In this document: positions 1 to 64,000 of the stretch, one piece after another
How the letters are laid out: each line of letters starts with the position of its first letter
Position numbering within the stretch: the stretch's first letter is position 1
Assembly: GCF_015277775.1 (NCBI RefSeq)
Contig: NZ_CP063849.1
Coordinates: 7,455,501 to 7,519,500 of the forward strand
Source of the DNA: Paludibaculum fermentans
Lineage (GTDB): Bacteria > Acidobacteriota > Terriglobia > Bryobacterales > Bryobacteraceae
Direction: 5' to 3'
DNA length: 64,000 nt
Made by a program: the position numbers and the translations under genes
Notes under the pieces: model-generated
The model's database searches: none
Told to the model about the DNA's origin: nothing
Seen by the model: the letters and a program-made list of their open reading frames with translations, nothing else

Positions 1-2
1 AG

Positions 3-1712
3 AGCCTGGTGAAGGGTGAGCAGGCGCAAAACGTGCAATTCGCGGTGGTCGCAGTCGATTCGCAGTTGTTCGTGCTGCAGGAGTTCACGACGGACAAGGA
101 AGCGCTGAAGCGGGCGATCGGCCGGGTGACGAACGGGCAGTATGCGACGTATGCCGTCGAGTCGGAACGGATCAAGAAGAGCCTGAAGGAGACGGTGGCG
201 AGCGCGGATGGTGCCCCGGCGCAGAAGAAGACAGCGCAGGTGATGCTGGACATGCTGCAGTTCAATTCCAGTTATGGGCGTGAGGAGGCGACGAGGATGT
301 CGATCTTCTCGCTGCTGTCGCTGGTGCGGGGCCAGTACTCGATGGCGGGCCGGAAGAGCATCGTGTACTTCTCTGAGGGCATGGAGGTGCCGACGCATCT
401 GGACGAGCCGTTCCGCAGTATTCCCAGCGCGGCGAATCGCGGCAATGTCGCGATCTATACAGTGGACGCGCGCGGGGTCCAGACGTCGAGTCAGAACGCG
501 GGTTCGGAAGACCTGGCGAAGGCGGCAAAACTGACAGGTGATGCCACAACGGCGACGAGCGGTGCGGTTTCGAAGGACGAGCTGCAGGCGAGCGATCTTG
601 CGGAGAACAGCATGCGCAAGAACATCCAGTTGCCGCTGCAGACGCTGGCGGAGTCGACCGGCGCGTTCCTGATGAGCGACTCGAACGATCTGTCGAAGCC
701 GATGCGGCAGGTGAGCGAGGAGGCGGCCAGCTACTACGAGGCGGTCTATCATCCGGGCATCGGGAGCTATGACGGACGGTTCCGGAAGACTCAGGTGGAA
801 GTGGCGCGGAAGGATACGGTGGTGCATGCGCGCCTGGGGTACTTCTCGCTGCCTGTGACGGCGCGCGGTCCGGCGTTGATGCCGTTTGAGTTCGCGCTGA
901 CGAAGGCCCTGGGCATGAATCCCATGCCGAAGGATGTGGAGTTCCGGTCGGCTGCCCTGGTGGTGCGGCCCGGGCCTACTGAAGCGAAAGGGCTGGTGGT
1001 GGTGGAGGTGCCGATGAGCGGCATCAAGTTCACTGAACATTTAGACACGAAGACGTTCAGTTCACGGGTATCGCTGCTGGCGCTGGTGAAGGATGCGAAG
1101 GGCGAGGTGGTGGCCAAGGTGAGCAGCGATCTGCCAAGGCGGGGGCCGCTGGCGCTGCTGCCGCAGGCGCGTGCGGGAAACTACATCTACAAAGAGCCGC
1201 TGAACCTGCCGCCGGGCCGGTACACGCTGGAGACGGCGGTGATGGACCACGAAGCCGGTACGGTGGGGACGCGCAAGAGCTCGTATGTCGTGACGCCGAA
1301 GGCGCAGGGCGTGGCGATGTCGAGCCTGTACCTGGTGCGCAACTTCCAGGCGAATGCGAAGGATCTGGATCCGAATGAGCCGCTGCAGTACCAGGGCGGA
1401 AGGATCACGGCTACGTTGGGCGGGCAGGTGCTCGCGGTGAAGGGCGCGCAGATGTCCACGTTCTTCGTGGTGTACCCGGATCCGGCGATCGCGGAGAAGC
1501 CTGTGGCGGAGGCGGAGTTTAGCGTCGACGGAAAAGTTATCGCGAAGAGTGCGCTGCCGCTGCCGGCGCCGGACGCGCAGGGGCGGATCGCGTATGTGTT
1601 GTCTTCGCCGGCGGAGAGCATGCCTCCGGCCACCTATCTGATTCACGTCATCGTGAAGCAGGGCAACTCGACGGCGGATGGCATGGCGCAAGTGCAGATT
1701 GCGGCCCGATGA
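3..1712 (+). CDS. VWFA-related acidobacterial protein, 5' end outside the window
   Basis: The reading frame is open from the first bases and aligns over its whole length with the paralogue that follows. About 120 N-terminal residues (signal peptide and first beta strands) therefore lie upstream, and the GTG at position 9 is probably internal. The visible part covers most of a degenerate von Willebrand A-like region, including the GRKSIVYFSEGM segment, then a beta-rich C-terminal half typical of TIGR03436 proteins. Such proteins are predicted secreted and are abundant in Solibacter-type genomes; their molecular role is unknown. The TGA overlaps the next ATG (ATGA at 1709-1712), so the two paralogues are probably translationally coupled. 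Confidence 0.85.
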   Translation, partial: SLVKGEQAQNVQFAVVAVDSQLFVLQEFTTDKEALKRAIGRVTNGQYATYAVESERIKKSLKETVASADGAPAQKKTAQVMLDMLQFNSSYGREEATRMSIFSLLSLVRGQYSMAGRKSIVYFSEGMEVPTHLDEPFRSIPSAANRGNVAIYTVDARGVQTSSQNAGSEDLAKAAKLTGDATTATSGAVSKDELQASDLAENSMRKNIQLPLQTLAESTGAFLMSDSNDLSKPMRQVSEEAASYYEAVYHPGIGSYDGRFRKTQVEVARKDTVVHARLGYFSLPVTARGPALMPFEFALTKALGMNPMPKDVEFRSAALVVRPGPTEAKGLVVVEVPMSGIKFTEHLDTKTFSSRVSLLALVKDAKGEVVAKVSSDLPRRGPLALLPQARAGNYIYKEPLNLPPGRYTLETAVMDHEAGTVGTRKSSYVVTPKAQGVAMSSLYLVRNFQANAKDLDPNEPLQYQGGRITATLGGQVLAVKGAQMSTFFVVYPDPAIAEKPVAEAEFSVDGKVIAKSALPLPAPDAQGRIAYVLSSPAESMPPATYLIHVIVKQGNSTADGMAQVQIAAR

Positions 1713-3826
1713 GGTGGATCCACAGAGCTGTTGCGCTGGTGGTGCTGGCGGCGGAGCTGCCAGCCCAGCCGCCCGCGTTCCGCTCGGAGTCGACGGACGT
1801 GCTGGTGGATGTGGTGGTGCGGGACAAGCGTGGCCGGCTGATTCGGGGATTGACGCAGGGCGACATCGTGGTGAAGGAAGACGGGGTGCCGCAGACGGTC
1901 ACGTCCTTCCGGGCGGTCAGTGTTCAGCCTGGGGCGGTGGCTCCTGAGGGGCCCGCAGCACCGGTGGAGAGCACGCGGCGGCAGGAGCGCGTGCAGGTCT
2001 CCGCGCAGAACCGGCTGATCTCGCTGGTGTTCGACCGGCTGGGGCCGGATGGGCGCAGGTTGGGGCGGCAGGCGTCCCTGGATTTCCTCAAGAAGGACCT
2101 GGGGCCCAACGTCTACTATGCGGTGTTCACGGTGGATCGCGGGTTCCAGGTGGTGCAGCCGTATACGAACGACGCGGCACGGCTGAAGCGGGCGATCGAG
2201 GCGGCGACGAGCGGGGAACGCAGCGATTTCCAGAGCGATCTGGCGAACATGGCGAGGACGGCGGATGCAGCCGGGAACAGCACCGGCACTACCGCACCGG
2301 CACAGGGAACGGTGGACGGGGCGGCGATGTCCAGCGCGCAGGCCGGGCAGATGGCGAAGGAGATGCTCGATTTCTCCGAGGTGCTGGAGCGCGAGGATCT
2401 GGGCCGCATGTCGGTGTTCTCGCTGTGGGCGATCGTCAAGGAACTGCGCAAGCTGCCCGGCCGCAAGACCGTGCTGTACTTCGCCGAGGGGCTGCAGATG
2501 CCGAACAGCCTGGTGGAGCAGTTCAAGTCGATGATCAGCGAGGCGAACCGGGCGAACGTGACGGTGTATGCGATTGATGCCCGCGGGCTGATGACGGCCA
2601 GCGACCAGGGTGCCGCCAATGCCAAGCTCAGCGAGGCTGCGCAGTGGAGCCGCTACGCGCGGACGACGCAGAACGAGACGGCGGCGGGGAATAAGCAGGA
2701 GTTCCGGACTTTCGACCGGGCGGTGGACAGCCTGCGCGCGAACCAGCAGTACGAGATGCAGGAACTGGCCGAGGCCACGGGCGGTTTCCTGATTGCGAAT
2801 ACGAACGACCTGCGGCCCAATCTCGAGAAGTTGAGCGAGGAGTTCAACACCTACTACGAGATCTCGTACCATCCGCAGAACCAGTTGTACGACGGGCGGT
2901 TCCGGGCCATCACTGTGTCGGTAGCGAGCCGCAAGGATGCGGTGGTGCAGGCTCGGGACGGCTACTTCGCGATGCCGGTGATGGAGGGCCAGACGGTGTT
3001 CTCGTACGAGGCTCCGCTATTGCGGGTGCTGTCGCGGAATCCGCTGCCGAAGGATCTGGAGTTTCGCGCCGGGGTAGTGCAGTACCGGCAGAGGCTGGGG
3101 CTGCAGCAGGCGGAGCTGGTCTTCGATCTGCCTTTGAAGAACGTGGCGTTTGCGAAGGACGAGAAGGCGGCGAAGTACCGGACGCACATTACCGTGCTGG
3201 CGCTGGTGAAGGACGCCGAAGGCCGGGTGGTGGCGAAGCTGTCCAGGGACGTGCCGCTGAACGAACCACTGGACCGGCTGGAGGGGTTTCAGCAGGGGCG
3301 GTTTATTGTGACACGGGCGATGAACCTGGCTCCGGGGCGCTACACGGTGGAGAGTGTGGCGGCGGATCAGGAAGGGCAGCGGGTATCGGCGAAGAGGTCC
3401 GTGCTGGTGGTGGCCGCTCAGACGAGCAAAGCGAGTGTCAGCGACATTGTCCTGGTGCGGCGGATCGACAAGCCGGCTGGGGAGAGGGATCCACGGGAGG
3501 CGCTGCAGATGCCGCAGGGCCGTATCGTTCCGACGTTGATCGACGCGGTGCCGGGTGGTGCAGGGAAGCTGCTGTCGCTCTTCTTCACCCTGTATCCCGA
3601 TGAGTTGTCGCAGGAGCCGCCGAAGATGGTGCTCGATCTCCTGAAAGACGGGCAGGTGGTCTCGCGCACCTCGCCTGCGCTGCCTGCGGCCGGGCCGGAT
3701 GGTTCCATTCCTTACGTCGCCAACATTCCCCTGGATTCGGTCCAGCCCGCGCAATATCAGTTCCGGGCCACGTTAATCCAAGGCAACTTCGGGGCGCAGA
3801 AGAGCATCTACCTTAACATTGAGTAA
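1709..3826 (+). CDS. VWFA-related acidobacterial protein (TIGR03436 type)
   Basis: A 705-residue predicted secreted protein. Residues 1-20 form a signal peptide (one basic stretch, hydrophobic core, cleavage near AQP). Next comes the family's beta-sandwich start, with VLVDVVVRDKRGRLIRGL and a KEDG motif. A VWA-like fold follows; its metal site is degenerate, since LVFDRLG stands where DxSxS is expected. The GRKTVLYFAEGLQMP and YAIDARGL segments and a long beta-rich C-terminal half match the gene upstream, so the pair is a tandem duplication. Function unknown; extracellular binding or adhesion is an inference from the fold. The ATG overlaps the previous stop codon. Confidence 0.85.
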   Translation: MRWIHRAVALVVLAAELPAQPPAFRSESTDVLVDVVVRDKRGRLIRGLTQGDIVVKEDGVPQTVTSFRAVSVQPGAVAPEGPAAPVESTRRQERVQVSAQNRLISLVFDRLGPDGRRLGRQASLDFLKKDLGPNVYYAVFTVDRGFQVVQPYTNDAARLKRAIEAATSGERSDFQSDLANMARTADAAGNSTGTTAPAQGTVDGAAMSSAQAGQMAKEMLDFSEVLEREDLGRMSVFSLWAIVKELRKLPGRKTVLYFAEGLQMPNSLVEQFKSMISEANRANVTVYAIDARGLMTASDQGAANAKLSEAAQWSRYARTTQNETAAGNKQEFRTFDRAVDSLRANQQYEMQELAEATGGFLIANTNDLRPNLEKLSEEFNTYYEISYHPQNQLYDGRFRAITVSVASRKDAVVQARDGYFAMPVMEGQTVFSYEAPLLRVLSRNPLPKDLEFRAGVVQYRQRLGLQQAELVFDLPLKNVAFAKDEKAAKYRTHITVLALVKDAEGRVVAKLSRDVPLNEPLDRLEGFQQGRFIVTRAMNLAPGRYTVESVAADQEGQRVSAKRSVLVVAAQTSKASVSDIVLVRRIDKPAGERDPREALQMPQGRIVPTLIDAVPGGAGKLLSLFFTLYPDELSQEPPKMVLDLLKDGQVVSRTSPALPAAGPDGSIPYVANIPLDSVQPAQYQFRATLIQGNFGAQKSIYLNIE

Positions 3827-3849
3827 GGACCTGGGGCGGTATTCGTTGA

Positions 3850-5541
3850 ATGCGGTACAGCAGAAGAACCTTCCTGGCGTGTCTGGGTGGCGCGCCGATG
3901 ATCCCGAATTCCAGTCTGGCCGCGCCGCCGGCTGATTCTGTGTGGCTGTTCGAAGAGGTGCCTGCGTCGGAGAGTGGCATTCACTGGGTCCACGTGAACG
4001 CCATGTCGGCGGAGCGCTACCTGCCGGAGACGCTGCCTCCGGGCGTCGCCTTCATCGACTATGACAACGACGGGTGGATGGACATCTTCCTGGTGAACAC
4101 GGGCGAGTGCAACTTCTACAAGCCGTTGAAACCGGTGTGCAACGCGCTCTATCACAACAACCGGGACGGCACGTTCACCGATGTCACGCAGAAGGCCGGG
4201 CTGCTGGGCGGGCACTCCTTTGGGATGGGCGTGGCGGTGGGTGACTACGATAACGACGGCTTTCCCGATCTGCTGGTGACGGCTTACGGGCGGCCCACGC
4301 TGTACCACAACAACGGCGACGGCACGTTCACCGACATCACGGAGAAGTCGGGGTTGGTGGGGCCGGAATGGACCACCAGCGCGGTGTGGTTCGACTACGA
4401 CAACGACGGCAAGCTCGACCTGTTCCTGTGCAGTTTTGTGAATTACAGCGTGAAGGAAAGGTTCGGCTGTGGTGACAACAAGCTGGGGCGAAAGTACTAC
4501 TGCATTCCGCGTGTGTTCAAGCCGACGGCGAGCTTCCTGTATCACAACAACGGTGACGGCACGTTCAAGCTGGTGAGCCAGGGAACGGATATCGAGAAAG
4601 CGCTGGGCAAGGGGTTGGGTGTGGTGGCCACGGATGTGAACAACGATGGCCGCATGGATCTGTTTGAGGCCAACGACACGGTGCAGAACTTCCTCTTCCT
4701 GAATCGCGGCGGCGGCAAGTGGGAGGAGGTTGCGCTGGCGGCGGAGGTGGGGTTCAGCGCCAACGGGCAGGCGCGCTCCGGCATGGGCGTCGATGCGGCC
4801 GATATCAATGGCGACGGCTGGGAAGACCTGTTCGTGGCGAACGTCGACCAGGAGATGTTCTCGCTCTATGAGAACAACAAGACTGAGTCATTCACCGATA
4901 CGGCGCACCGGCACGGCGTGGCGCAGAGTACGCGGCTGCTGAGCGGCTGGGGGCTCAAGTTCTTCGACTATGACAACGACGGGCTGACCGACCTGATCCT
5001 CTCGAACGGGCATCCGGACGACATGATTGAGCAGTATTCGCAGCAGGTGAAGTACAAAGAGCCGCTGCTGCTGTTCCACAACGATGGCGGGCGGATGAGG
5101 AATGTGACGGCGCAGGCCGGGCCGGCTTTCACAAAGTCGTATCCGGCGCGTGGGCTGGCCGTAGGCGATTATCTGAACAACGGCCGGTTGTCGGTGCTGG
5201 TGGGGAACAACGGCGAGGCGCCGCTGCTGCTCAGGAACACCGCGGGTGCGGGCAACCACTGGGTGGGGCTGAAACTGCAGGGTGTCACCTGCAATCGGGA
5301 CGCGATCGGGGCGAGCATCACGTGGTCGGCCGGCGGTGTGAAGCGTACGCGCAAGAAGAACAGCGGCGGCAGTTACCTGTCGTCGCACGATCCGCGAGAG
5401 GTGCTGGGGTTGGGCACGGCGGCCAAGGTGGACTGGGTGGAGATCAAGTGGCCAGGGCCCAGCACCCGCGTCGAGCGCCTGACGGATGTGCCGGTGGACC
5501 GCTATGTGACCGTGGTGGAAGGCAAGGGGATCGCCAGGTAG
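3850..5541 (+). CDS. CRTAC1-like protein: Tat signal, FG-GAP/VCBS repeats, ASPIC/UnbV domain
   Basis: A 563-residue exported protein. The N-terminus carries a twin-arginine motif (SRRTFLA at residues 4-10), so export of a folded protein by Tat is likely. At least six Ca-binding loops of the form DxDNDGxxD ([54 protein letters not shown]) mark FG-GAP/VCBS beta-propeller blades. The last 90 residues, from NHWVGLKL to the end, are an ASPIC/UnbV domain. This architecture is common in Acidobacteria and Planctomycetes and is thought to mediate extracellular binding; no enzymatic activity is established. It lies 23 bases after the VWFA gene on the same strand and may share its transcript. Confidence 0.88.
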
Positions 5542-5587
5542 AGCCGGCGCATGTTGGATAATTCGGATAGCAACATCCGGAGGAGCC

Positions 5588-6355
5588 ATGGCGTCCGATA
5601 CATACCGCTGGCTGGCGCGCTACTACGACCACCTGTTTGAATTCCGGCGGCAGTTCGATACGGCCCGCGAGTCGGTGATCGGGCCTGTGCTGCCTGAAGT
5701 GAAGGCCGCCTGCGACCTGTGCTGCGGCACGGGTACGCTGGCGCTGGAACTCGCAGCGCAGGGGATCGAGATGTACGCCGTCGACTTGTCCCCCGACATG
5801 TGCAAGATCGCACGGAAGAAGGTGCGGGGCACGGGCCTGCCGGTGCATGTGATCCAGGCCGACATGCGCGCGTTCGTGCTGCCCAAACAGGTGGATCTGG
5901 TCACCTGCGAGTTCGATGCGCTGAACCATGTGCCGCACAAGCGGGACCTGGGGCGCGTGCTGCGCAGCGTGGCGAAGGCGCTGCGGCCGGGCGGCCATTT
6001 CGCCTTTGATGTGAACAACCGGCGGGCGTTTGAACGCGTGTGGGCCAACACCTGGTTTCTGGAAAAGGATCCTGTCGCGATGATCATGCATGGCGGGCAC
6101 CGGCGCGGATCGGATCGCGCGTGGTCGGACGTGGAGTGGTTCATCCGGTCGGGGGATAAGTGGAGCCGTCACCGCGAGCACATCGAGGAGGTGTGCTGGA
6201 GCGCGGCGGAGATCCGCTCGGCTCTGGCGGTGGCGGGGTTTGATCAGGTGAAGGCGTGGGACGCGGCGCCGTTCTTTGAAGACGCACTGACTCCGGCGGG
6301 CAACCGGACGTTTTGGCGGGCGAGGCTCAGACCGGGTGCGAAGGCCAGGGCATAG
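5588..6355 (+). CDS. class I SAM-dependent methyltransferase
   Basis: A 255-residue protein with a Rossmann methyltransferase core. The SAM-binding motif I is CDLCCGTGTLALELA (about residues 42-56), the acidic end of beta 2 is AVDLSPDM, and a motif near VTCEFDALNHV follows; it ends in a beta-strand-rich cap. The substrate cannot be told. The N-terminal YRWLARYYDHLF resembles small-molecule methyltransferases of the Methyltransf_25 group. The start is fixed by a strong ribosome site, GGAGGAG at 5579-5585, just before ATG 5588. It follows the FG-GAP gene by 46 bases. Confidence 0.85.
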   Translation: MASDTYRWLARYYDHLFEFRRQFDTARESVIGPVLPEVKAACDLCCGTGTLALELAAQGIEMYAVDLSPDMCKIARKKVRGTGLPVHVIQADMRAFVLPKQVDLVTCEFDALNHVPHKRDLGRVLRSVAKALRPGGHFAFDVNNRRAFERVWANTWFLEKDPVAMIMHGGHRRGSDRAWSDVEWFIRSGDKWSRHREHIEEVCWSAAEIRSALAVAGFDQVKAWDAAPFFEDALTPAGNRTFWRARLRPGAKARA

Positions 6356-6390
6356 CGCCGCCGGCCTTCCCATTCCGCGGAAAACTGAGA

Positions 6391-7122
6391 CTACTTGGCG
6401 GGCGCCGCCGGAGGTGCCGGAGGCGCGGGTTTGCGCATGACGAGCGCGAGCGTGCCGCCACCTTGGCTCCACTCTCCAGTGATCTGGGTGCCTTCCTTGT
6501 TGAGCGTGCCCTTGTAGGAGCCGCCCACGACGGGCACCTTGAGCTCGACGGCCAGTTCCTTCTGTGTGATTTCCGACATGGCCAAGCCGGTGGCGCCTTG
6601 AATTGGGCTGTCGAGTGTGGCCTTCACCGTGCCGTCCGGCTGGTTCTTGAAGTGCATCACAATCTTGAGTCCGCCCTGCGGGGTCTCCAGGCTGCCTTCC
6701 CAATCCCCTTCCAGCACCTTCGAGACGGCGGGGCTGGGCTTCTGGGTGGCTACCTTGCCGTCGCCGGTCCGCTTCAGGTCAAAGGTGACAGCGCCGTTGG
6801 GCGTATTCAGCGAACAGTTCATTGCCGTGGGCGTACCCATCTTGCATACGAACTCCGGACCGCTGCCCGAGACGATGTGGAACTTGACCGTCTTGTCTTC
6901 CACTTTGAGTTCGACTACCGGGACATCACGGATGCCGGGCGGGGTCTGCGAGAACGTTCCGTTCCAGGCGCCCTTGTCGTCCTTGGCGAAATCCAGGCCG
7001 ATCTGGAGTTCCTGGCCGCCCGCCTGGACAGTGCCTTCCCAACGGCCAGCCTGACCAAAAGCGAGTGCGCTTGCGAGTAAGATAGCCGCCGTCAACTTCA
7101 ATACACAGAAAATGAAACGCAT
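6391..7122 (-). CDS. secreted beta-rich hypothetical protein
   Basis: About 243 residues. The chosen start (ATG at 7122) gives a clean signal peptide, MRFIFCVLKLTAAILLASAL followed by AFGQ. A longer frame begins at 7197, but the extra 25 residues do not resemble coding sequence. The mature part has alternating strands with repeated phrases (WEGTVQAGGQ, WNGTFSQTP, WEGSLETPQGG, YKGTLNKEGTQITGEW), suggesting a lipocalin-like or repeated beta-meander fold. Proteins of this look often sit beside esterases and glycosidases in Solibacter-type genomes. Function unknown. It ends in a Pro/Ala tail. Confidence 0.7.
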   Translation of the reverse strand: MRFIFCVLKLTAAILLASALAFGQAGRWEGTVQAGGQELQIGLDFAKDDKGAWNGTFSQTPPGIRDVPVVELKVEDKTVKFHIVSGSGPEFVCKMGTPTAMNCSLNTPNGAVTFDLKRTGDGKVATQKPSPAVSKVLEGDWEGSLETPQGGLKIVMHFKNQPDGTVKATLDSPIQGATGLAMSEITQKELAVELKVPVVGGSYKGTLNKEGTQITGEWSQGGGTLALVMRKPAPPAPPAAPAK

Positions 7123-7201
7123 GTCCGAGGATACGACGAAATTGGGAGAAATGGTCGCGAGAGGGGCCGAACAATGATCCGCCCCCACCGGCGCCAAAGG
7201 G

Positions 7202-9166
7202 TTAGCGCACCAGAATGGGGAACGCAGTGATGCGGAGCTTGGCTGAGCCGTAAGGGATCAGCTCCAGTTGTTCAACCGGTTCCGACGAGGTTACAGGACT
7301 GACCGGCGGTGGGGCGGCCGAGCCTTTCTCCAGCGTCCAGGCCGGAATTTTGCGGCCCTTCACCTGAATCGTGACAGCCGGTGTTTCCCCAGTGAACGGA
7401 TTTTCGCCGATGGGCGACTCCTTCACCTTCAGCGAGGCCGCGGGATTGTTCGCGTCCAGCAGCAGGCCGTAGTTCCAGGCCGTGGTGGGGCTGACGGTCC
7501 AGTCCGCTGCCGGTCCCTTCTCGCGCAGCTTCTTCCACTCTTCCCCGATCTTCAGTGAGAAGACCAGGGGGCCGCGGTCAATGGCGACGGACTGGTTGTA
7601 CCAGCGGGACACCCGTGGGTACATGGGGAAGCGCAGGACGATGGTGTCGCCAGTCTTCCAGGTCCGGGCGATGCGATGATAGGCGCCCGGCTGGATGCCT
7701 TGCTCGGCTTTGCCGTTCACAGTGATTGAGGCGCCGGTGGCCCAGCCGGGCACGCGCAGCACCAGCGGGAAGGTGCCGGGTTTGTCCGTGGTGAGCTTCA
7801 GCCGGATGGTGTCGCGGAAGGGGTAATCGGTGGTCTCCTCGATGGTCACCGCGGCGCCGCCTGCGCTGGTCTTCACGGCGCTGGGGGCGTAGGCAACGGC
7901 GGCGATGCCGTCGTCCTGGGTGGCCATCCACAGGTTGGCGGCGAACTTGGGCCAGCCCTGGTGGAAGTTGGCGGTGCAGCAGCCGAAATTGGGCTCGAGT
8001 CCGAAGAGATTGGAGTCGGGCCCGTTCGACACCCAGTTGCGGGGGTTGACGTCGACCAGCACCTGGTTGGGCTGCTGATCGTACTGGTGGGCCCACATCG
8101 TCTTGTCGAAGGTGCCGGGCAGGGGGTTGAAGGCCATCTTCTCCAGGCGGTCGCCGATGGCGGCGTCGCCCAGGATGCCGGACAGCAGTTCGAGCGAGAA
8201 CATGGCTTCCACCACGGAACAGACCTCGGTGCCCTGCACGGGACTGAGGCCGGCGTAGTGCTCGTCGCAGCTATGGACACCGTTGGGCAGCAGGTGGTGC
8301 TGGTCCATCACCAGGAAGAGCTGGTACATCGCCTCGCGGTCGGACTTGTCGTTGGTGAACCAGGACCAGACGCCCGACGTTTTGATCGCCATGGCGTTAT
8401 TGACGCCGTGGGTATTCAGCTTCGACTGCTCCTTCGTCACGCGGCCGGGGAATTGGAAGTTGGCGAAGTGCTCCTTCCAGTCGTAACCCTGCTTACTCAC
8501 CTTCTTCGCGAGGTCGAGCAACTCGAGATTGCCTGTGCGGTTGTAGAGCCAGGCGATGGTGAGTTCCTGGTCGCCCCAGCGGTAAATGGCCCACTCCTTC
8601 AGCGGCACCGCGTCCAGCTTGCTGCTCATGTAGGCGAAGTACTTCGTCATGAACGGCACGACGCGCGGATCGCCGGTGGCCTCCTGATACTGCGTGAGGA
8701 CCTTGAGCATGACGAAGTTCGGCCACCAGTCTGTGTTCTTCAGCGGGCCGAAATTGCCGTCGGGACGCTGGCTGTTGAGGGTCCATTCGATCCACGGCTT
8801 GACCTTGGCCTTGAGTGCCGGGCTGTCCAGCAGGTAGGCAAGCGGGACGAGGCCGTCCAGGTAGTAGGGGCCGCGTTCCCAGCTTTCGCCCGTGCCGCCC
8901 AGCCAGCCGCTGGTCTTGTCGAGCGAAGGCCAGAATTCATCGAGGTGGCCGCTTTGTCCTCCGGCCTGGATTTCGAGCTGGCGCCGCAGCCAGCCGGCCG
9001 GCTTCACGGCCGTCAGCGGCAAGGGATTGAAGACATTGGGGGCCAGCGGAGCACGGTTCTTCACGGCCATCGCATCGGCCGGCGCGGTGGTCTGGGCCGT
9101 CGCGCAGGGAAGGACAGTGAGGGCGAGGACGGTGAGCAGGAATGGCGGAAACCAATAAGACTTCAT
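7202..9166 (-). CDS. GH127-family (DUF1680) glycoside hydrolase, beta-L-arabinofuranosidase-like
   Basis: A 654-residue secreted protein with a signal peptide (residues 1-24) and an (alpha/alpha)6 barrel followed by beta-sandwich domains. The family's zinc/cysteine site is visible: Glu314-x-Cys316 in GTEVCSVVEAM and Cys396-Cys397 in NFGCCTANFHQG. This matches the E-x-C and C-C ligands of characterised GH127 enzymes, in which the first Cys of the pair is the nucleophile, and the spacing between the two motifs is close to theirs. Removal of arabinofuranose or a related sugar from plant polysaccharide is expected, but substrate within the DUF1680 clan varies. Encoded 4 codons or less from the small secreted gene downstream and probably co-transcribed with it. 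Confidence 0.88.
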   Translation of the reverse strand: MKSYWFPPFLLTVLALTVLPCATAQTTAPADAMAVKNRAPLAPNVFNPLPLTAVKPAGWLRRQLEIQAGGQSGHLDEFWPSLDKTSGWLGGTGESWERGPYYLDGLVPLAYLLDSPALKAKVKPWIEWTLNSQRPDGNFGPLKNTDWWPNFVMLKVLTQYQEATGDPRVVPFMTKYFAYMSSKLDAVPLKEWAIYRWGDQELTIAWLYNRTGNLELLDLAKKVSKQGYDWKEHFANFQFPGRVTKEQSKLNTHGVNNAMAIKTSGVWSWFTNDKSDREAMYQLFLVMDQHHLLPNGVHSCDEHYAGLSPVQGTEVCSVVEAMFSLELLSGILGDAAIGDRLEKMAFNPLPGTFDKTMWAHQYDQQPNQVLVDVNPRNWVSNGPDSNLFGLEPNFGCCTANFHQGWPKFAANLWMATQDDGIAAVAYAPSAVKTSAGGAAVTIEETTDYPFRDTIRLKLTTDKPGTFPLVLRVPGWATGASITVNGKAEQGIQPGAYHRIARTWKTGDTIVLRFPMYPRVSRWYNQSVAIDRGPLVFSLKIGEEWKKLREKGPAADWTVSPTTAWNYGLLLDANNPAASLKVKESPIGENPFTGETPAVTIQVKGRKIPAWTLEKGSAAPPPVSPVTSSEPVEQLELIPYGSAKLRITAFPILVR

Positions 9167-9275
9167 AGTTCGAACCTGCCGCCCGCTGGTACGGCCTGGC
9201 TCAGAACGAGCATCCGCTGTTGGGCCGGATGGCGGGCGGAAAAAGGCAAACTCACGATATCACAGCCCTGCGCGG

Positions 9276-11345
9276 TTAGAACTTGTAGAGCGCAACGATG
9301 CTATCGGCGGCGGCGCGGCGCGCGGCTGAGGGGTAGGTCTTGCGCGACTCCGTGAGCGGCGCGGGTTGTCCCAGCGGGTTTACCGCGTCGATTACCGCGG
9401 CGCTGCGCTGGCCCAGCATACGGACCAGGTCCGGCAGGTCGTAGAGCTTCAGGGCTCCGGGCACCACCTGCTCGAAGAGGCCGCGGTGGATGCGGGCGTC
9501 GACCACCGCCTGATAGGAGATCAGGGTCCGTTCGAGCGCGATTTTGCGGAGGCGCGAGTCGAGCACGGCCGCATGCAGCAGGGGTACGCCGCCCGCCTCG
9601 ACGCCCACGCCATACAGGCGGCCGGCATCGACCTCGCCGCGGGCCGCCAGCACATCGAGGCCGCGCGAGATGTCGGCGGCGCGTTGCCCGGTGAGCGTGG
9701 AGCCCATCATGATCGCGGTCATGCCGCTGTTCCAGTCGCCGAAATAGCGGAACCAGTCGGAGCCGTTCTGGAATGCGGCGATGCGGGTCTCGCCCAGGCC
9801 GCGGGCGTCGATGGAAAGGACGACGTGGCCCGCCTTGACCAGCGCCTCGATGTCGGCAACATGCGCCGCTTTGCCCGCGCCGTCGACATAGAGAACGCCG
9901 GGATGCTTGCCCGCGCTATCCGGCACGAAAAGCAGGGCGGGGATCACGATGCCGGGCTCGGTCTCATACACAAGCTTCTCAATGCGGTAGCCGCCGCGTG
10001 TCAGGGTTCCAAACGGCTTTATGGAGAGCGGGCCGGTGGGCTGGTGGTAATCGATGAGCTTGGCGATTTGCGCGGGCGTGGCTTGCCCACGCTGGAACTG
10101 CTTCGCGCGCTTCTGGTTCAACGTGGTGACGGTCTCGCCGCCCAGGGAAGAGGCGACCTGCCCCGTGGGTGTGCAGTAGAGTTCTTCCTCGCGGAGAGGA
10201 AGCACCTCATCCTCCACTCCGGAGAACTCCGCCTTTTTCAGCCAACGGTCGAACCAGGCGTAGGCGGCCAGGCGGCGCGGCTTTGTGAACCCGTGCCCGT
10301 CGTCGGCCTGGAAGAAGCGCATCTTGTCGCCCGCGCCCAGCCGGTCGTAGGCGCGTGTGGCGTCCGCGTTGGTCTCGCGCGCTCCAGTGATGGAGAAGAA
10401 GTCGCGGATCGCGGAGAGCTGCAGGTAGGGCTTGGGCGCGAAGGACAGCAGGAAGTCCTCATGATCGAGGCCGTCGGAGATCCAGTTGGGGATGCATTGT
10501 TCGGCATCCTGCGGCCCGATTGTTTCCAGCAGGCGGCGCCACGAGGTGATGTAGCAGGAGGGGGCGGCCACCTGGATGCGATCGTCCAATGCGGAGAGAT
10601 AGGCCGTGAGCGTGCCGCCGCCGGAGTTTCCGCTGCACGCCACGCGCTTGGGGTCGACTTCGGGCCGCGAGAGCAGGTAGTCGAGCGCGCGCATGCCGTC
10701 CCAGATGTAGTACTGCGCCAGGGCGTCACCGACGAGCAGCGTCTGGATGCCGAGGATGGTGTGCTCGAGGGTGGAGCTGAACACTTTCGACGAGTTGAAG
10801 TCGGGGTCGTAGAGCTGGACGCGTTCGCCCTGGCCCGGACCGTCCCACGCCAATCCGACATAGCCATTGCGCGCCAGGGTCACCAGCATCTGCTGCCAGG
10901 CGACATGGGCCTTGGCGCCCTCTTCGTGACCCAGAGGGTACAGCACGGCCGGATAGGGGCCCTGGCCGCGTTTGGGTAGATAGAGGTTGGCGGTGACGAA
11001 GAAGTTCGGGCGGCTCTCAAAGATGATCTTCTCGATGCGATAGTCCTCGCGATCGATGACGCCGGTGACGCGCGCGTTCAGCGGCGTGCGTTCGGGCAGG
11101 CCGCCGATTCCGCGCAGCATGTGCTCGCGCAGATACTGTTTACGCCCGGAGATCTCGGCCGCAGTCCAGTTGGCCGACGCGGCGCGGCGTTTGTCGAGGA
11201 GTTCGAAGGCCCGCTTTGTCGTGTAATCGGGCAGCATCGACCGCAAATTCCGGTAGTCGGTGTGGCTGGAAAGGAAATTGAGTTCCGAGGGGTCCTGTGC
11301 CGCCGCCGTGGCGGCCAGTAGAAGTGCTACGACAAAGATGCGCAT
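9276..11345 (-). CDS. secreted two-domain alpha/beta hydrolase, acetyl-xylan-esterase-like
   Basis: A 689-residue protein with a signal peptide (residues 1-16). The first alpha/beta hydrolase domain (about residues 60-370) has the nucleophile elbow CSGNSGGGT, an oxyanion-side segment YPLGHEEGAKAH, and a likely catalytic His in ADDGHGFTKP. A second hydrolase-like domain (about 430-680) keeps the fold signatures YVDGAGKAAH and SIDARGLGE. Its elbow reads YGVGVEAGG, with Glu in place of Ser, so it is probably catalytically dead. Tandem live/dead esterases of this type are frequent in Acidobacteria and Bacteroidetes polysaccharide loci. Deacetylation or deesterification of a plant glycan is inferred and agrees with the adjacent GH127 gene. 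Confidence 0.82.
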   Translation of the reverse strand: MRIFVVALLLAATAAAQDPSELNFLSSHTDYRNLRSMLPDYTTKRAFELLDKRRAASANWTAAEISGRKQYLREHMLRGIGGLPERTPLNARVTGVIDREDYRIEKIIFESRPNFFVTANLYLPKRGQGPYPAVLYPLGHEEGAKAHVAWQQMLVTLARNGYVGLAWDGPGQGERVQLYDPDFNSSKVFSSTLEHTILGIQTLLVGDALAQYYIWDGMRALDYLLSRPEVDPKRVACSGNSGGGTLTAYLSALDDRIQVAAPSCYITSWRRLLETIGPQDAEQCIPNWISDGLDHEDFLLSFAPKPYLQLSAIRDFFSITGARETNADATRAYDRLGAGDKMRFFQADDGHGFTKPRRLAAYAWFDRWLKKAEFSGVEDEVLPLREEELYCTPTGQVASSLGGETVTTLNQKRAKQFQRGQATPAQIAKLIDYHQPTGPLSIKPFGTLTRGGYRIEKLVYETEPGIVIPALLFVPDSAGKHPGVLYVDGAGKAAHVADIEALVKAGHVVLSIDARGLGETRIAAFQNGSDWFRYFGDWNSGMTAIMMGSTLTGQRAADISRGLDVLAARGEVDAGRLYGVGVEAGGVPLLHAAVLDSRLRKIALERTLISYQAVVDARIHRGLFEQVVPGALKLYDLPDLVRMLGQRSAAVIDAVNPLGQPAPLTESRKTYPSAARRAAADSIVALYKF

Positions 11346-11371
11346 GAGCTTCTAAGCAGTGTAGCGCCCGA

Positions 11372-11725
11372 TCAAGTGGCGGCGGCGATCGATTTCCAGC
11401 CGTCTTCATCGTGACCGATGCAGACGGTTTGCCCGCAGCGGACGAGAGGCAGGCGCAGCAGCCTGGGTTCCTTCTCGATACGGGTCATGAGCTGCGATTC
11501 GGACTGCTGGATGTACTTGAGGCCCGCGTCGACGAACGCCTTGCCCTCCGTGTCGAGCAGTCCATTGAGGGTGAAGCGCTGGACGAAGCGGCGGATTTCG
11601 CCGGCGGCCATGGGCTTCACTTTGAGGTCGATGAGCTGGATGTCGATGCGGCGTTCCTTGAAGAAGCGCTCCGCCGCGCGCGTGGCTTGCGAGCCTTTGA
11701 CTCCGAAGATCTGGACGACGGCCAT
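11372..11725 (-). CDS. ArsC/Spx-like thioredoxin-fold protein without the active-site cysteine
   Basis: 117 residues from ATG 11725. Upstream in-frame sequence does not look coding, so the long frame to 11824 is not used. The start MAVVQIFGVKGSQATRAAER corresponds to the ArsC-family beta1-loop-alpha1, where arsenate reductases and Spx carry Cys. Here the loop is GVKGSQ with no Cys; the only Cys residues sit late, in VRCGQTVCIG. The middle (FVQRF, LLDTEGKAF) and the RLPLVRCG segment fit the family. It is therefore unlikely to be a classical arsenate reductase; a redox-inactive relative or one with a displaced cysteine is more likely. Confidence 0.75.
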   Translation of the reverse strand: MAVVQIFGVKGSQATRAAERFFKERRIDIQLIDLKVKPMAAGEIRRFVQRFTLNGLLDTEGKAFVDAGLKYIQQSESQLMTRIEKEPRLLRLPLVRCGQTVCIGHDEDGWKSIAAAT

Positions 11726-11847
11726 AACTTCTGATTCTGGCAGATGAAGGGTGGCTGGTTGCTGTCCTTCCCAGGCGTGGCGCACATCCCTCGAAGCTGT
11801 CGTGTCGCGCCCGCCGGCCCGCACCCGACCAGAGCACGTTTGTGGCT

Positions 11848-12882
11848 CTACCGGATCTCGATCCGCGACGAACGCGTATCCAGGTCAACCAGCGGCCCAC
11901 CCGGGCCCATTGGAGCCCTGAGGCTGTGACCATCTTTCGAAACGAGGCTTGCGACTGCGGTGGGCGCCGAAATCTTGCCGGAGTGGGACAGGGCGTCGAG
12001 CTGATAACCGCCGCCGCTGGCCAGTTGAACCTGGATCGAGCCCGATCCCGCCAGTGCGCGGATGGGTGCGGGGTTCAGTTGCGAGATCCGGATGGCGCCC
12101 GATCTTGTTTCAGCGTCCACGGAACCTCCGGCTTGCAGAGCCGTGATGCTGCCCGAACTGTTCCTGGCCACCACGGCAGCCTTTGCGTTCTCAATGCGGA
12201 TGTTGCCGGACTGGGTTGCCGTGCGAAGCGACCCTGCGACGTCGCTGATCTCCGTGCCCCCTGACGTCGTTTCGGCATCGACTGCTCCCTGGACGCCCGC
12301 CAGTTGCAGACCGCCGGACTGGCTGCGGACGAAGGCGGAGCTGCCGGCATTGCGAACGATGACGGAGCCCGACTGGACACTCACCCTGATCTCGCCCGCT
12401 ACATTGCTGATCTCCGTGCGGCCTGACGTCGTCGCAGTCACAACTGGTCCCGTGATCCCGTCGATCTGGATGCCGCCCGATGTCGTGGTGGCGTGCACCT
12501 CGGTCGCGCGCGGGGTTTCGACCTCAAAGCGGATGCTGACGGCCCTCAGCAGGGAGGGGTCCTTCACGTAGCCGAGGCGGATCCGGCCACCCACCTGCTC
12601 GATGGGCGGGTTCTTCTCGAGAGCGCGGATATTGGCCTCGGCGATGTCGAGATCAAGCCGGCCGAACAAGGGTTTGATCACCGCGTGCACTCGAACGGTA
12701 CCGGCCGCGCCGGCCGTGATGACAACGCCTCCGGGATCGCTCTTCACGTCAAGATACACAGGCCCCGCCACGGGGAGAGATCGATCGAAGGAGCCGGGCT
12801 CCGAGCCCAGGGCGAGGCAGGCACCAGCCAGCAGGATGCTGCCCGACAGAAAGAGAGGACCCAGGCGGTACCGGTCGTGCAT
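11848..12882 (-). CDS. DUF4097-type beta-helical envelope protein
   Basis: 344 residues from ATG 12882, chosen because it opens a signal sequence (basic MHDRYRLG then a hydrophobic run ending ACLALG). The rest is a repetitive right-handed beta-helix-like array with many TTSGG, QSGN and SGSI turns spaced about 20-25 residues apart, the hallmark of DUF4097/putative auto-transporter adhesin domains. No catalytic motif. A Cys follows LLAGA, but the lipobox is not canonical. Proteins of this kind often accompany sigma/anti-sigma genes and may sense or bind envelope structures; here none is adjacent. Encoded opposite to the aminotransferase gene 210 bases away. Confidence 0.75.
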   Translation of the reverse strand: MHDRYRLGPLFLSGSILLAGACLALGSEPGSFDRSLPVAGPVYLDVKSDPGGVVITAGAAGTVRVHAVIKPLFGRLDLDIAEANIRALEKNPPIEQVGGRIRLGYVKDPSLLRAVSIRFEVETPRATEVHATTTSGGIQIDGITGPVVTATTSGRTEISNVAGEIRVSVQSGSVIVRNAGSSAFVRSQSGGLQLAGVQGAVDAETTSGGTEISDVAGSLRTATQSGNIRIENAKAAVVARNSSGSITALQAGGSVDAETRSGAIRISQLNPAPIRALAGSGSIQVQLASGGGYQLDALSHSGKISAPTAVASLVSKDGHSLRAPMGPGGPLVDLDTRSSRIEIR

Positions 12883-13059
12883 GGTTCCCAGGTTACAGGA
12901 GGCCCGGGTCCGCGTATATCCAACGAGATCAGGATGTCGAGTGCGGGCGGGAAGCATCGAATGTGCCTGCTGCCCGGTCATGCGGCCTGCCTACCGCCCG
13001 TTCGCTATATCAGAAGAGAGCCGTAACACACCAGGTGCGGCGCGCATCGCAACATTACT

Positions 13060-13074
13060 CGGGCATTTTGCCCG
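13060..13074 (+). other. short perfect hairpin in the leader of the aminotransferase gene
   Basis: CGGGCA and TGCCCG form a 6-bp stem with a 3-base TTT loop, 18 bases before the TTG start codon. There is no T tract, so it is not a clear terminator; it may be part of the 5' UTR. Confidence 0.35.
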
Positions 13075-13092
13075 CGCAGTTTAGGAGCAGTC

Positions 13093-14454
13093 TTGGTAAA
13101 GTTTGCAGCCCCCTCTCGTGTAGACATCGACTACAGCAACAGCGTGAACCCACTTTGGGTAAATCTTCTCAATGTCCTGCAGATGAATGTCCGGTATGCG
13201 CGCTGTCAGGGCGCGGAGCTGATTACGGAGGATGGGCGGCGCATCCTGGATTTTCTCTCCGGCTACTGTGTGCACAATGCAGGGCACAATCACCCGGACA
13301 TTGTGGCCGCGGTGAAGTCGGAGCTCGATCGGAATGGTCCTGGCATGCTGCAGAGCCACGTTCCGGAGATGGCCGGGACTCTGGCGCAGGAGCTTTGCCG
13401 GCGAGCTGGCGGGCGTCTGGCCAAGGCCCTGTTCTGTAGCTCGGGCAGTGAAGGCGTGGAGGCGGCCATCAAGTTCGCTCGCGCTCATACCCGCAGGAAT
13501 GCGCTGCTTTCCGCAGATGGCGCTTTTCATGGGCTGACGTGTGGGGCGCTGTCCCTGATGAGCGATCCGTTCTGGAGCGAGGGCTTTGGGCCGATGCTGG
13601 CGGACGTCGAACATGTGCCGTTCGGCGACTTGGAGGGGCTTGCGGCGCAGTTGTCGTCCCGGCGGTTCGCCGCGCTGGTGTTGGAGCCGATACAGGGCGA
13701 AGGAGGGATCCGGATTCCTGAGCCTTCTTATCTGAAGTCCGCGCAGGAGCTATGCCGCCGCTACGGCACTCTGCTTGTGCTGGACGAAGTGCAGACCGGC
13801 CTGCACCGCACCGGGCCATTTCTCGCTTCGCATCACTACGCGGTGGACCCCGACATGGTGGTGCTGGCCAAGGCGCTGAGCGGCGGCCTGGTGCCTACGG
13901 GGGCGTTGCTGATGACGGATGACATCTACGGCTCGGTCTTCAACTCGCTCAAGCGTTCCATCGTGCACACCTCGACGTTTGGCGAGAACGGCTTGTCGAT
14001 GCGGGCCGCCCTGGCAACCCTGGGCGTGCTCGATCGTGAACACTTGGGCGAGCAGTCGGCGTCGCTGGGTGCAGTGCTGCGTGACCGTCTCCGTGCGCGG
14101 CTGTCCGGCTACGAGATGGTGAAGGAAGTGCGTGGCATGGGATTGATGAATGGCATTGAGTTCGCGCCGCCGCGCAGGATGGCGTTGCGGCTAGGATTCG
14201 AATCGTTCAAGGCCATCCATGCTGGAATGTTCGGTCAGATTGTCGTGATGAGATTGTTCCGCGACCACGGTGTGCTGACGCAAATGTGCGGTAACAACTT
14301 CATGGTGCTGAAGGCCGCGCCCCCGCTGGTCGTGGACGAAGCCCAGATCGACACGTTTGTCGAGGCCATGGGCGCGGTGGTGGAGCTCATGCATACCTCT
14401 GCCTCGTTCTGGACTGAAGCGATCGGGCTTGCGCGCCGCGTCGTGAATATTTGA
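13093..14454 (+). CDS. class III (acetylornithine/OAT-like) PLP aminotransferase
   Basis: A 453-residue fold-type I aminotransferase. Visible landmarks are the substrate/phosphate loop CSSGSEGVEAAIKFAR, the EPIQGEGG motif, LVLDEVQTG with the PLP-pyridine Asp, and the Schiff-base lysine K260 in VVLAKALSGG. The C-terminal region (VRGMGLMNGIEF) is also typical. Start is TTG 13093, supported by AGGAG at 13083-13087. The amino donor and acceptor cannot be decided: the family includes ornithine, acetylornithine and 4-aminobutyrate transaminases and several used in secondary metabolism. No arginine-pathway gene is adjacent, so a specialised role is possible. Confidence 0.88.
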   Translation: MVKFAAPSRVDIDYSNSVNPLWVNLLNVLQMNVRYARCQGAELITEDGRRILDFLSGYCVHNAGHNHPDIVAAVKSELDRNGPGMLQSHVPEMAGTLAQELCRRAGGRLAKALFCSSGSEGVEAAIKFARAHTRRNALLSADGAFHGLTCGALSLMSDPFWSEGFGPMLADVEHVPFGDLEGLAAQLSSRRFAALVLEPIQGEGGIRIPEPSYLKSAQELCRRYGTLLVLDEVQTGLHRTGPFLASHHYAVDPDMVVLAKALSGGLVPTGALLMTDDIYGSVFNSLKRSIVHTSTFGENGLSMRAALATLGVLDREHLGEQSASLGAVLRDRLRARLSGYEMVKEVRGMGLMNGIEFAPPRRMALRLGFESFKAIHAGMFGQIVVMRLFRDHGVLTQMCGNNFMVLKAAPPLVVDEAQIDTFVEAMGAVVELMHTSASFWTEAIGLARRVVNI

Positions 14455-14473
14455 GCCGGGTTGCGGTGCATCG

Positions 14474-14492
14474 CGCCCACTCCTGCTGGGCG
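14474..14492 (+). terminator. weak terminator-like hairpin after the aminotransferase gene
   Basis: CGCCCA and TGGGCG pair around a 7-base loop 19 bases after the TGA. There is no downstream T run, so intrinsic termination would be weak. Confidence 0.3.
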
Positions 14493-14586
14493 TGACGTAA
14501 CCAAATGCGGTCATCTGACCGGGCGGAGTCATCCAGGCCATCGCTATCCATTCGCCGGCGGCCTGTCGGATGCTGGTGACCCGTTC

Positions 14587-14614
14587 CCTGGGAAAGCCGC
14601 GCTTTCTTCCCAGG
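14587..14614 (+). promoter_or_regulatory. structured leader hairpin upstream of the FecR-type gene
   Basis: CCTGGG pairs with CCCAGG, and an inner AAAGC/GCTTT stem with a CGC loop stacks on it across a small bulge. It lies about 100 bases before the FecR-domain start and just before the strong ribosome site of a 10-codon frame. It could be a cis-acting leader structure; no known riboswitch class is recognised. Confidence 0.35.
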
Positions 14615-14642
14615 AGCCAGGGCAACCCCGTAGGAGGATGCA

Positions 14643-14675
14643 ATGGCATCGCACGTGCATTGGCAATACTCGTGA
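14643..14675 (+). CDS. possible 10-codon leader peptide
   Basis: A tiny frame encoding MASHVHWQYS and stop, preceded by AGGAGG (14632-14637) at good spacing. This ribosome site is at least as good as that of the following FecR-type gene at 14714. It may be a translated upstream ORF with a coupling or attenuation role. Such short frames occur by chance, so this rests only on the ribosome site and position. Confidence 0.25.
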   Translation: MASHVHWQYS

Positions 14676-14713
14676 CTGAATCGTGGCTACCACCACGAGA
14701 GAAGGAGAAGCGA

Positions 14714-17029
14714 ATGCGGTGCATGCGGCAGATTACGATGGTTGCGCTCATCCTGGCAGCCTCAGCAGGTTTCCTGGCAGCCCAGGATCCTCCTGGCCGG
14801 GTGGCCCGCCTCAACTACCGGGAAGGGCCCGTGTCCTTCCAGCCGAATGGGGTGGACGAGTGGGTGGACGCCGGCATCAACAGGCCGATGACCACGGGCG
14901 ACCAGGTCTGGGTGGGCGACGGTGGGCGCTCAGAGTTCCACATCGGTTCGATGGCCTTGCGGCTCAGCGCGCACTCCGATTTCGAGTTCCTGAATCTGGA
15001 CGATCAAACGGTTCAAATCCGTCTCTCTGAGGGTTCCCTGCTCATCCGCTTGCGCAATCTTGCCGCAGGCCAGGTGGTGGAGATCGACACGCCGAATCTG
15101 GCGTTTAACCTCAGGCGGCCTGGCATCTACCGCATCGATGCGCGCCCCGATTCCCAAACGACGGTGGTCACCGTGCGTGATGGCGAAGGAGAAGTGACTG
15201 GTGATGGCCAGTCTTTCCCGCTCTACGCGCGGCAGCGGGCGGAAGTGCGCGGCGGGGACCAGTTGGAATACAACCTCACGCCCGCTGGCGGCGGCGATGA
15301 ATTCGACCAATGGTGTTCCTCGCGCGACCGCCGGGAGGATCAATCGCAGTCGGCGCGCTACGTTTCCCGCGAGGTTCCGGGCTACGACGACCTGGACCAA
15401 TACGGCAGTTGGTCGAACCAGCCTGACTACGGTCCAGTGTGGATGCCCGCGTCGGTGGCCTCAGGTTGGGCTCCCTATCATGACGGGCATTGGGCCTGGA
15501 TTGCCCCATGGGGTTGGACTTGGGTGGACGATGCCCCCTGGGGGTTCGCACCCTACCATTACGGACGTTGGGCTTCCTTCGGTGGACGCTGGGGTTGGGT
15601 CCCCGGTCCCAGCGGAGTCGCTCCGACCTACGCGCCGGCCATGGTCGCCTGGGTGGGCGGAGGGGGTGGCGGCTCCGGATTCAGCATGAGCTTCTCGACG
15701 GGAACCGCCGCAGCGATCGGCTGGTTTGCCCTGGGCCCGCGTGAGCCCTACTACCCGTCGTATCCCGTGAGCCAGCGCTACTTCAGCCGAGTGAACAGCA
15801 CGAACACGGTGATCAACAACGTCACCATCAACAACTATTACAATTCGCGGAATACCCGGAATACGAACGCGGTTTACGTGAACCAGCGGGTCCAGAACGG
15901 TGTCATCGCGGTGCCCCAGAGCGCCTTTGCCAGCGGCGGCCGCGTGAATCAATATGCTCGTCCCGTGAGTGCCGCGCAGGTTGCTGCGGTCCACATTGCT
16001 CCAGGGCCGTTCATCGTGCCGCAGCGCCAGAGTGTCCTGGGTCCGCAGGGCGGCTCCAACGGCCGGCCTGCGATGAGACCTCCAGCCAGCGTGCTCACCC
16101 GGCGGGTGGTCGCGAGGACCGCGCCGCCGCCGGCTGCCCTGCCTTTCGACCGTCAGCAGGCCGCGCTCGCGAGGAATCCCGGTCGTCCCCTGCCGGTAGC
16201 CGAGGTGCGCCAGATTCGGCAGGCCGCCCCGGCGCCTGCTCCCCAGGTGCGCGTCGTGGACATGAGCAAGGTGAAGCGGATCCAGCCGGCAATGCATACG
16301 GATGCGCGTCCGGGACAGCAGCCCAATGCCCCGCAGGCGCCAGGCCCCGAGCGTAAGAATTTTCCGTCAGGACAACAGCCGCAGAAGCAGCAGCAACAGG
16401 ATGCGCGGGAGCAGCAGCAGAAGCAACAGCAGGATGCTCAGCGCGGGCTGCGGGAGAAGCAAGAGCAAGGACACCCAGCGCTTGCAGCAGGAGAAGCAGC
16501 TACGGATGCGCGTCCGGGACAGCAGCCCAATGCCCCGCAGGCGCCAGGCCCCGAGCGTAAGAATTTTCCGTCAGGACAACAGCCGCAGAAGCAGCAGCAA
16601 CAGGATGCGCGGGAGCAGCAGCAGAAGCAACAGCAGGATGCTCAGCGCGGGCTGCGGGAGAAGCATTTCCGTCAGGACAACAGCCGCAGAAGAAGCAGCA
16701 ACAGGATGCGCGTGAGCAGCAACAGAAGCAACAGCAGGATGCTCAGCGCGGGACAGCGGGAAAAGCAGCAGCAGGACACCCAGCGGTTGCAGCAGCAGAA
16801 ACAGCAGCAGGATGCCCGGGAGCAGCAGCAGAAACAACAGCAGGACGCTCAGCGGGCACAGCGCGAGAAACAGCAGCAGGATGCCCGGGAGCAGCAGATG
16901 AGGCAACAGCGGGAGGCCCAACAACGCCAGAAAGCGGCACCGGCTCCTCGAGCCCCCGCACCGCAGCCGCGCCCGGAGCCCAAGAAGGAGCAGAAACCGC
17001 CAGAGAAGGAAGATAAGCCGAAGAACTAA
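14714..17029 (+). CDS. FecR-domain / DUF6600-like secreted protein with Gln-rich C-terminal tail
   Basis: 771 residues from ATG 14714 (AGGAG at 14703-14707); the longer frame from 14570 reads through leader sequence. Order: signal peptide (1-23, ending FLAAQ), a FecR-like beta domain (about 40-170: SEFHIGSMALRLSAHSDFEF, RLRNLAAGQVVEIDTPN), and a Trp/Gly/Tyr-rich middle (about 230-360: DGHWAWIAPWGWTWVDDAPW) of the DUF6600 type. A Pro/Ala linker follows, then a low-complexity KQQQDAREQQQ tail from about residue 555 with a 165-bp direct repeat and a frame-slipped third copy. The tail is probably a coiled or disordered envelope-spanning segment. Function unknown; no sigma/anti-sigma partner sits beside it. 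Confidence 0.8.
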   Translation: MRCMRQITMVALILAASAGFLAAQDPPGRVARLNYREGPVSFQPNGVDEWVDAGINRPMTTGDQVWVGDGGRSEFHIGSMALRLSAHSDFEFLNLDDQTVQIRLSEGSLLIRLRNLAAGQVVEIDTPNLAFNLRRPGIYRIDARPDSQTTVVTVRDGEGEVTGDGQSFPLYARQRAEVRGGDQLEYNLTPAGGGDEFDQWCSSRDRREDQSQSARYVSREVPGYDDLDQYGSWSNQPDYGPVWMPASVASGWAPYHDGHWAWIAPWGWTWVDDAPWGFAPYHYGRWASFGGRWGWVPGPSGVAPTYAPAMVAWVGGGGGGSGFSMSFSTGTAAAIGWFALGPREPYYPSYPVSQRYFSRVNSTNTVINNVTINNYYNSRNTRNTNAVYVNQRVQNGVIAVPQSAFASGGRVNQYARPVSAAQVAAVHIAPGPFIVPQRQSVLGPQGGSNGRPAMRPPASVLTRRVVARTAPPPAALPFDRQQAALARNPGRPLPVAEVRQIRQAAPAPAPQVRVVDMSKVKRIQPAMHTDARPGQQPNAPQAPGPERKNFPSGQQPQKQQQQDAREQQQKQQQDAQRGLREKQEQGHPALAAGEAATDARPGQQPNAPQAPGPERKNFPSGQQPQKQQQQDAREQQQKQQQDAQRGLREKHFRQDNSRRRSSNRMRVSSNRSNSRMLSAGQREKQQQDTQRLQQQKQQQDAREQQQKQQQDAQRAQREKQQQDAREQQMRQQREAQQRQKAAPAPRAPAPQPRPEPKKEQKPPEKEDKPKN
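16297..16461 (+). repeat. 165-bp direct repeat, copy 1, inside the FecR-type gene
   Basis: Identical over 165 bases to 16501-16665; the repeat distance is 204 bp (68 codons), with 39 unrelated bases between the copies. It encodes the DARPGQQPNAPQ ... QQQDAQRGLREK stretch. Confidence 0.95.
16501..16665 (+). repeat. 165-bp direct repeat, copy 2, followed by a partial third copy in another frame
   Basis: Perfect match to 16297-16461. Directly after it, from 16666 to about 16750, lies a partial, slightly diverged third copy starting at the TTTCCGTCAGGACAAC segment. This third copy is read one base out of phase, giving an Arg/Ser/Asn-rich peptide (NSRRRSSNRMR) in place of the Gln-rich one. Confidence 0.92.
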
Positions 17030-17080
17030 CGGCCCAGCCGCTGCCAAGGCTCGCTCCAGGAACAGGCTACGATCGTCTTC

Positions 17081-17743
17081 TTGGCGGATGCCTCCCAACG
17101 AGACCTGAACCTGTGGAAGCAGGAGCTGGGCGAGGTGCCGGACTGGGTTTGGTTGCAGAACCATCTCCAGACCCTGGTATTGGCTGACAACCGCCTGACC
17201 CAGCTCTCAGGCCGGGTCGGGCGTATGCAGGGATTGCGGATGCTCGACCTCGGCCACAACCAGTTGACCGAGCTGCCAGAGGAACTAGGCGAACTGACCG
17301 GCCTCCGAGATTTTCTGTACCTGCACGACAACCGCTTGGGCTCACTGCCGTCTTCGCTGCAGCGGCTGACCCGCCTGCGCTATCTGAACATCAGCCAGAA
17401 CGCCTTCGAGGAATTTCCTGAATGTGTTTGCGGCATGACGAGCCTGATCGAGCTCAGAGTCTCAGACAACCCGTTGACCGCTTTGCCGGAAGCCCTGGGC
17501 CGCCTGGCGCAATTGCGGGAACTGCACCTGCGGAACACCAAGGTGGCCGAACTGCCGGATTCGCTTGGGATGTTGCGCGAACTCCGCCATATCGACCTGC
17601 GCGGGAATCCCCTGCGGGCCTTGCCCCTGACCCTGACCGGGTTGCCACGGCTCGAGAAGCTCGACGTGCGCTGGGTAACAACCCTGGATCCGCCGGCCTG
17701 GCTGGACGAACTCGAAGAGCGCGGCTGCGCGGTCTATCGCTGA
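17081..17743 (+). CDS. leucine-rich repeat protein
   Basis: A 220-residue protein made almost wholly of bacterial-type LRRs of about 23 residues (LxxLxLxxNxLxxLPxxLxxL), seven to eight copies, e.g. LGHNQLTELPEELGELTGL and VSDNPLTALPEALGRL. There is no signal peptide or membrane segment, so it is probably cytosolic; protein-protein interaction is the only safe prediction. Start is TTG 17081, the first start codon after the in-frame stop of the preceding gene; no clear ribosome site is visible. It lies 51 bases behind the FecR-type gene in the same frame. Confidence 0.75.
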   Translation: MADASQRDLNLWKQELGEVPDWVWLQNHLQTLVLADNRLTQLSGRVGRMQGLRMLDLGHNQLTELPEELGELTGLRDFLYLHDNRLGSLPSSLQRLTRLRYLNISQNAFEEFPECVCGMTSLIELRVSDNPLTALPEALGRLAQLRELHLRNTKVAELPDSLGMLRELRHIDLRGNPLRALPLTLTGLPRLEKLDVRWVTTLDPPAWLDELEERGCAVYR

Positions 17744-17754
17744 GGCCGGTCGTG

Positions 17755-18252
17755 CTACGGCAGGATCTCCACCACGACCCCGTTGGGGACCAGCTTCCAG
17801 ATCTCTTCAATCTCTTCATCCGTCACAGCAACGCAGCCCCAGGTCCAATCGCTTTGCAGGTGGGCTTTCCCCACTGCCCCCTGGCCGTTGGGCAGCCCGT
17901 GTATCAGGATGTCTCCGCCGGGCTGGACGCCCAGTTTCCGCGCCCGCGCCCGGTCTGACTCGTTCGGGTAGGAGATGTGCAGCGCCCTGTGGTACTGGCT
18001 CCTGGCATACCGCCCGTCGATCCGATACAGCCCCTCCGGCGTGCGCATGTCCCCTTGCTGCACCTTGGCTCCCACCGGCTGCTTCCCTAACGCCACTTTG
18101 TAAGTCCGGAAGACTTTGCCGTTCTGGAGCAGTAGCAACTCGCGTCGGGCCTTGTGGATAACGATGCGGTCCGCTTGCTCAGCCGCACGGAGCAGAGCCA
18201 GCGGGACGGCCAGCAAGCAGCTTGCGAAGGCGAGGGCGCTTCGGCGAGTCAT
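17755..18252 (-). CDS. L,D-transpeptidase (YkuD domain)
   Basis: A 165-residue exported protein: signal peptide 1-23, then a YkuD domain. The catalytic region is seen as H118 in LIHGLPNG and the nucleophile C140 in WTWGCVAVTDEEIEEIW, a variant of the usual SHGC box in which Trp-Gly precedes Cys. The family makes 3-3 peptidoglycan crosslinks or attaches proteins to peptidoglycan in the periplasm. It is short, with only the catalytic domain and no LysM or peptidoglycan-binding module. Convergent with the LRR gene and divergent from the retron promoter 50 bases beyond its start. Confidence 0.88.
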   Translation of the reverse strand: MTRRSALAFASCLLAVPLALLRAAEQADRIVIHKARRELLLLQNGKVFRTYKVALGKQPVGAKVQQGDMRTPEGLYRIDGRYARSQYHRALHISYPNESDRARARKLGVQPGGDILIHGLPNGQGAVGKAHLQSDWTWGCVAVTDEEIEEIWKLVPNGVVVEILP

Positions 18253-18302
18253 CGAACTCCATTCTAGTGCGACGGGTCCGGCATCCCCGGTCGGCTGGGG
18301 GC

Positions 18303-18331
18303 TTGGGCCCGGATTTCCGGCTTGTTATAGT
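18303..18331 (+). promoter_or_regulatory. sigma-70-like promoter of the retron RNA
   Basis: TTGGGC (18303-18308), a 17-base spacer, and TATAGT (18326-18331). The predicted start about 7 bases downstream (18338-18339) coincides with the first base of the a1 strand of the retron RNA. AT-rich hexamers at this spacing are rare in this GC-rich window. Confidence 0.65.
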
Positions 18332-18338
18332 ACGGACG

Positions 18339-18508
18339 GCGGCCGGATGTTCCAAGCTCGGTCTGAATCGGTCATTCGTGTTCGATTCAGCCTCTCTGGG
18401 GTTACCCCAGGGCATCGGGAATAGCCAGGCATTCGTCGCGTGTGCTTCGGCTGCGCTGTCGCGCAGTTCTGCCCACGCCAGGTGAGACTCGTTGGAGCAT
18501 CCGGACGC
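18339..18508 (+). ncRNA. retron msr-msd RNA (template and primer RNA for msDNA)
   Basis: The two ends pair as retron a1/a2. CCGGATGTTCCAA (18343-18355) pairs with TTGGAGCATCCGG (18492-18504) over 13 positions with one G-U wobble; beyond one mismatch a further 3 bp (18339-18341 with 506-508) extend it. Right after a1 comes AGC (18355-18357); G18356 is the expected branching guanosine by analogy with the UAGC of retron Ec86. The msr part has two hairpins: CTGAATCG/CGATTCAG (18363-18370 with 18383-18390) and CTGGGG-TTA-CCCCAG (18396-18410). The msd-like part has an imperfect long stem from 18438 to 18478, capped by CTGCGC-TGTC-GCGCAG. The RT gene starts 8 bases after a2. The exact msr/msd boundary cannot be fixed by eye. 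Confidence 0.78.
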
Positions 18509-18516
18509 GCCCGGCC

Positions 18517-19824
18517 ATGGCTAACCCCGCACTTCTCTCGATCCTGGCCCGCTGCTTTGCCAGTGGAGAACCCACCGCGGACGGGATCGCCGCGCGCACC
18601 GCGCAAGCGCTGGGCCGGCCATGGTTCTGGCTGCTCCCACTCGCCCGGCGCTATCTCAAGGCGCACGGCGCGCTCACTCGGCCCAAGCGGCAGGAGGTGA
18701 TCCGGTTTCTCCTCGACGACACAGGGTTCAGGCACCGCGCCCACAAGCTCTCCGTCGCGAAATGGCTCACTGAGCCTCAGCGCATGCAGCCGGTGCAGGC
18801 CGCTGCTGAATGGAACCTGCCGGAACTCGTGACCGAAGGCGATCTGGCGTCCTGGCTCTCTGTTCGTCCCGAGGAGTTGGACTGGTTCGCCGACCCGAAA
18901 GGATTGAATGCCCGGACGAGCAGACCGCCGCTGGAGCACTACCACTACCGGGTTCTCGCCAAGAGGCGCGGAGGTATCCGGCTGATCGAGGCGCCCAAAC
19001 CGCGGCTCAAGGAGATGCAGCGCCAGATCTTGGGCGAAATCCTGGATCTCGTGCCGGCTCACCCGGCGGCGCATGGCTTCTGCCCGGGCCGGTCCATTCG
19101 CACATTCGCCGAGCCGCACGTCGGGCGGCCGGTTGTCCTTCGAATGGATCTGCAGGATTTCTTCCCGTCCCTACCGGCTGCCCGCATCCAAGCTGTCTTC
19201 CGGACCCTCGGGTATCCCGAGTTGGTAGCCGATCTGTTGGCGGGCGTCTGCACCAATCGAACCCACTCCAGCGTGTTGCGGACCCCACGACCGGCGATCC
19301 CGCAGGTGGAGCTGATCGAAGCGCGCCGTCTCTACCACTGGCCGCATCTCCCGCAAGGTGCGCCCACCTCGCCGGCCCTGGCCAATCTGTGCGCCTACCG
19401 CGCCGATTGCCGGCTGACCGGGCTCGCGCGCAACTTCGGCGCCATCTACACCCGGTATGCCGACGATCTCGCCTTTTCGTTCGGCCAACCGTCGGACGTA
19501 CGCCGGTTCTCGACCTACGCCGCCGCGATCCTCCTGGAGGAGGGCTTTGCCGTCAACCACCGGAAAACACGCATCATGACTCGAGGCATGCAGCAGCGCC
19601 TGGCCGGGTTGGTGACGAATGACCACCTCAACATCCCTCGCTCGGATTTCGACACACTGAAGGCCATCCTGACCAATTGCGTACGCCTTGGGCCCGCAAC
19701 CCAAAACCGCGCGGGTGTGCCCGACTTCCGGGCCCACCTGAATGGCCGTGTCGGTTTTGTCGAATCCATCCACACAGGGAAGGGAAGCCGCCTGCGCGCG
19801 ATTTTTGACAATATTTCCTGGTGA
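18517..19824 (+). CDS. retron-type reverse transcriptase with N-terminal extension
   Basis: 435 residues from ATG 18517; a GTG at 18442 would place the start inside the RNA gene and is disfavoured. An N-terminal helical extension (about 1-115) precedes the RT core. In the core, RMDLQDFFPSL carries D211 of motif A, LPQGAPTSPALANL is motif B, and YADDLAF (Y314-D317) is motif C. A motif D/thumb segment, RLAGLVTNDHLNIPR, follows, where retron RTs have VTG; here it is LAG. The layout ELDWFAD ... KRRGGIRLIEAPKPRLKEMQR resembles myxobacterial retron RTs such as that of Mx162. It would copy the upstream RNA into msDNA. The only GGAG (18494-18497) lies inside a2, so RNA folding may affect translation. 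No effector gene is fused or clearly co-transcribed. Confidence 0.9.
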   Translation: MANPALLSILARCFASGEPTADGIAARTAQALGRPWFWLLPLARRYLKAHGALTRPKRQEVIRFLLDDTGFRHRAHKLSVAKWLTEPQRMQPVQAAAEWNLPELVTEGDLASWLSVRPEELDWFADPKGLNARTSRPPLEHYHYRVLAKRRGGIRLIEAPKPRLKEMQRQILGEILDLVPAHPAAHGFCPGRSIRTFAEPHVGRPVVLRMDLQDFFPSLPAARIQAVFRTLGYPELVADLLAGVCTNRTHSSVLRTPRPAIPQVELIEARRLYHWPHLPQGAPTSPALANLCAYRADCRLTGLARNFGAIYTRYADDLAFSFGQPSDVRRFSTYAAAILLEEGFAVNHRKTRIMTRGMQQRLAGLVTNDHLNIPRSDFDTLKAILTNCVRLGPATQNRAGVPDFRAHLNGRVGFVESIHTGKGSRLRAIFDNISW

Positions 19825-19854
19825 AGTTTGGCTATCTCGCGGTAGTCTCTTACC

Positions 19855-20670
19855 ATGCGGGCTTCGTGTGGTCTCAGATCACGCACTGGCGCCCTTCTGG
19901 GACTTCTCTTGCTGGGCGCTCTCCTGGCGTTCGCGCAGATTCGCGACCGTGTCTGGGCTCGCTATGAACACGAGATGCAGGATCCGGTGGAGGACCCGCC
20001 CGACGCCCTGCACAAAGCTGAGTTTGCCCTGGGCCGCCTGCGCTACCGTTCGCCGATGGACCGCGGCCGCCGCTATTACCGCTGGGGCATCGACGTCAAC
20101 AAAGGTGACCGCATCTTTGTTTCGCTCCTGAAACGCCTGACACGGGTGGACATACAGCCCATCGAGACCATCGTCGATGTCAGTAGCGATGAGATCTTCA
20201 ACCTGCCCTGGATCTTCGCCGGTTCGGTTGGCGATTGGCGGCTTTCCCCCACTGAGGCCGAGCGGCTCCGGAAGTACTTCGATCGCGGCGGGTTCCTGAT
20301 GGTCGACGACTTCCACAACGAGCGCGAGTGGGCCAACTTCATGGCCGGCATTCATCAGATCGACCCCACCGCCCGGGTGGAGGAACTGGAAGACGGGGAC
20401 CCCGCCTTTCGCACTGTATTCGACCTGAAGCAGCGAGTGCGGGTGCCGGGCGCCAACGTCGTCCACGGCGATATGATCGAGCGCGGCGGAGTCGAGCCTC
20501 ACTGGCGCGCCATCCGCGACGGCCAGGGGCGCATGAAAGTCGCCATCTGTTTCAATATGGATGTCGGAGACGGCTGGGAGTTCGCCGATGATCCTGACTA
20601 TCCGGAACGGTTTTCCTCTGAAGCGATCCGGCTCGGAGTGAACTACGTCATTTACTCCATGACCCATTAG
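19855..20670 (+). CDS. DUF4159 protein
   Basis: 271 residues. A signal/anchor segment at about 12-28 (GALLGLLLLGALLAFAQI) is followed by a DUF4159 domain, recognisable by GRLRYRSPMDRGRRYYRWGIDVN, LRKYFDRGGFLMVDDFHNEREW and the end VNYVIYSMTH. The fold is related to class I glutamine-amidotransferase-like domains. DUF4159 genes usually sit with MoxR, DUF58 and VWA/BatA genes, and such a set begins 1.65 kb downstream, so a shared envelope function is likely. It starts 30 bases after the RT stop but is probably not a retron effector. Confidence 0.82.
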   Translation: MRASCGLRSRTGALLGLLLLGALLAFAQIRDRVWARYEHEMQDPVEDPPDALHKAEFALGRLRYRSPMDRGRRYYRWGIDVNKGDRIFVSLLKRLTRVDIQPIETIVDVSSDEIFNLPWIFAGSVGDWRLSPTEAERLRKYFDRGGFLMVDDFHNEREWANFMAGIHQIDPTARVEELEDGDPAFRTVFDLKQRVRVPGANVVHGDMIERGGVEPHWRAIRDGQGRMKVAICFNMDVGDGWEFADDPDYPERFSSEAIRLGVNYVIYSMTH

Positions 20671-20677
20671 TCCAGTA

Positions 20678-20713
20678 CTCCTCCGAGCTTCTTCCGGCTG
20701 GCTGGGGGAGGAG
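20678..20713 (+). terminator. weak hairpin after the DUF4159 gene
   Basis: CTCCTCC (20678-20684) pairs with GGAGGAG (20707-20713) over a 22-base loop, followed by only CTTTACC. A weak or factor-dependent terminator at best. Confidence 0.3.
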
Positions 20714-20844
20714 CTTTACCTAGATGGTCCGGTTTTTACTCTTAGTACGCACAGGACGCATTGTCCTCTCAGGACCCTATGTTACTCTTCCTATAGGTTT
20801 ACGCTGGCTCGGATTGTCGGCCGGGACGGAGCACACAACTTAAG

Positions 20845-21294
20845 ATGGTCGCAAGCATCATCATCATCGCTTTTTCAGTAGTCCTGTTTGCGTATTGGTT
20901 TCGATACAGTTGCATCCTGATCCTGCGCACCAGGACCTCAGTCGACTACGCGACTCATGTTGCCAAAGCATCCAGTCTCGCTGTGTTGGAAATCCAACGC
21001 CTGCTCGAAGGTTCGGCTGACGAACTGGATCTGTCTGCCTTCCGTAGTGCCCTGGAAGAAGACTACCTGATCGTCAACCAGTTGTTGAGCAAGGCGCCGA
21101 TGGTGGAAGAGCACCTCTCCAGCGTCGAACAGATCATGCTGCGCATCGACTTCCGGATGATGAGCATCTGGGACTCAGTCTCCCGCACCTGCCTGGGCGG
21201 ACCTTCCCGCGTGGCTGTGGCGGAGATCGCCTCCATCGTGGGCTGCCTCGCGAACGCCGCCGGTTCCGCCGGTGTGCTCAGCGTCGAATCCTAA
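20845..21294 (+). CDS. small membrane-anchored hypothetical protein
   Basis: 149 residues. One N-terminal transmembrane helix (about 3-19, ASIIIIAFSVVLFAYWF) is followed by a cytosolic, helix-rich, acidic domain (EIQRLLEGSADELDLSAF, ALEEDYLIVNQLL). Topology with the long part inside is suggested by Arg residues after the helix. No known domain is recognised. It is monocistronic: a 174-base gap precedes it and a strong intrinsic terminator follows 28 bases after its stop. A short conserved regulator or scaffold is possible, but no function can be assigned. Confidence 0.7.
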   Translation: MVASIIIIAFSVVLFAYWFRYSCILILRTRTSVDYATHVAKASSLAVLEIQRLLEGSADELDLSAFRSALEEDYLIVNQLLSKAPMVEEHLSSVEQIMLRIDFRMMSIWDSVSRTCLGGPSRVAVAEIASIVGCLANAAGSAGVLSVES

Positions 21295-21310
21295 AAACAA
21301 CTCCCCTAGA

Positions 21311-22213
21311 TCAAGCAAATCCAAGACCGGCCTCCGCGCCGGTCTTTTTTATGTACGCTGCACCTTCGGCATACTCTTCCGCCGTTTTCAGATGCTCCAG
21401 CATCAGGGGCGCTTCGTGGGGCAGGGCGGCGAGCGCCCCGAGGTAGACCTTGTAGTCCAGCTTGCCCCGGCCCGGCACCACCTCCACGAAGTGCAGGTTC
21501 ATCTCCTTCACCCACTCCAGGTCTTTTGCGTGACACGAGAGAATCCACTTGCCCAGTTTCTGGAAGCAGGCGTGGATCACCGCTGCATTGTTGTAGAACC
21601 TGTCCGGGGAACTGACAATGTTGCACACGTCGATATGGACGCCGAAGCCCGGCCGGTCAATGGCGTGGATGAGCTTCAGGTAAGAATCGGGCGAATCGGG
21701 CACGGTCCAGCCCATCATCTCGTAGGAGAACTTCGCGCGTTTCGGTTTCACCGCGTCGATAATCGCCCTGGCGTTCTCTACCGCCGCGTCGAAACACTCC
21801 TGGGTGACGTTGCGCGGATCCGGCCCGTCCCAATACTTCGGGTTGTACGACCCCACGATGTCGACGCAGCAGAGTGTGCCGGTCTCGTCGGCGACAGCCA
21901 GCCCGTCGGTCACCTTCTGGAGATTGAGCTTACGCTTCACCGGGTCCGCTTCCAGGAGATTGACCCAGACGCCGACCTCCGCCAGCGTGACATTCTCGGC
22001 CTGGAAGCCCGCCTCGATCGCACGCAGCAGGGCGGTGTCGCCGGGTTTGGCCGGCGGGCAGTAGGCGGCGCTGTAGCCGAGCTTGCGGTGCTCGCGAGCC
22101 AGTTCGCGCGGGTCCTCGGGCTTTTGGAACACCGGGCCTCCGAGCCGGATCCTGCGGCCGGAAGCGGCCGGCACGGCGGCCAGGCTGCTGAGCATCATTT
22201 CACGGCGAGTCAT
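21311..22213 (-). CDS. sugar phosphate isomerase/epimerase-like TIM barrel, exported
   Basis: 300 residues of the xylose-isomerase-like/AP-endonuclease-2 TIM-barrel superfamily. The start MTRREMMLSSLAAVPAASG looks like an RR-type export signal. Barrel landmarks include metal-ligand-type residues in KFSYEMMGW (Glu), HIDVCNI (His/Asp), SCHAKDLEW (His) and LEHLKTAEEY (Glu), a pattern consistent with a divalent-metal site. The substrate, probably a keto/aldo sugar, is unknown. The gene converges on the small membrane-protein gene, and its last codons contain that gene's terminator hairpin. Confidence 0.82.
   Translation of the reverse strand: MTRREMMLSSLAAVPAASGRRIRLGGPVFQKPEDPRELAREHRKLGYSAAYCPPAKPGDTALLRAIEAGFQAENVTLAEVGVWVNLLEADPVKRKLNLQKVTDGLAVADETGTLCCVDIVGSYNPKYWDGPDPRNVTQECFDAAVENARAIIDAVKPKRAKFSYEMMGWTVPDSPDSYLKLIHAIDRPGFGVHIDVCNIVSSPDRFYNNAAVIHACFQKLGKWILSCHAKDLEWVKEMNLHFVEVVPGRGKLDYKVYLGALAALPHEAPLMLEHLKTAEEYAEGAAYIKKTGAEAGLGFA
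21323..21350 (+). terminator. intrinsic terminator of the 20845 gene
   Basis: AAGACCGGC (21323-21331) and GCCGGTCTT (21338-21346) form a perfect 9-bp stem with a 6-base loop, followed by a T run to 21350. It is directional: the minus-strand side has no T tract. It overlaps the last codons of the convergent isomerase gene (KKTGAEAGL). Confidence 0.92.
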
Positions 22214-22320
22214 CGTCAGACTCCTTCCCTGGGCGAAGTCACGGACATCATACCGGAACCGTCCGCAGGAGTAACATTCCTCTCCAGGGAAATGGCGGGC
22301 TGGAACGGCTGCGTTCCTGC

Positions 22321-23340
22321 TTGCCCTACAATGTTCATGTGGCTCACTCTTCGCCTTTTCCGGAAGCCGTTTCGCGGTTGGATCTCGTTCGCAGCGAGAT
22401 CGGCAAAGTCATCGTCGGGCAGCAGGACGTCGTTGACGGCGTATTGATCTGCCTGTTGGCGGGCGGCCACGTGCTGCTGGAAGGAGTGCCGGGGTTGGGC
22501 AAAACCACCCTGCTTCGAACGCTGGCGCGCGTTCTGCACTTGAAGTACTCCCGCATCCAGTTCACACCGGACCTCATGCCGGCCGATATCGTCGGCAGCG
22601 TGATCATGGAGACCTCGGATACCGGCGGCAAGGCGCTGAAGTTTCAGCCCGGTCCGGTGTTCTCCAATCTGGTGCTGGCGGACGAAATCAACCGCGCCAC
22701 GCCGAAAACCCAGTCGGCCCTGCTCGAGGCCATGCAGGAGCGGACCGTCACCTCCGGCACCGTCACCCACCACCTGGAATCGCCCTTCCTCGTCATGGCT
22801 ACCCAGAATCCCATCGAGATGGAAGGCACCTATCCGCTGCCCGAAGCGCAGCTCGACCGTTTCCTGATGAAGATCCTGGTCCAGTACCCCACGCGCGAGG
22901 ACCTGAACACCATCGTCGAGCGCACCATCGCTCGCGAGGAGCCGGAACTCAGCCAGGTGATGGACCGCGACACAATCCTCTCCATTCGCCGCGCCTGCCG
23001 CGAAGTGCTCGTCGCTCCCCACGTGCAGGACTACGCCGTCAGCCTGGTGATGTCCACGCAGCCCGGCACCGCTTATGCGCATGAACTGGCCAACAAGTAC
23101 ATCCGCTACGGGTCCTCGCCGCGCGGCGCGCAGTCCCTGGTGGAATGCGGCCGGGTCTACGCGTTCATGCACGGCCATGCGCACCTCTCGATAGACGACA
23201 TCAAGACCATCGCCCCGGCCGTCCTGCGGCATCGCATCATCCTGAACTTCGACGCCCACGCGGACGACCAGACTCCGGAAACGCTGCTGAAAGAGATCAT
23301 CACCGCGGCGACCTCGAAAGCCGCCCAAACCCGCGCCTGA
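22321..23340 (+). CDS. MoxR-family AAA+ ATPase
   Basis: 339 residues with an AAA+ core: Walker A GVPGLGKTT (K61), Walker B LVLADEINRA, the family's PKTQSALLEAMQE, sensor 1 MATQNPIEMEGTYPLPEAQLDRF and a C-terminal lid domain. MoxR ATPases are chaperone-like and work with VWA proteins on metal insertion or complex assembly. The start could be TTG 22321 or GTG 22339; neither has a strong ribosome site. It leads an apparent operon with DUF58 (34-base gap) and the BatA/VWA fusion (3-base gap). The divergent isomerase gene leaves about 107 bases for a promoter. Confidence 0.93.
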   Translation: MPYNVHVAHSSPFPEAVSRLDLVRSEIGKVIVGQQDVVDGVLICLLAGGHVLLEGVPGLGKTTLLRTLARVLHLKYSRIQFTPDLMPADIVGSVIMETSDTGGKALKFQPGPVFSNLVLADEINRATPKTQSALLEAMQERTVTSGTVTHHLESPFLVMATQNPIEMEGTYPLPEAQLDRFLMKILVQYPTREDLNTIVERTIAREEPELSQVMDRDTILSIRRACREVLVAPHVQDYAVSLVMSTQPGTAYAHELANKYIRYGSSPRGAQSLVECGRVYAFMHGHAHLSIDDIKTIAPAVLRHRIILNFDAHADDQTPETLLKEIITAATSKAAQTRA

Positions 23341-23374
23341 GGGGAGCTTTCCGGACGCACTGAATCGAAACGCC

Positions 23375-24289
23375 ATGGCTGCTCCCCTGCTGGACCGTCA
23401 AATCCTGGAACGGCTCGAACGTCTGACCATTCGCTGGCAGCAGTCGTTTCGCGGACTGGTGGGCGGGCACAACATCTCCCGTTACGCCGGTCCCGGCCAG
23501 GAGTTCCTCGATCACCGGAATTTCCATCAGGGCGACGACCTGCGGGCCGTCAACTGGCGCGCCTTCATGCGCCTGGAGAAGCTCTTCCTGAAGATGTTCC
23601 AGGTGGAGCCGCGCACCCCCATCCGCCTGCTGCTCGACTCTTCCTCTTCGATGACCGCTTCTCCGGAACCCGGGGCGGGCAGCAAATTCGACTATGCCCG
23701 TAAGCTGGCCGCGGCTCTCACCTATGTCGGGCTGGTCCGCCACGACTCCATACTGCTGCAGCCGTTTCACGAGAAACTGGACGATTCGCACTTGGCTTCC
23801 GGCGGCCGCCACCGCTTTGGGCCGGTCAACGATTTTCTCTCTGCTCTCGAACCCGGTGGACGCACGTCTTACTTCGAGATGGTCCGGCAGTTCATCTCGG
23901 CCTACCAGAAGCCGGGGCTGCTGATCCTGGTCTCCGACTTCCTGGATGATGGGGAAGTGTTGAAACCCTTGCAGTATCTCGCCGATTTCGGCCACGAGCT
24001 GATGCTGGTGCAGGTCTGGACCGACTCCGACCGGTCGCCGAACCTGAAGGGCGACGTCACCCTGACCGACGCTGAATCGGGCGGGTCGCTGGAGATCTCC
24101 CTGGACGAGGCAACTTGCCAGGCGTATACGGAAGAGTTCGATCGGTATGCAGGCGCCATAGAAAATCTCGCGCTGCGCTCAGGCGGACGTTACGCCGGCT
24201 TCTCGACATCCGTCCCATTGGAAGAGGCCATTTTCTCGGCCTTGAATCAAGCCGGCGCGGACCTGCAGCGCGCCCCGCGGAGTGCATAG
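23375..24289 (+). CDS. DUF58 protein (VWA-like)
   Basis: 304 residues. The DUF58 signature GPGQEFLDHRNFHQGDDLRAVNWRAF (about 41-66, shown here as GPGQEF and GDDLRAVNW) is followed by a VWA fold with an intact metal motif LLLDSSSSM (DxSxS) and LLILVSDFLDD later. It lacks the usual N-terminal membrane helices of DUF58 proteins and looks cytosolic. It partners the adjacent MoxR ATPase in the conserved MoxR-DUF58-BatA arrangement. Confidence 0.9.
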   Translation: MAAPLLDRQILERLERLTIRWQQSFRGLVGGHNISRYAGPGQEFLDHRNFHQGDDLRAVNWRAFMRLEKLFLKMFQVEPRTPIRLLLDSSSSMTASPEPGAGSKFDYARKLAAALTYVGLVRHDSILLQPFHEKLDDSHLASGGRHRFGPVNDFLSALEPGGRTSYFEMVRQFISAYQKPGLLILVSDFLDDGEVLKPLQYLADFGHELMLVQVWTDSDRSPNLKGDVTLTDAESGGSLEISLDEATCQAYTEEFDRYAGAIENLALRSGGRYAGFSTSVPLEEAIFSALNQAGADLQRAPRSA

Positions 24290-24292
24290 CCT

Positions 24293-27200
24293 TTGTTTTT
24301 TGCCAATCTGAGCGCGCTTGAGTTTCTGGCCCTCTTCACCACGCTGTCGGCCGCCACCGTGGCGCTATACCTGCTCATCCGGTCGCGGCGCCAGTATACC
24401 GTGGCCACCCTGCGCTTCTGGCAGACCGCCCGCCAGGACGTCCAGCAGAAACGCCGCCGCAAAGTCGACCAGCCCTGGTCCCTGCTGCTGCAGTTGCTGG
24501 CTATTGCTTGCCTCCTGCTCGCCATCGCCCAGCCCCGCCTGGGCCGGCCCGACACCTCGGGTCTCGACCATATCCTCCTGCTCGACAACTCCGCCTGGTT
24601 GCAGAATCCTGCCCTGCACGCCGACTCGCAACGCCTGGCCCTGGCCTGGCTGAAGCGCGTTCCCTCGCAGGACCGTGTGATGGTCGTGCGGGCCGACTCG
24701 CTGGCCACGCCGGTGACCCGGTTTGAGTCGAACCACACCGCCGTGGAAGCCGCCATCAAAGCCTCAGTGCCGTCGTCCTCCGCTTTGGATCTGCAGCCCG
24801 CCTTCGACCTGGCCCAGCAGGCCATGCGGCTGGAAGCCAGAAGTGCCGGCGAGATCCTGTACGTCGGACCCGGTCAGATTGAGCCTTCCTCGAACCTGAA
24901 TCCGCCCAAGAATCTACGCGTACTGAGCACCAAGGACGTTCCGGCGAACCTTGGCCTCACCCGGGTTGTCGTCCGCCGGGATACCAACGACGCGACCCTC
25001 TTCAACGCCTCGGTGACCGCCCGCAACTACTCGTCAACTCCTTACAACGTGCCTCTGACGGTCGGCCTGGGCGGCGCCCTGGTCTCGAACCAGTTGGTGA
25101 CCCTGCCTCCGCACAGCGATGCGGTTTCGAACTTCTCCTTCCGTTCCACGGCGGCCGGTTGGCTGGAAGCCCGGCTGAACGCCCGCGACGGCCTGCCCGC
25201 CGACGACCGGGCGCTACTTGAGATTCCCGTGCCGCGGCGGCTCCGCGTGGCGGTTTACTCCAGCGAGCCCGATCTGCTGCGGCCCATGCTCAGCTCCGAC
25301 GCTCGCGTGGAGGCGGCTTACTACCAGCCGTCGCAATACGCCTCGAATGTCGACGCGGACCTGGTGATTCTCGACTCGTTTTCACCGGCCACCCTGCCTC
25401 TGAAGGCCAGCCTGTGGATCCGGCCCGGTACGGCCGACGCCACGATTACGCGCTGGAACTCGGGTCAGCCCATCGCCTCCGGTATCCACTCCAAGGACAT
25501 GAAGCTGAAGGGCGCGCGGGTGCTGACGCCCGGCAGCGGCGATGTCGTGGTGGCCGAAACTGCCCAGGGGCCCGTCATCCTGGCCAGCGCCGTCCAGGGC
25601 CAGCCCAAGCGCGTGACGCTCGGTTTTCACCCCCTCCACGCCGACCTGCGCTACGAGCTCACCACGCCCCTGCTGTTCGCCAACCTGATGCAGTGGATCT
25701 CGCCGGAGACGTTCCTGCGGCAGGAGGTCCTGGCCGCCACGCCCGGGTCGGTGAACGCCGAGTTGAACGAGTTGGCGGCGCCGGATCAGATTCGCGTGCT
25801 GGATTCCGACGGTGCCGCGCTGCCTTTTACCGTCGATGGCCGGACGGTCCGTTTCTTCACCGCCTCGCCCTCCACAGTGCGTGTTCTCGCACCCAATTCC
25901 GAACTGATGTTTGCCCTGTCGCTGCCCGGCCTGGGTTCCACCGCCTGGCAGATCCCCGACAGTGCGGCGCGCGGATTGGCGCCTGCGGTGGCGACCACGC
26001 CCCTCCCCAAGGAGATGTGGCAGATTCTGGCCATCCTCGGAGCGCTGCTGATTGGCTTGGAGTGGTTCCTCTACCGCGCCAAGCCCACTTCGCCGATCGC
26101 GTTGGCCCTGAAGGTGGCCAGCATCGCGGCTGTCCTGATCTCGCTCTTCCAGCCGGGCCTGCCGGTGCACGAGACGAAGCTCGGCGTCGCGGTTTTGGCT
26201 GACACCTCCGCCAGCATCTCCGGCTCCGACCTGGCCCAGGAGTCGAAGCTGGTGTCCAGCATTGACGACGCCCGCGGCCGGCACATCGTGCGCGTCCTGC
26301 CCTTCGCCCGGTCGATTCGCATGGCCCAGCCGCAGGAGTACGCTTCCGGGTGGAAACTGCGCGGAACCGGCGGAGAGATGGGCCGCGAGACCAGCCTGGA
26401 GAGCGCCATCCGTGAAGCTTCGGCCACCCTGCCCGCCGGCCTGATCCCGCGCATCGTGCTGATCTCGGATGGCAAGGAGAACTCCGGCTCAGTGGCGCGC
26501 GCCGCCTGGCAGGCCCGCCAGTTGGGCATTCCCATCGATACCTTCGCCCTGCCCGGCCGGCCGGAACCCAAGCTGAAGCTGGAATCGGCGCGATTGCCGG
26601 AGGTGGCCTTCACCGGAGAACGTTTCCCCATCGAATTGAACGTCGAAAGCCCCTCGAAAGCCTCGGGTACGCTGGAACTCCTGGCCGAAGGCAAGCCGCT
26701 GGGCTCGACGCAGGTGAACCTGGAGCCGGGGATGAACCACCTTCGCGTCAGCGCCGCCGTCGCGACCGCCGGAGCGATCGATTTCCTGGTTACCTTGAAG
26801 TCGCCGGAACTGGGTGAACTTCGCGTGGAACAGGCGGTTTCCCTCCGCCGTCCGCGCCTGCTCTACCTCTCCCAGGACCCCTCGGGCATGGAGTCCCACC
26901 TCTTCGGCACGCTCACGGCCGCCCAGTTCGATGTGGTCTCCAACGTCCTCTTCGCCGACGCGCGCTTCGACGACTACCAGTTGGTCCTGTTCAATAACTG
27001 GGATATGGAAGCCATGCCGCCCAGCCGCAAGGCCGACCTGGAGCGCTTCGTCCAGCAGGGCGGCGGCCTGATGGTCATCGGCGGCGAACACAACATCTAC
27101 GTCGACAAGAAGAATCAGCCTCAGGATGCGCTCGACCGCACGCTGCCGGCCCTCATCGCGCCCCCGCGCAGTCCCGAAGGCGCGTCGGTCATCCTGATCG

Positions 27201-28540
27201 TCGACAAGTCTTCCTCCATGGAAGGCCGCAAGATGGAGTTGGCCCGCTTGGCCGCCATCGGCGTCGTGGAGAATCTGCGGCCCATCGATCAGGTGGGTGT
27301 GCTCATTTTTGACAACTCCTTCCAGTGGGCCGTGCCGCTGCGCCGCGCCGAGGATCGCACGCTGATCAAGCGCCTGGTGGCCGGCATCACCCCCGATGGC
27401 GGTACGCAAATCGCGCCGGCTCTCACCGAAAGCTACAAGCGCATGACCACCGCGACCGGCGCGTACAAGCACATCGTGCTGCTGACGGACGGCATCTCGG
27501 AGGAAGGCGATTCGATGAGCGTGGCGCGCGATGCGGCCAACAACCGGATCACCATCTCGACCGTGGGCCTGGGGCAGGACGTGAATCGCGCCTACCTGGA
27601 AAAGGTCGCCTTAACCGCCAAGGGCAAGGCCTATTTCCTGACGGACCCCTCCGGCCTGGAGCAGATCCTGCTCAAGGACGTCATGGAGCATACGGGCTCC
27701 ACCACGATCGAGAAGACCATCCAACCGAAAGTCGCCCACCAGGCCGAGATTCTGGAAGGCCTGCCGATGGACAAGGCGCCCGCCCTCAAGGGCTACGTCC
27801 GTTTCCAGGCCAAGCCGACCGCCGAGACGATCCTCTCCATCACCTCCTCCACCGCTGGTGAGAAAGACGACCCGCTGCTGGCGCGCTGGCAGTATGGCCT
27901 CGGCCGCGCGGCCGTCTTCACCTCCGATGCGAAGTCTCGCTGGGCCGCCGCGTGGGTCTCCTGGCCGGGCTACGACAAGTTCTGGGCTAACGTACTGCGG
28001 GACCTGCTGCCGCACTCCCAGCCTGGTCTCTCCACGCTGACAAATGATTCCGCCAACGGCAACCTGGTGGTCGAATACCGCCTCTCTCAAGCGGTTCCGG
28101 CTCCGGATAAGCTGCCGGCCCTCTTCGCGATCGGGCCCGATGGCTTCCAGGCGCCAGTGACGCTGGAGCGCCTCAGCGCCGATCACTTCCGCGGCAAGGT
28201 CCAGGTGGGCAATCGCAAGGGTCTCTTCCGCGTGCGGCCGCTGGTTGAATCGCGGGCATTCCCCGAAGTCGGGCTCTACCTGCCTGAACCCGAGGTCACC
28301 ACCTACGGCAGCAACCCGTTGCTGCTGCAGCAGTTGGCGGCATATACGGGCGGACGGTTCAACCCCGCGGCCAAGCGCATCTTCGACACCACAGGTCCCG
28401 GCCTGCCTGCCTCAATGCGGTTGTGGCCGGGGCTGCTGGCCGCGGCCATCCTGTTCAACCTGCTGGAACTGGCCTGGCGCCGGCTGTTCCCAGGCCTGAA
28501 GTGGAGCGGCTTGAAGGTCCGGCTGCCGCGCGCGGCCTGA
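24293..28540 (+). CDS. giant BatA/VWA fusion membrane protein with three VWA-like domains
   Basis: 1415 residues starting at TTG 24293, 3 bases after the DUF58 stop, so translation is probably coupled. Order: BatA-type N-terminus with membrane helices (about 5-30 and 62-82) and a degenerate VWA (D near 99, LLLDNSAW). A beta-rich region leads to two transmembrane helices (about 575-625). A second VWA (LADTSASISG, D637) is followed by an amidotransferase-like region (RLLYLSQDPSGMESHLFG to GGGLMVIGGEHN, about 855-935). A third, canonical VWA has D971 in IVDKSSSMEG, then a beta domain and a C-terminal helix (about 1378-1395). In many bacteria these modules are separate genes; here they are fused. 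Predicted envelope assembly or stress function with MoxR and DUF58. Confidence 0.88.
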   Translation: MFFANLSALEFLALFTTLSAATVALYLLIRSRRQYTVATLRFWQTARQDVQQKRRRKVDQPWSLLLQLLAIACLLLAIAQPRLGRPDTSGLDHILLLDNSAWLQNPALHADSQRLALAWLKRVPSQDRVMVVRADSLATPVTRFESNHTAVEAAIKASVPSSSALDLQPAFDLAQQAMRLEARSAGEILYVGPGQIEPSSNLNPPKNLRVLSTKDVPANLGLTRVVVRRDTNDATLFNASVTARNYSSTPYNVPLTVGLGGALVSNQLVTLPPHSDAVSNFSFRSTAAGWLEARLNARDGLPADDRALLEIPVPRRLRVAVYSSEPDLLRPMLSSDARVEAAYYQPSQYASNVDADLVILDSFSPATLPLKASLWIRPGTADATITRWNSGQPIASGIHSKDMKLKGARVLTPGSGDVVVAETAQGPVILASAVQGQPKRVTLGFHPLHADLRYELTTPLLFANLMQWISPETFLRQEVLAATPGSVNAELNELAAPDQIRVLDSDGAALPFTVDGRTVRFFTASPSTVRVLAPNSELMFALSLPGLGSTAWQIPDSAARGLAPAVATTPLPKEMWQILAILGALLIGLEWFLYRAKPTSPIALALKVASIAAVLISLFQPGLPVHETKLGVAVLADTSASISGSDLAQESKLVSSIDDARGRHIVRVLPFARSIRMAQPQEYASGWKLRGTGGEMGRETSLESAIREASATLPAGLIPRIVLISDGKENSGSVARAAWQARQLGIPIDTFALPGRPEPKLKLESARLPEVAFTGERFPIELNVESPSKASGTLELLAEGKPLGSTQVNLEPGMNHLRVSAAVATAGAIDFLVTLKSPELGELRVEQAVSLRRPRLLYLSQDPSGMESHLFGTLTAAQFDVVSNVLFADARFDDYQLVLFNNWDMEAMPPSRKADLERFVQQGGGLMVIGGEHNIYVDKKNQPQDALDRTLPALIAPPRSPEGASVILIVDKSSSMEGRKMELARLAAIGVVENLRPIDQVGVLIFDNSFQWAVPLRRAEDRTLIKRLVAGITPDGGTQIAPALTESYKRMTTATGAYKHIVLLTDGISEEGDSMSVARDAANNRITISTVGLGQDVNRAYLEKVALTAKGKAYFLTDPSGLEQILLKDVMEHTGSTTIEKTIQPKVAHQAEILEGLPMDKAPALKGYVRFQAKPTAETILSITSSTAGEKDDPLLARWQYGLGRAAVFTSDAKSRWAAAWVSWPGYDKFWANVLRDLLPHSQPGLSTLTNDSANGNLVVEYRLSQAVPAPDKLPALFAIGPDGFQAPVTLERLSADHFRGKVQVGNRKGLFRVRPLVESRAFPEVGLYLPEPEVTTYGSNPLLLQQLAAYTGGRFNPAAKRIFDTTGPGLPASMRLWPGLLAAAILFNLLELAWRRLFPGLKWSGLKVRLPRAA

Positions 28541-28541
28541 T

Positions 28542-29378
28542 CTACGGTTTCGCTCCGGCGGCCATGCGCGAATCGATGGCTTCGATCACCGGCAGCAGGT
28601 CCTGCACGCTCTCAATGACGAAGTGCGCGCCCGCCGCGCCCAGTCGATCCGTGGCGCGGGTGACGCGGCGAGTCAGTTCGTCGGGCCCCAGCGACTCGCA
28701 CTCCTGCTCGGAGAGTCCCACCTCATTGCCGGCCCAGGTGATGCCGACGGTCCACATGCCCGCATTCAGTCCCTCTTCAATGTCGGCCACCGTGTCGCCG
28801 ACTTTGACACAGGCTTCCAGCGGGTAGATGCCGAGCTTCATGGCCGAGGTGACCGCCATCCAGGGCGCCGGCCGTCCGGCTGGGACATCGTCGGCGCAGA
28901 TGAGATTGTCCGGCTGGAAACCGCTGGCGGCAACGTCGCGCAGCAGGCCCTTCACCATTTCCCTGGAATAACCGGTGGTGGCGCCGATTCGTATGCCGCG
29001 TTTGCGCAGCTGATTGATCGTTTCGCTCACGCCGGGGATGACATCCGCGTGGCGGCCGATGGCGGCGGTCTGGATGGGGATGAATTCCGTAAACAGACGC
29101 TCCGTGTCGGCCTCATCGGGCGTCTCACCATGCGCGGCGCGCCACTGCCCGGCGACGACCCTGGACTGGAGGATCGCACGCAGGTGGTCTTTCTTGTGGA
29201 TGCCCATGGCTTGCCGCACGTCTTCCACTGGGACCTCAATCCCATGCCTCTGGAAAAGCTCAATCAACGCTTCGACCGGAGCGCGGCAGCCGAAGTCGAC
29301 CGTCGTGCCGGCCAGGTCGAAGATCACTGCGCGGACACGGCCGCGATAACTGCGGCGATAGACGAAATCCATACTCAC
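28542..29378 (-). CDS. phnX: phosphonoacetaldehyde hydrolase
   Basis: 278 residues of the HAD superfamily. The nucleophile Asp21 is in FDLAGTTVDFG; the Schiff-base lysine characteristic of PhnX is K62 in MGIHKKDHL; motif II lies in GATTGYS and motif III/IV in KVGDTVADIEEG; GRPAPWM matches the family. It hydrolyses phosphonoacetaldehyde to acetaldehyde and phosphate, the second step of 2-aminoethylphosphonate degradation. Start is GTG 29378 (overlapping the upstream stop) or ATG 29372. All key residues are present, unlike in the PhnW-like partner upstream. Confidence 0.93.
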   Translation of the reverse strand: MSMDFVYRRSYRGRVRAVIFDLAGTTVDFGCRAPVEALIELFQRHGIEVPVEDVRQAMGIHKKDHLRAILQSRVVAGQWRAAHGETPDEADTERLFTEFIPIQTAAIGRHADVIPGVSETINQLRKRGIRIGATTGYSREMVKGLLRDVAASGFQPDNLICADDVPAGRPAPWMAVTSAMKLGIYPLEACVKVGDTVADIEEGLNAGMWTVGITWAGNEVGLSEQECESLGPDELTRRVTRATDRLGAAGAHFVIESVQDLLPVIEAIDSRMAAGAKP

Positions 29379-30547
29379 CCCCTCACCATAGTGTCGCTCG
29401 CCTCGGCCGTCGCCGCAGGACGCGCCCAGTCGACCCCCATGGTGGTCAGGACGCGATGGGCCGCACAGGTGAACCGTTCAAAGTCACCGGGATAGAGATC
29501 ACCGATGGCAGCCACGGGAAAGTACCCATCGCGCTGGCGTGTGCCGGACTCCAGGGCGTAGCCGTCCTTCCGCAGCAGCGCGGAGAACAGGTCGTACTGA
29601 AAACCTGGATGGCCCGGGTAGCGGAAGGCGGTTGTGATGTGGCTGCGGACCTCGGGTTGCAGCAAGGGCTCGAAGCCCAGCGCACGCATTCCTGCCAGAA
29701 GAGTGCGGGTATTGGCGGAATAGCGTGTTGCGCGCCCTCTGGCGCCCCCTTCCTCCCTCAATTCCTCCAGGGCCTGCCCCAGCGCGAACAACGAAGGCGC
29801 GGGCGGCGCGGCACGCAACTGTCCATTGTGCGTTTGTGCCATCCATTGGGCCGCCAGGTCGTAAGTGAAGCCGCGAGCCTGGCCCACGCAGCGCTCCAGG
29901 GCGGTGCGCCGGGCGAGCACGAAACCTACACCCGGTAGGCCTTGCAGGCAATTCTCGGACGAGGACGCCATAAACTGTACGGATCCGTCCGCCGGTTCCA
30001 TCGGCACGCCGCCGAGGCTGCCCGAGGCATCGACCAGGAGCGCCCGGCCCTGCCGGGCGGCCACCCGTCCGATCTCACCAACGGGATTGAGCAGCCCAGT
30101 GGACGTTTCGCAGTGCACCACCGCGACATGTGTGATCGCCGGATCACTCTCCAGGATCATCGCAATCTGGCCCGGCTCCAGGGGCGCCTGCGCCGGCCAC
30201 TCCAGGCGGCGCGTATCCACGCCCAGCGCCAGGCCGATTCGGGCGATGCGGCGGCCGGACTCTCCATTGATCCCGACCAGAAGCCGGCCCGTGCGCGGAA
30301 TCGCGGAGCCGATCACGGCCTCCAGCGCCGCTGCGCCGGAGCCCGGCAGGAGCACTGCGTCGTATTCCGCCTGATCCAGGCCCGCCGCGCTGAGCAACTC
30401 GCGGCGGATCCCGCGGACCACCTCCGGAAAGTCTCCCTCCACCGCGCCCAGGCCCCGCAGCAGGGCGGCTTGGACACCCGGGCTGATAGTGACTGGCCCC
30501 GGAGTGAGTAGTATTGATTCACGGCGCGAATGCTCCAGCGCCGTCAC
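29375..30547 (-). CDS. PhnW-like (2-aminoethylphosphonate transaminase family) protein lacking the PLP lysine
   Basis: 390 residues from GTG 30547, aligning over most of its length with 2-aminoethylphosphonate-pyruvate transaminases: LLTPGPVT, LLPGSGAAALEAVIGSA, HVAVVHCETSTGLLNP, LLVDASGSLGG, FMASSSENCLQGLPGVGF. In PhnW the segment before CIQG reads SSANK, with Lys forming the Schiff base. Here it reads SSSEN (Asn199), and the only Lys in the whole protein is near residue 327. The C-terminal RIGNIGD of the family, whose Arg is thought to bind the substrate carboxylate, is PVAAIGD here. A normal transaminase reaction is therefore doubtful. Co-directional and overlapping with phnX (stop/start overlap at 29375-29378). 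Confidence 0.8.
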   Translation of the reverse strand: MTALEHSRRESILLTPGPVTISPGVQAALLRGLGAVEGDFPEVVRGIRRELLSAAGLDQAEYDAVLLPGSGAAALEAVIGSAIPRTGRLLVGINGESGRRIARIGLALGVDTRRLEWPAQAPLEPGQIAMILESDPAITHVAVVHCETSTGLLNPVGEIGRVAARQGRALLVDASGSLGGVPMEPADGSVQFMASSSENCLQGLPGVGFVLARRTALERCVGQARGFTYDLAAQWMAQTHNGQLRAAPPAPSLFALGQALEELREEGGARGRATRYSANTRTLLAGMRALGFEPLLQPEVRSHITTAFRYPGHPGFQYDLFSALLRKDGYALESGTRQRDGYFPVAAIGDLYPGDFERFTCAAHRVLTTMGVDWARPAATAEASDTMVRG

Positions 30548-30567
30548 GTCAGATTTCCCATGTCAGC

Positions 30568-30614
30568 CGGCAACCCTCTTTTCGCCTGTTGACTGTATCG
30601 AAAGAGTGTTGCCG
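30568..30614 (-). terminator. terminator-like hairpin between the peptidase and phnW-like genes
   Basis: CGGCAAC (30568-30574) pairs with GTTGCCG (30608-30614); after one mismatch an inner CTCTTT/AAAGAG stem extends it with one bulge. It begins 46 bases after the peptidase stop on the minus strand. There is no U tract, so either Rho-assisted termination or an RNA leader element of the phn genes is possible. Confidence 0.45.
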
Positions 30615-30659
30615 TTCAATGACGATGGCAATGCAGGGCGATGACGTTTGCGGTTCGAG

Positions 30660-32705
30660 CTACGGCTTCTTCGTCCACTCCTCCACCCAGTCCAGGAAGG
30701 TGGAGTACCACAACAGCGAGTTCTGCGGTTTCAGCACCCAGTGGCCCTCGTCCGGGAACACGAGCAGCTTGGAGGGCACCTTCTGTGCCTGCAGAGCGGT
30801 GAACAACTGGAGGCCCTGGCCATACGGCACTCGATAGTCCAGTTCGCCGTGGATGACGAGCGTCGGCGTCTTGAAGTTGGCCGCGCTGCGCGAGGGCGAC
30901 CACTTGTCGTACATCTCCTGGTTCTGCCAAGGGAAGCCCTTGAACTCCCAGGTGGAGAACCACAGCTCTTCCGTCTCACCGCCCATGCTGGAGAGATCAT
31001 AGACGCCCGCGTGGGAGACCAGCGCCTTGAAGCGGTTGGTGTGCCCGGCGATCCAATCCACCATATAGCCGCCGTAGCTGCCACCCGAAGCGGCCATGCG
31101 GTCGCCGTCGACATAGGGCAGCTTGGCCACGTAGTCGGCCACAGCCATGATGTCTTCGTAGGCGCGTCCGCCCCAGTCGCCGTTGATGTCGTCGGTGAAC
31201 TTGGTGCCGTAGCCGGTAGATCCCCGCGGATTCGGCATCACCACGACAAAGCCGGCCGTGGCGAACACCTGCTGGTTCCAGCGGTAGCTGAACGATTCGC
31301 CCCACGCGCCCTGCGGACCGCCGTGAATCAGGAACAGGACCGGATACTTCTTGGACGAGTCGAAGTTCGGCGGTTTCAGCAGGAACGAGTGAACCTGCCC
31401 GCTCTCCGCGCCGGTGACCGTGAACTCCTCCAGCTTGCGCAGGTCGTGGCTGGCCAGGAACGCCTCGTTCAGCCTGGTCAGGGGCTCCGGAGCGCCGCCC
31501 GAACTGGCCGCCTTGTAGATCTCGGTCGGGCTGGCGCCGGTCACCTCGGTGTAGATGAGCGTCTTCCCGTCGGCGGTGAACTGCAGGTCGTCGACGTGCG
31601 TCGCGCCCTGGGTCATGGACCGCACTCCTCCGCCGTTCACGGAGATCAGTTGCGCCTGCTGGCGGCCGCGGTCTTCCACGGTGAAAGCCAGCCGGCGGGA
31701 GTCGGGATGCCAGGTGAAACCGGTGACATGCCGGTCCAGATTCTCGGTCAGCACGTTGATACGGCCGGATTCACGATCCATCACCACCAGCCGCCAGCGG
31801 TCGCTCTCATAGCCCGCGCGAACCTGCATGCGCCACGCAATCCACTTACCGTCGGGCGAGTACTGTGGGCTGGCGTCGGCTCCGGGACTGGTGGAGATCT
31901 TCTTCGGTTCCACGCCGTCGGACGGGCCCTCGATCGGAATCGTGTAAAGCTCCCAGTTGGTACTGGTGGCTTGGTCTTCATCCAGGTTGGCCGCGTAGCA
32001 GACTTCTTTCCCGTCCGGCGAGATGGCATAGTCGCCACCGCCGCCCAGCGAGAAGGGCGGCACATCGTACTTGAAGCCAGGGGTGAGATCCTTTACCGCT
32101 CCGCCATCCACCTGGGCGGTCATCAGGTGCTTCACCCGCTTGCCGCGCCACGCGGTCCAGTGCCGGTACAGCAGGCTGGTATAGGTGCGGGCCTTGACCT
32201 TATTCTTCTCCTCCGCCGCGATCAGTTTCGCATTGCAGGCGTCGTCGGCGTTGCATTCGGGGTACACCTCACTGGTGAATACCACTGACTTGCCGTCCGG
32301 CGCCCAGATCACCCCGTCGGCCTCGCTGCTCAGCTTCGTGACCTGCCGGGGATTCCGCCCATCGGCGTCCATAATCCAGATCTGGCCGGAGCCGCCCCGG
32401 GTAGAGATGAATGCGATTGATTTGGAGTCCGGGGAGAATCGAGCGCCGGTATTCCGGCCTTCTGTAGTGAGCTTGCGTAAACCGGTTCCGTTCGGCGAGA
32501 CGATCCAAAGCTGGCGATCCTGGGCGTTCTTGTCGACGTCCACTTCGCCGACGGTAAAGACAACGGCGTGTCCATCAGGGGCGACATTCGGCTCCGAGAT
32601 TCGCTTTAACTTCAGCATCTCGGCGGCGGTGAATGGCGCCTTCTGTGCATGGGCCGCCACATTCGCCAATAGCAGCACCGCCGTGAACAGCAAACAGAGC
32701 TTCAT
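30660..32705 (-). CDS. secreted S9 prolyl-oligopeptidase-family peptidase (DPP5-like)
   Basis: 681 residues with a signal peptide (1-20). The N-terminal beta-propeller (about 30-410) has TolB-like blades (FSPDSKSIAFISTR, WAPDGKSVVFTS, YSPDGKWIAW). The alpha/beta hydrolase domain (about 430-681) has the nucleophile S543 in ASGGSYGGYM, Asp in HGELDYRVPY and His in PDEGHWVLKP. The CNADDACNAK insertion resembles dipeptidyl-peptidase 5 of bacteria. Expected to release dipeptides from oligopeptides in the periplasm. Same strand as the phn pair, but separated by 112 bases and a hairpin. Confidence 0.9.
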   Translation of the reverse strand: MKLCLLFTAVLLLANVAAHAQKAPFTAAEMLKLKRISEPNVAPDGHAVVFTVGEVDVDKNAQDRQLWIVSPNGTGLRKLTTEGRNTGARFSPDSKSIAFISTRGGSGQIWIMDADGRNPRQVTKLSSEADGVIWAPDGKSVVFTSEVYPECNADDACNAKLIAAEEKNKVKARTYTSLLYRHWTAWRGKRVKHLMTAQVDGGAVKDLTPGFKYDVPPFSLGGGGDYAISPDGKEVCYAANLDEDQATSTNWELYTIPIEGPSDGVEPKKISTSPGADASPQYSPDGKWIAWRMQVRAGYESDRWRLVVMDRESGRINVLTENLDRHVTGFTWHPDSRRLAFTVEDRGRQQAQLISVNGGGVRSMTQGATHVDDLQFTADGKTLIYTEVTGASPTEIYKAASSGGAPEPLTRLNEAFLASHDLRKLEEFTVTGAESGQVHSFLLKPPNFDSSKKYPVLFLIHGGPQGAWGESFSYRWNQQVFATAGFVVVMPNPRGSTGYGTKFTDDINGDWGGRAYEDIMAVADYVAKLPYVDGDRMAASGGSYGGYMVDWIAGHTNRFKALVSHAGVYDLSSMGGETEELWFSTWEFKGFPWQNQEMYDKWSPSRSAANFKTPTLVIHGELDYRVPYGQGLQLFTALQAQKVPSKLLVFPDEGHWVLKPQNSLLWYSTFLDWVEEWTKKP

Positions 32706-32745
32706 ACTCTCGATGATACGATGGTAGTTTCTTGCGGGAACATCT

Positions 32746-33264
32746 ATGATTCGTCCTTATCGGGGTATCTACCCCAGGATTGCCCAGACCGCCTACGTCG
32801 ACCAGGCCTCCACTGTCATTGGAGATGTCACGATGGGCGAGCGTTCGTCCGTATGGCCCAGCGCGGTGCTGCGCGGCGACGTGAACAAGATTGTGATCGG
32901 TGACGAGACCAACATCCAGGACGGCTCCGTGCTGCATGGAGAGCTGGACCGGTACCCCGTGATTCTGGGGAACCGCGTGACCGTTGGCCACATGGTCTGT
33001 TTGCACGGCTGCGTCGTGGAAGACGACGTTTTGGTCGGAATTGGCGCCATTGTCCTGAATGGGGCGAAGATCGGGCGAGGATCGGTGATCGCCGCCGGCT
33101 CGCTGGTGCCCGAAGGCATGGAGATCCCGCCGGAATCGATGGTGATGGGCGTGCCGGCCAAGGTCCGCCGCCAGGTGACGGAGGAGGAGAAGGCGCGGTT
33201 CAAGGAGAACGCCCAGCGCTACATCCGTTATCGCCAGGACTACCGCGACGAAGCGGCTCACTAA
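32746..33264 (+). CDS. gamma-carbonic-anhydrase-like left-handed beta-helix protein (YrdA type)
   Basis: 172 residues of hexapeptide repeats forming a left-handed beta-helix: VIGDVTMGERSSVWPSAVL, RGDVNKIVIG, NIQDGSVLH, VGHMVCLHGC. Metal-ligand histidines are at the expected places (VLHG, VGHMV, LHGC). A C-terminal helix (TEEEKARFKENAQRY) completes the trimeric fold. The family is annotated as gamma carbonic anhydrase-like; activity of the YrdA branch is often not shown. It ends 10 bases before hisS, so the two are likely co-transcribed. Confidence 0.9.
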   Translation: MIRPYRGIYPRIAQTAYVDQASTVIGDVTMGERSSVWPSAVLRGDVNKIVIGDETNIQDGSVLHGELDRYPVILGNRVTVGHMVCLHGCVVEDDVLVGIGAIVLNGAKIGRGSVIAAGSLVPEGMEIPPESMVMGVPAKVRRQVTEEEKARFKENAQRYIRYRQDYRDEAAH

Positions 33265-33274
33265 ACAAATCCAA

Positions 33275-34519
33275 ATGATCAAAGCAGTCCGAGGGACCCG
33301 AGACATTCTGCCGCCTTCATCGGCCGTGTGGAACCACGTGGAAGCCGTCACGCGCGAGGTGTTTCGCTCATTCCATTACCATGAGATCCGCACGCCTATC
33401 TTTGAAGAGACGGCCCTGTTCGCCCGAGGCGTGGGCGAAGAGACCGACATCGTCTCGAAAGAGATGTACACCTGGGACGACCGCGACGGCTCGTCCATCA
33501 CACTGCGGCCTGAGAACACGGCGTCGGTGATCCGCGCCTACATCGAGCACCGTCTGGACCAGATCCCGGGGCTGACCAAGCTCTATTACATCGGGCCCAT
33601 GTTCCGGCGCGAGCGCCCTCAGAAGGGGCGCTACCGGCAGTTCTCGCAGATCGGCGCGGAGTGCATCGGCACGGAAGCCCCGGCCGTCGACGCGGAAGTC
33701 ATCGAACTGGCGATGGAGATCCTGACGCGCTGCGGCGCGCAGAATCCAACGCTTCTATTGAACTCCGTGGGCTGCAAGAAGTGCCGCCCTGTTTTTGTGG
33801 AAGCGTTGCGCGAGCGGTTGCAGTCCGTGAAGGACACCATGTGCACAGATTGCCAGCGCCGCGCGGATACGAATCCGTTGCGTGTGCTGGACTGCAAAGT
33901 GCCCGAGGATCAGCCCATCATCGACGCGCTGCCGTCGATCCTCGACTACCTGGACCCGGAGTGCTCAGCGCACTTCGAGACGGTGAAGTCGCTGTTGTCG
34001 GCGCGCGAACTGAAGTACGAGATCCGGCCGCGCCTGGTGCGCGGGCTGGACTACTACATGCGCACGACCTTCGAGGTGACGCACGGAGCCCTGGGCGCGC
34101 AGAACTCGATTCTGGGCGGCGGGCGCTACGACGGACTGGCTGAGTCCTTGGGCTCGAAAGTGCCGGCGCCGGGCATCGGCTTCTCGATCGGCGAGGATCG
34201 TCTGGTGATGGCTATCGAGGAGCAGACAAAGGCCGAGGACCTGGCAAAGCTGGATGTGTTCCTGGTGCCCATGGGCGGCGCGGCGGTGAAGCATGCGGCC
34301 CTGCTGGCCCGCGATCTGCGCCGCGCCGGCAACGTCGTCGAGGTCTCTACCGATCACAAGCTGAAGCGCGCCATGGAGACCGCTAATAAGCTGAAGGCGC
34401 GATATGCGCTGATTCTTGGCGACAACGAGATCGAAGCCGGGGTCTATGCGTTGAAGAACATGGCTACGGGTGATCAGCAGAATTTGACCAGGGAGCAACT
34501 CCCGTCGGCGCTGCTGTAG
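33275..34519 (+). CDS. hisS: histidine--tRNA ligase
   Basis: 414 residues of class II aminoacyl-tRNA synthetase. Motif 1 region YHEIRTPIFEE, motif 2 FRRERPQKGRYRQFSQIGAE and the HisS-specific RGLDYYMRTTFEV are all intact; motif 3 is in GIGFSIGEDRL. A C-terminal anticodon-binding domain (LDVFLVPMGG to ILGDNE) follows. It charges tRNA-His in the cytosol and is essential. A Cys-rich insertion (CKKCRPVF ... CTDCQRR) is seen between motifs 2 and the HisS box, a four-cysteine set that could bind zinc. Length is normal. Confidence 0.97.
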   Translation: MIKAVRGTRDILPPSSAVWNHVEAVTREVFRSFHYHEIRTPIFEETALFARGVGEETDIVSKEMYTWDDRDGSSITLRPENTASVIRAYIEHRLDQIPGLTKLYYIGPMFRRERPQKGRYRQFSQIGAECIGTEAPAVDAEVIELAMEILTRCGAQNPTLLLNSVGCKKCRPVFVEALRERLQSVKDTMCTDCQRRADTNPLRVLDCKVPEDQPIIDALPSILDYLDPECSAHFETVKSLLSARELKYEIRPRLVRGLDYYMRTTFEVTHGALGAQNSILGGGRYDGLAESLGSKVPAPGIGFSIGEDRLVMAIEEQTKAEDLAKLDVFLVPMGGAAVKHAALLARDLRRAGNVVEVSTDHKLKRAMETANKLKARYALILGDNEIEAGVYALKNMATGDQQNLTREQLPSALL

Positions 34520-34650
34520 AGGCGGCGGGATTCAGGCGGGGAACGAGCATCCTCCGACCGGTCCCGCGTAACCTAACCATACTCATCAGGAAGTGCCGGT
34601 GCCAGGCCGCAACCCGCACGCCATACGGTGACCCCCTGTACGCTTGCGGC

Positions 34651-34944
34651 GTGGGCTGGTACCGTTATCGCGTGGGTTTCATCGAAGGAATACCAGCCTT
34701 ACTTGTGGGGATTGTATTGATACGTTTTGCCAGTCAACTCGCCTCGTTGCAGCGCGATTGTTCGCGGGGCCATTCTCGGTGGGCTCGGTACTACTTGACC
34801 TTTCGAACTTCACCCCGGTTCTTCGAATCAGATCGCGGGGTGTTAATCTTGACCTACTTCTGGCGATTCTGTGGGGGCTGCTGGGTGATCTCGGGCGTTG
34901 TCCTTGCCGCCGGAGTAGCCCCACCGCTTCTCCTTCGGCCTTAA
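34651..34944 (+). CDS. small putative membrane protein
   Basis: 97 residues from GTG 34651. Two hydrophobic segments (GIPALLVGIVLIRFASQL at about 13-30 and GCWVISGVVLAAGVAPPLLL at about 75-95) flank a basic loop. No domain recognised, no strong ribosome site. Base composition differs from the flanking genes, with more AT. It is the best-supported frame in the 500-base gap between hisS and the next minus-strand gene; it could also be spurious. Confidence 0.45.
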   Translation: MGWYRYRVGFIEGIPALLVGIVLIRFASQLASLQRDCSRGHSRWARYYLTFRTSPRFFESDRGVLILTYFWRFCGGCWVISGVVLAAGVAPPLLLRP

Positions 34945-35014
34945 GTGTGGTTCGACAGCAGGCCGGGTCGATGACGGCGCGGCCCCTAAACTTTGTTTGC
35001 CAACAGGCATTCGG

Positions 35015-35470
35015 CTATTGCGCATCGCGCCGTTTGTATCGGCGAATATGCTCTTCGAAATCGCGCTTCTGTTCAATACTGCGAACGCCCGGATCGATTC
35101 CCCCGTTCCCTGGCGGTTCCCAGGTCCGTTGATCTTCCGAGCGCAAGAACCAGACGCCTTTTTCGCCGAAGAGCTGACCGATTCGTGGCGGTGGCCATGT
35201 TTGACAGACAGCCCACCCACATGTGAACTGATACCGGATTTGGCGCTCCACGGTCGAGCCATACAGAATCTCATCAACTTTCAGAGATCCGGAGACGTGC
35301 CAGCCATCCAACCACGGATACGTCCACCCCTGAGAATAAGTAGCAACCACGATTAGCTGGGCCTGGCTGGCAATCCAGTATTTCTCCGTCGCTCCTGCTG
35401 GTGCTGCGATGCAGCTGAGTGCAAGGGCTGCGACAGTCACCTTCCAAGTACCTCGGGCCAGCGAGCTCAT
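35015..35470 (-). CDS. small secreted hypothetical protein
   Basis: 151 residues from ATG 35470, selected because it opens a signal peptide (KVTVAALALSCIAAPAGA). The upstream part of the frame to 35644 is Arg/Pro-rich and looks non-coding. The mature region has two Cys (FTCGWAVCQTW) that may form a disulfide, and phrases such as VDEILYGSTVERQIRYQF and GEKGVWFLR. These resemble secreted proteins with a beta-sandwich (TIMP/NTR-like) ending in VWFL. The function is unknown. Convergent with the small membrane-protein frame and divergent from the DUF1080 gene. Confidence 0.6.
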   Translation of the reverse strand: MSSLARGTWKVTVAALALSCIAAPAGATEKYWIASQAQLIVVATYSQGWTYPWLDGWHVSGSLKVDEILYGSTVERQIRYQFTCGWAVCQTWPPPRIGQLFGEKGVWFLRSEDQRTWEPPGNGGIDPGVRSIEQKRDFEEHIRRYKRRDAQ

Positions 35471-35644
35471 CTGCCTTTTAGAGTTCAATCGATTCGTGGA
35501 AGTTCCCATCGAGCGCTTCGCACCAGAGGGGGGCTGTGGATATTTGGGAAGTTTGGAAGGCGTCCGGCTTGTTTCTGAACAGCCCGCCGCTCTGCCGGAG
35601 CACGGCCACCTCGCCAATCCAACCAAACACGCTACACTCTGCAC

Positions 35645-36682
35645 ATGAATCAGGGATGCTACGCCCTCCTGCTGCTCAGTCTCACTGTCCCGGCCCCCTC
35701 ACAAACGCCGGACCACTTCACCGCCGAACGCGGGGTGCGGGACACCATCGGCCGCTACTTCGTGGCCTGGCAGGACGGCAACCGCGAAACCCTGGCCTCC
35801 CTCACCAGCCCGGCCTCCACTCGCTTCAGTTCCGGTGGAACCCGCCTGGGCAACCTGTTCGGACGCACCACCGGCGACAAAAGAAAGATCGCACACTTCA
35901 TCCGCCACCTCGAATTCCTGCGCCCCGACGTGGCGGTGGCCGTCGGCCTGTGGCGAGACACAACTCCCGGCGCGCTCTACTCCTCCGGAGCCTTCAATTA
36001 CACACTCATTCGCGAGGGACCGTCCTGGAAACTGGCCACTGTGCACGAGACGCTGAATCAGCCGCTTCCTCTATTGGACACTTCTGCCCCGGCCGAACCC
36101 CTCAAGCAGGATGGAGACTGGGAGATCCTGTTTGACGGGCAATCCGGTGGGCACTGGCTGACCCTGGTCGGAGCTCGCGACCTCGGCCAATCCTGGCGGG
36201 TGGCGGAGGGATGCCTCATCTCCGTGCCCGGCAGCCAGGGCGCCGACCTCCGCAGCGACCGCGAATACAGGTCCTTTGAGCTGCGCTGGGAATGGATGGC
36301 GTCCGCGCGCAGCAACTCCGGCGTGAAATACCGGTTGTTTGGCGCCGACACCATCGGCTTTGGACCTGCCCGTTATGCCGCCGGATGGGAATACCAGATG
36401 GCCGACGACGCAGGCGACCCCGGAGCCCGCGTCGACGACCGTCAAAAAAGCGGAGCACTGTACGGCGTCGTCCCCGTCTCCAAACCGGCTGCCCGGCCGG
36501 CCGGCGAGTGGAACGAGTCCCGGTTACTGGTCACGGACGACCACGTGGAGCACTGGCTCAACGGAGTGATAACCGCCCGCTATCCCGTGGACTTTGCCTT
36601 CGACAGCCCCGTCCTGCTGCAGCATCACGCGTCCGAGGTCCGCTATCGCAACATCCGTCTGCGCAGGATCCCTCCAAACTGA
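35645..36682 (+). CDS. secreted protein: NTF2/SnoaL-like domain plus DUF1080 (3-keto-disaccharide hydrolase-like) domain
   Basis: 345 residues; signal peptide 1-19 ending APSQ. An NTF2-like domain (about 27-150: VRDTIGRYFVAWQDGNRETLASL, WKLATVHETLN) is followed by a DUF1080 concanavalin-like beta-sandwich (about 155-345: WEILFDGQSGGHW, FELRWEWMASARSNSGVKYRL, HWLNGVITARY, EVRYRNIRLRRI). DUF1080 domains bind or hydrolyse 3-keto-glycosides in several soil phyla. The N-terminal fusion is unusual but plausible, and both parts are in one uninterrupted frame. Start ATG 35645 lacks a strong ribosome site. Confidence 0.82.
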   Translation: MNQGCYALLLLSLTVPAPSQTPDHFTAERGVRDTIGRYFVAWQDGNRETLASLTSPASTRFSSGGTRLGNLFGRTTGDKRKIAHFIRHLEFLRPDVAVAVGLWRDTTPGALYSSGAFNYTLIREGPSWKLATVHETLNQPLPLLDTSAPAEPLKQDGDWEILFDGQSGGHWLTLVGARDLGQSWRVAEGCLISVPGSQGADLRSDREYRSFELRWEWMASARSNSGVKYRLFGADTIGFGPARYAAGWEYQMADDAGDPGARVDDRQKSGALYGVVPVSKPAARPAGEWNESRLLVTDDHVEHWLNGVITARYPVDFAFDSPVLLQHHASEVRYRNIRLRRIPPN

Positions 36683-36711
36683 CCATCCTCAGTGGAAGCC
36701 CACGCATCGCG

Positions 36712-36800
36712 GCCGCCCTGGGCCGGGGTCTGCTATCGAAATGGCGGCCACGGCGCCACCTCGCATAACTGCGCGCCGTCCCTGCCGCGGGCTCCCAGTT
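36712..36800 (-). pseudogene. decayed 3' fragment of a lipoprotein gene (copy of 44965-45780)
   Basis: On the minus strand the frame reads GAQLCEVAPWPPFR, stop, QTPAQGG; the intact gene reads GAQLCEAVQWSQFRYQPPVQGG. Bases 36712-36777 match 45019-45084 without gaps with 11 differences in 66. The next segment of the intact gene (about 45085-45144) is deleted here, and the match resumes at TCCTGCCGCGGGCTCCCA-like sequence (36780-36797 with 45145-45163). A nonsense TAG replaces the Tyr codon. It is thus a truncated, deleted, non-functional relic in the same orientation as the intact copy. Confidence 0.8.
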
Positions 36801-36888
36801 CGGCTCGGCCTGCTGCGCCCTGGATGGAGGCAGGAGAAAACTGAGCGAGCCCCACTTCGCGATGATCCTGGTCCGAAAATGAAAATAT

Positions 36889-36902
36889 TCCTGGATCCAG
36901 GA
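36889..36902. promoter_or_regulatory. 14-bp perfect palindrome upstream of the ECF sigma gene
   Basis: TCCTGGATCCAGGA is a perfect palindrome ending 37 bases before the sigma-factor start codon. Its position in an otherwise gene-free leader suggests an operator, but no known binding consensus is recognised. Confidence 0.4.
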
Positions 36903-36939
36903 GAACTAATTCCAGTCTCGCGGTAATCATGGAAGACAG

Positions 36940-37545
36940 ATGATCTGGCGCAGGGCACGCAAGCGGGCTGATGAATCGACGTCCGAGTGCGATCTGCTCG
37001 ACTCGCTTCACACTGGCAGCGAAGAGGCCATGGGCGAACTCTACCGTCGCCACGGAGGGTTGGTCTATCGCTTTTCGTTGCGGTTGGTGCAGGACGAATC
37101 CCTCGCCGAGGAAATCACGCAAGAGGTCTTTCTGGCTCTGCTCAATCAGGCGCACGATTTCGATTCAGAACGCGCTTCGCTCTCAACCTGGCTCTGTGGA
37201 ATCGCCCGGCGCCAGGCGTGGAAACAGCTTCGGGCGCAGCATCGGCACGCTGCAATGCCGTCCGGCGAAGAGCTCGAGAACATCGAATCTTTGGACGAGG
37301 ACCCGTCCGAGATTCTCACACGCAGGGAGGCGACCCAAGCGGTGGAGCGGGGCATCGAGACTCTTCCGGTCGAGCTTCGCGAAGTCATTGTGCTCTGTGA
37401 ACTGGAGGAGATGAAGTACGAAGATGCCGCGAAAGTGCTCGGCATTCCAGTCGGAACGGTGAGATCGAGATTGCATCGCGCCAAGCACCGGCTCGCGGCG
37501 CTCCTGAAGGTTGGGCTGGTTCAGAAAAGGGAGGAGGGGCAATGA
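36940..37545 (+). CDS. ECF-type RNA polymerase sigma factor
   Basis: 201 residues. Sigma region 2 (about 30-98: MGELYRRHGGLVYRFSLRLV, EEITQEVFLALL, FDSERASLSTWLCGIARRQ) and region 4 (about 140-190: ETLPVELREVIVLCELEEM, then the helix-turn-helix YEDAAKVLGIPVGTVRSRL) are complete. It would direct RNA polymerase to a regulon that probably includes its own operon. The stop overlaps the next start (ATGA, 37542-37545). It heads a co-directional run of six genes to 44830 with gaps of 0-40 bases. Confidence 0.93.
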   Translation: MIWRRARKRADESTSECDLLDSLHTGSEEAMGELYRRHGGLVYRFSLRLVQDESLAEEITQEVFLALLNQAHDFDSERASLSTWLCGIARRQAWKQLRAQHRHAAMPSGEELENIESLDEDPSEILTRREATQAVERGIETLPVELREVIVLCELEEMKYEDAAKVLGIPVGTVRSRLHRAKHRLAALLKVGLVQKREEGQ

Positions 37546-38087
37546 GGAGTCTCAGGGATGAACTGGAAGACGCACTAGGGGAGCTTCGCTCAAAGCACCG
37601 CTCCATCGCAGCGCCTCCAGGCCTGGAACGAAAACTGCGCACTGAGATGCGAACCCGTCGTCCTGCTCGTCCGATGCTCTATTGGCCTCCTGCCTTGGCT
37701 GCCGCGGCGCTGATAGCCTTTCTCGTCCTGCGCGTTCCGCCGTCGACCGTAACAGTTCCGGCTCCAGTCCCTCGCACGGCGGCCCTTGCTCCAGAGAAGA
37801 CCGAATCGCAGTTCCAACCAGTCGAGCCGGTGGCGAAAACAAAGACGGCCGCCGTCCGACCCGTTCCTGCCCCGCCTCTGGACCCAATCTTTGCTTTTAT
37901 GCCCCTTCCCTCGAGCGAATTTCTATCGCCCCCGCAGACCACGACCATCCTGACGATGCAGTTGAGGAAGGGCGACCTGCGTCAATACGGCCTGGATGTG
38001 CCGGCGCCGCTGACCTCTGAACTCGTCCGCGTCGATTTTGTGGTTGGCGATGATGGGCTCGCTCGAGCCATGCGATTGGTTCGATAA
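37542..38087 (+). CDS. putative single-pass anti-sigma-like protein
   Basis: 181 residues. A short cytosolic N-terminus (RDELEDALGELRSKHRS, about 1-40), one transmembrane helix (WPPALAAAALIAFLVLRV, about 48-65), a Pro-rich linker and an exported C-terminal domain (RKGDLRQYGLDVPAPLTSELVRVDFVVGDDG). The HxxxCxxC zinc anti-sigma motif is absent, so assignment rests on topology and the overlapping sigma gene. Anti-sigma or signal-relay function is inferred. Confidence 0.65.
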   Translation: MRSLRDELEDALGELRSKHRSIAAPPGLERKLRTEMRTRRPARPMLYWPPALAAAALIAFLVLRVPPSTVTVPAPVPRTAALAPEKTESQFQPVEPVAKTKTAAVRPVPAPPLDPIFAFMPLPSSEFLSPPQTTTILTMQLRKGDLRQYGLDVPAPLTSELVRVDFVVGDDGLARAMRLVR

Positions 38088-38117
38088 GCCGCAAGTTGAG
38101 AAGAAAGGCTGAAATTC

Positions 38118-38975
38118 ATGATCCCGTGCACCGATCTCTTCCGCTCCATCATTCTCGTTCTGGTCGTGGGTTGCACTTGGGCTCAGGAACCCGATGACGC
38201 GCAAAGGAAAGCAAAGCTGGAAGCGGAGCGCCGCCAACTCGGAACGTCGCCGCGGGCTCAGCCTGCGAGTCCGCGGGACGCCGCTGCGGACTACGCGCAA
38301 AAGAGGGCTGCGGAGGCGATGCACTCCGCCGTACTCACACTGGGTGGAAACGGCCCGGTTGTGAAAGACAAACCCTATCGGGCATTGGCAGTCACCGAAA
38401 CGGTGCGCTCCCTCACCGACGGCAACCGCATCGTCCGGCAAAACAGCACTCAGCACTATCGGGACCGAATGGGGCGAACTCGCCGCGAACAGACGATTGA
38501 AACCCTGGGCGGTTCCACTCCCATCACCCCGCTGCGAATGGTTGTGATCTCCGACCCCGTCGCGGGTTTGGACTACATCGTGGATGACTCGCGGATGAGC
38601 GTGCGCAAGTTTGCCCGCTATGAGTCTGGATCCCCTGATCGGAAGCCAGCCCCTGGTTCGATCGAAAGTAGCCTCGGAACAAGAATGATCGAGGGAATGG
38701 AATGCAATGGAACGAGGACCATCGTCACCCTTCCGGCCGGTCAGATTGGCAATGTTCTGCCCATCGAGATCGTGACGGAAAGCTGGTATTCACCCGCGAT
38801 TGAGGCGCTCGTTCGCTCCACAACGTCAGATCCGCGCTTCGGACAAACCTCCTACACACTGCGGGACATTGTGCTTGAGGAACCGCGGCGATCGCTCTTC
38901 GAAACACCACCCGGCTACAAAGTGGAATTCGAGGGACGGCCCGGCGTCATGATGAATCGCCCGGACCGCCACTAA
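38118..38975 (+). CDS. secreted hypothetical protein of the ECF operon
   Basis: 285 residues with a signal peptide (1-22, ending TWAQ). A charged linker (AQRKAKLEAERRQL) precedes a beta-rich domain with QNSTQHYRDRMGRTRREQTI, DPVAGLDYIVDDS, IEGMECNGTRTIVTLPAGQIGN and ESWYSPAIEALVRSTTSDP. The GRTRRE and IEG-x-C-GTR phrases recur in Acidobacteria-specific secreted proteins of unknown role. A periplasmic partner of the anti-sigma/TonB system is an inference from operon position. Confidence 0.75.
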   Translation: MIPCTDLFRSIILVLVVGCTWAQEPDDAQRKAKLEAERRQLGTSPRAQPASPRDAAADYAQKRAAEAMHSAVLTLGGNGPVVKDKPYRALAVTETVRSLTDGNRIVRQNSTQHYRDRMGRTRREQTIETLGGSTPITPLRMVVISDPVAGLDYIVDDSRMSVRKFARYESGSPDRKPAPGSIESSLGTRMIEGMECNGTRTIVTLPAGQIGNVLPIEIVTESWYSPAIEALVRSTTSDPRFGQTSYTLRDIVLEEPRRSLFETPPGYKVEFEGRPGVMMNRPDRH

Positions 38976-39014
38976 GTTAAAGACCAATCCAGATTGATGC
39001 CTGAAGGAGGCCCC

Positions 39015-39824
39015 ATGACCTACCGCACACTACGTGTGTCCGGACGTACGAAAATGAGCGTTCTGCTGCTGCTAGCCAGCGCCGCGCCGCAGCTCGGACT
39101 GGCGCAAACCTTGTCCCCTCTTGCCTTCTCTGTCGCTTCCGTACGGCCCAATCAGGCCGGCAATGCGGGCGGGGAAGGCAGCGAACGGGAAACGATCACC
39201 CTAACTCCCGCGAACCTGACAATGCGCAACGTGAGCCTTCGCTCCGCCATCCGCTGGGCCTACGACTTGCGTGATTCGCAGATTTCAGGTCCCGGATGGC
39301 TGGAGTCCCAGCGCTACGACATCTCCGCGAACACGCCCGGCCAGACAGCCCAGGCCGAGGTCCGTCTGATGTTGCAGAATTTGCTCGCAGACCGTTTCAA
39401 GTTGTCGGTTCGCCGCGAAACGAAGGACCTGTCTGTGTATGCCATGACCGTGAAGAGAAGTGGGAAATTGACCATTGCCAGTGGCGGGGCGAACAGCGTG
39501 CTGCCAAACGGGGGAGCGATTGAGTTTCACAACTACTCCATGGCTGAGTTGGCGGAGCGCCTGGGCTCGCGCCCTTTTCGGCTCGACCGTCCGGTGGTGG
39601 ACAAGACCGGGTTGGAGGGCGTGTTCGACTTCAGTGTGAAATTTGCCGATAACGCCTCCGATCTGAAGCACACGTTGGAAGGGATGGAGCAGGGCAGTGC
39701 GGACGGAGCTCCCTCCATGATCACGATCCTTCAGGAACAACTGGGGCTTGCCTTCAAAGTTGCCAAGGCTCCTGTCAGCAGTCTGACCGTGGAGCATGCA
39801 GAGAAAGTCCCAACCGGCAATTAG
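39015..39824 (+). CDS. TIGR03435-family soil-associated secreted protein
   Basis: 269 residues from ATG 39015, preferred over 38994 because AAGGAGG (39004-39010) lies just upstream. Signal segment SVLLLLASAAPQLGLAQ. The family features are visible: FSVASVRPNQ near the start, ITLTPANLTMRNVSLRSAIRWAY, a DxSxxTPG-like ISANTPGQT, LMLQNLLADRFKLSVRRETKDL, then RPVVDKTGLEGVFDF and a C-terminal VEHAEKVPTGN. These proteins are expanded in Solibacter and its relatives, and commonly sit by sigma or BlaR-like regulators. Function unknown. Confidence 0.9.
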   Translation: MTYRTLRVSGRTKMSVLLLLASAAPQLGLAQTLSPLAFSVASVRPNQAGNAGGEGSERETITLTPANLTMRNVSLRSAIRWAYDLRDSQISGPGWLESQRYDISANTPGQTAQAEVRLMLQNLLADRFKLSVRRETKDLSVYAMTVKRSGKLTIASGGANSVLPNGGAIEFHNYSMAELAERLGSRPFRLDRPVVDKTGLEGVFDFSVKFADNASDLKHTLEGMEQGSADGAPSMITILQEQLGLAFKVAKAPVSSLTVEHAEKVPTGN

Positions 39825-39838
39825 CCAGGGCTATTCCA

Positions 39839-42748
39839 ATGGCGTTCACTGCGATTCAACGCGGCACCGTGCTTTTGCTCTCGATCGCGGCGGCGAGCGC
39901 CCAGCACCAGGGGGTAGTGCGCTTCCATGGCCAACCTGTGCCGGGAGCAGTGATCACGGCAACGGAAGGTGCTGCCAGACAGTCGACCATCACCAATCGG
40001 GAAGGCGCCTATCAGCTACCGGGCCTGGGAGCCGGCGAATGGACCATTCGAGTCGAGATGCAGGGATTTGGCACGCAGGAGCGATTGGTGACGGTAGACG
40101 GGAAGTTCGAACCAGTGCAGTGGGCTCTCACGATCGCACCGGATGGGCCCCCGCTGCCTGTCGTCGCCGGTGCCCGCGGAGGTGCTGTCTTGGAAGTGGA
40201 ACAGCCTACCCTTGTCAATCCTCAGGCTGCCGACAGCATGCTGATCGCCGGCAGCGCCAATAACGCGGCGCGCTCGCCGTTTGCCCAGCCTGTGGCCTTC
40301 GGCAACGTTAGGCGATCTCGCCAGGCTCGTTATCACGGGAATCTTGGAGCCATTGTGGGCGACTCCGCTCTGGATGCAAGATCCTTCTCCCTCACCGGAC
40401 AGGACTCGCCAAAGCCTGCTTACACGCGCTTCACCGGAGTTGCTTCCCTCGGTGGTCCTGCTCGCATTCCATGGATTCCCCACAGTGGCTTTACCTTCTC
40501 GGTCAACTACCAATGGACTCGAACTCGCAACGTCACCTTGCTGGCCGGGCTCATGCCGACCGCTGCGCAACGGGCTGGCGACTTGTCCAGCTCTCCAGGG
40601 CCTTTCAGTGATCCCGCGTCAGGAGTCGCCTTTCCGGACAATCAGATTCCACAGGATCGCATCACTCCGCAGGCAAGGTCGTTGCTCGCACTCTATCCCC
40701 TGCCGAACTTGCCTGGGGGTTCGCGCTTCAACTATCAGGTGCCCAGTGCGAGCGCCATCCACCAGGACAACTTCCAGGCGCGAGTGGATCATCGAATTGG
40801 CAATCGTGATCATGTCGCCGCCCGCCTGGATGGGCAATCGTCCAGGAATGATTCTGCGAGTATCTTCAACTTCGTGGATCGGAATCAGGTCACGGGGAGG
40901 AACGCCGCAACGACGTGGCGGCACAGCGTCGATCAGCGGCTCTTCTTTACCCTTGGGTTGGAGTTCAGCAGTCTTCGCACTCGCACGATGTCGAACTTCA
41001 GCGACCGCGAGAACATCTCCGGCAATGCAGGCATCGCGGGCAACAATCAGGAGCCTCTCAACTGGGGGCCGCCGAACCTGGCTTTCGCGAGCGGCATCGC
41101 CTCCTTGTCGGATGTCCCTCCCGCGTTCAACCGGAATCAGAGTGTGGGCATCAGTCAGAAGACGAGTTGGAATCGTGGACGCCACAACTTTCTGGTTGGC
41201 GGTGATTTCCGGCGGAAGCAGTTCAACTGGTTGTCGGACGCCGATCCGCGCGGAACCCTGGTGTTCACAGGGGCGCGAACCGGGTCTGACTTCGCGGGCT
41301 TCCTGCTCGGTTCGCCGGATTCCAGTTCGATCTCCTTCGGACACGCGGACAAGTATTTGCGCGCCTCTGCCTACAGCGCGTTTGTCAACGACGACTGGCG
41401 ATTGGCTCCTGGCCTCACACTGAATGCGGGGCTCCGTTGGGAGTACTCCACTCCGCTGACGGAACGCTATGGGCGCCTCGTCAATCTCGATCTTTCTCCC
41501 GACTTCACCTCTGCCACGCTTCAACTCGCGAGTGGCGCAAATCGAAACACGGACTTCCCGGCCTCCTTGGTGAATCCCTACCGGCGAGCCGTCGCTCCTC
41601 GGGTTGGAGTGGCCTGGCGTCCGCGGGCCGCTTCCTCTCTCGTCGTTCGAGTTGCCTACGGCGTTTACTTCGATACCGCGCTCTACGATGACATCGCGCA
41701 GCGGATGGCCCAGCAGCCCCCACTCTCGAACACCTTGGTCGTAGGCAGCAGCGACAGTCATCCGCTCACCATCGCCGATCCCTTTCGGGGCGCTCTTGGC
41801 GGAATCTCGAACTCCTTTGCCGCCGATCCGCTGGTCAAGCCGGGGTCCGCACAGAACTGGCAACTCCTCGTGCAGCGGGACATCCCGCTCGGCATGGTGC
41901 TGTCCGCAAGCTATCTCGGGATTAAGGGGACTCACACGGTCCAGCAGTCTCTCCCCAATACTTATCCTGCAGGCTCCAGCAACCCTTGCCCCGGTTGTCC
42001 CGCCGGATTCGTTTACCTCAGTTCCTCCGGCAATTCGACACGCCAGGCAGGCCAGGTCCAACTGCGACGGCGGATGCGCAGCGGCTTCTCGGCTGACCTT
42101 TCGTATGCGTTCTCGAAATCGCTCGACAACTCAAGTCTGGGAGCCGGCGTCCGGGGCGATTCCGGGATTGCACAGAACTGGCTGGATTTTCGTTCGGAAC
42201 GGGGTCTCTCCAGCTTCGACCAGCGTCACCTGCTGACCGGCCAAATGCAATTCACCTCAGGCATGGGCGCCAGTGCGGGCTCTCTCCTCAGCGGCTGGCG
42301 CGGCGCGGCGTTTAAGCGGTGGACGTTCACCACACAGTGGAGTGCCGGCACCGGCTTGCCTCTCAATCCCCTGTACCTTGCTGCCGTACCAGGGACCGGG
42401 ATCACCGGAAGCCTTCGGCCCGACTATACAGGAGCCGGGCTCTACTCCTCACTCGACGGACACAATCTCAACCACAATGCCTATGCGGTGCCGGTGGCGG
42501 GTCGATGGGGCAATGCGGGCCGCAACTCGATAACTGGTCCAAAACAGTTGACCCTGAATAGCTCGATCAGCCGGGTGTTCCAGTTGGGCGATCGCTACAG
42601 CGGCGACTTGCGCCTGGATGCCGTAAACCCTCTGAACCATCCGACCTTCCCTGGCTGGAATACTTCGATCACCAGTCTCCAGTTCGGTTCGCCGAGTTCA
42701 GCGAACCCCATGCGATCCGTCCAGACGACGTTCCGGGTGAGGTTCTGA
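39839..42748 (+). CDS. Oar-like TonB-dependent outer-membrane receptor with N-terminal CarboxypepD-regulatory domain
   Basis: 969 residues: signal peptide (1-22), a carboxypeptidase-regulatory-like/SpaA-type domain (about 23-100: GVVRFHGQPVPGAVITATEG, ITNREGAYQLPGL), a short plug region, and a long beta-barrel with many aromatic-ended strands, finishing at TTFRVRF with the terminal Phe usual for barrel assembly. It probably takes up or transports a large substrate through the outer membrane using TonB energy. It begins 14 bases after the TIGR03435 gene; Oar-like receptors are often regulated by ECF sigma factors, as here. Confidence 0.88.
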   Translation: MAFTAIQRGTVLLLSIAAASAQHQGVVRFHGQPVPGAVITATEGAARQSTITNREGAYQLPGLGAGEWTIRVEMQGFGTQERLVTVDGKFEPVQWALTIAPDGPPLPVVAGARGGAVLEVEQPTLVNPQAADSMLIAGSANNAARSPFAQPVAFGNVRRSRQARYHGNLGAIVGDSALDARSFSLTGQDSPKPAYTRFTGVASLGGPARIPWIPHSGFTFSVNYQWTRTRNVTLLAGLMPTAAQRAGDLSSSPGPFSDPASGVAFPDNQIPQDRITPQARSLLALYPLPNLPGGSRFNYQVPSASAIHQDNFQARVDHRIGNRDHVAARLDGQSSRNDSASIFNFVDRNQVTGRNAATTWRHSVDQRLFFTLGLEFSSLRTRTMSNFSDRENISGNAGIAGNNQEPLNWGPPNLAFASGIASLSDVPPAFNRNQSVGISQKTSWNRGRHNFLVGGDFRRKQFNWLSDADPRGTLVFTGARTGSDFAGFLLGSPDSSSISFGHADKYLRASAYSAFVNDDWRLAPGLTLNAGLRWEYSTPLTERYGRLVNLDLSPDFTSATLQLASGANRNTDFPASLVNPYRRAVAPRVGVAWRPRAASSLVVRVAYGVYFDTALYDDIAQRMAQQPPLSNTLVVGSSDSHPLTIADPFRGALGGISNSFAADPLVKPGSAQNWQLLVQRDIPLGMVLSASYLGIKGTHTVQQSLPNTYPAGSSNPCPGCPAGFVYLSSSGNSTRQAGQVQLRRRMRSGFSADLSYAFSKSLDNSSLGAGVRGDSGIAQNWLDFRSERGLSSFDQRHLLTGQMQFTSGMGASAGSLLSGWRGAAFKRWTFTTQWSAGTGLPLNPLYLAAVPGTGITGSLRPDYTGAGLYSSLDGHNLNHNAYAVPVAGRWGNAGRNSITGPKQLTLNSSISRVFQLGDRYSGDLRLDAVNPLNHPTFPGWNTSITSLQFGSPSSANPMRSVQTTFRVRF

Positions 42749-42751
42749 ATC

Positions 42752-44830
42752 GTGCGCAGGACACTTCTCGTGAGCCTCCTCGCACTCGCCGCGCAGGCGC
42801 AGCAAATCGGGCAAAATGGCGTCTTCCAGAAAGAGGAGGCTGTGACGTTCAAGACGACGGCACGGCTTGTCATTCAGGCGGTAACGGTAAAAGACAAACA
42901 GGGAAGGACTGTGGCCGATTTGACGGCGGACGACTTCACTCTCCTCGAGAATGGTAGCCCGCAGGCAATTCGCTTCTTCGATTACGAGAACCTGCCTGAG
43001 AACCCCGCCGGGATGGATGCCGTCGCGCCGGGCGCAGTTACCACGGAAAGCGGAAGCAACGGAGGAGACGGCCCTGCTCCAGTTGTCCGTCATAGGAACA
43101 GGAGACTGCTCGCGCTGTACTTTGACTTCACAGCCATGCCTGTGGTCGACCGCTTGCGGGCTCTCTCCGCGGCGCAGCACTTCGCCGAAACAAGAATGAC
43201 AAGCGCCGATCTCGTTACCGTGATGGTCTACGCAGGCGGTTCGGTGCAAGTGGTCCAGGAATTCTCGGGCGAGCCCGGAGCCATCGCGGGGACGCTTCGC
43301 ACTTTGAGTGCCCAGGCGATTCAGGGCGCTGACGATACGACAGGGATCGGCATGGACGGCGCTACCGGAGCGGCCTTTGGCCAGAACGACGCTGAGTTCA
43401 ATATTTTCAGCACGGATCGTCAGTTGTCCGCCTTGCAGACGGCGTCGGCGCTGCTGGGCCGCCTCAACGAGAAGAAAGCGTTGGTCTACTTCGGCAGTGG
43501 CTTGCGTTTGAACGGAAGCGATAACCAGGCTCAGCTTCAAGCGACCATCAACGCCGCGGTTCGGGCGGGCGTGTCGCTCTGGCCCGTCGATGCGCGAGGA
43601 CTGACAGCCGAAGCGCCGCTGGGGGATGCCTCGCAAGCTTCACCAGGCGGTCTGGGGGCTTACTCGGGGACCGCTGCACTCAAATCCAATACCTCGCGAG
43701 ACCGTTCCCAGGACATACTTTGGACCTTGGCCGCCGACACTGGCGGCAAGGCTCTCTTCGACAGCAACGACTTGTCTGCGGGCGTAGTGCAAGCGTGGAG
43801 GTCAATGTCCAGCTACTACCTCATCGGGTACTACTCGAGCAATGACGCTCAGGACGGCAAACTCCGCCGGATCCAGATCAAAGTGGGCCGAAGTGCAGCC
43901 CTGCAAGTCGACTATCGGCACGGTTACTATGGGCCGCGAGTCTTCCGCAACTTCACCCTCGCTGACCGGGAGCGTCAACTCGAAGACGCCATGATGTCAG
44001 GGGATCCGCTGACGGAACTGACGCTTGCGATGGAAATCGACTACTTCCAGTTGAATCGCGCCGAGTACCTCGTTCCACTCACGGTCAAGATCCCTGGCAG
44101 TGAACTGACGCTTTCCAGCCGCGGCGGAGCCAGTCATACGCGGATTGATTTCATCGGAGAGATCAAGGACGCCTTTGGCGCTACCGTGCGCAACGTCCGT
44201 GATTCCATTGATGTGAAGCTCGACTCTGAAATGGCCGGCGGGTTTGCAGACCACCCTGTCGCCTACGAAACCGCGTTCACGCTTCTTCCCGGGCAATACT
44301 CCATCAAATTCCTGGCCCGCGATCTGAACACCGGCAGGATTGGCACGTGGCAGATGCCGTTCCTTGTGCCCGACCTGAATCGCGAGCTCCAAACGGTGCC
44401 CATCAGCTCGGTCGTTCTGAGCAGTCAAATGGTTCGGCTCGATCAACTGCCCCACAAAGCGGGGAAGAAGGCCGATCCGGTCCACCCGCTGGTCAAGGAT
44501 GGCCAAAAGGTGATTCCCAGTGTCACCAGGGTCTTCCGTAAATCGCGCAGGTTTTACTTGGTAGTGGAAGCGTACCCTCACACCGGCCCTGCGGCGCCTC
44601 GACTCCAATCGTTCCTGGCGTTCTATAGCGGAGAGAAAAGGGTCTTCGGGACGGGGCCCGTCCAGGCTGCGCAAATTGCTGCCACGAGTCGAGGGCGGCG
44701 ATTCTCCATCCTGCACGCTACATCCTTAGCCGGCATAGCGCCCGGTGAATATATCTGCCAGCTGACTGTCACGGACTCCGGTGGTGATCAGGCGGCCTTC
44801 TGGCAACAACGGATTCTGATCGTGCCCTGA
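42752..44830 (+). CDS. VWFA-related acidobacterial protein (TIGR03436 type)
   Basis: 692 residues from GTG 42752, 3 bases after the TonB-receptor stop. Signal peptide 1-16 (LLVSLLALAAQAQ). Family features: VIQAVTVKDKQGRTVADLTADDFTLLENG, a VWA-like region with degenerate metal site (LALYFDFTAM), EKKALVYFGSGLRLNG, WPVDARGL, then SMSSYYLIGYYSSND and the C-terminal beta domain. It is a diverged homologue of the pair at 1-3826. Last gene of the ECF operon; a strong inverted repeat follows. Confidence 0.87.
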   Translation: MRRTLLVSLLALAAQAQQIGQNGVFQKEEAVTFKTTARLVIQAVTVKDKQGRTVADLTADDFTLLENGSPQAIRFFDYENLPENPAGMDAVAPGAVTTESGSNGGDGPAPVVRHRNRRLLALYFDFTAMPVVDRLRALSAAQHFAETRMTSADLVTVMVYAGGSVQVVQEFSGEPGAIAGTLRTLSAQAIQGADDTTGIGMDGATGAAFGQNDAEFNIFSTDRQLSALQTASALLGRLNEKKALVYFGSGLRLNGSDNQAQLQATINAAVRAGVSLWPVDARGLTAEAPLGDASQASPGGLGAYSGTAALKSNTSRDRSQDILWTLAADTGGKALFDSNDLSAGVVQAWRSMSSYYLIGYYSSNDAQDGKLRRIQIKVGRSAALQVDYRHGYYGPRVFRNFTLADRERQLEDAMMSGDPLTELTLAMEIDYFQLNRAEYLVPLTVKIPGSELTLSSRGGASHTRIDFIGEIKDAFGATVRNVRDSIDVKLDSEMAGGFADHPVAYETAFTLLPGQYSIKFLARDLNTGRIGTWQMPFLVPDLNRELQTVPISSVVLSSQMVRLDQLPHKAGKKADPVHPLVKDGQKVIPSVTRVFRKSRRFYLVVEAYPHTGPAAPRLQSFLAFYSGEKRVFGTGPVQAAQIAATSRGRRFSILHATSLAGIAPGEYICQLTVTDSGGDQAAFWQQRILIVP

Positions 44831-44849
44831 GTGGGTTCAGCCGGTTCTG

Positions 44850-44889
44850 GTGTGCCGGCTCTACGGATTCGCCGGAAGAGCCGGCACAC
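44850..44889 (+). terminator. strong hairpin closing the ECF operon
   Basis: GTGTGCCGGCTCT (44850-44862) and AGAGCCGGCACAC (44877-44889) are perfect 13-bp inverted repeats with a 14-base loop, 19 bases after the VWFA stop. It lacks a T run but is the strongest stem in the intergenic space between two convergent genes. Confidence 0.6.
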
Positions 44890-44964
44890 TGTCAGGCAGT
44901 CACAGTCACACGGGCCTCCGCACGGGATCCCCACGGGAGCTGGCTCTTTGCCGGACTTCCCCGC

Positions 44965-45780
44965 CTACTTCCGCGGCTGGTACGTCACTTCCACCTCGGT
45001 TCTCACCTTCACCGGGTGGCCGCCCTGGACCGGGGGCTGATATCGAAATTGCGACCACTGCACCGCTTCACATAGCTGCGCGCCGGTTTCGAGTTCAGAG
45101 ATTTTCCCGTCCGAACCAATAACGACCTTGCACCGCACCGTTCCTGCCGCGGGCTCCCAAATCGGAGCGGGTAGAGTCGCAGCCCCCTCAACCAGCAGGG
45201 CCTTCTGCTTCTCGGCGGGCACGGAGACGACCGTCAGGGCGTCCTCTTTGTCCGCGGCTGCTTTTTCTTCCTTCGTGGCAGGAGCAGACTGGATCTTCGT
45301 CACCAGGATGATGGGCCGGGCCGGATACCGCGACACACGGCCGCGCAACGCCGAAGCCTTCACATCGACCTCTTCAAAGGACATGCCTGGCCAGGCTGTC
45401 TTGACGACCCGCTCGCAACTCGACAACAGAGGATAGCCGCCCTTGCCCCCATTGGGATCGCCGATCTCGTCAATCATCTTCTGCGCATGAATGCCCTCGA
45501 CGATGTAGTGCTCCCCGTCGACCACGTTGGCGGTCCGTTTGGAGAACAGCCGGTATTGCTGCATGCCCTCCCAAATGAATACGGAAGGTCCCCCGCCGTT
45601 GAGAACGGAATCGCTCGCGGCGGTGGCGATATCCATGGTTCGCAGCTTGCCCTGGACCTTGAATGTCGGGGGGGCGGCCTTCTTCGCTTCACCCGCCGGT
45701 GGCGTGCTGGAGCATCCGCTCAAGGCGGCAAACGCAGTCATGACGATTGAGAAACAAACGATGTGTACTTTGCGGTCCAT
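44965..45780 (-). CDS. lipoprotein with TonB-C-like terminal domain
   Basis: 271 residues. A lipoprotein signal with lipobox LSGC (Cys23) is followed by a linker, a central domain (PSVFIWEGMQQYRLFSKRT, EHYIVEGIHAQKMIDEIGD) and a C-terminal domain (CKVVIGSDGKISELETGAQL ... FRYQPPVQGGHPVKV, ending in VEVTYQ). The latter is like the TonB energy-transduction fold but in a lipoprotein. Probably a periplasmic envelope protein. Convergent with the ECF operon. A decayed copy of its 3' end sits at the other side of that operon. Confidence 0.78.
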   Translation of the reverse strand: MDRKVHIVCFSIVMTAFAALSGCSSTPPAGEAKKAAPPTFKVQGKLRTMDIATAASDSVLNGGGPSVFIWEGMQQYRLFSKRTANVVDGEHYIVEGIHAQKMIDEIGDPNGGKGGYPLLSSCERVVKTAWPGMSFEEVDVKASALRGRVSRYPARPIILVTKIQSAPATKEEKAAADKEDALTVVSVPAEKQKALLVEGAATLPAPIWEPAAGTVRCKVVIGSDGKISELETGAQLCEAVQWSQFRYQPPVQGGHPVKVRTEVEVTYQPRK

Positions 45781-45854
45781 TCGACATGTCCTCGATTTTG
45801 AGATGTTTTAGTCCGAACCGAGGCTATCACGGAGCATCCTCGCCTGCAACGGAC

Positions 45855-46600
45855 CCGCCCACGGCCCGCCAGGCCGCCAAAGCAGCAGAAGCCGCAACGA
45901 ACCCCGACCGTCAAGGAGCAGGCCCCGCCGCGTTGTGAGCCGCGGCTGGCAAGGAGTCCCCATGGCCCTGCGGACCGCCAAAGCGGATGAAGCCGCACAT
46001 TGAGCCGCGAATGTAAATGAGCGGATAGCCACCGAAAAGCCCCACACCGAAAGTCTCGCGACCCTTTGCCAGCGCGTCTTCAACGGAGCGGGCCACGAAA
46101 ACCCACGAGTCTTCAATGGAGTCCCCCAGGGCCCAGCAACCCGCCAACGTGGATACAGCCGCAAGTAGCCGCGAGCATGAGTGAGTGGATAGCCCCCGAA
46201 AGGCTCCACTCAACTCAGCAGTGCGACCCCCGCTTCCCGTGCGTCTTCAACGGAGTCACCCGCGGCCCGCCTGACCGCGAAATCGAAAGACGCCACGTTC
46301 AGAGCCGCGACTGAAAGGAGCGGGCAGCAACGGCAAGCCCTCAACCAACCAGCGAAAGGGGCCGTGCTCCATTCCCGCGAGTCTTCCACGAAGCCCCCCA
46401 TGGCCCAGTCACCCGCCAAAGCGGACACACCCACAACGAACCCCGACCGTAAGGGAGTCTCAGTATGGCCCTGCGGGCCGCCAAAGCGGAGGAAGCCGCC
46501 CCCACATCCCCAGTCCCAGAGCGCAGCGACGGGCTACGCGGGCGTCTTCAACGGAGGGGTCCCCACCGCGTTGCGAGCAGCCCGCCTGAGTAACTGGGTG
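45855..46600. repeat. degenerate dispersed/tandem repeat block in a 1.1-kb gene-free region
   Basis: Between 45781 and 46894 no frame looks coding. The stretch is built of diverged short units. GTCTTCAACGGAG-like sites begin at 46076, 46109, 46243, 46381 and 46544. CCGCCAAAGC occurs at 45874, 45975, 46413 and 46478. A 17-base identity, CAACGAACCCCGACCGT, occurs at 45895 and 46434. Spacing is irregular (roughly 33-160 bases) and copies are often incomplete. Frames on either strand switch phase between units, arguing for a non-coding repeat. Confidence 0.75.
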
Positions 46601-46894
46601 CCTGCTTCCTTTTCCTCTTCAATCCAGCCTCATGCTACCCGTGCCTGCCATGCCTCTCCGTTCCGGCAAGAAGTGTCAACCCCGGACACACACCGGAATT
46701 CGATACGATCGCACCCTCCCTCTTTCTGGCCGGTTTCGGCATTTTTGCCGCACAAAGCCTCTACCCGCTCCATCAAACATCCTGCCCCGGACGGACAGGG
46801 CAGGCGCGGCAACCGGCACGATCCACGTTCTCCGCCGGTAATTTCCACTGCGTACGAGGGGATGGCCTTTTGATTGCTCAGAAAGAACCACGAC

Positions 46895-49243
46895 ATGCCA
46901 CAACGGAAAGAAACCAGTGAGGCCGCCCTGGTCGAGAATCAGGGAAAAATACTCATCAAAGAAACCGCGAAGGCCCGCAAGATCGCATTCGTCGGCGACC
47001 ACCTGCCACGCAAATGTGGCATCGCCACCTTCACGTCCGATCTTCTGTCGGCAATCGCCACGGCTTACCCCGAAAGTCAGTGCCTCTGCGTCTCGATCAA
47101 TGACATCAAAGGCGGGTACGAATACCCCGAAGTCGTCCGCTTTGAGATTGAAGAACAGGACCTGTCGTCCTACCTCCGCGCGGCGGACTTCCTCAATATC
47201 AGCAATGTCGACATAGTCTGTCTTCAGCACGAGTTCGGGATCTTCGGCGGACCGGCGGGCGGGCACATTCTCGCATTTCTGCGCGAACTCAGGATGCCCG
47301 TCGTGACCACGCTCCACACCGTGCTGCGGGAGCCCAGGCCCGATCAGCGGCGCGTCATGCAGGAGATCATCTCCCTCTCCACTCGAGTGGTTGTGATGGC
47401 GGAGCGCGGACGCCAGATGCTGCAGGAGATCTACGCCGCATCGCCCGGCAAGATCGATCTCATCGCACACGGCATCCCCGACGTGGGCTTCGTGGATCCC
47501 GCCTTCTTCAAAGATCAGTTCGGTGTCGAAGGCAAGATTGTCCTGCTCACCTTTGGCCTGCTCTCCCCCAACAAGGGCATTGAGTATGTGCTCAAAGCCT
47601 TGCCCCAGGTTCTGGAAGAATTTCCCGATGTCGTCTACATCGTCCTCGGCGCCACTCACCCCAACGAACTGCGGGAACACGGCGAGGCCTACAGGATGAG
47701 CCTGGAACTCCTCGCCAAGAAAAGCGGGATTGAGAAGAGCGTCATCTTCTACAACGACTTTGTAGAACTCGAGAGCCTCAAGGAGTTCATCGGCGCGGCG
47801 GATCTCTACATCACGCCCTATCTCAACGAGGCGCAGATCACCTCCGGCACACTGGCCTACACGTTTGGCGCCGGCAAAGCCGTGGTGTCCACCCCTTACT
47901 GGCATGCCGCGGAACTGCTCGCCGGCGATCGGGGTGTCCTGGTTCCTTTCGCCGATGCGGAGGCCATGGGCCGCGAGATCTCCGCCCTGCTGCGGGACGA
48001 CATCCGCCGCCACGCCATGCGCCGCAATGCCTATCGCTGCGGCCGCGAAATGGTGTGGAGCAACGTGGCTCAGCTCTACATGCAATCCTTTGAACAGGCC
48101 CGCCTGCAGGGCACGGCGCCCTCGCGCAAATCGCTGCTCACCAAGACACTCGACCTCCGGCCGCCTCAACTGCCCGCCCTGAAGCTGGACCATCTTCAGC
48201 GCATGACCGATTCCACCGGTGTCTTCCAGCACGCCAATTTCAGCATCCCCAACTTCGCTGAAGGGTATTGCACCGACGACAATGCGCGTGCCTTCATTCT
48301 CACCGTGCTGCTGGAGGAACTCGGCCAGGACCGCGAAAGCGTCTGCGCCATGGCGACCACCTGCGCCTCGTTCCTGCAGTACGCGTACGACCCGCACACC
48401 CGCCGCTTCCACAATCACCTCGGATTCGATCGCCGCTGGCTCGATGAGCAGGGCTCGGAGGACAGTCAGGGCCGCGCCATCTGGGCGCTCGGCTTCGGAG
48501 TGGGCCGCTCCCCCTATCGCAGCTTCCAGTTCATTTCGGGGCAGTTGTTCGCCCAAGCGCTGCCGGCCATGACGGAGTTCACCTCTCCCCGGGCCTGGGC
48601 CTTCGGCCTGCTGGGCATTCACGAGTACCTGCGGCATCTCAGTGGCGACACCCTCGTCAACCAGACACGCGAAGCTTTGCTGTCGAAGCTGGTGGATCTC
48701 CTCGATCGCAACTCATCCGCTGACTGGCCCTGGTTCGAACAGGAACTGTCCTATGACAACGCGAAACTCGCGCACGCCCTCATCCTCACCGGCCGCGCCA
48801 CCGGTCAGCAGGACGTCCTGCAACGGGGCTTGGATGCGCTACGCTGGCTGAACCAGGTACAAATTTCCGGGAAAGGGCACTTCCTGCCGATCGGTAGCAA
48901 TGGATTCTACAAACGGGGAGGCCCCCGCGCCGAGTTCGACCAGCAACCCATCGAGGCGCAAGCCATGGTCTCTGCTTGCCTCGAAGCCTATCGCGCAACC
49001 TCCGACATCTGGTGGTACGAACAATCCCAGCGCGCCTTCGACTGGTTCCTCGGCTGGAATGACCTCGGCTTGGAGCTCTATTCCCCGGAAAGCGGAGCCT
49101 GCGGCGATGGCCTCCATGTGGATCGGGTCAACCGGAACCAGGGGGCCGAATCCACACTCGCGTTTCTGCTCTCCCTGGCCGAGATGAAACTCACCAACAA
49201 TATGATGACCAGCTTCAGGAAGCCGACCGCTAACGGCAACTAG
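46895..49243 (+). CDS. GT4-type glycosyltransferase with C-terminal helical (alpha/alpha) domain
   Basis: 782 residues from ATG 46895; a TTG at 46874 is a less likely start. The N-terminal two Rossmann-like domains (about 25-405) are a GT-B glycosyltransferase: KCGIATFTSDLLSAI, DIVCLQHEFGIFGG, VTTLHTVLREP, LTFGLLSPNKGIEYVLKAL, and the donor-site-like ADLYITPYLNEAQITSGTLAY. The C-terminal part (about 420-775) is an all-helical domain (TDDNARAFILTVLLEEL, RAWAFGLLGIHEYLRHL, FDQQPIEAQAMVSACLEAY) resembling (alpha/alpha)6 carbohydrate enzymes. The fusion is usually found beside GH130 genes, as here, with a 7-base gap. Mannose-type glycan synthesis is likely. Confidence 0.85.
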   Translation: MPQRKETSEAALVENQGKILIKETAKARKIAFVGDHLPRKCGIATFTSDLLSAIATAYPESQCLCVSINDIKGGYEYPEVVRFEIEEQDLSSYLRAADFLNISNVDIVCLQHEFGIFGGPAGGHILAFLRELRMPVVTTLHTVLREPRPDQRRVMQEIISLSTRVVVMAERGRQMLQEIYAASPGKIDLIAHGIPDVGFVDPAFFKDQFGVEGKIVLLTFGLLSPNKGIEYVLKALPQVLEEFPDVVYIVLGATHPNELREHGEAYRMSLELLAKKSGIEKSVIFYNDFVELESLKEFIGAADLYITPYLNEAQITSGTLAYTFGAGKAVVSTPYWHAAELLAGDRGVLVPFADAEAMGREISALLRDDIRRHAMRRNAYRCGREMVWSNVAQLYMQSFEQARLQGTAPSRKSLLTKTLDLRPPQLPALKLDHLQRMTDSTGVFQHANFSIPNFAEGYCTDDNARAFILTVLLEELGQDRESVCAMATTCASFLQYAYDPHTRRFHNHLGFDRRWLDEQGSEDSQGRAIWALGFGVGRSPYRSFQFISGQLFAQALPAMTEFTSPRAWAFGLLGIHEYLRHLSGDTLVNQTREALLSKLVDLLDRNSSADWPWFEQELSYDNAKLAHALILTGRATGQQDVLQRGLDALRWLNQVQISGKGHFLPIGSNGFYKRGGPRAEFDQQPIEAQAMVSACLEAYRATSDIWWYEQSQRAFDWFLGWNDLGLELYSPESGACGDGLHVDRVNRNQGAESTLAFLLSLAEMKLTNNMMTSFRKPTANGN

Positions 49244-49250
49244 GCCACTT

Positions 49251-50720
49251 ATGATAATGACCGCTGTCCATGTCACTCGCGAATCCACGTTCCTGCAGCC
49301 CAATCAGGCCCGTGTGCTGCTGCGGCCGTTCAATCACGGCGATGCCCGCAAGACCAGTCAGATCATCGGCCGCATCCTGGCGCTGCCGGAAGAGCAGGTC
49401 GTCCGGTTGCTCGAGGGGATCACCGCTTCGTTCTCGCATCGGCACAGGAATCTCCACGACACTTTGCTGGAACGGTGCGATCAGTTGCGCGACCTCCTGC
49501 CTCCCGGTCAGTCTCTCTCGGAACCCCGGCGGCTGTTGATCGGCTCGTGCTTCCTCGCCGAGTACTCCGTCGAATCGGCCGCTCTCTTCAACCCCTCCAT
49601 CGTCCGCCACCCCGATCAGTCCGGACTGCCTGCCGGAGCGCTTCGCTTCGTTCTCAGCCTGCGCGCCACGGGGGAAGGCCACATCTCCTCAATGACATTC
49701 CGCACCGGAATCATCCATCCGGATCAGCGCATCGAGATACTCGCCCCTTCCCCCTTCCTCACTGAGCCGCGCCAGATCGTCAACCCCTGGTACGAGAAGC
49801 CGCTGTTCGAACGGAAGCTCGGCGAACTGAATCTCGACATCGAGTTCACGCGGCGCATCATGCACGTCCTGCCGCCAGTCTTCACGCTCGATCAGCTTCG
49901 GGAGGCACTCAATACAGAACAAGCCCGCCTGCCCGACGGCTTGACGCTGAAGGATCAGGCTGCGGCGCAGGGCATCTGGCTCCTCGCGCGGTCGAACTTC
50001 GAAGTGGAGTTCCAGCCCGATCGGGATATGTCGGAGCGCGTGCTGTTTCCAGCCACTCCTTCCCAGAGGAATGGGATCGAGGATGCTCGCTTCGTCTGCT
50101 TTCAGAATGACGATGGCAGCCACAATTACTACGCAACCTTCACTGCCTATGATGGCCGGGTAGTTGTTCCGGAATTGGTGGAAACGTCAGACTTTCTCCA
50201 CTTCCGCTTCATCACCTTGAACGGTCCGGCGGCCATCAACAAAGGGATGGCCCTCTTCCCCAGGAAGATCGGCGGCCGCTATGTCATGCTGTCGCGCCAG
50301 GACAACGAGAGCACCTCCATCATGTTCTCCGGCAACGTCCACTTCTGGAATGAATACACCCTCCTGCTGACGCCGGTCTTCCCGTGGGAAATCGTCCAAC
50401 TGGGCAACTGCGGCTCACCCGTCGAAACGGAGGCCGGCTGGCTGGTGCTGAGCCACGGTGTGGGACCCATGCGCGAATACTGCATTGGCGCCTTCCTCCT
50501 CGATCTCGAGGACCCCACCAAGGTGCTCGCCCGTCTGCGCGAACCCCTACTCAAGCCGAATGCAGCGGAGCGGGAGGGCTACGTGCCGAACGTCGTCTAC
50601 ACGTGCGGCTTCCTCCTCCACCAGGGCCAACTGATCATCCCCTACGGCCTGGCCGATCACTCCACCGGCTTCGCCACCGTGCCCCTGTCCGAAGTCCTGG
50701 CCGCCATGGAGCCGGTATAG
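49251..50720 (+). CDS. GH130-family glycoside phosphorylase/hydrolase
   Basis: 489 residues, start ATG 49251. A helical N-terminal segment (about 25-105) leads into a five-bladed beta-propeller: ALFNPSIVRHPDQSG, FRTGIIHPDQRIEIL, QRNGIEDARFVCF, YYATFTAYDGR, LFPRKIGGRYVMLSRQD, GNCGSPVETEAGWLVLSHGVG, YTCGFLLHQGQLIIPYGLAD. The IEDAR segment holds the family's conserved acid. GH130 enzymes act on beta-mannosides, mostly by phosphorolysis. The long N-terminal extension suggests a beta-1,2- or related mannoside branch, but exact specificity cannot be read. Operon partner of the GT4 gene. Confidence 0.87.
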   Translation: MIMTAVHVTRESTFLQPNQARVLLRPFNHGDARKTSQIIGRILALPEEQVVRLLEGITASFSHRHRNLHDTLLERCDQLRDLLPPGQSLSEPRRLLIGSCFLAEYSVESAALFNPSIVRHPDQSGLPAGALRFVLSLRATGEGHISSMTFRTGIIHPDQRIEILAPSPFLTEPRQIVNPWYEKPLFERKLGELNLDIEFTRRIMHVLPPVFTLDQLREALNTEQARLPDGLTLKDQAAAQGIWLLARSNFEVEFQPDRDMSERVLFPATPSQRNGIEDARFVCFQNDDGSHNYYATFTAYDGRVVVPELVETSDFLHFRFITLNGPAAINKGMALFPRKIGGRYVMLSRQDNESTSIMFSGNVHFWNEYTLLLTPVFPWEIVQLGNCGSPVETEAGWLVLSHGVGPMREYCIGAFLLDLEDPTKVLARLREPLLKPNAAEREGYVPNVVYTCGFLLHQGQLIIPYGLADHSTGFATVPLSEVLAAMEPV

Positions 50721-51182
50721 GCAGGCAATCGGCCGAACTGATACCAGACCCTCGGTGCGGGGTTCGGCCCGGCCAACGCGAGTCCCCCCCCTCGCTGTCT
50801 TCTTTCTTACGACATTACTCAGCAGGCGATGCGGCCGGAACCCCGCCGCTTCTGCCTGGGGCCCCCAGGATCGGTGCGCAGCTTCTCCTCTCCAAATGGC
50901 AGGATTGCGCCTCCCTTTGGACCCGCATTTGAGCGTGTCCTCGAGCAATCAGTCTGTCCGCGCAACTCACGCCACCGCCCGTTCAAACGAATGGCCCCGA
51001 GACGTCCCGGCTACCTGCCGCCCGAAGGCCGCACCGCCGGACACTCCCTCTCGATTCCGGGGGCGTCCTTCCGGCACACGAAATCGTAATGATTAATTCC
51101 GGGGGAAACTCAAATGCATGCTTGCCGTCCCGGCCCCATGTCCTCATAATTGAGATTTCTATTGGTCAAATTCGTGAACAAA
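50721..51182. other. gene-free stretch before the IPT/TIG protein gene
   Basis: About 460 bases with no convincing coding frame, no clear hairpin and no repeat shared with the rest of the window. A C run (CCCCCCC near 50784) is present. It presumably carries the promoter of the following giant gene, but no good hexamers were found. Confidence 0.5.
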
Positions 51183-54100
51183 ATGTTGTTACGGTCTTTT
51201 CATCTCTACCCGCTCGCCGTCCTGCTCTGCGCATCAGCCACGGCGATCGCCGCCCCGCCGAGTGTCATTGGGTGCGCCCCCTGCCAGGTGAACGCGGGCG
51301 GGCCCGGCCACACCATGACGGTGCTCGGCAACGGCTTTGTTCCGGGATCGGCCATTGAATGGGCGGGCAGTCCCCTCACCACCACTTTCCTTGCCGCTAC
51401 GCAGTTGTCGGCGCAGGTGCCGGCCAGTCTGCTGCCGTTGTCAGGTAAATTTGCCATTACTGTCCGGAATCCAGACGGTGCGGTGGCGGCCAGCACTACC
51501 TATGCATATGTCCAGCCAGTTCTTACCGCCATCAGTCCCACAGCTGCGTCCGCGGGAATGTCAGGTCTGACGATCACCGCCACCGGTATCGGCTTCTCGA
51601 ATCACAGCACGCTGGTCTTCATCAATCACAGCGGCGCCATGTGGAATATCGATATGACCTTCACCAACTCCGGTAAGGTCTCCGCGCTCATCCCCATGGA
51701 TTCGTTGGTCCCCGCTGGAGGCGCGAACATCAACATTGCGGACTTCACGACCGGCACTTTCTCCAACGTACTGCCGTTTGTGATTACCGCCGGAGGCCCG
51801 AAGATCAGTGCCATTGCGCCCAACGCCGCCACCGTCGGCGGACCTGCCTTCACCCTGGCGGTGACCGGGACCGGATTCACCTCTGATGCATTGGTCTACT
51901 TCTCGAGCATTCCACTCACCACCACCTTCGTAAGCTCGACCCGTTTGGATGCGGCCGTTCCTGCCTCTTACCTCAACTTCGCGAGTGTCGTGCCCATCAC
52001 GGTGGTCACCGCCAGTGGCGGATCGGCCGCCGTGTCTTTGACCGTCACTGACCCGCCGCCGCCCACGCCTGCGGTCGCCGGCGTCAGTCCGGCCTCCGTG
52101 GACGCGGGCACGTCCGGCTTTGCTCTTTCGGTCACGGGAAGCGGCTTTGTCCAAGGCTCCAAGGTCCTCTGGTCCGGCTCCCCTTTGACCACCACGTTCC
52201 AATCGGCCGGCGCGCTCACGGCGCAGGTGCCGCCTCAACTGGCCGCGCTCTCCGGCCGCTTCAATATCTCCGTAAGCAATCCCGCGGGCACAACCAGCAA
52301 CTCGACGGCGCCCGTGAGCGTTCTGCCCGTGCTCTCCTCTGCCTCTCCTTCCTCGGCGGCCTGGAATGGAGCGGCCTTCACCCTCACCGCCACGGGCGCC
52401 GGCCTCAGCAGCGGGCTGCAACTCCAGATCGCTACTCCGGACAGCAAGACCATCTCCGTGTCGACCGTCGCGTCCAGTTCGACATCGCTCACGGCGCAGG
52501 TGCCCGCCGCGGCGCTGGCTGCGCCGGGCACCGCTTATCTGACGCTGATCAATACTGGCAGTAACCTGCAGTCCCGGGCGCTGGCCTTCCCGATTGTCGC
52601 CTCCGGTCCTTCCATCACCTTCTTCAGTCCCAGTTCGGCAGTAGCGGGCGGCCCCGCCTTCACTCTCTCCGTGACGGGTAGCAACTTTTCGACAGGTTCT
52701 GTTCTGTACTGGAATTCGACCCCTCTCAGCACGGCCGTCCAGGGGCTCACTCAACTCACAGCGCAGGTGCCCGCGCAACTCATCGCCGGCAGCGGTGTCG
52801 TCTCCCTCTCAGTGGTCGCGGGCGGCAGCACCTCTAACACGGCCAGCTTCACGATCAATGGTCCGCTCACGATCTCGTCCGCATCGCCGGCCCAGGTCTA
52901 CGCCGAGGCCGCCGAATTTCGACTGACCGTCAATGGCACTGGCTTTGTGCCGGGCGCGACCGTGCAATGGGCGGGCACGTCTCTGGCGACTACCTTTGTG
53001 AGTTCAACTCAACTCACGGCCATAGTGCCGCTGCAACTGCAGACCGTGCCGGGCAACTACGACCTGACGGTCGCAAATCCGGGCGGGCTCCTCTTCGCTC
53101 GCTGGAGCAGTATCTCGGTCTACCCATCGCTTCAGTCCATCGACCCGGCCGCGGCCCGCATTCCCATCGCCGGGGTTGGCATCGTCGCGTATGGCGGCGG
53201 TTTCAACAACACCTCGGTGATCGTCTTCGACTCGTCCAGCGGGCGGCTCAATCTCCCCACGACGTATTACAGTACTTCGAAAATCGCCGCACTGATTCCC
53301 GGATCGGCATTGACGCGCTCAGAAACGGCCCGGGTCTATGTGCTCGATGCACGAACCGGTTACACTTCAACTGCGCAGTCATTTACGGCCCAGCAAGTCG
53401 CGCCGGTCATCACAACGCTGGCGCCTGTTTCTGTGTCTGCGGGTAGTCCCAGCTTCCAGCTCACCGTCGCCCTCGACTATATGGGCGCCAATCCGGTCGT
53501 GAAATGGAACGGTACTCCGCTTGGCCTGGTCGAGAAATACGCAACCGCAGTCACGGTCCTGGTCCCGTCCTCACTGGTCGCTTCCCCCGGCACCGCCCAG
53601 ATCACCGTCGAATCGGACGGACTGGTCTCAGCCGGAGCCGCGTTCACTATCGGCCAGGGGCCGACCGTCCTGACTGCCTCGCCCACGCCAATCGATGCGG
53701 GAGGACCCACCATCACGATCGACGTGGTGGGGAGCGGCTTCGTATCCGGCTCCAAGGTCTATTGGGTCGGCCAGCCGCTGGCCACGGTGTTTCGCAGCGC
53801 CACGGCGCTCTCGGCCGTGTTGCCCTCGAACCTGACGGCCCTCACAACGGCGGCAGACATCACGGTAGGCAATCCCGACGGAACGATGTCGGGATTGCCA
53901 ACTCCGGCAATCTCCGTTCAACCGGTGTTTTCTTCCCTCAGTCCCGGCTCTGCCCTGCCGGGGAGTGCCGACATTCAATTGGTGGTCAAGGGGATCGGAT
54001 TCCGTCCCACCAGTCGCGTGGATTTCTTCTCTCGCTATGCGGCACACCCCCTATCGACAACTTACGTCGATTCGACCACGCTCTCCGCCCTGTTGCCGGC

Positions 54101-57100
54101 GGAGTTGCTGTCGGCCGCGGTGTCGGCGACCGTCTATGTCTCTGATTCGTTCAGCCGGGGCGTCTCGCGATCGCTCCCCTTCACGGTCGGCGCACCTTCG
54201 CCGGTGTTGAGCACGCTGAAACCAAGTTCCGCTCGTGCCGGTGATCCCGGCTTCGAACTGAAGGTGGAAGGCTACGAACTACGCCCGGGCACGCGCGTGC
54301 GATGGAATGGCGTCCCGCTGACCATGCTGCAGGCGGGGCCGGAGTGGATCGCCAGCGTTCCGTCGAGCCTCATCGCCAGTCAGGGATCGGCCGCCATCAC
54401 GCTGATCAACGACGACGGACTGGTCTCCAATTCGATGGACTTTCCCATCACCGGCAGCGGCACGGTTGTTCCTGCCATCACGTCTCTCAGTCCCAATCCG
54501 ATCTCCGTGGGCGGTGCAGCCGCCAAACTTCTCGTCAGTGGCTCCGGTTTTGTCACGGGTTCGGTTGTCTATTGGAACGGCACTCCGCTAAGTACGGTTT
54601 TCCTGAGTTCCGCTCAGTTGGAGGCCACCGTGCCGGGCAGCCTTCTGGGGAGTCCCGCGAGTATCAGCATCACGGTAGCCAATCCTGGCGGAACCACTTC
54701 GGCCGCCACTACCCTGGTCCTCCAGGCGGCCGCGCCGGTCATCTCGTCCATCGCGCCCAGCCTCTTTCCCGCGGGCAGCAGTTCCACCACGATGATCATC
54801 AATGGCTCGGGCTTCGTGCCGGGTGCCAGCGTCTACTGGGGCGCAATCTCTCTGGCCGTGACCGGCAATGCCCCGGCTCAGTTGACAGTCACTGTGCCCT
54901 CGAATCTCCTCGCCACCCCCGGCGCGGTGCTGATCAAAGTGGTTTGCGGAACCCAGGCGTCGAACCTCTACGCTGCCGTCGTATACAGCGTCTTCAGCGC
55001 CCCACAGTTGACGAGTGCCAGCCCGGCACAGGTGGACGCAGGCGCTCCGGGCTTCACTCTGACCGCCACCGGGGCAAACTTCCAGTCCGGGGCAAAGGTC
55101 CATTGGGCGGGCACGCCGCTCGCCACCACGTTTGTGAGCTCCACCCAGTTGACCGCCGTGGTACCGGCCAACCTTGTGGCGACCTCCGGCCGTTCTGTCG
55201 TCACCGTGATGAACCCCGACGGCGAGGCTTCGTTGCCCTTCACACAGATGTATGTCCAGCCGGTTCTGTCGACCGTGGCGCCCCTGTCCTTGCCGGCCGG
55301 CGCCGGAGCCACACTGTCGATCACGGGCCGAGGCTTCCGGCCCACGGCTGTGGTGCAACTAACTGCCTCCGGCCGGGAGTGGCCGCTGCAAACCAGCTAC
55401 CTCAGCGCCACGGCGCTGAGCGCGGAAGTCCGTCCGGAACAAATCAAGGATGCGGGCACGGCCTACGTCACCATCACCGACAGCACCGACGCCACATTCT
55501 CGCGGAAACTGGCACTCACCGTCACCAGTACCGGACCGTCCGTCACAACGCTTCTGCCCAACACCGCGACGGCGGGCGAGCCAGACTTCCAGTTGACCGT
55601 CAACGGGCAGAACTTCGATTCCGGCGCCGTCGTGCGCTGGGAGACAACCAGCCTCCCCACGGTCTTTGTGAGCGCCCGTCAACTGACGGCATCGGTGGCA
55701 TCCAGTCTCCTTGCCTCGCCCGGAACCGTCAGTGTCGGCGTCGTCAACCAGTCCGGTGCGAAATCGCCCTCGATCGTATTCCAGATCGTCCCCCGCAGCC
55801 CGAGCATTCTGAGTCTGAGTCCCAACTCGGCCGAAGCCGGCGGGCCCGAGTTCGTCCTGTCTGTCCATGGCGCCGACTTCTCCCAGGGCGCCATTATGAG
55901 CTGGGGGGATGCCCCCTTGGCCACATCGTTTGTCAACCCTTCCGAACTGGCAGTCACGGTGCCGGCCGGCCGCGTTGCAACGCCCGGCATGCCGTTCCTG
56001 GTTGTGGCCAACCGGAATGCCCAGTCCGCGCCAATCAGCTTCCCCATCAAAGCCGCCGGGCCCGTGATCGCTCGGCTCGACCCCGCCGAGACGACGGCGG
56101 GCGGAGCGTCGTTCCGTTTGACCGTCACCGGCAAGGGCTTTCAACCGGATGATGCCGTACGCTGGAATGGCACCGCCCTCCCGTCCGAGGCCGTGAGCTC
56201 CACGCAGATGACCGCCATGGTTCCAGTGGAATCCATCACATCCGCGGGGAGTAGCACGGTGACGATTGCCCGCGCCACTGGCGAGGAATCGCTCGCCGTC
56301 TCCTTCCTGGTGAATCCGGCCGACCCGTTCATTCGGGAGGTCTCTCCGAACTCAGCGACCCAGGGCGCCGGCGCCACCTCCCTGGCGATCAAAGGCAAGG
56401 GGTTCCTGCCGGGCGCCGTTGTGGCGTGGAACGGCCAACCGCTGGAGACGGAGTTTGTGGAATCCGGCTGGGTGACGGCCCACGTGCCGGCGGAACTCGT
56501 CACCTCCGCCGGGGAAGCGAGTCTGGCCATCACCAACCCCGCTGGAACCCCTGGCGCGCCCGCGGCGTTCCTCATCCATCCGCCCGTGCCGGAACTGCTC
56601 CGCCTCTCGCCTTCTTCCGCGACGAGCGGCGGGGCCGACCTGGCACTGGTGGTCCACGGGGCCGGCTTCCTGAAAGGATCCGCGATCCATTGGGAAGGCG
56701 TCACGCTGGAGACCACTTTCCTCGACTCGACCCGCCTCAAGGCCGTCGTCCCTGCATCGTGGATTCTCGGGGGCGGCATGGCCGGTGTGGCCGTCTCGAA
56801 CCCGGATGGGCTGACAACGGACCCGAGTTCGTTCCCGGTGCTGGAGGCCAAGCCGACGATCTCCGCCGTGTCGCCAGGCACTTTGGGTGCAGGCGTCTCC
56901 GGTCTCGTGGTCACCGTGGATGGCAGCGGGTACCTGCCCGGAACCATCCTGACATGGGAAGGGGCTCCTCTGGAGACGAGCTTCATCGATCCCACGCGGC
57001 TCACCGCACAGGTCCCGGCGGACCTCATGGCGAACTCGGGCAGCGCCCGCGTGACGGCCGTCAATCCACAGGGCCAGACCTCCGCACCTTGGCTTCTGAG

Positions 57101-57389
57101 GATTCTGGGACTCAGCGTAGTGGGCTTCGATCAGCAGCATCTGGTGGCAGGCGGACCGGATACGATGCTCAAGGTCTTCGGTAATGGCTTCCAGCCGGGC
57201 GCGACCGTCTACTGGAATGGGTCGCCGCTGGGCACAACCTTCGCCAATAATGCATTGACAGCGTCAGTGCCGGCGCGATTGATTGCCACTGAGGGCATTG
57301 CGAGCATTGCCGTGGCCATTCCGGGAGGCCTGATGTCGAGTGCGCAGACTCTGTCCATCAGTGCGCCCGATCCAGTAGGGCACGAATAG
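51183..57389 (+). CDS. giant secreted protein of 23 IPT/TIG repeats
   Basis: About 2068 residues from ATG 51183 (upstream TTG 51150 and GTG 51174 also possible; none has a good ribosome site). The signal peptide ends ATAIAAPPS. The rest is 23 tandem Ig-like IPT/TIG domains of about 85-90 residues, each with the plan SPxSxxAGGPxFTLTVxG, GFxxGSxVxWNG, [16 protein letters not shown] and xNPGG. Examples start [18 protein letters not shown] and [18 protein letters not shown]. There is no enzymatic domain, membrane anchor or sorting signal at the C-terminus. A surface or extracellular adhesin/binding filament is inferred. Copies are diverged, so this is an old expansion. Confidence 0.88.
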
Positions 57390-57528
57390 CAGGCGTGAGG
57401 GCTTCCGGTGATAAGGCGAGGGCAGGACTTCTGAGCTCGTCGCCTTCTCCCGTAAGAACTCGCCGGGTGAATCCAGTTCGACCATTACAGGTAGGAAGAC
57501 CTTCTCCTACAACGGGCCCTGCCATACA

Positions 57529-60042
57529 GTGCTGGATGAGGCTGCCAACGCACCAACGGCCGCAAATCCCGGAAGCAAGCTGGCGACTTGCGTCGATGCC
57601 GCTGGAAGAATCGCAAGCGTCACCGAGACAAAAGTCCTTACCCCTAGTCCCGTCACATATGTGACCACCTATGCCTACGATGCGATGGACAATCTGACGG
57701 ACGTCTATCAGGGAGTTCAGCACCGGGAGTTTCGTTACGACCAATTGGGCCGGCTGCGGACCGCCAAGAACCCAGAGAACGGCACGACCACCTACGCGTA
57801 CGACAAGAACGGCAACCTCATCTCGAAGTTGAGCGGCAACGACTACACGTGCTTCGGCCCAGTCGTGACCTCACCGCCCGCCTGCAACGCTTCTGCCGAC
57901 TTCGACTCCTCCGGAGCCACTAACTACTATGATGCGCTCAATCGTCCAACGTCCAAGCAATACAGTGACGGAACCACGCCATCTGTCACGTACCGCTATA
58001 GTGAAGACCTAAGTGGAGGACCGCTCAACTACCAGAAAGGGCGGTTGACTTCTATCGTTTCTGGGAACACGACGATTCAGTTCAACTCATTCGACGCTGC
58101 TGGGCGGGTATTGCGCCATACGCAGACGACCACGGGCGCGGTGGGTTCACCCTACGTTTTTGGTTACCAGTACAACACAGGGGGGCTGCTCACGCAGTTG
58201 ACTTACCCGTCTGGTAGAGTGGTTTCCACGACCTATGATGATGCCGGACGGGCAGGTAAGGTGTTGGGTCAACTGGGCAGCGTCTCGACGGCGTATGCCG
58301 GACCACCAACCGGCAAGATCTATATTCAATACGCTCCGCATGGTGCGGTGAGCCAGATGTTGTTGGCGGGAGGGACCAGCGAAACCTGGCAAATGAACGA
58401 GCAGCACGGCTACAATTCTAGGCTGCAGCCGACCTCGATCTCCTTGGCCACGACGGCCGGTACACCTGTGACAATTCGCAATCTGACATTCGGCTACGGT
58501 GGTGCGGAAAATAACGGCAACTTGCTATCTCAGGGCATAGCGGGCACCGGTCTGGCTTCCGCTTTGAGCCAGTCATATCAGTATGACAGGCTGAACAGAA
58601 TCACCAAGGTAGGCGAAGGCACGACCTGGAACCGCAATTTCGATTACGATCAATACGGCAATGGGTGGGTGTCCGCCTACACTCCGAGTTCCTTTGCCCC
58701 GGATCCGTCCACACCCCAATCGCAGGGGACGATCAACGCCGACACGAATCAGACAGGCATAGCTGGATCTACTTGGGACGGCGCGGGCAATCTAAACAAC
58801 ATCGGGACAGGGAGTTTTCTTTTCTACTATGATGCGGAAAACCGCATGATCCGCAGCGTGCTGGGCTCGGCGACGGTGTACCAGTATGATGGGCAAGGTC
58901 GGCGTGTGGCGAGGATCGACTGTCCCTCGAATATGACTACCTGCGACGCGGCCACTGCGGGGGCGGCGGTGACCTCGTTTGCTTACGACGCCCAAGGCCA
59001 ATTGGCGGCGGAGTATTCGAATCATCCTTCCTCGCAGCCCTGCACCACCTGTTACCTGCTCGCTGACCATCTCGGGAGCACCAGGGTGATGACCGACAGC
59101 ATCGGAACGGCCGTTCAGTGTCACGATTACCTGCCGTTTGGTGAGGAGTTGCTCGCTGGTACATCCGGACGGAATGGATGCTACTTACCGGCCAGCGGAT
59201 CCGGTGTGCTGTTTACCGGCAAGGAGCGGGATGCCGAGACGAGCCTCGATTACTTCGGGGCACGGTATTACTCGAGCGCACAAGGTCGCTTTACCTCGCC
59301 AGATGAGTTCCCCGGCGGCATCGTTGATCCATTCACAGACCAGCAGGCGAGCCAACCAGGGCCGCTTCCTTACGCCGACATCACTGACCCGCAGACATTG
59401 AACAAGTACGGGTATGTTCGGAACAACCCGCTCCGGTACACCGATCCTGATGGACATGACTGGCAAGATGCAGTCGAGTTTGTGGCTGGCGTCGGCAGAG
59501 GAGTAGCCGCAAGCGAGAGCTTCGGTGCAGTTGGTGCGCCGAGTGAGTCCGACTCGATGTCAAGCAGGATAGGACAGGCCGTTGGCACCGGCGTAGTTGG
59601 GGTCGTTGGAGCCATTGCGAGCGTTGGAGGAATCACTGGCGGTGTGCTTACAGCGCCGACAGGAGTGGGTGCGCTGGCAGGAGGCGCAGTCGCATTAAAA
59701 GGTGCCGCCTCGGCGGTGGGAGCCGCCAAGAACTTAGGCGCAATTCTAACTGCGCCGATGCAGCGCTCCTCGGATTCAGGTTCGTATACAAACACGCATG
59801 AAAGCGGTGCGGTCTACGTCGGTAAAGGAGATCGTGCGAGGTCGCAAGCTTCTGGACGGAGGGTTGCGAAGGAGACCGGGGATAAGCACGTTGCGACCGA
59901 CCACACGTCTGCATCTAGTTCGAGAGAGGGATTCAAGGCTGAGTCTCGGCGCATGGATCAGGCTAGGAGTGAGGGTAAAAAGCTGTACAATAAGAGAGAG
60001 TCACCGGGCAAAAAGATGCGGCAACAAGATGGCGAAAACTGA
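57529..60042 (+). CDS. RHS-repeat toxin, 5'-truncated, with GIY-YIG-like C-terminal domain
   Basis: 837 residues. The frame is open back to 57415 without a start and already reads RHS-like (RKTFSYNGPCHTVLDEA), and GTG 57529 has no ribosome site; full-length RHS proteins are far longer and exported. This is probably an orphan 3' module. YD repeats fill about residues 40-520; the RHS core (GKERDAETSLDYFGARYY, then NPLRYTDPDGHDW near 640) marks the toxin junction. A Gly/Ala-rich hydrophobic stretch (about 685-740) precedes the tip (about 755-837). There GSY-x9-YVG, Arg residues, a downstream Glu and YNKRESPGKK fit a GIY-YIG-like nuclease. The stop overlaps the next gene. Confidence 0.75.
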   Translation: MLDEAANAPTAANPGSKLATCVDAAGRIASVTETKVLTPSPVTYVTTYAYDAMDNLTDVYQGVQHREFRYDQLGRLRTAKNPENGTTTYAYDKNGNLISKLSGNDYTCFGPVVTSPPACNASADFDSSGATNYYDALNRPTSKQYSDGTTPSVTYRYSEDLSGGPLNYQKGRLTSIVSGNTTIQFNSFDAAGRVLRHTQTTTGAVGSPYVFGYQYNTGGLLTQLTYPSGRVVSTTYDDAGRAGKVLGQLGSVSTAYAGPPTGKIYIQYAPHGAVSQMLLAGGTSETWQMNEQHGYNSRLQPTSISLATTAGTPVTIRNLTFGYGGAENNGNLLSQGIAGTGLASALSQSYQYDRLNRITKVGEGTTWNRNFDYDQYGNGWVSAYTPSSFAPDPSTPQSQGTINADTNQTGIAGSTWDGAGNLNNIGTGSFLFYYDAENRMIRSVLGSATVYQYDGQGRRVARIDCPSNMTTCDAATAGAAVTSFAYDAQGQLAAEYSNHPSSQPCTTCYLLADHLGSTRVMTDSIGTAVQCHDYLPFGEELLAGTSGRNGCYLPASGSGVLFTGKERDAETSLDYFGARYYSSAQGRFTSPDEFPGGIVDPFTDQQASQPGPLPYADITDPQTLNKYGYVRNNPLRYTDPDGHDWQDAVEFVAGVGRGVAASESFGAVGAPSESDSMSSRIGQAVGTGVVGVVGAIASVGGITGGVLTAPTGVGALAGGAVALKGAASAVGAAKNLGAILTAPMQRSSDSGSYTNTHESGAVYVGKGDRARSQASGRRVAKETGDKHVATDHTSASSSREGFKAESRRMDQARSEGKKLYNKRESPGKKMRQQDGEN

Positions 60043-60943
60043 CATCTACGCCAAATATCGGGCCACTGGTCAGCAGCTCCAGAATCTGCGCACCATTGAT
60101 CTTGGAGGGGGGCGTGCCGCGCTTTGGATGGACTCTGATTGCCTTGAAGCTTGCGTAGACTATTTTATTCGGAATAAACTATACGGAATCGCAATCTCGC
60201 CACTTGATGGCTTCAAGTTGTCAGATCTCGGCTTTCTGACTAGATGCGTTCCGGCAGTCGAGCACCTAGTTGTTCTCCACGTAGATATGATCGACGTATC
60301 CGCCCTTAATGACCTCCGTCTGCTCCGCAGCTTGCATATGACCGGGAGACCCAAGCAGAAACTGGACATCGCTAATCTCGACGCTCTGCATGAACTCGAT
60401 GTTCAATGGTGGCCGAAATTGCGATTTGATGGGCGTCTTCCCAAGCTGCGTGTGTTGAAACTTAAGGGCTACCGCTCGAATGTTAACGGGGCTTTGGACT
60501 TACCCGCCCTTCAGGAATTGGAAGATCTGGAGTTGATTCAAACACCCATTCCCAGCCTTGCAGGTATCGACAGGTTTCCTGGGCTGAGGCGGTTGGCGTG
60601 CTATTATCTGCCGAAACTTCGCCACATCGCTCCCGTTGGGCATTCTTTTTGCGATAGGGATCTTACGACTCTTGAGTTCGGCCATTGCCCACACATCACA
60701 GATAACGACAGTGTTAGCTCAATCAGATCTTTGAGAACCTTGTGGTTCAATCATTGCGGGAAGGTGCCATCTCTGCGGTTCCTGGATGCGTTGCCTGAGC
60801 TCCAAAATTTCCGCTTTGTGGGCACGGAAGTACTAGATGGAGACCTGGCGCCTTGTCTGCGCATTCCATCAGTTGGATTCTCTGACAAGAAGACCTACTC
60901 TCATCGCTACGCAGATTTTGAGGCTAGGTCTAGCAGGGCATGA
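60029..60943 (+). CDS. leucine-rich putative immunity protein for the RHS tip
   Basis: 304 residues from ATG 60029, which lies 14 bases inside the end of the RHS gene in another frame; a longer frame from 59798 only mirrors the RHS sequence. The protein is made of irregular LRR-like repeats: LRLLRSLHMTG, LDALHELDVQWWPKLRF, LPKLRVLKLKG, LPALQELEDLELIQT, RFPGLRRLACYYLPKLRH. There is no signal peptide. Overlap with a toxin's 3' end is the normal place for a cognate immunity gene, hence the call; the interaction is inferred. AT content is higher than in housekeeping neighbours, consistent with acquisition. Confidence 0.65.
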   Translation: MAKTDIYAKYRATGQQLQNLRTIDLGGGRAALWMDSDCLEACVDYFIRNKLYGIAISPLDGFKLSDLGFLTRCVPAVEHLVVLHVDMIDVSALNDLRLLRSLHMTGRPKQKLDIANLDALHELDVQWWPKLRFDGRLPKLRVLKLKGYRSNVNGALDLPALQELEDLELIQTPIPSLAGIDRFPGLRRLACYYLPKLRHIAPVGHSFCDRDLTTLEFGHCPHITDNDSVSSIRSLRTLWFNHCGKVPSLRFLDALPELQNFRFVGTEVLDGDLAPCLRIPSVGFSDKKTYSHRYADFEARSSRA

Positions 60944-60954
60944 TAGGAGAATTT

Positions 60955-61299
60955 ATGGCGAATCCCTTTCCAAGCGATGATAACGGTCGTGTTCTACTTC
61001 GAATGCAAGAGAATGGCGATGATCTAGCAAAGCCTCGGGATATTGATTTCACGGTCGTGTTTCCCGGGCAGAGTTCTGCGGTGGCATTTGCGGACTACTT
61101 CAGGCGATCCGGATACAAAGTTTCCGTCGAAAAGACAGGATCTGTTCCCGAGTTGCCTTGGGATGTGATCGTTGTGAAGCATATGATCCCGTCGCACAAC
61201 GAAATCGCTGAGTTCGAAAATACGCTCTCGGATTTCGCTTCGCCGTTGGGAGGGCGTAACGATGGGTGGGGGTGCTTTGCTCAGCCGACACGCCATTGA
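60955..61299 (+). CDS. RraB-family (RNase E inhibitor B-like) protein
   Basis: 114 residues from ATG 60955, preferred over 60940 because AGGAG (60945-60949) precedes it. Matches the RraB fold pattern: a first segment GRVLLRMQENGDDLAKPRDI, then FTVVFPGQSSAVAFADYFRR, YKVSVEKTG, WDVIVVKHMIPSHNEIAEFE, and the ending GGRNDGWGCF. In enterobacteria RraB inhibits RNase E; RraB-like proteins also recur in polymorphic-toxin immunity loci. Given its place 11 bases after the LRR gene, an accessory or second immunity role is plausible. Confidence 0.78.
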   Translation: MANPFPSDDNGRVLLRMQENGDDLAKPRDIDFTVVFPGQSSAVAFADYFRRSGYKVSVEKTGSVPELPWDVIVVKHMIPSHNEIAEFENTLSDFASPLGGRNDGWGCFAQPTRH

Positions 61300-61364
61300 C
61301 CTGGAGCATCCCCCTCTGGGCTTCGAGCTTGACTACCCAGAAGGCGGTTGAAAGGCGACAATTT

Positions 61365-61424
61365 GGAAAGGCGACAGCCTGACCCGTCCCACTTTGTAAG
61401 TAATTGAACGAATAGAACTTATAG
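61365..61424 (-). repeat. diverged copy of the 60-bp element
   Basis: About 90% identical to the two 60-bp units at 62534-62653, mostly C/T changes. The homology continues more weakly to about 61530, matching 62654-62770 (shared CCAGACGCATAA and AGCATGCGGT). A further partial fragment begins near 61350. The 264 bases between the RraB-like gene and the transposase hold nothing else. Confidence 0.85.
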
Positions 61425-61563
61425 ATGACTGCGTGCACCTCGCCAAGCTCTTGGCATGTACTGCCGAGATCCGTCTGGTCGCCGCGCCAGACGCATAAGT
61501 GACGCAGCGTGAATAGCATGCGGTGAGCGCTACGCGAACCCCAGGTCCTCCGACCCGACAGCT

Positions 61564-62532
61564 CTACTTCATCGGGCCATCAGGCGATGCGGACTGACGC
61601 CGCTTCCATTCATCCGGCAGCCACTCGGCCAAGTCGCTGATGCGCACCGACGGCAGGTTGGTTAGCAACTGCGTCAGGTACAGTTGCGGATCCACGTCGT
61701 GACGGCGGCATGTACTCGTCAGGCTCGCCAGAATCGCTGCGGTCCGGCCTCCGCGCGCGTTGCCCACGAAGAGGGAGTTCTTGCGGTTCAGCACCACTCG
61801 CTTCATTTCCCTTTCGCTGATGTTGTTGTCCAGCGGCACCGCTCCATCGGAGCAGAACACCGTCAGCTCCTCCCACTGGCTCAGTGCGTAGTTCAGCGCC
61901 TCGGCCATCGGATGCTTCGGCAGCAACTGTTCTTTCCAGCCCAGCAGCTTCTCCCGTAACTCCGTCACCACCGGCACCGAGTTCTCCTGGCGCAGCTTCA
62001 GCCGCTCCGCCACCGGAAGTCCGGTCGCCTGACGCTCCACAGAGTACAGCGCGCGCACCATCTCCACCACTACCCGCGCGATCTCCGGCGCCGCCTTCTC
62101 CGCGTCCACTACCTTGCGACGGAAATGCGCCCAACACCTTGCGCGCGTGATCTCGTTGCCCGCCACCACGCCGTTGTATCCGCCGTAGGCATCGGCCAGC
62201 AAAACCTGCCGGTAATCTTTCAGAAAATGCTTCGGCCCGTCGCGGCCCCGGTTCAGCGTGAAGTCGAAGACGTTGTAGGCATGGTCGTCATCCCCCACAT
62301 AGATCCACATCCGCGCATTCGCCGTTTTGCCTTTGCTCAGCATCGGCATGATGGTGTCGTCGGTGGCCACCACATGCGAGGACCGCACTCGCTGCGCCAT
62401 CAATTCGTACAGCGGTTCGGCCAGGTCCGCCACATCGCCGCACCATACCGATTGGGTGGCGCGAGAAATCTCGAAGCCCTGCCGCGCGAAGATGTCTTCC
62501 AGCCGGTAGAGCGGCAGGTAGTCGGAATTATG
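61564..62532 (-). pseudogene. 5'-truncated IS66-family transposase (TnpC)
   Basis: 322 codons of the catalytic C-terminal part of an IS66 transposase: DYLPLYRLEDIFARQGFEIS, catalytic acids in VVATDDT and LLADAYGGYNGVV and in NISEREMKRVV, and the AHFRRK, SLFVGNARGG and C-terminal WLPDEWKRR landmarks. The N-terminal third (leucine zipper, zinc-finger/HTH) is missing. At 62533 coding stops matching, and the open frame runs into two copies of a 60-bp repeat, giving a meaningless N-terminus. No tnpA/tnpB genes and no terminal inverted repeats were found, so the element is a dead fragment. Confidence 0.88.
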
Positions 62533-62533
62533 T

Positions 62534-62653
62534 GGAAAGGCGACAGCCTGACCCGTCCCACTTCGTAAGCAATTGAACGAACAGAGCTTACTGGGAAAGG
62601 CGACAGCCTGACCCGTCCCACTTCGTAAGCAATTGAACGAACAGAGCTTACTG
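62534..62653 (-). repeat. two perfect 60-bp tandem units at the transposase breakpoint
   Basis: Units 62534-62593 and 62594-62653 are identical (beginning GGAAAGGCGACAGCCTGACC) and directly abut the broken 5' end of the IS66 gene. Four bases of a third unit follow. Confidence 0.93.
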
Positions 62654-63436
62654 GGAACTCCGAGCACTTCGCCTCGGTTTTGGCATCTATTGACGGGATC
62701 TGTCTGGCCGCCTCGCCAGACGCATAAATGCCACAGCATCAACAGCATGCGGTTCACGCTGCGGCTCAATGCGCGAGGAATGCGACCCAGGCTATCCTGA
62801 TTCCAGCCATCACAATTGCCACTGGGACGCATCAGTTCGAACGCAACGCTGGCCACAGCAAGCCCCCTGATCTAATCCTCCTCGAAGCAGGACCAAACTG
62901 ACGGGCAGGAGCTGCGCGCCCCCGCCCGCACCCACTCCGCGGGTGACTGGGGGGCAACAAGAACCCGCACGTCCTTCGCCGCCCTACGGGCGTCTCGTCC
63001 GTGCAAATGGGGCATCTCTTGACCTCCTCCCCCCGACCCCCTCCTCGGCCTGCGGCCGAAGCGGGGGCGCCGTCCTGCGACAGGACCCTGCGGCCGCCGT
63101 CGTGCAGCCGCCCGAACTGACGGCGAGGGCACGCCGGCGGCCGCCTGGACGTCTTCCTCGGGTGGGAGCCAGCCCACAAATCCGCGCCACGACCCCACTT
63201 TTATCTCAATTCCATCATTAACCCATCTTCATTCACCGCCGGTCGGGTTATTTATCTCCCCTACTTCCCACCACTTGCGAGCCACACGCCCGGCAGCCCA
63301 CCAACTCACGGCTATAATCCGCCCACTGGACACCGCGGTCTGTCCGCATCCAGCCGATCTTTGACTTCAGAACCTCCACACTTCCGCCGGAGGAGTCCGT
63401 CTTCACGCCATGAAAGGGAAGCGAATGCCGGGATTA
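62654..63436. other. gene-free GC-rich stretch
   Basis: To about 62770 it is the extended part of the 60-bp-repeat family. From there to 63436 no frame on either strand has convincing coding character; several overlapping Arg/Pro/Ala-rich frames exist only because stops are rare in GC-rich DNA. No terminal inverted repeat of the transposon was identified. Confidence 0.5.
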
Positions 63437-64000
63437 TGGTTGATCAAGGCCATTTATTCCCTCTTTCTTTCCTTTCCCGGACCAACGGCAGGCCCGCCCG
63501 ACCCGCCCGGTGTCGAACCACTCACGTCACTCGCAATCCGCCACCTTTGAGGGATCAAACCCATTTCTTCTCTCTGTCTTCTCCTCCACGGCGGTTAGGT
63601 AGACACCCCGCGCGCACCCAAGGCCGACCCTCCGTGGCATATGCCATCCATAACTTCTGAGGGATCAAAGCCATTTCTTCCCCCGTTCTTCTCCCCTGTG
63701 CGAGGGCTGAACTCACTCCGCCTGGCCCGGATGCCACCGCGCCCGCTTCCTCCGCAATCCACAGATTGTGAGGGATCAAAGCCACTTCTTCCCCTGCTCT
63801 TCTCCCGTCGCGGGAAATGAATTCATCCCGCGCGCACCGGAGACCACCCCGCCCACTTCCTCCGCAATCCACAGCTTTTGAGGGATCAAACCCATCTCTT
63901 CCCGTTCTCATCGCCCTGTGCCACCGGCCCGTCGACCCGGCGGTGGCCAGTTGCCCGCCCACCCCGCCGGGAGGGCGGACGCCCTCGTCGGCAGCCGGTC
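63437..64000. repeat. 110/111-bp tandem repeat array, continuing past the window end
   Basis: TGAGGGATCAAA starts units at 63548, 63658, 63769 and 63879 (steps 110, 111, 110), with a more diverged unit at about 63437 (TTGATCAAGG, 111 upstream). Each unit continues CCATTTCTTCCC..., a variable GC-rich part, then TTCCTCCGCAATCCACAG. Because the step alternates between 110 and 111, a reading frame cannot be kept across units, so the array is non-coding. The last unit is cut by the window edge. Confidence 0.88.

What the first reader, a model, noticed from the sequence alone, without database searches (positions are those of the whole stretch)
18303..19824. Complete, apparently undescribed retron: promoter, msr-msd RNA and reverse transcriptase
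Seen: a TTGGGC-N17-TATAGT promoter whose predicted start falls on the first base of a1. The a1/a2 arms (18343-18355 with 18492-18504) pair at 13 of 13 positions with one wobble, plus a 3-bp extension. An AGC follows a1 for the branching guanosine. Two msr hairpins and an msd-like long stem are present. An RT with motifs DLQDFF, QGAPTSP and YADD starts 8 bases later. Known: this order and the a1/a2 pairing are diagnostic of retrons, which make msDNA and often act in phage defence. The pieces agree independently, which makes chance unlikely.
Basis: partly seen in the sequence, partly recalled or inferred. Interest (0 to 1): 0.88.

Follow-up and report, generated by a model that had tools for sequence, protein, structure and literature searches.

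The report
Stand-alone retron of an uncharacterised clade
This locus from an Acidobacteria relative carries a complete retron, a reverse transcriptase plus the RNA it would copy into a small DNA, belonging to a widespread but little-studied branch that seems to have no effector gene next to it.

Summary
Window 18303-19824 has an ncRNA with a1/a2 arms, a branching-G context, two msr hairpins and an msd stem, then, 8 nt later, an intact 435-aa reverse transcriptase (RT). The a1/a2 helix covaries: 10 of 12 pairs change on both sides, 20 of 30 pairs overall. A covariance model from 22 loci finds the RNA upstream of the RT in 59 of 64 further genome-contig loci and 6 of 6 family loci, and in none of 76 loci of other RTs at E 0.1.

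The RT falls among retrons, in one clade (51 rows, SH-aLRT 100) apart from myxobacterial Mx65/Mx162. PADLOC already holds the clade as RT_other/RT_outgroup; the RNA matches no Rfam family.

Unlike tripartite defence retrons, no neighbour gene is conserved: at most 3 of 84 loci share one within 2.5 kb. Phage defence is therefore untested here. Verdict: a real retron, a new member of a known kind, notable as an effector-less clade that by record titles spans seven phyla.

The parts
18303..18331 (+). putative promoter: TTGGGC 18303-18308, 17-nt spacer, TATAGT 18326-18331
   Evidence: sequence; -10-like hexamer at a similar place in 26 of 32 loci; DNA homology with congener G006 starts at 18302; standard consensus scan finds none
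18339..18355 (+). a1 arm (core 18343-18355)
   Evidence: pairs with a2; 10 of 12 consensus pairs with two-sided changes
18356..18356 (+). predicted branching guanosine (CCAAGC)
   Evidence: G in 97% of the 72 of 106 model-aligned matches longer than 150 letters (a few loci are in twice); the 2',5' bond itself is inferred
18360..18392 (+). msr hairpin SL1 (sequence variable, hairpin kept)
   Evidence: a hairpin is predicted in 22 of 22 sequences; energy at or below p 0.05 of mononucleotide shuffles in 15 of 22; not part of the 30-pair consensus
18394..18412 (+). msr hairpin SL2, 8 bp with 3-nt UUA loop, nearly invariant
   Evidence: 98.9% of cells paired, 3 of 8 pairs with two-sided changes; seen across distant loci
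18438..18478 (+). msd stem-loop
   Evidence: helices 3 and 4: 4 of 6 and 3 of 4 pairs with two-sided changes
18424..18491 (+). predicted msd template; copying would start opposite G18491, the other limit is approximate
   Evidence: position beside the a1/a2 helix and conserved GACTCGTTGG; start and end of copying are inferred
18492..18508 (+). a2 arm
   Evidence: as a1
18517..19824 (+). retron reverse transcriptase, 435 aa, with helical N-terminal extension (about residues 1-95)
   Evidence: RVT_1 3.8e-21; PADLOC RT_other 491 bits; AlphaFold mean pLDDT 94.0; best 18 PDB matches are retron RTs; dN/dS 0.16-0.18 in three congener comparisons

Best explanation
The locus is a chromosomal, two-part retron. 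One transcript starting near 18339 carries msr-msd and then the RT. The RNA folds by a1/a2 pairing; the RT grips the conserved SL2 hairpin, uses the 2'-OH of G18356 as primer, and copies the msd from about G18491 back to about 18424-18432; host RNase H trims the template. The product would be a branched msDNA of roughly 60-68 nt of DNA with one stem-loop, joined to a short RNA with two hairpins. Shown here: anatomy, covariation, kinship, lack of gene linkage. Inferred from characterised retrons: start of transcription, SL2 binding, priming, length and processing. Its role in the cell is unknown; no effector is linked, so I think it most likely that the msDNA-RT complex works with a partner encoded elsewhere.
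For: Covariation: 20 of 30 pairs two-sided, 0 of 500 shuffles as high, slid structures give 4-10. Model R1 hits with E<=0.01 on the right strand upstream of the RT: 59 of 64 genome-contig loci outside the training set plus 6 of 6 family loci; none at E 0.1 in 76 control RT loci, best 0.76 away from the RT; one hit only in the window's own genome. RT tree: 51 rows as one side of a branch, SH-aLRT 100, within the retron rows, which part from four other RTs of the own genome at 99. Structure: top 18 PDB matches are retron RTs, best Ec86 at 6.6e-22. RT dN/dS 0.16-0.18; ncRNA keeps 161 and 155 of 170 bases in two congeners. Ec86 and Ec73 RTs bind an 8-9 bp msr stem with a 3-nt loop (PMC6868368, passages); SL2 resembles it.
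Against: No msDNA has been observed. The window departs from the usual retron RT motifs: FAEPH for NAXXH and LAG for VTG. The promoter is weak by consensus. The predicted msDNA fold is not unusual against shuffles (z -0.96). Five of 64 loci lacked a proper model hit: L081 and L110 (cut by contig ends), L104 (minus strand only), L112 (E 0.018), L116 (none).
Confidence: 0.9

Rival explanations
1. It is a classical tripartite anti-phage retron whose effector is the gene just downstream (DUF4159, 19855-20670) or another neighbour.
For: DUF4159 follows the RT by 30 nt on the same strand and keeps that place in congeners G002 and G006.
Against: DUF4159 genes are general: 30 of 31 genomes searched have a match, and RT-lacking G005, G007, G008 and G013 keep a 74-77% copy. 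Only 3 of 84 clade loci have it beside the RT. It has no PADLOC match, evolves slowly (dN/dS 0.025-0.055) and lies by MoxR, DUF58 and VWA genes.
Confidence: 0.04
2. It is an anti-phage retron whose effector is encoded in trans, or is the RT's own N-terminal extension.
For: 57 of 60 clade loci examined keep room for an extension of similar length between the RNA and the RT core. The RT is more divergent from G002 (80% identity) than five downstream genes (87-98%), as defence genes can be. The clade is patchy in the family.
Against: Three of the 60 (L011, L061, and L112 with a weak RNA hit) have the RNA abutting the RT core, so the extension is not essential to the clade. Two upstream genes, LRR and DUF6600, are as divergent as the RT (73% and 79%). 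The extension has no Pfam match above cut-off in five members scanned, and its separate model was poor (pLDDT 59.5). No trans partner was sought.
Confidence: 0.37
3. It has a host, non-defence role, for instance sensing or titrating a DNA-binding protein through the msDNA stem.
For: Lies in a 9.5-Mb contig. Rare in phage records: 28 match, 0 cover 80% of the query. The 80 viral-contig loci kept are distant, best 41%. No effector linkage. The msd stem looks conserved in sequence beyond pairing, judged by eye.
Against: Patchy distribution and relatively fast RT evolution fit a dispensable or arms-race gene.
Confidence: 0.3
4. The RT belongs to a group II intron, DGR or DRT rather than a retron.
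For: Weak cross-matches: group II 40.6 bits against cut-off 300, Drt2 35.6 against 390.
Against: Tree, structure ranking and linked msr-msd. DGR and DRT RTs were not in the tree.
Confidence: 0.02
5. It is a decayed, inactive remnant.
For: None found.
Against: Open frame, intact YADD, dN/dS 0.16-0.18, compensatory changes in the arms.
Confidence: 0.03

Closest known systems
PADLOC RT_other (PDLC02949) / RT_outgroup (PDLC03740)
   Same: Best models for the window RT (491 and 468 bits) and for 8 further clade members scanned; the match covers residues 5-435, extension included.
   Different: These are RT models only. The PADLOC paper says msr-msd covariance models exist (PMC9252829, passages); I could not check whether they cover this RNA.
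Myxobacterial retrons Mx65 and Mx162 (PADLOC RT_XIII)
   Same: Long N-terminal region (PMC6868368, passages); 45% and 42% identity to the window RT over part of the protein.
   Different: They score best with RT_XIII, lie outside the clade in the tree, keep VTG, and this RNA model finds nothing significant at their loci. The same genome also carries a separate member of the window's clade (L231).
Retron Ec86 (Eco1)
   Same: Closest solved structure by sequence and by fold; msr recognition stem of 8 bp with 3-nt loop (PMC6868368, passages).
   Different: Ec86 is solved with an effector (title of 7v9x) and shows NATPH and VTG in the alignment; the window has no linked effector and has FAEPH and LAG.
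Effector-less retrons noted in surveys
   Different: This clade and its RNA are not named in the passages I saw.

Membership tests
retron | RT of retron lineage | tested here: met
retron | ncRNA upstream of RT with inverted a1/a2 arms | tested here: met
retron | conserved guanosine right after a1 (AGC context) | tested here: met
retron | msr hairpins and long msd stem | tested here: met
retron | region X NAXXH and region Y VTG (14 of 16 validated retrons for NAXXH, 14 for VTG; PMC6868368, passages) | tested here: not met
   FAEPH and LAG in the window; clade members vary and some have NAXXH or VTG. Validated retrons with exceptions exist, so this is usual, not strictly defining
retron | production of 2',5'-branched msDNA | not testable with these tools
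   needs a bench experiment
tripartite anti-phage retron | linked effector gene or fused effector domain | tested here: not met
   no neighbour family in more than 3 of 84 loci within 2.5 kb; no recognised fused domain
type XIII (Mx162/Mx65) | RT groups with Mx162/Mx65 | tested here: not met
group II intron or DGR RT | RT groups with those RTs | tested here: not met
   four other own-genome RTs, called group II-like by me, part from retrons at 99; DGR RTs appear only lower in the fold ranking, not in the tree

The most novel reading that the evidence does not exclude
A retron clade that by record titles spans Acidobacteriota, Planctomycetota, Verrucomicrobiota, Gemmatimonadota, Pseudomonadota, Myxococcota and Actinomycetota, with its own deeply conserved msr-msd and divergent X and Y motifs, works without a dedicated effector gene: a host protein that reads the sequence-conserved msDNA stem, or in most members the RT's helical N-terminal extension, carries out the response.
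Probability: 0.33. Interest if true: 0.75.

Novelty: new member of a known kind. Interest (0 to 1): 0.5.

Why it matters
Most well-studied retrons guard a toxic effector. A large clade with a conserved RNA but no linked effector reopens the old question of what msDNA does on its own. A genome that matches Myxococcus xanthus DSM 16526 carries a member beside Mx65 and Mx162, so the question can be tested in a lab organism. The covariance model also makes further members easy to find.

Tried and rejected
Group II/DGR/DRT identity: rejected on tree, fold ranking and linked RNA. DUF4159 as effector: rejected. Identity with Mx65/Mx162: rejected. L233 is called Mx162 from its 485-aa length and a start that I recall, and from its RT_XIII score, not from a record. 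Empty insertion site: not resolved; RT-lacking relatives keep DUF4159 but have other genes upstream. Rfam: nothing at gathering score; two chance rows at E up to 10. Separate model of residues 1-105: too poor to search. The viral library of fold search was not used.

Limits of the controls. The neighbour control is imperfect: viral loci also share phage gene order. Within 5 kb clusters reached 6 of 84 loci, at scattered positions and on both strands; some loci end at contig ends, so flanks are short. L083 (RT frame broken) was dropped before neighbour counts and tree. The tree took 50 of 84 clade rows plus L231, and left out four reference rows (L203, L213, L215, L220). The 22 training RNAs were chosen for visible geometry out of 40 extracted. 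The 64 test loci include near relatives of each other. Several phylum labels rest on MAG titles. An earlier count said 27 of 32 for the -10 hexamer; one search gives 26 of 32. On checking this report I ran, which shows that the N-terminal extension is missing in 3 of 60 loci; I lowered two odds for that (0.40 to 0.37, 0.35 to 0.33).

Literature: the classification paper (10.1093/nar/gkaa1149) is not held. Searches bearing on this clade: (listings); passages read in PMC6868368, PMC8934634, PMC9252829, PMC8867640 and PMC12548924. No title or passage seen named this RNA; most subscription papers are not in the library.

Full report
What is there. The window holds, on the + strand, a promoter-like pair (18303-18331), an RNA element (18339-18508) and an open frame of 435 aa (18517-19824). 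The protein matches RVT_1 (3.8e-21), retron RTs of the PDB (Ec86, 2.6e-34) and, best, the PADLOC models RT_other (491 bits) and RT_outgroup (468), ahead of RT_XIII (312). NCBIfam retron models match below their cut-offs. No Rfam family matches: none at gathering score over the window, two chance rows at E 3.9 and 9.8 over 18200-18700.

Relatives. Whole-genome search: 30 of 151 genomes match at E<=0.001. Of these 11, window included, match over at least residues 96-431 at 56% identity or more; the rest are fragments, split matches or other RTs. The closest named relative, L041 at 80%, has the contig length of G002, which is in the window's genus, and is titled Acidobacteria bacterium.

The RNA is real. 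Upstream of the RTs the same architecture recurs. A MAFFT alignment of 22 (A2) gives a consensus of 30 pairs; 20 have two-sided changes, 96.5% of cells pair, and 0 of 500 shuffles reach any of the five measures. Structures slid by 1-3 columns give 35-48% paired and 4-10 two-sided pairs. The a1/a2 helix alone has 10 of 12 two-sided pairs. I chose the 22 for visible geometry, so the model search is the fairer test.

Model search. R1 was run on 79 sources. Of 64 genome-contig loci not used in building it (L055, L056, L058, L060-L120), 59 have a + strand hit with E<=0.01 upstream of the RT; L068 is cut by the contig end, and L076 and L120 match only part of the model. The five misses are L081 and L110 (contig ends), L104 (minus strand, 3e-6), L112 (0.018) and L116 (none). 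Six of six further family loci hit (L028, L030-L034); L035, with only the 3' part of an RT, has no proper hit. Of 76 loci of other RTs, viral and named, the only match up to E 1 is 0.76, away from the RT. The own genome has one hit, this one. In the 72 of 106 matches longer than 150 letters the branching G is kept in 97%. Between this RNA and the RT core, 57 of 60 loci have an N-terminal extension of similar length and 3 have none.

Which retron. PADLOC scans of 10 proteins put Mx65 and Mx162 with RT_XIII and the other 8, including a third RT of the same genome, with RT_other/RT_outgroup. In a 64-row tree the 51 clade rows are one side of a branch at SH-aLRT 100, and the 60 retron rows part from four other own-genome RTs at 99. 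It was a quick search with long branches, so the place of the clade among retrons is unsure. By record titles the clade spans seven phyla; isolates back Acidobacteriota, Pseudomonadota, Myxococcota and Actinomycetota, while Planctomycetota, Verrucomicrobiota and Gemmatimonadota rest on MAGs or metagenome bins. Region X reads FAEPH and region Y LAG in the window; the clade is mixed.

No effector. Among 84 loci no neighbour family within 2.5 kb is shared by more than 3; within 5 kb the most is 6, at scattered places. The same pipeline on 67 viral RT loci finds families shared by up to 13, so it can find linkage, though part of that is phage gene order. Of nine neighbouring proteins in the window only a MoxR-type ATPase has weak PADLOC matches, in an ordinary MoxR/DUF58/VWA neighbourhood. 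In the plasmid collection 105 records match and 3, all Burkholderia replicons of 0.9-1.3 Mb, cover 80% of the query; in the phage collection 28 match and none does.

Selection. Among the window and two congeners the RT has dN/dS 0.16-0.18, against 0.02-0.09 for three downstream genes; the ncRNA keeps 161 and 155 of 170 bases. By protein identity with G002 the RT (80%) is more divergent than five downstream genes (87-98%) but like two upstream ones (73% and 79%).

Structure. With 52 aligned sequences the AlphaFold model has mean pLDDT 94.0; residues 1-77 hold five helices. The first 18 PDB matches are retron RTs, followed by group II, DRT and DGR RTs. No function can be read from the extension.

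How it works. Shown: RNA anatomy, conservation, kinship, lack of linkage. Inferred from characterised retrons: SL2 binding, priming at G18356, copying from G18491, trimming, and an msDNA of about 60-68 nt. Not known: the role. I give 0.37 to defence with a partner in trans or a built-in domain, and 0.3 to a host role.

Verdict. The RT clade is catalogued, but I found no characterisation of it in the searches named in Tried and rejected; its effector-less state is the interesting part.

Noticed in passing
   Followed up: partly
window 18438-18478 and equivalents: The msd stem keeps GCGTGAGC/GCTCACGC-like sequence in many loci, more than pairing alone seems to need; some (L044, L052, L056, L060) show an A-C mismatch there. 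Judged by eye.
   Followed up: partly
L011, L061, L112: Clade members in which the RNA abuts the RT core, so that the N-terminal extension is missing.
   Followed up: partly
window 16297-16665: Perfect tandem repeat of a 204-bp unit (1.8 copies) inside a long DUF6600 protein gene.
   Followed up: no
window 62534-62657: Perfect tandem repeat of a 60-bp unit (2.1 copies).
   Followed up: no
window 19855-20670: A DUF4159 gene of a MoxR/DUF58/VWA neighbourhood sits 30 nt behind the RT and close behind it in two congeners; RT-lacking relatives have other genes upstream of it.
   Followed up: partly
L104 5758-5940 and L116: Clade RTs whose upstream RNA is found only on the minus strand (L104) or not at all (L116).
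   Followed up: no
own genome, L202-L206: Five further RTs with similar RVT_1 scores in the window's genome; two of them seen to be near-identical.
   Followed up: no
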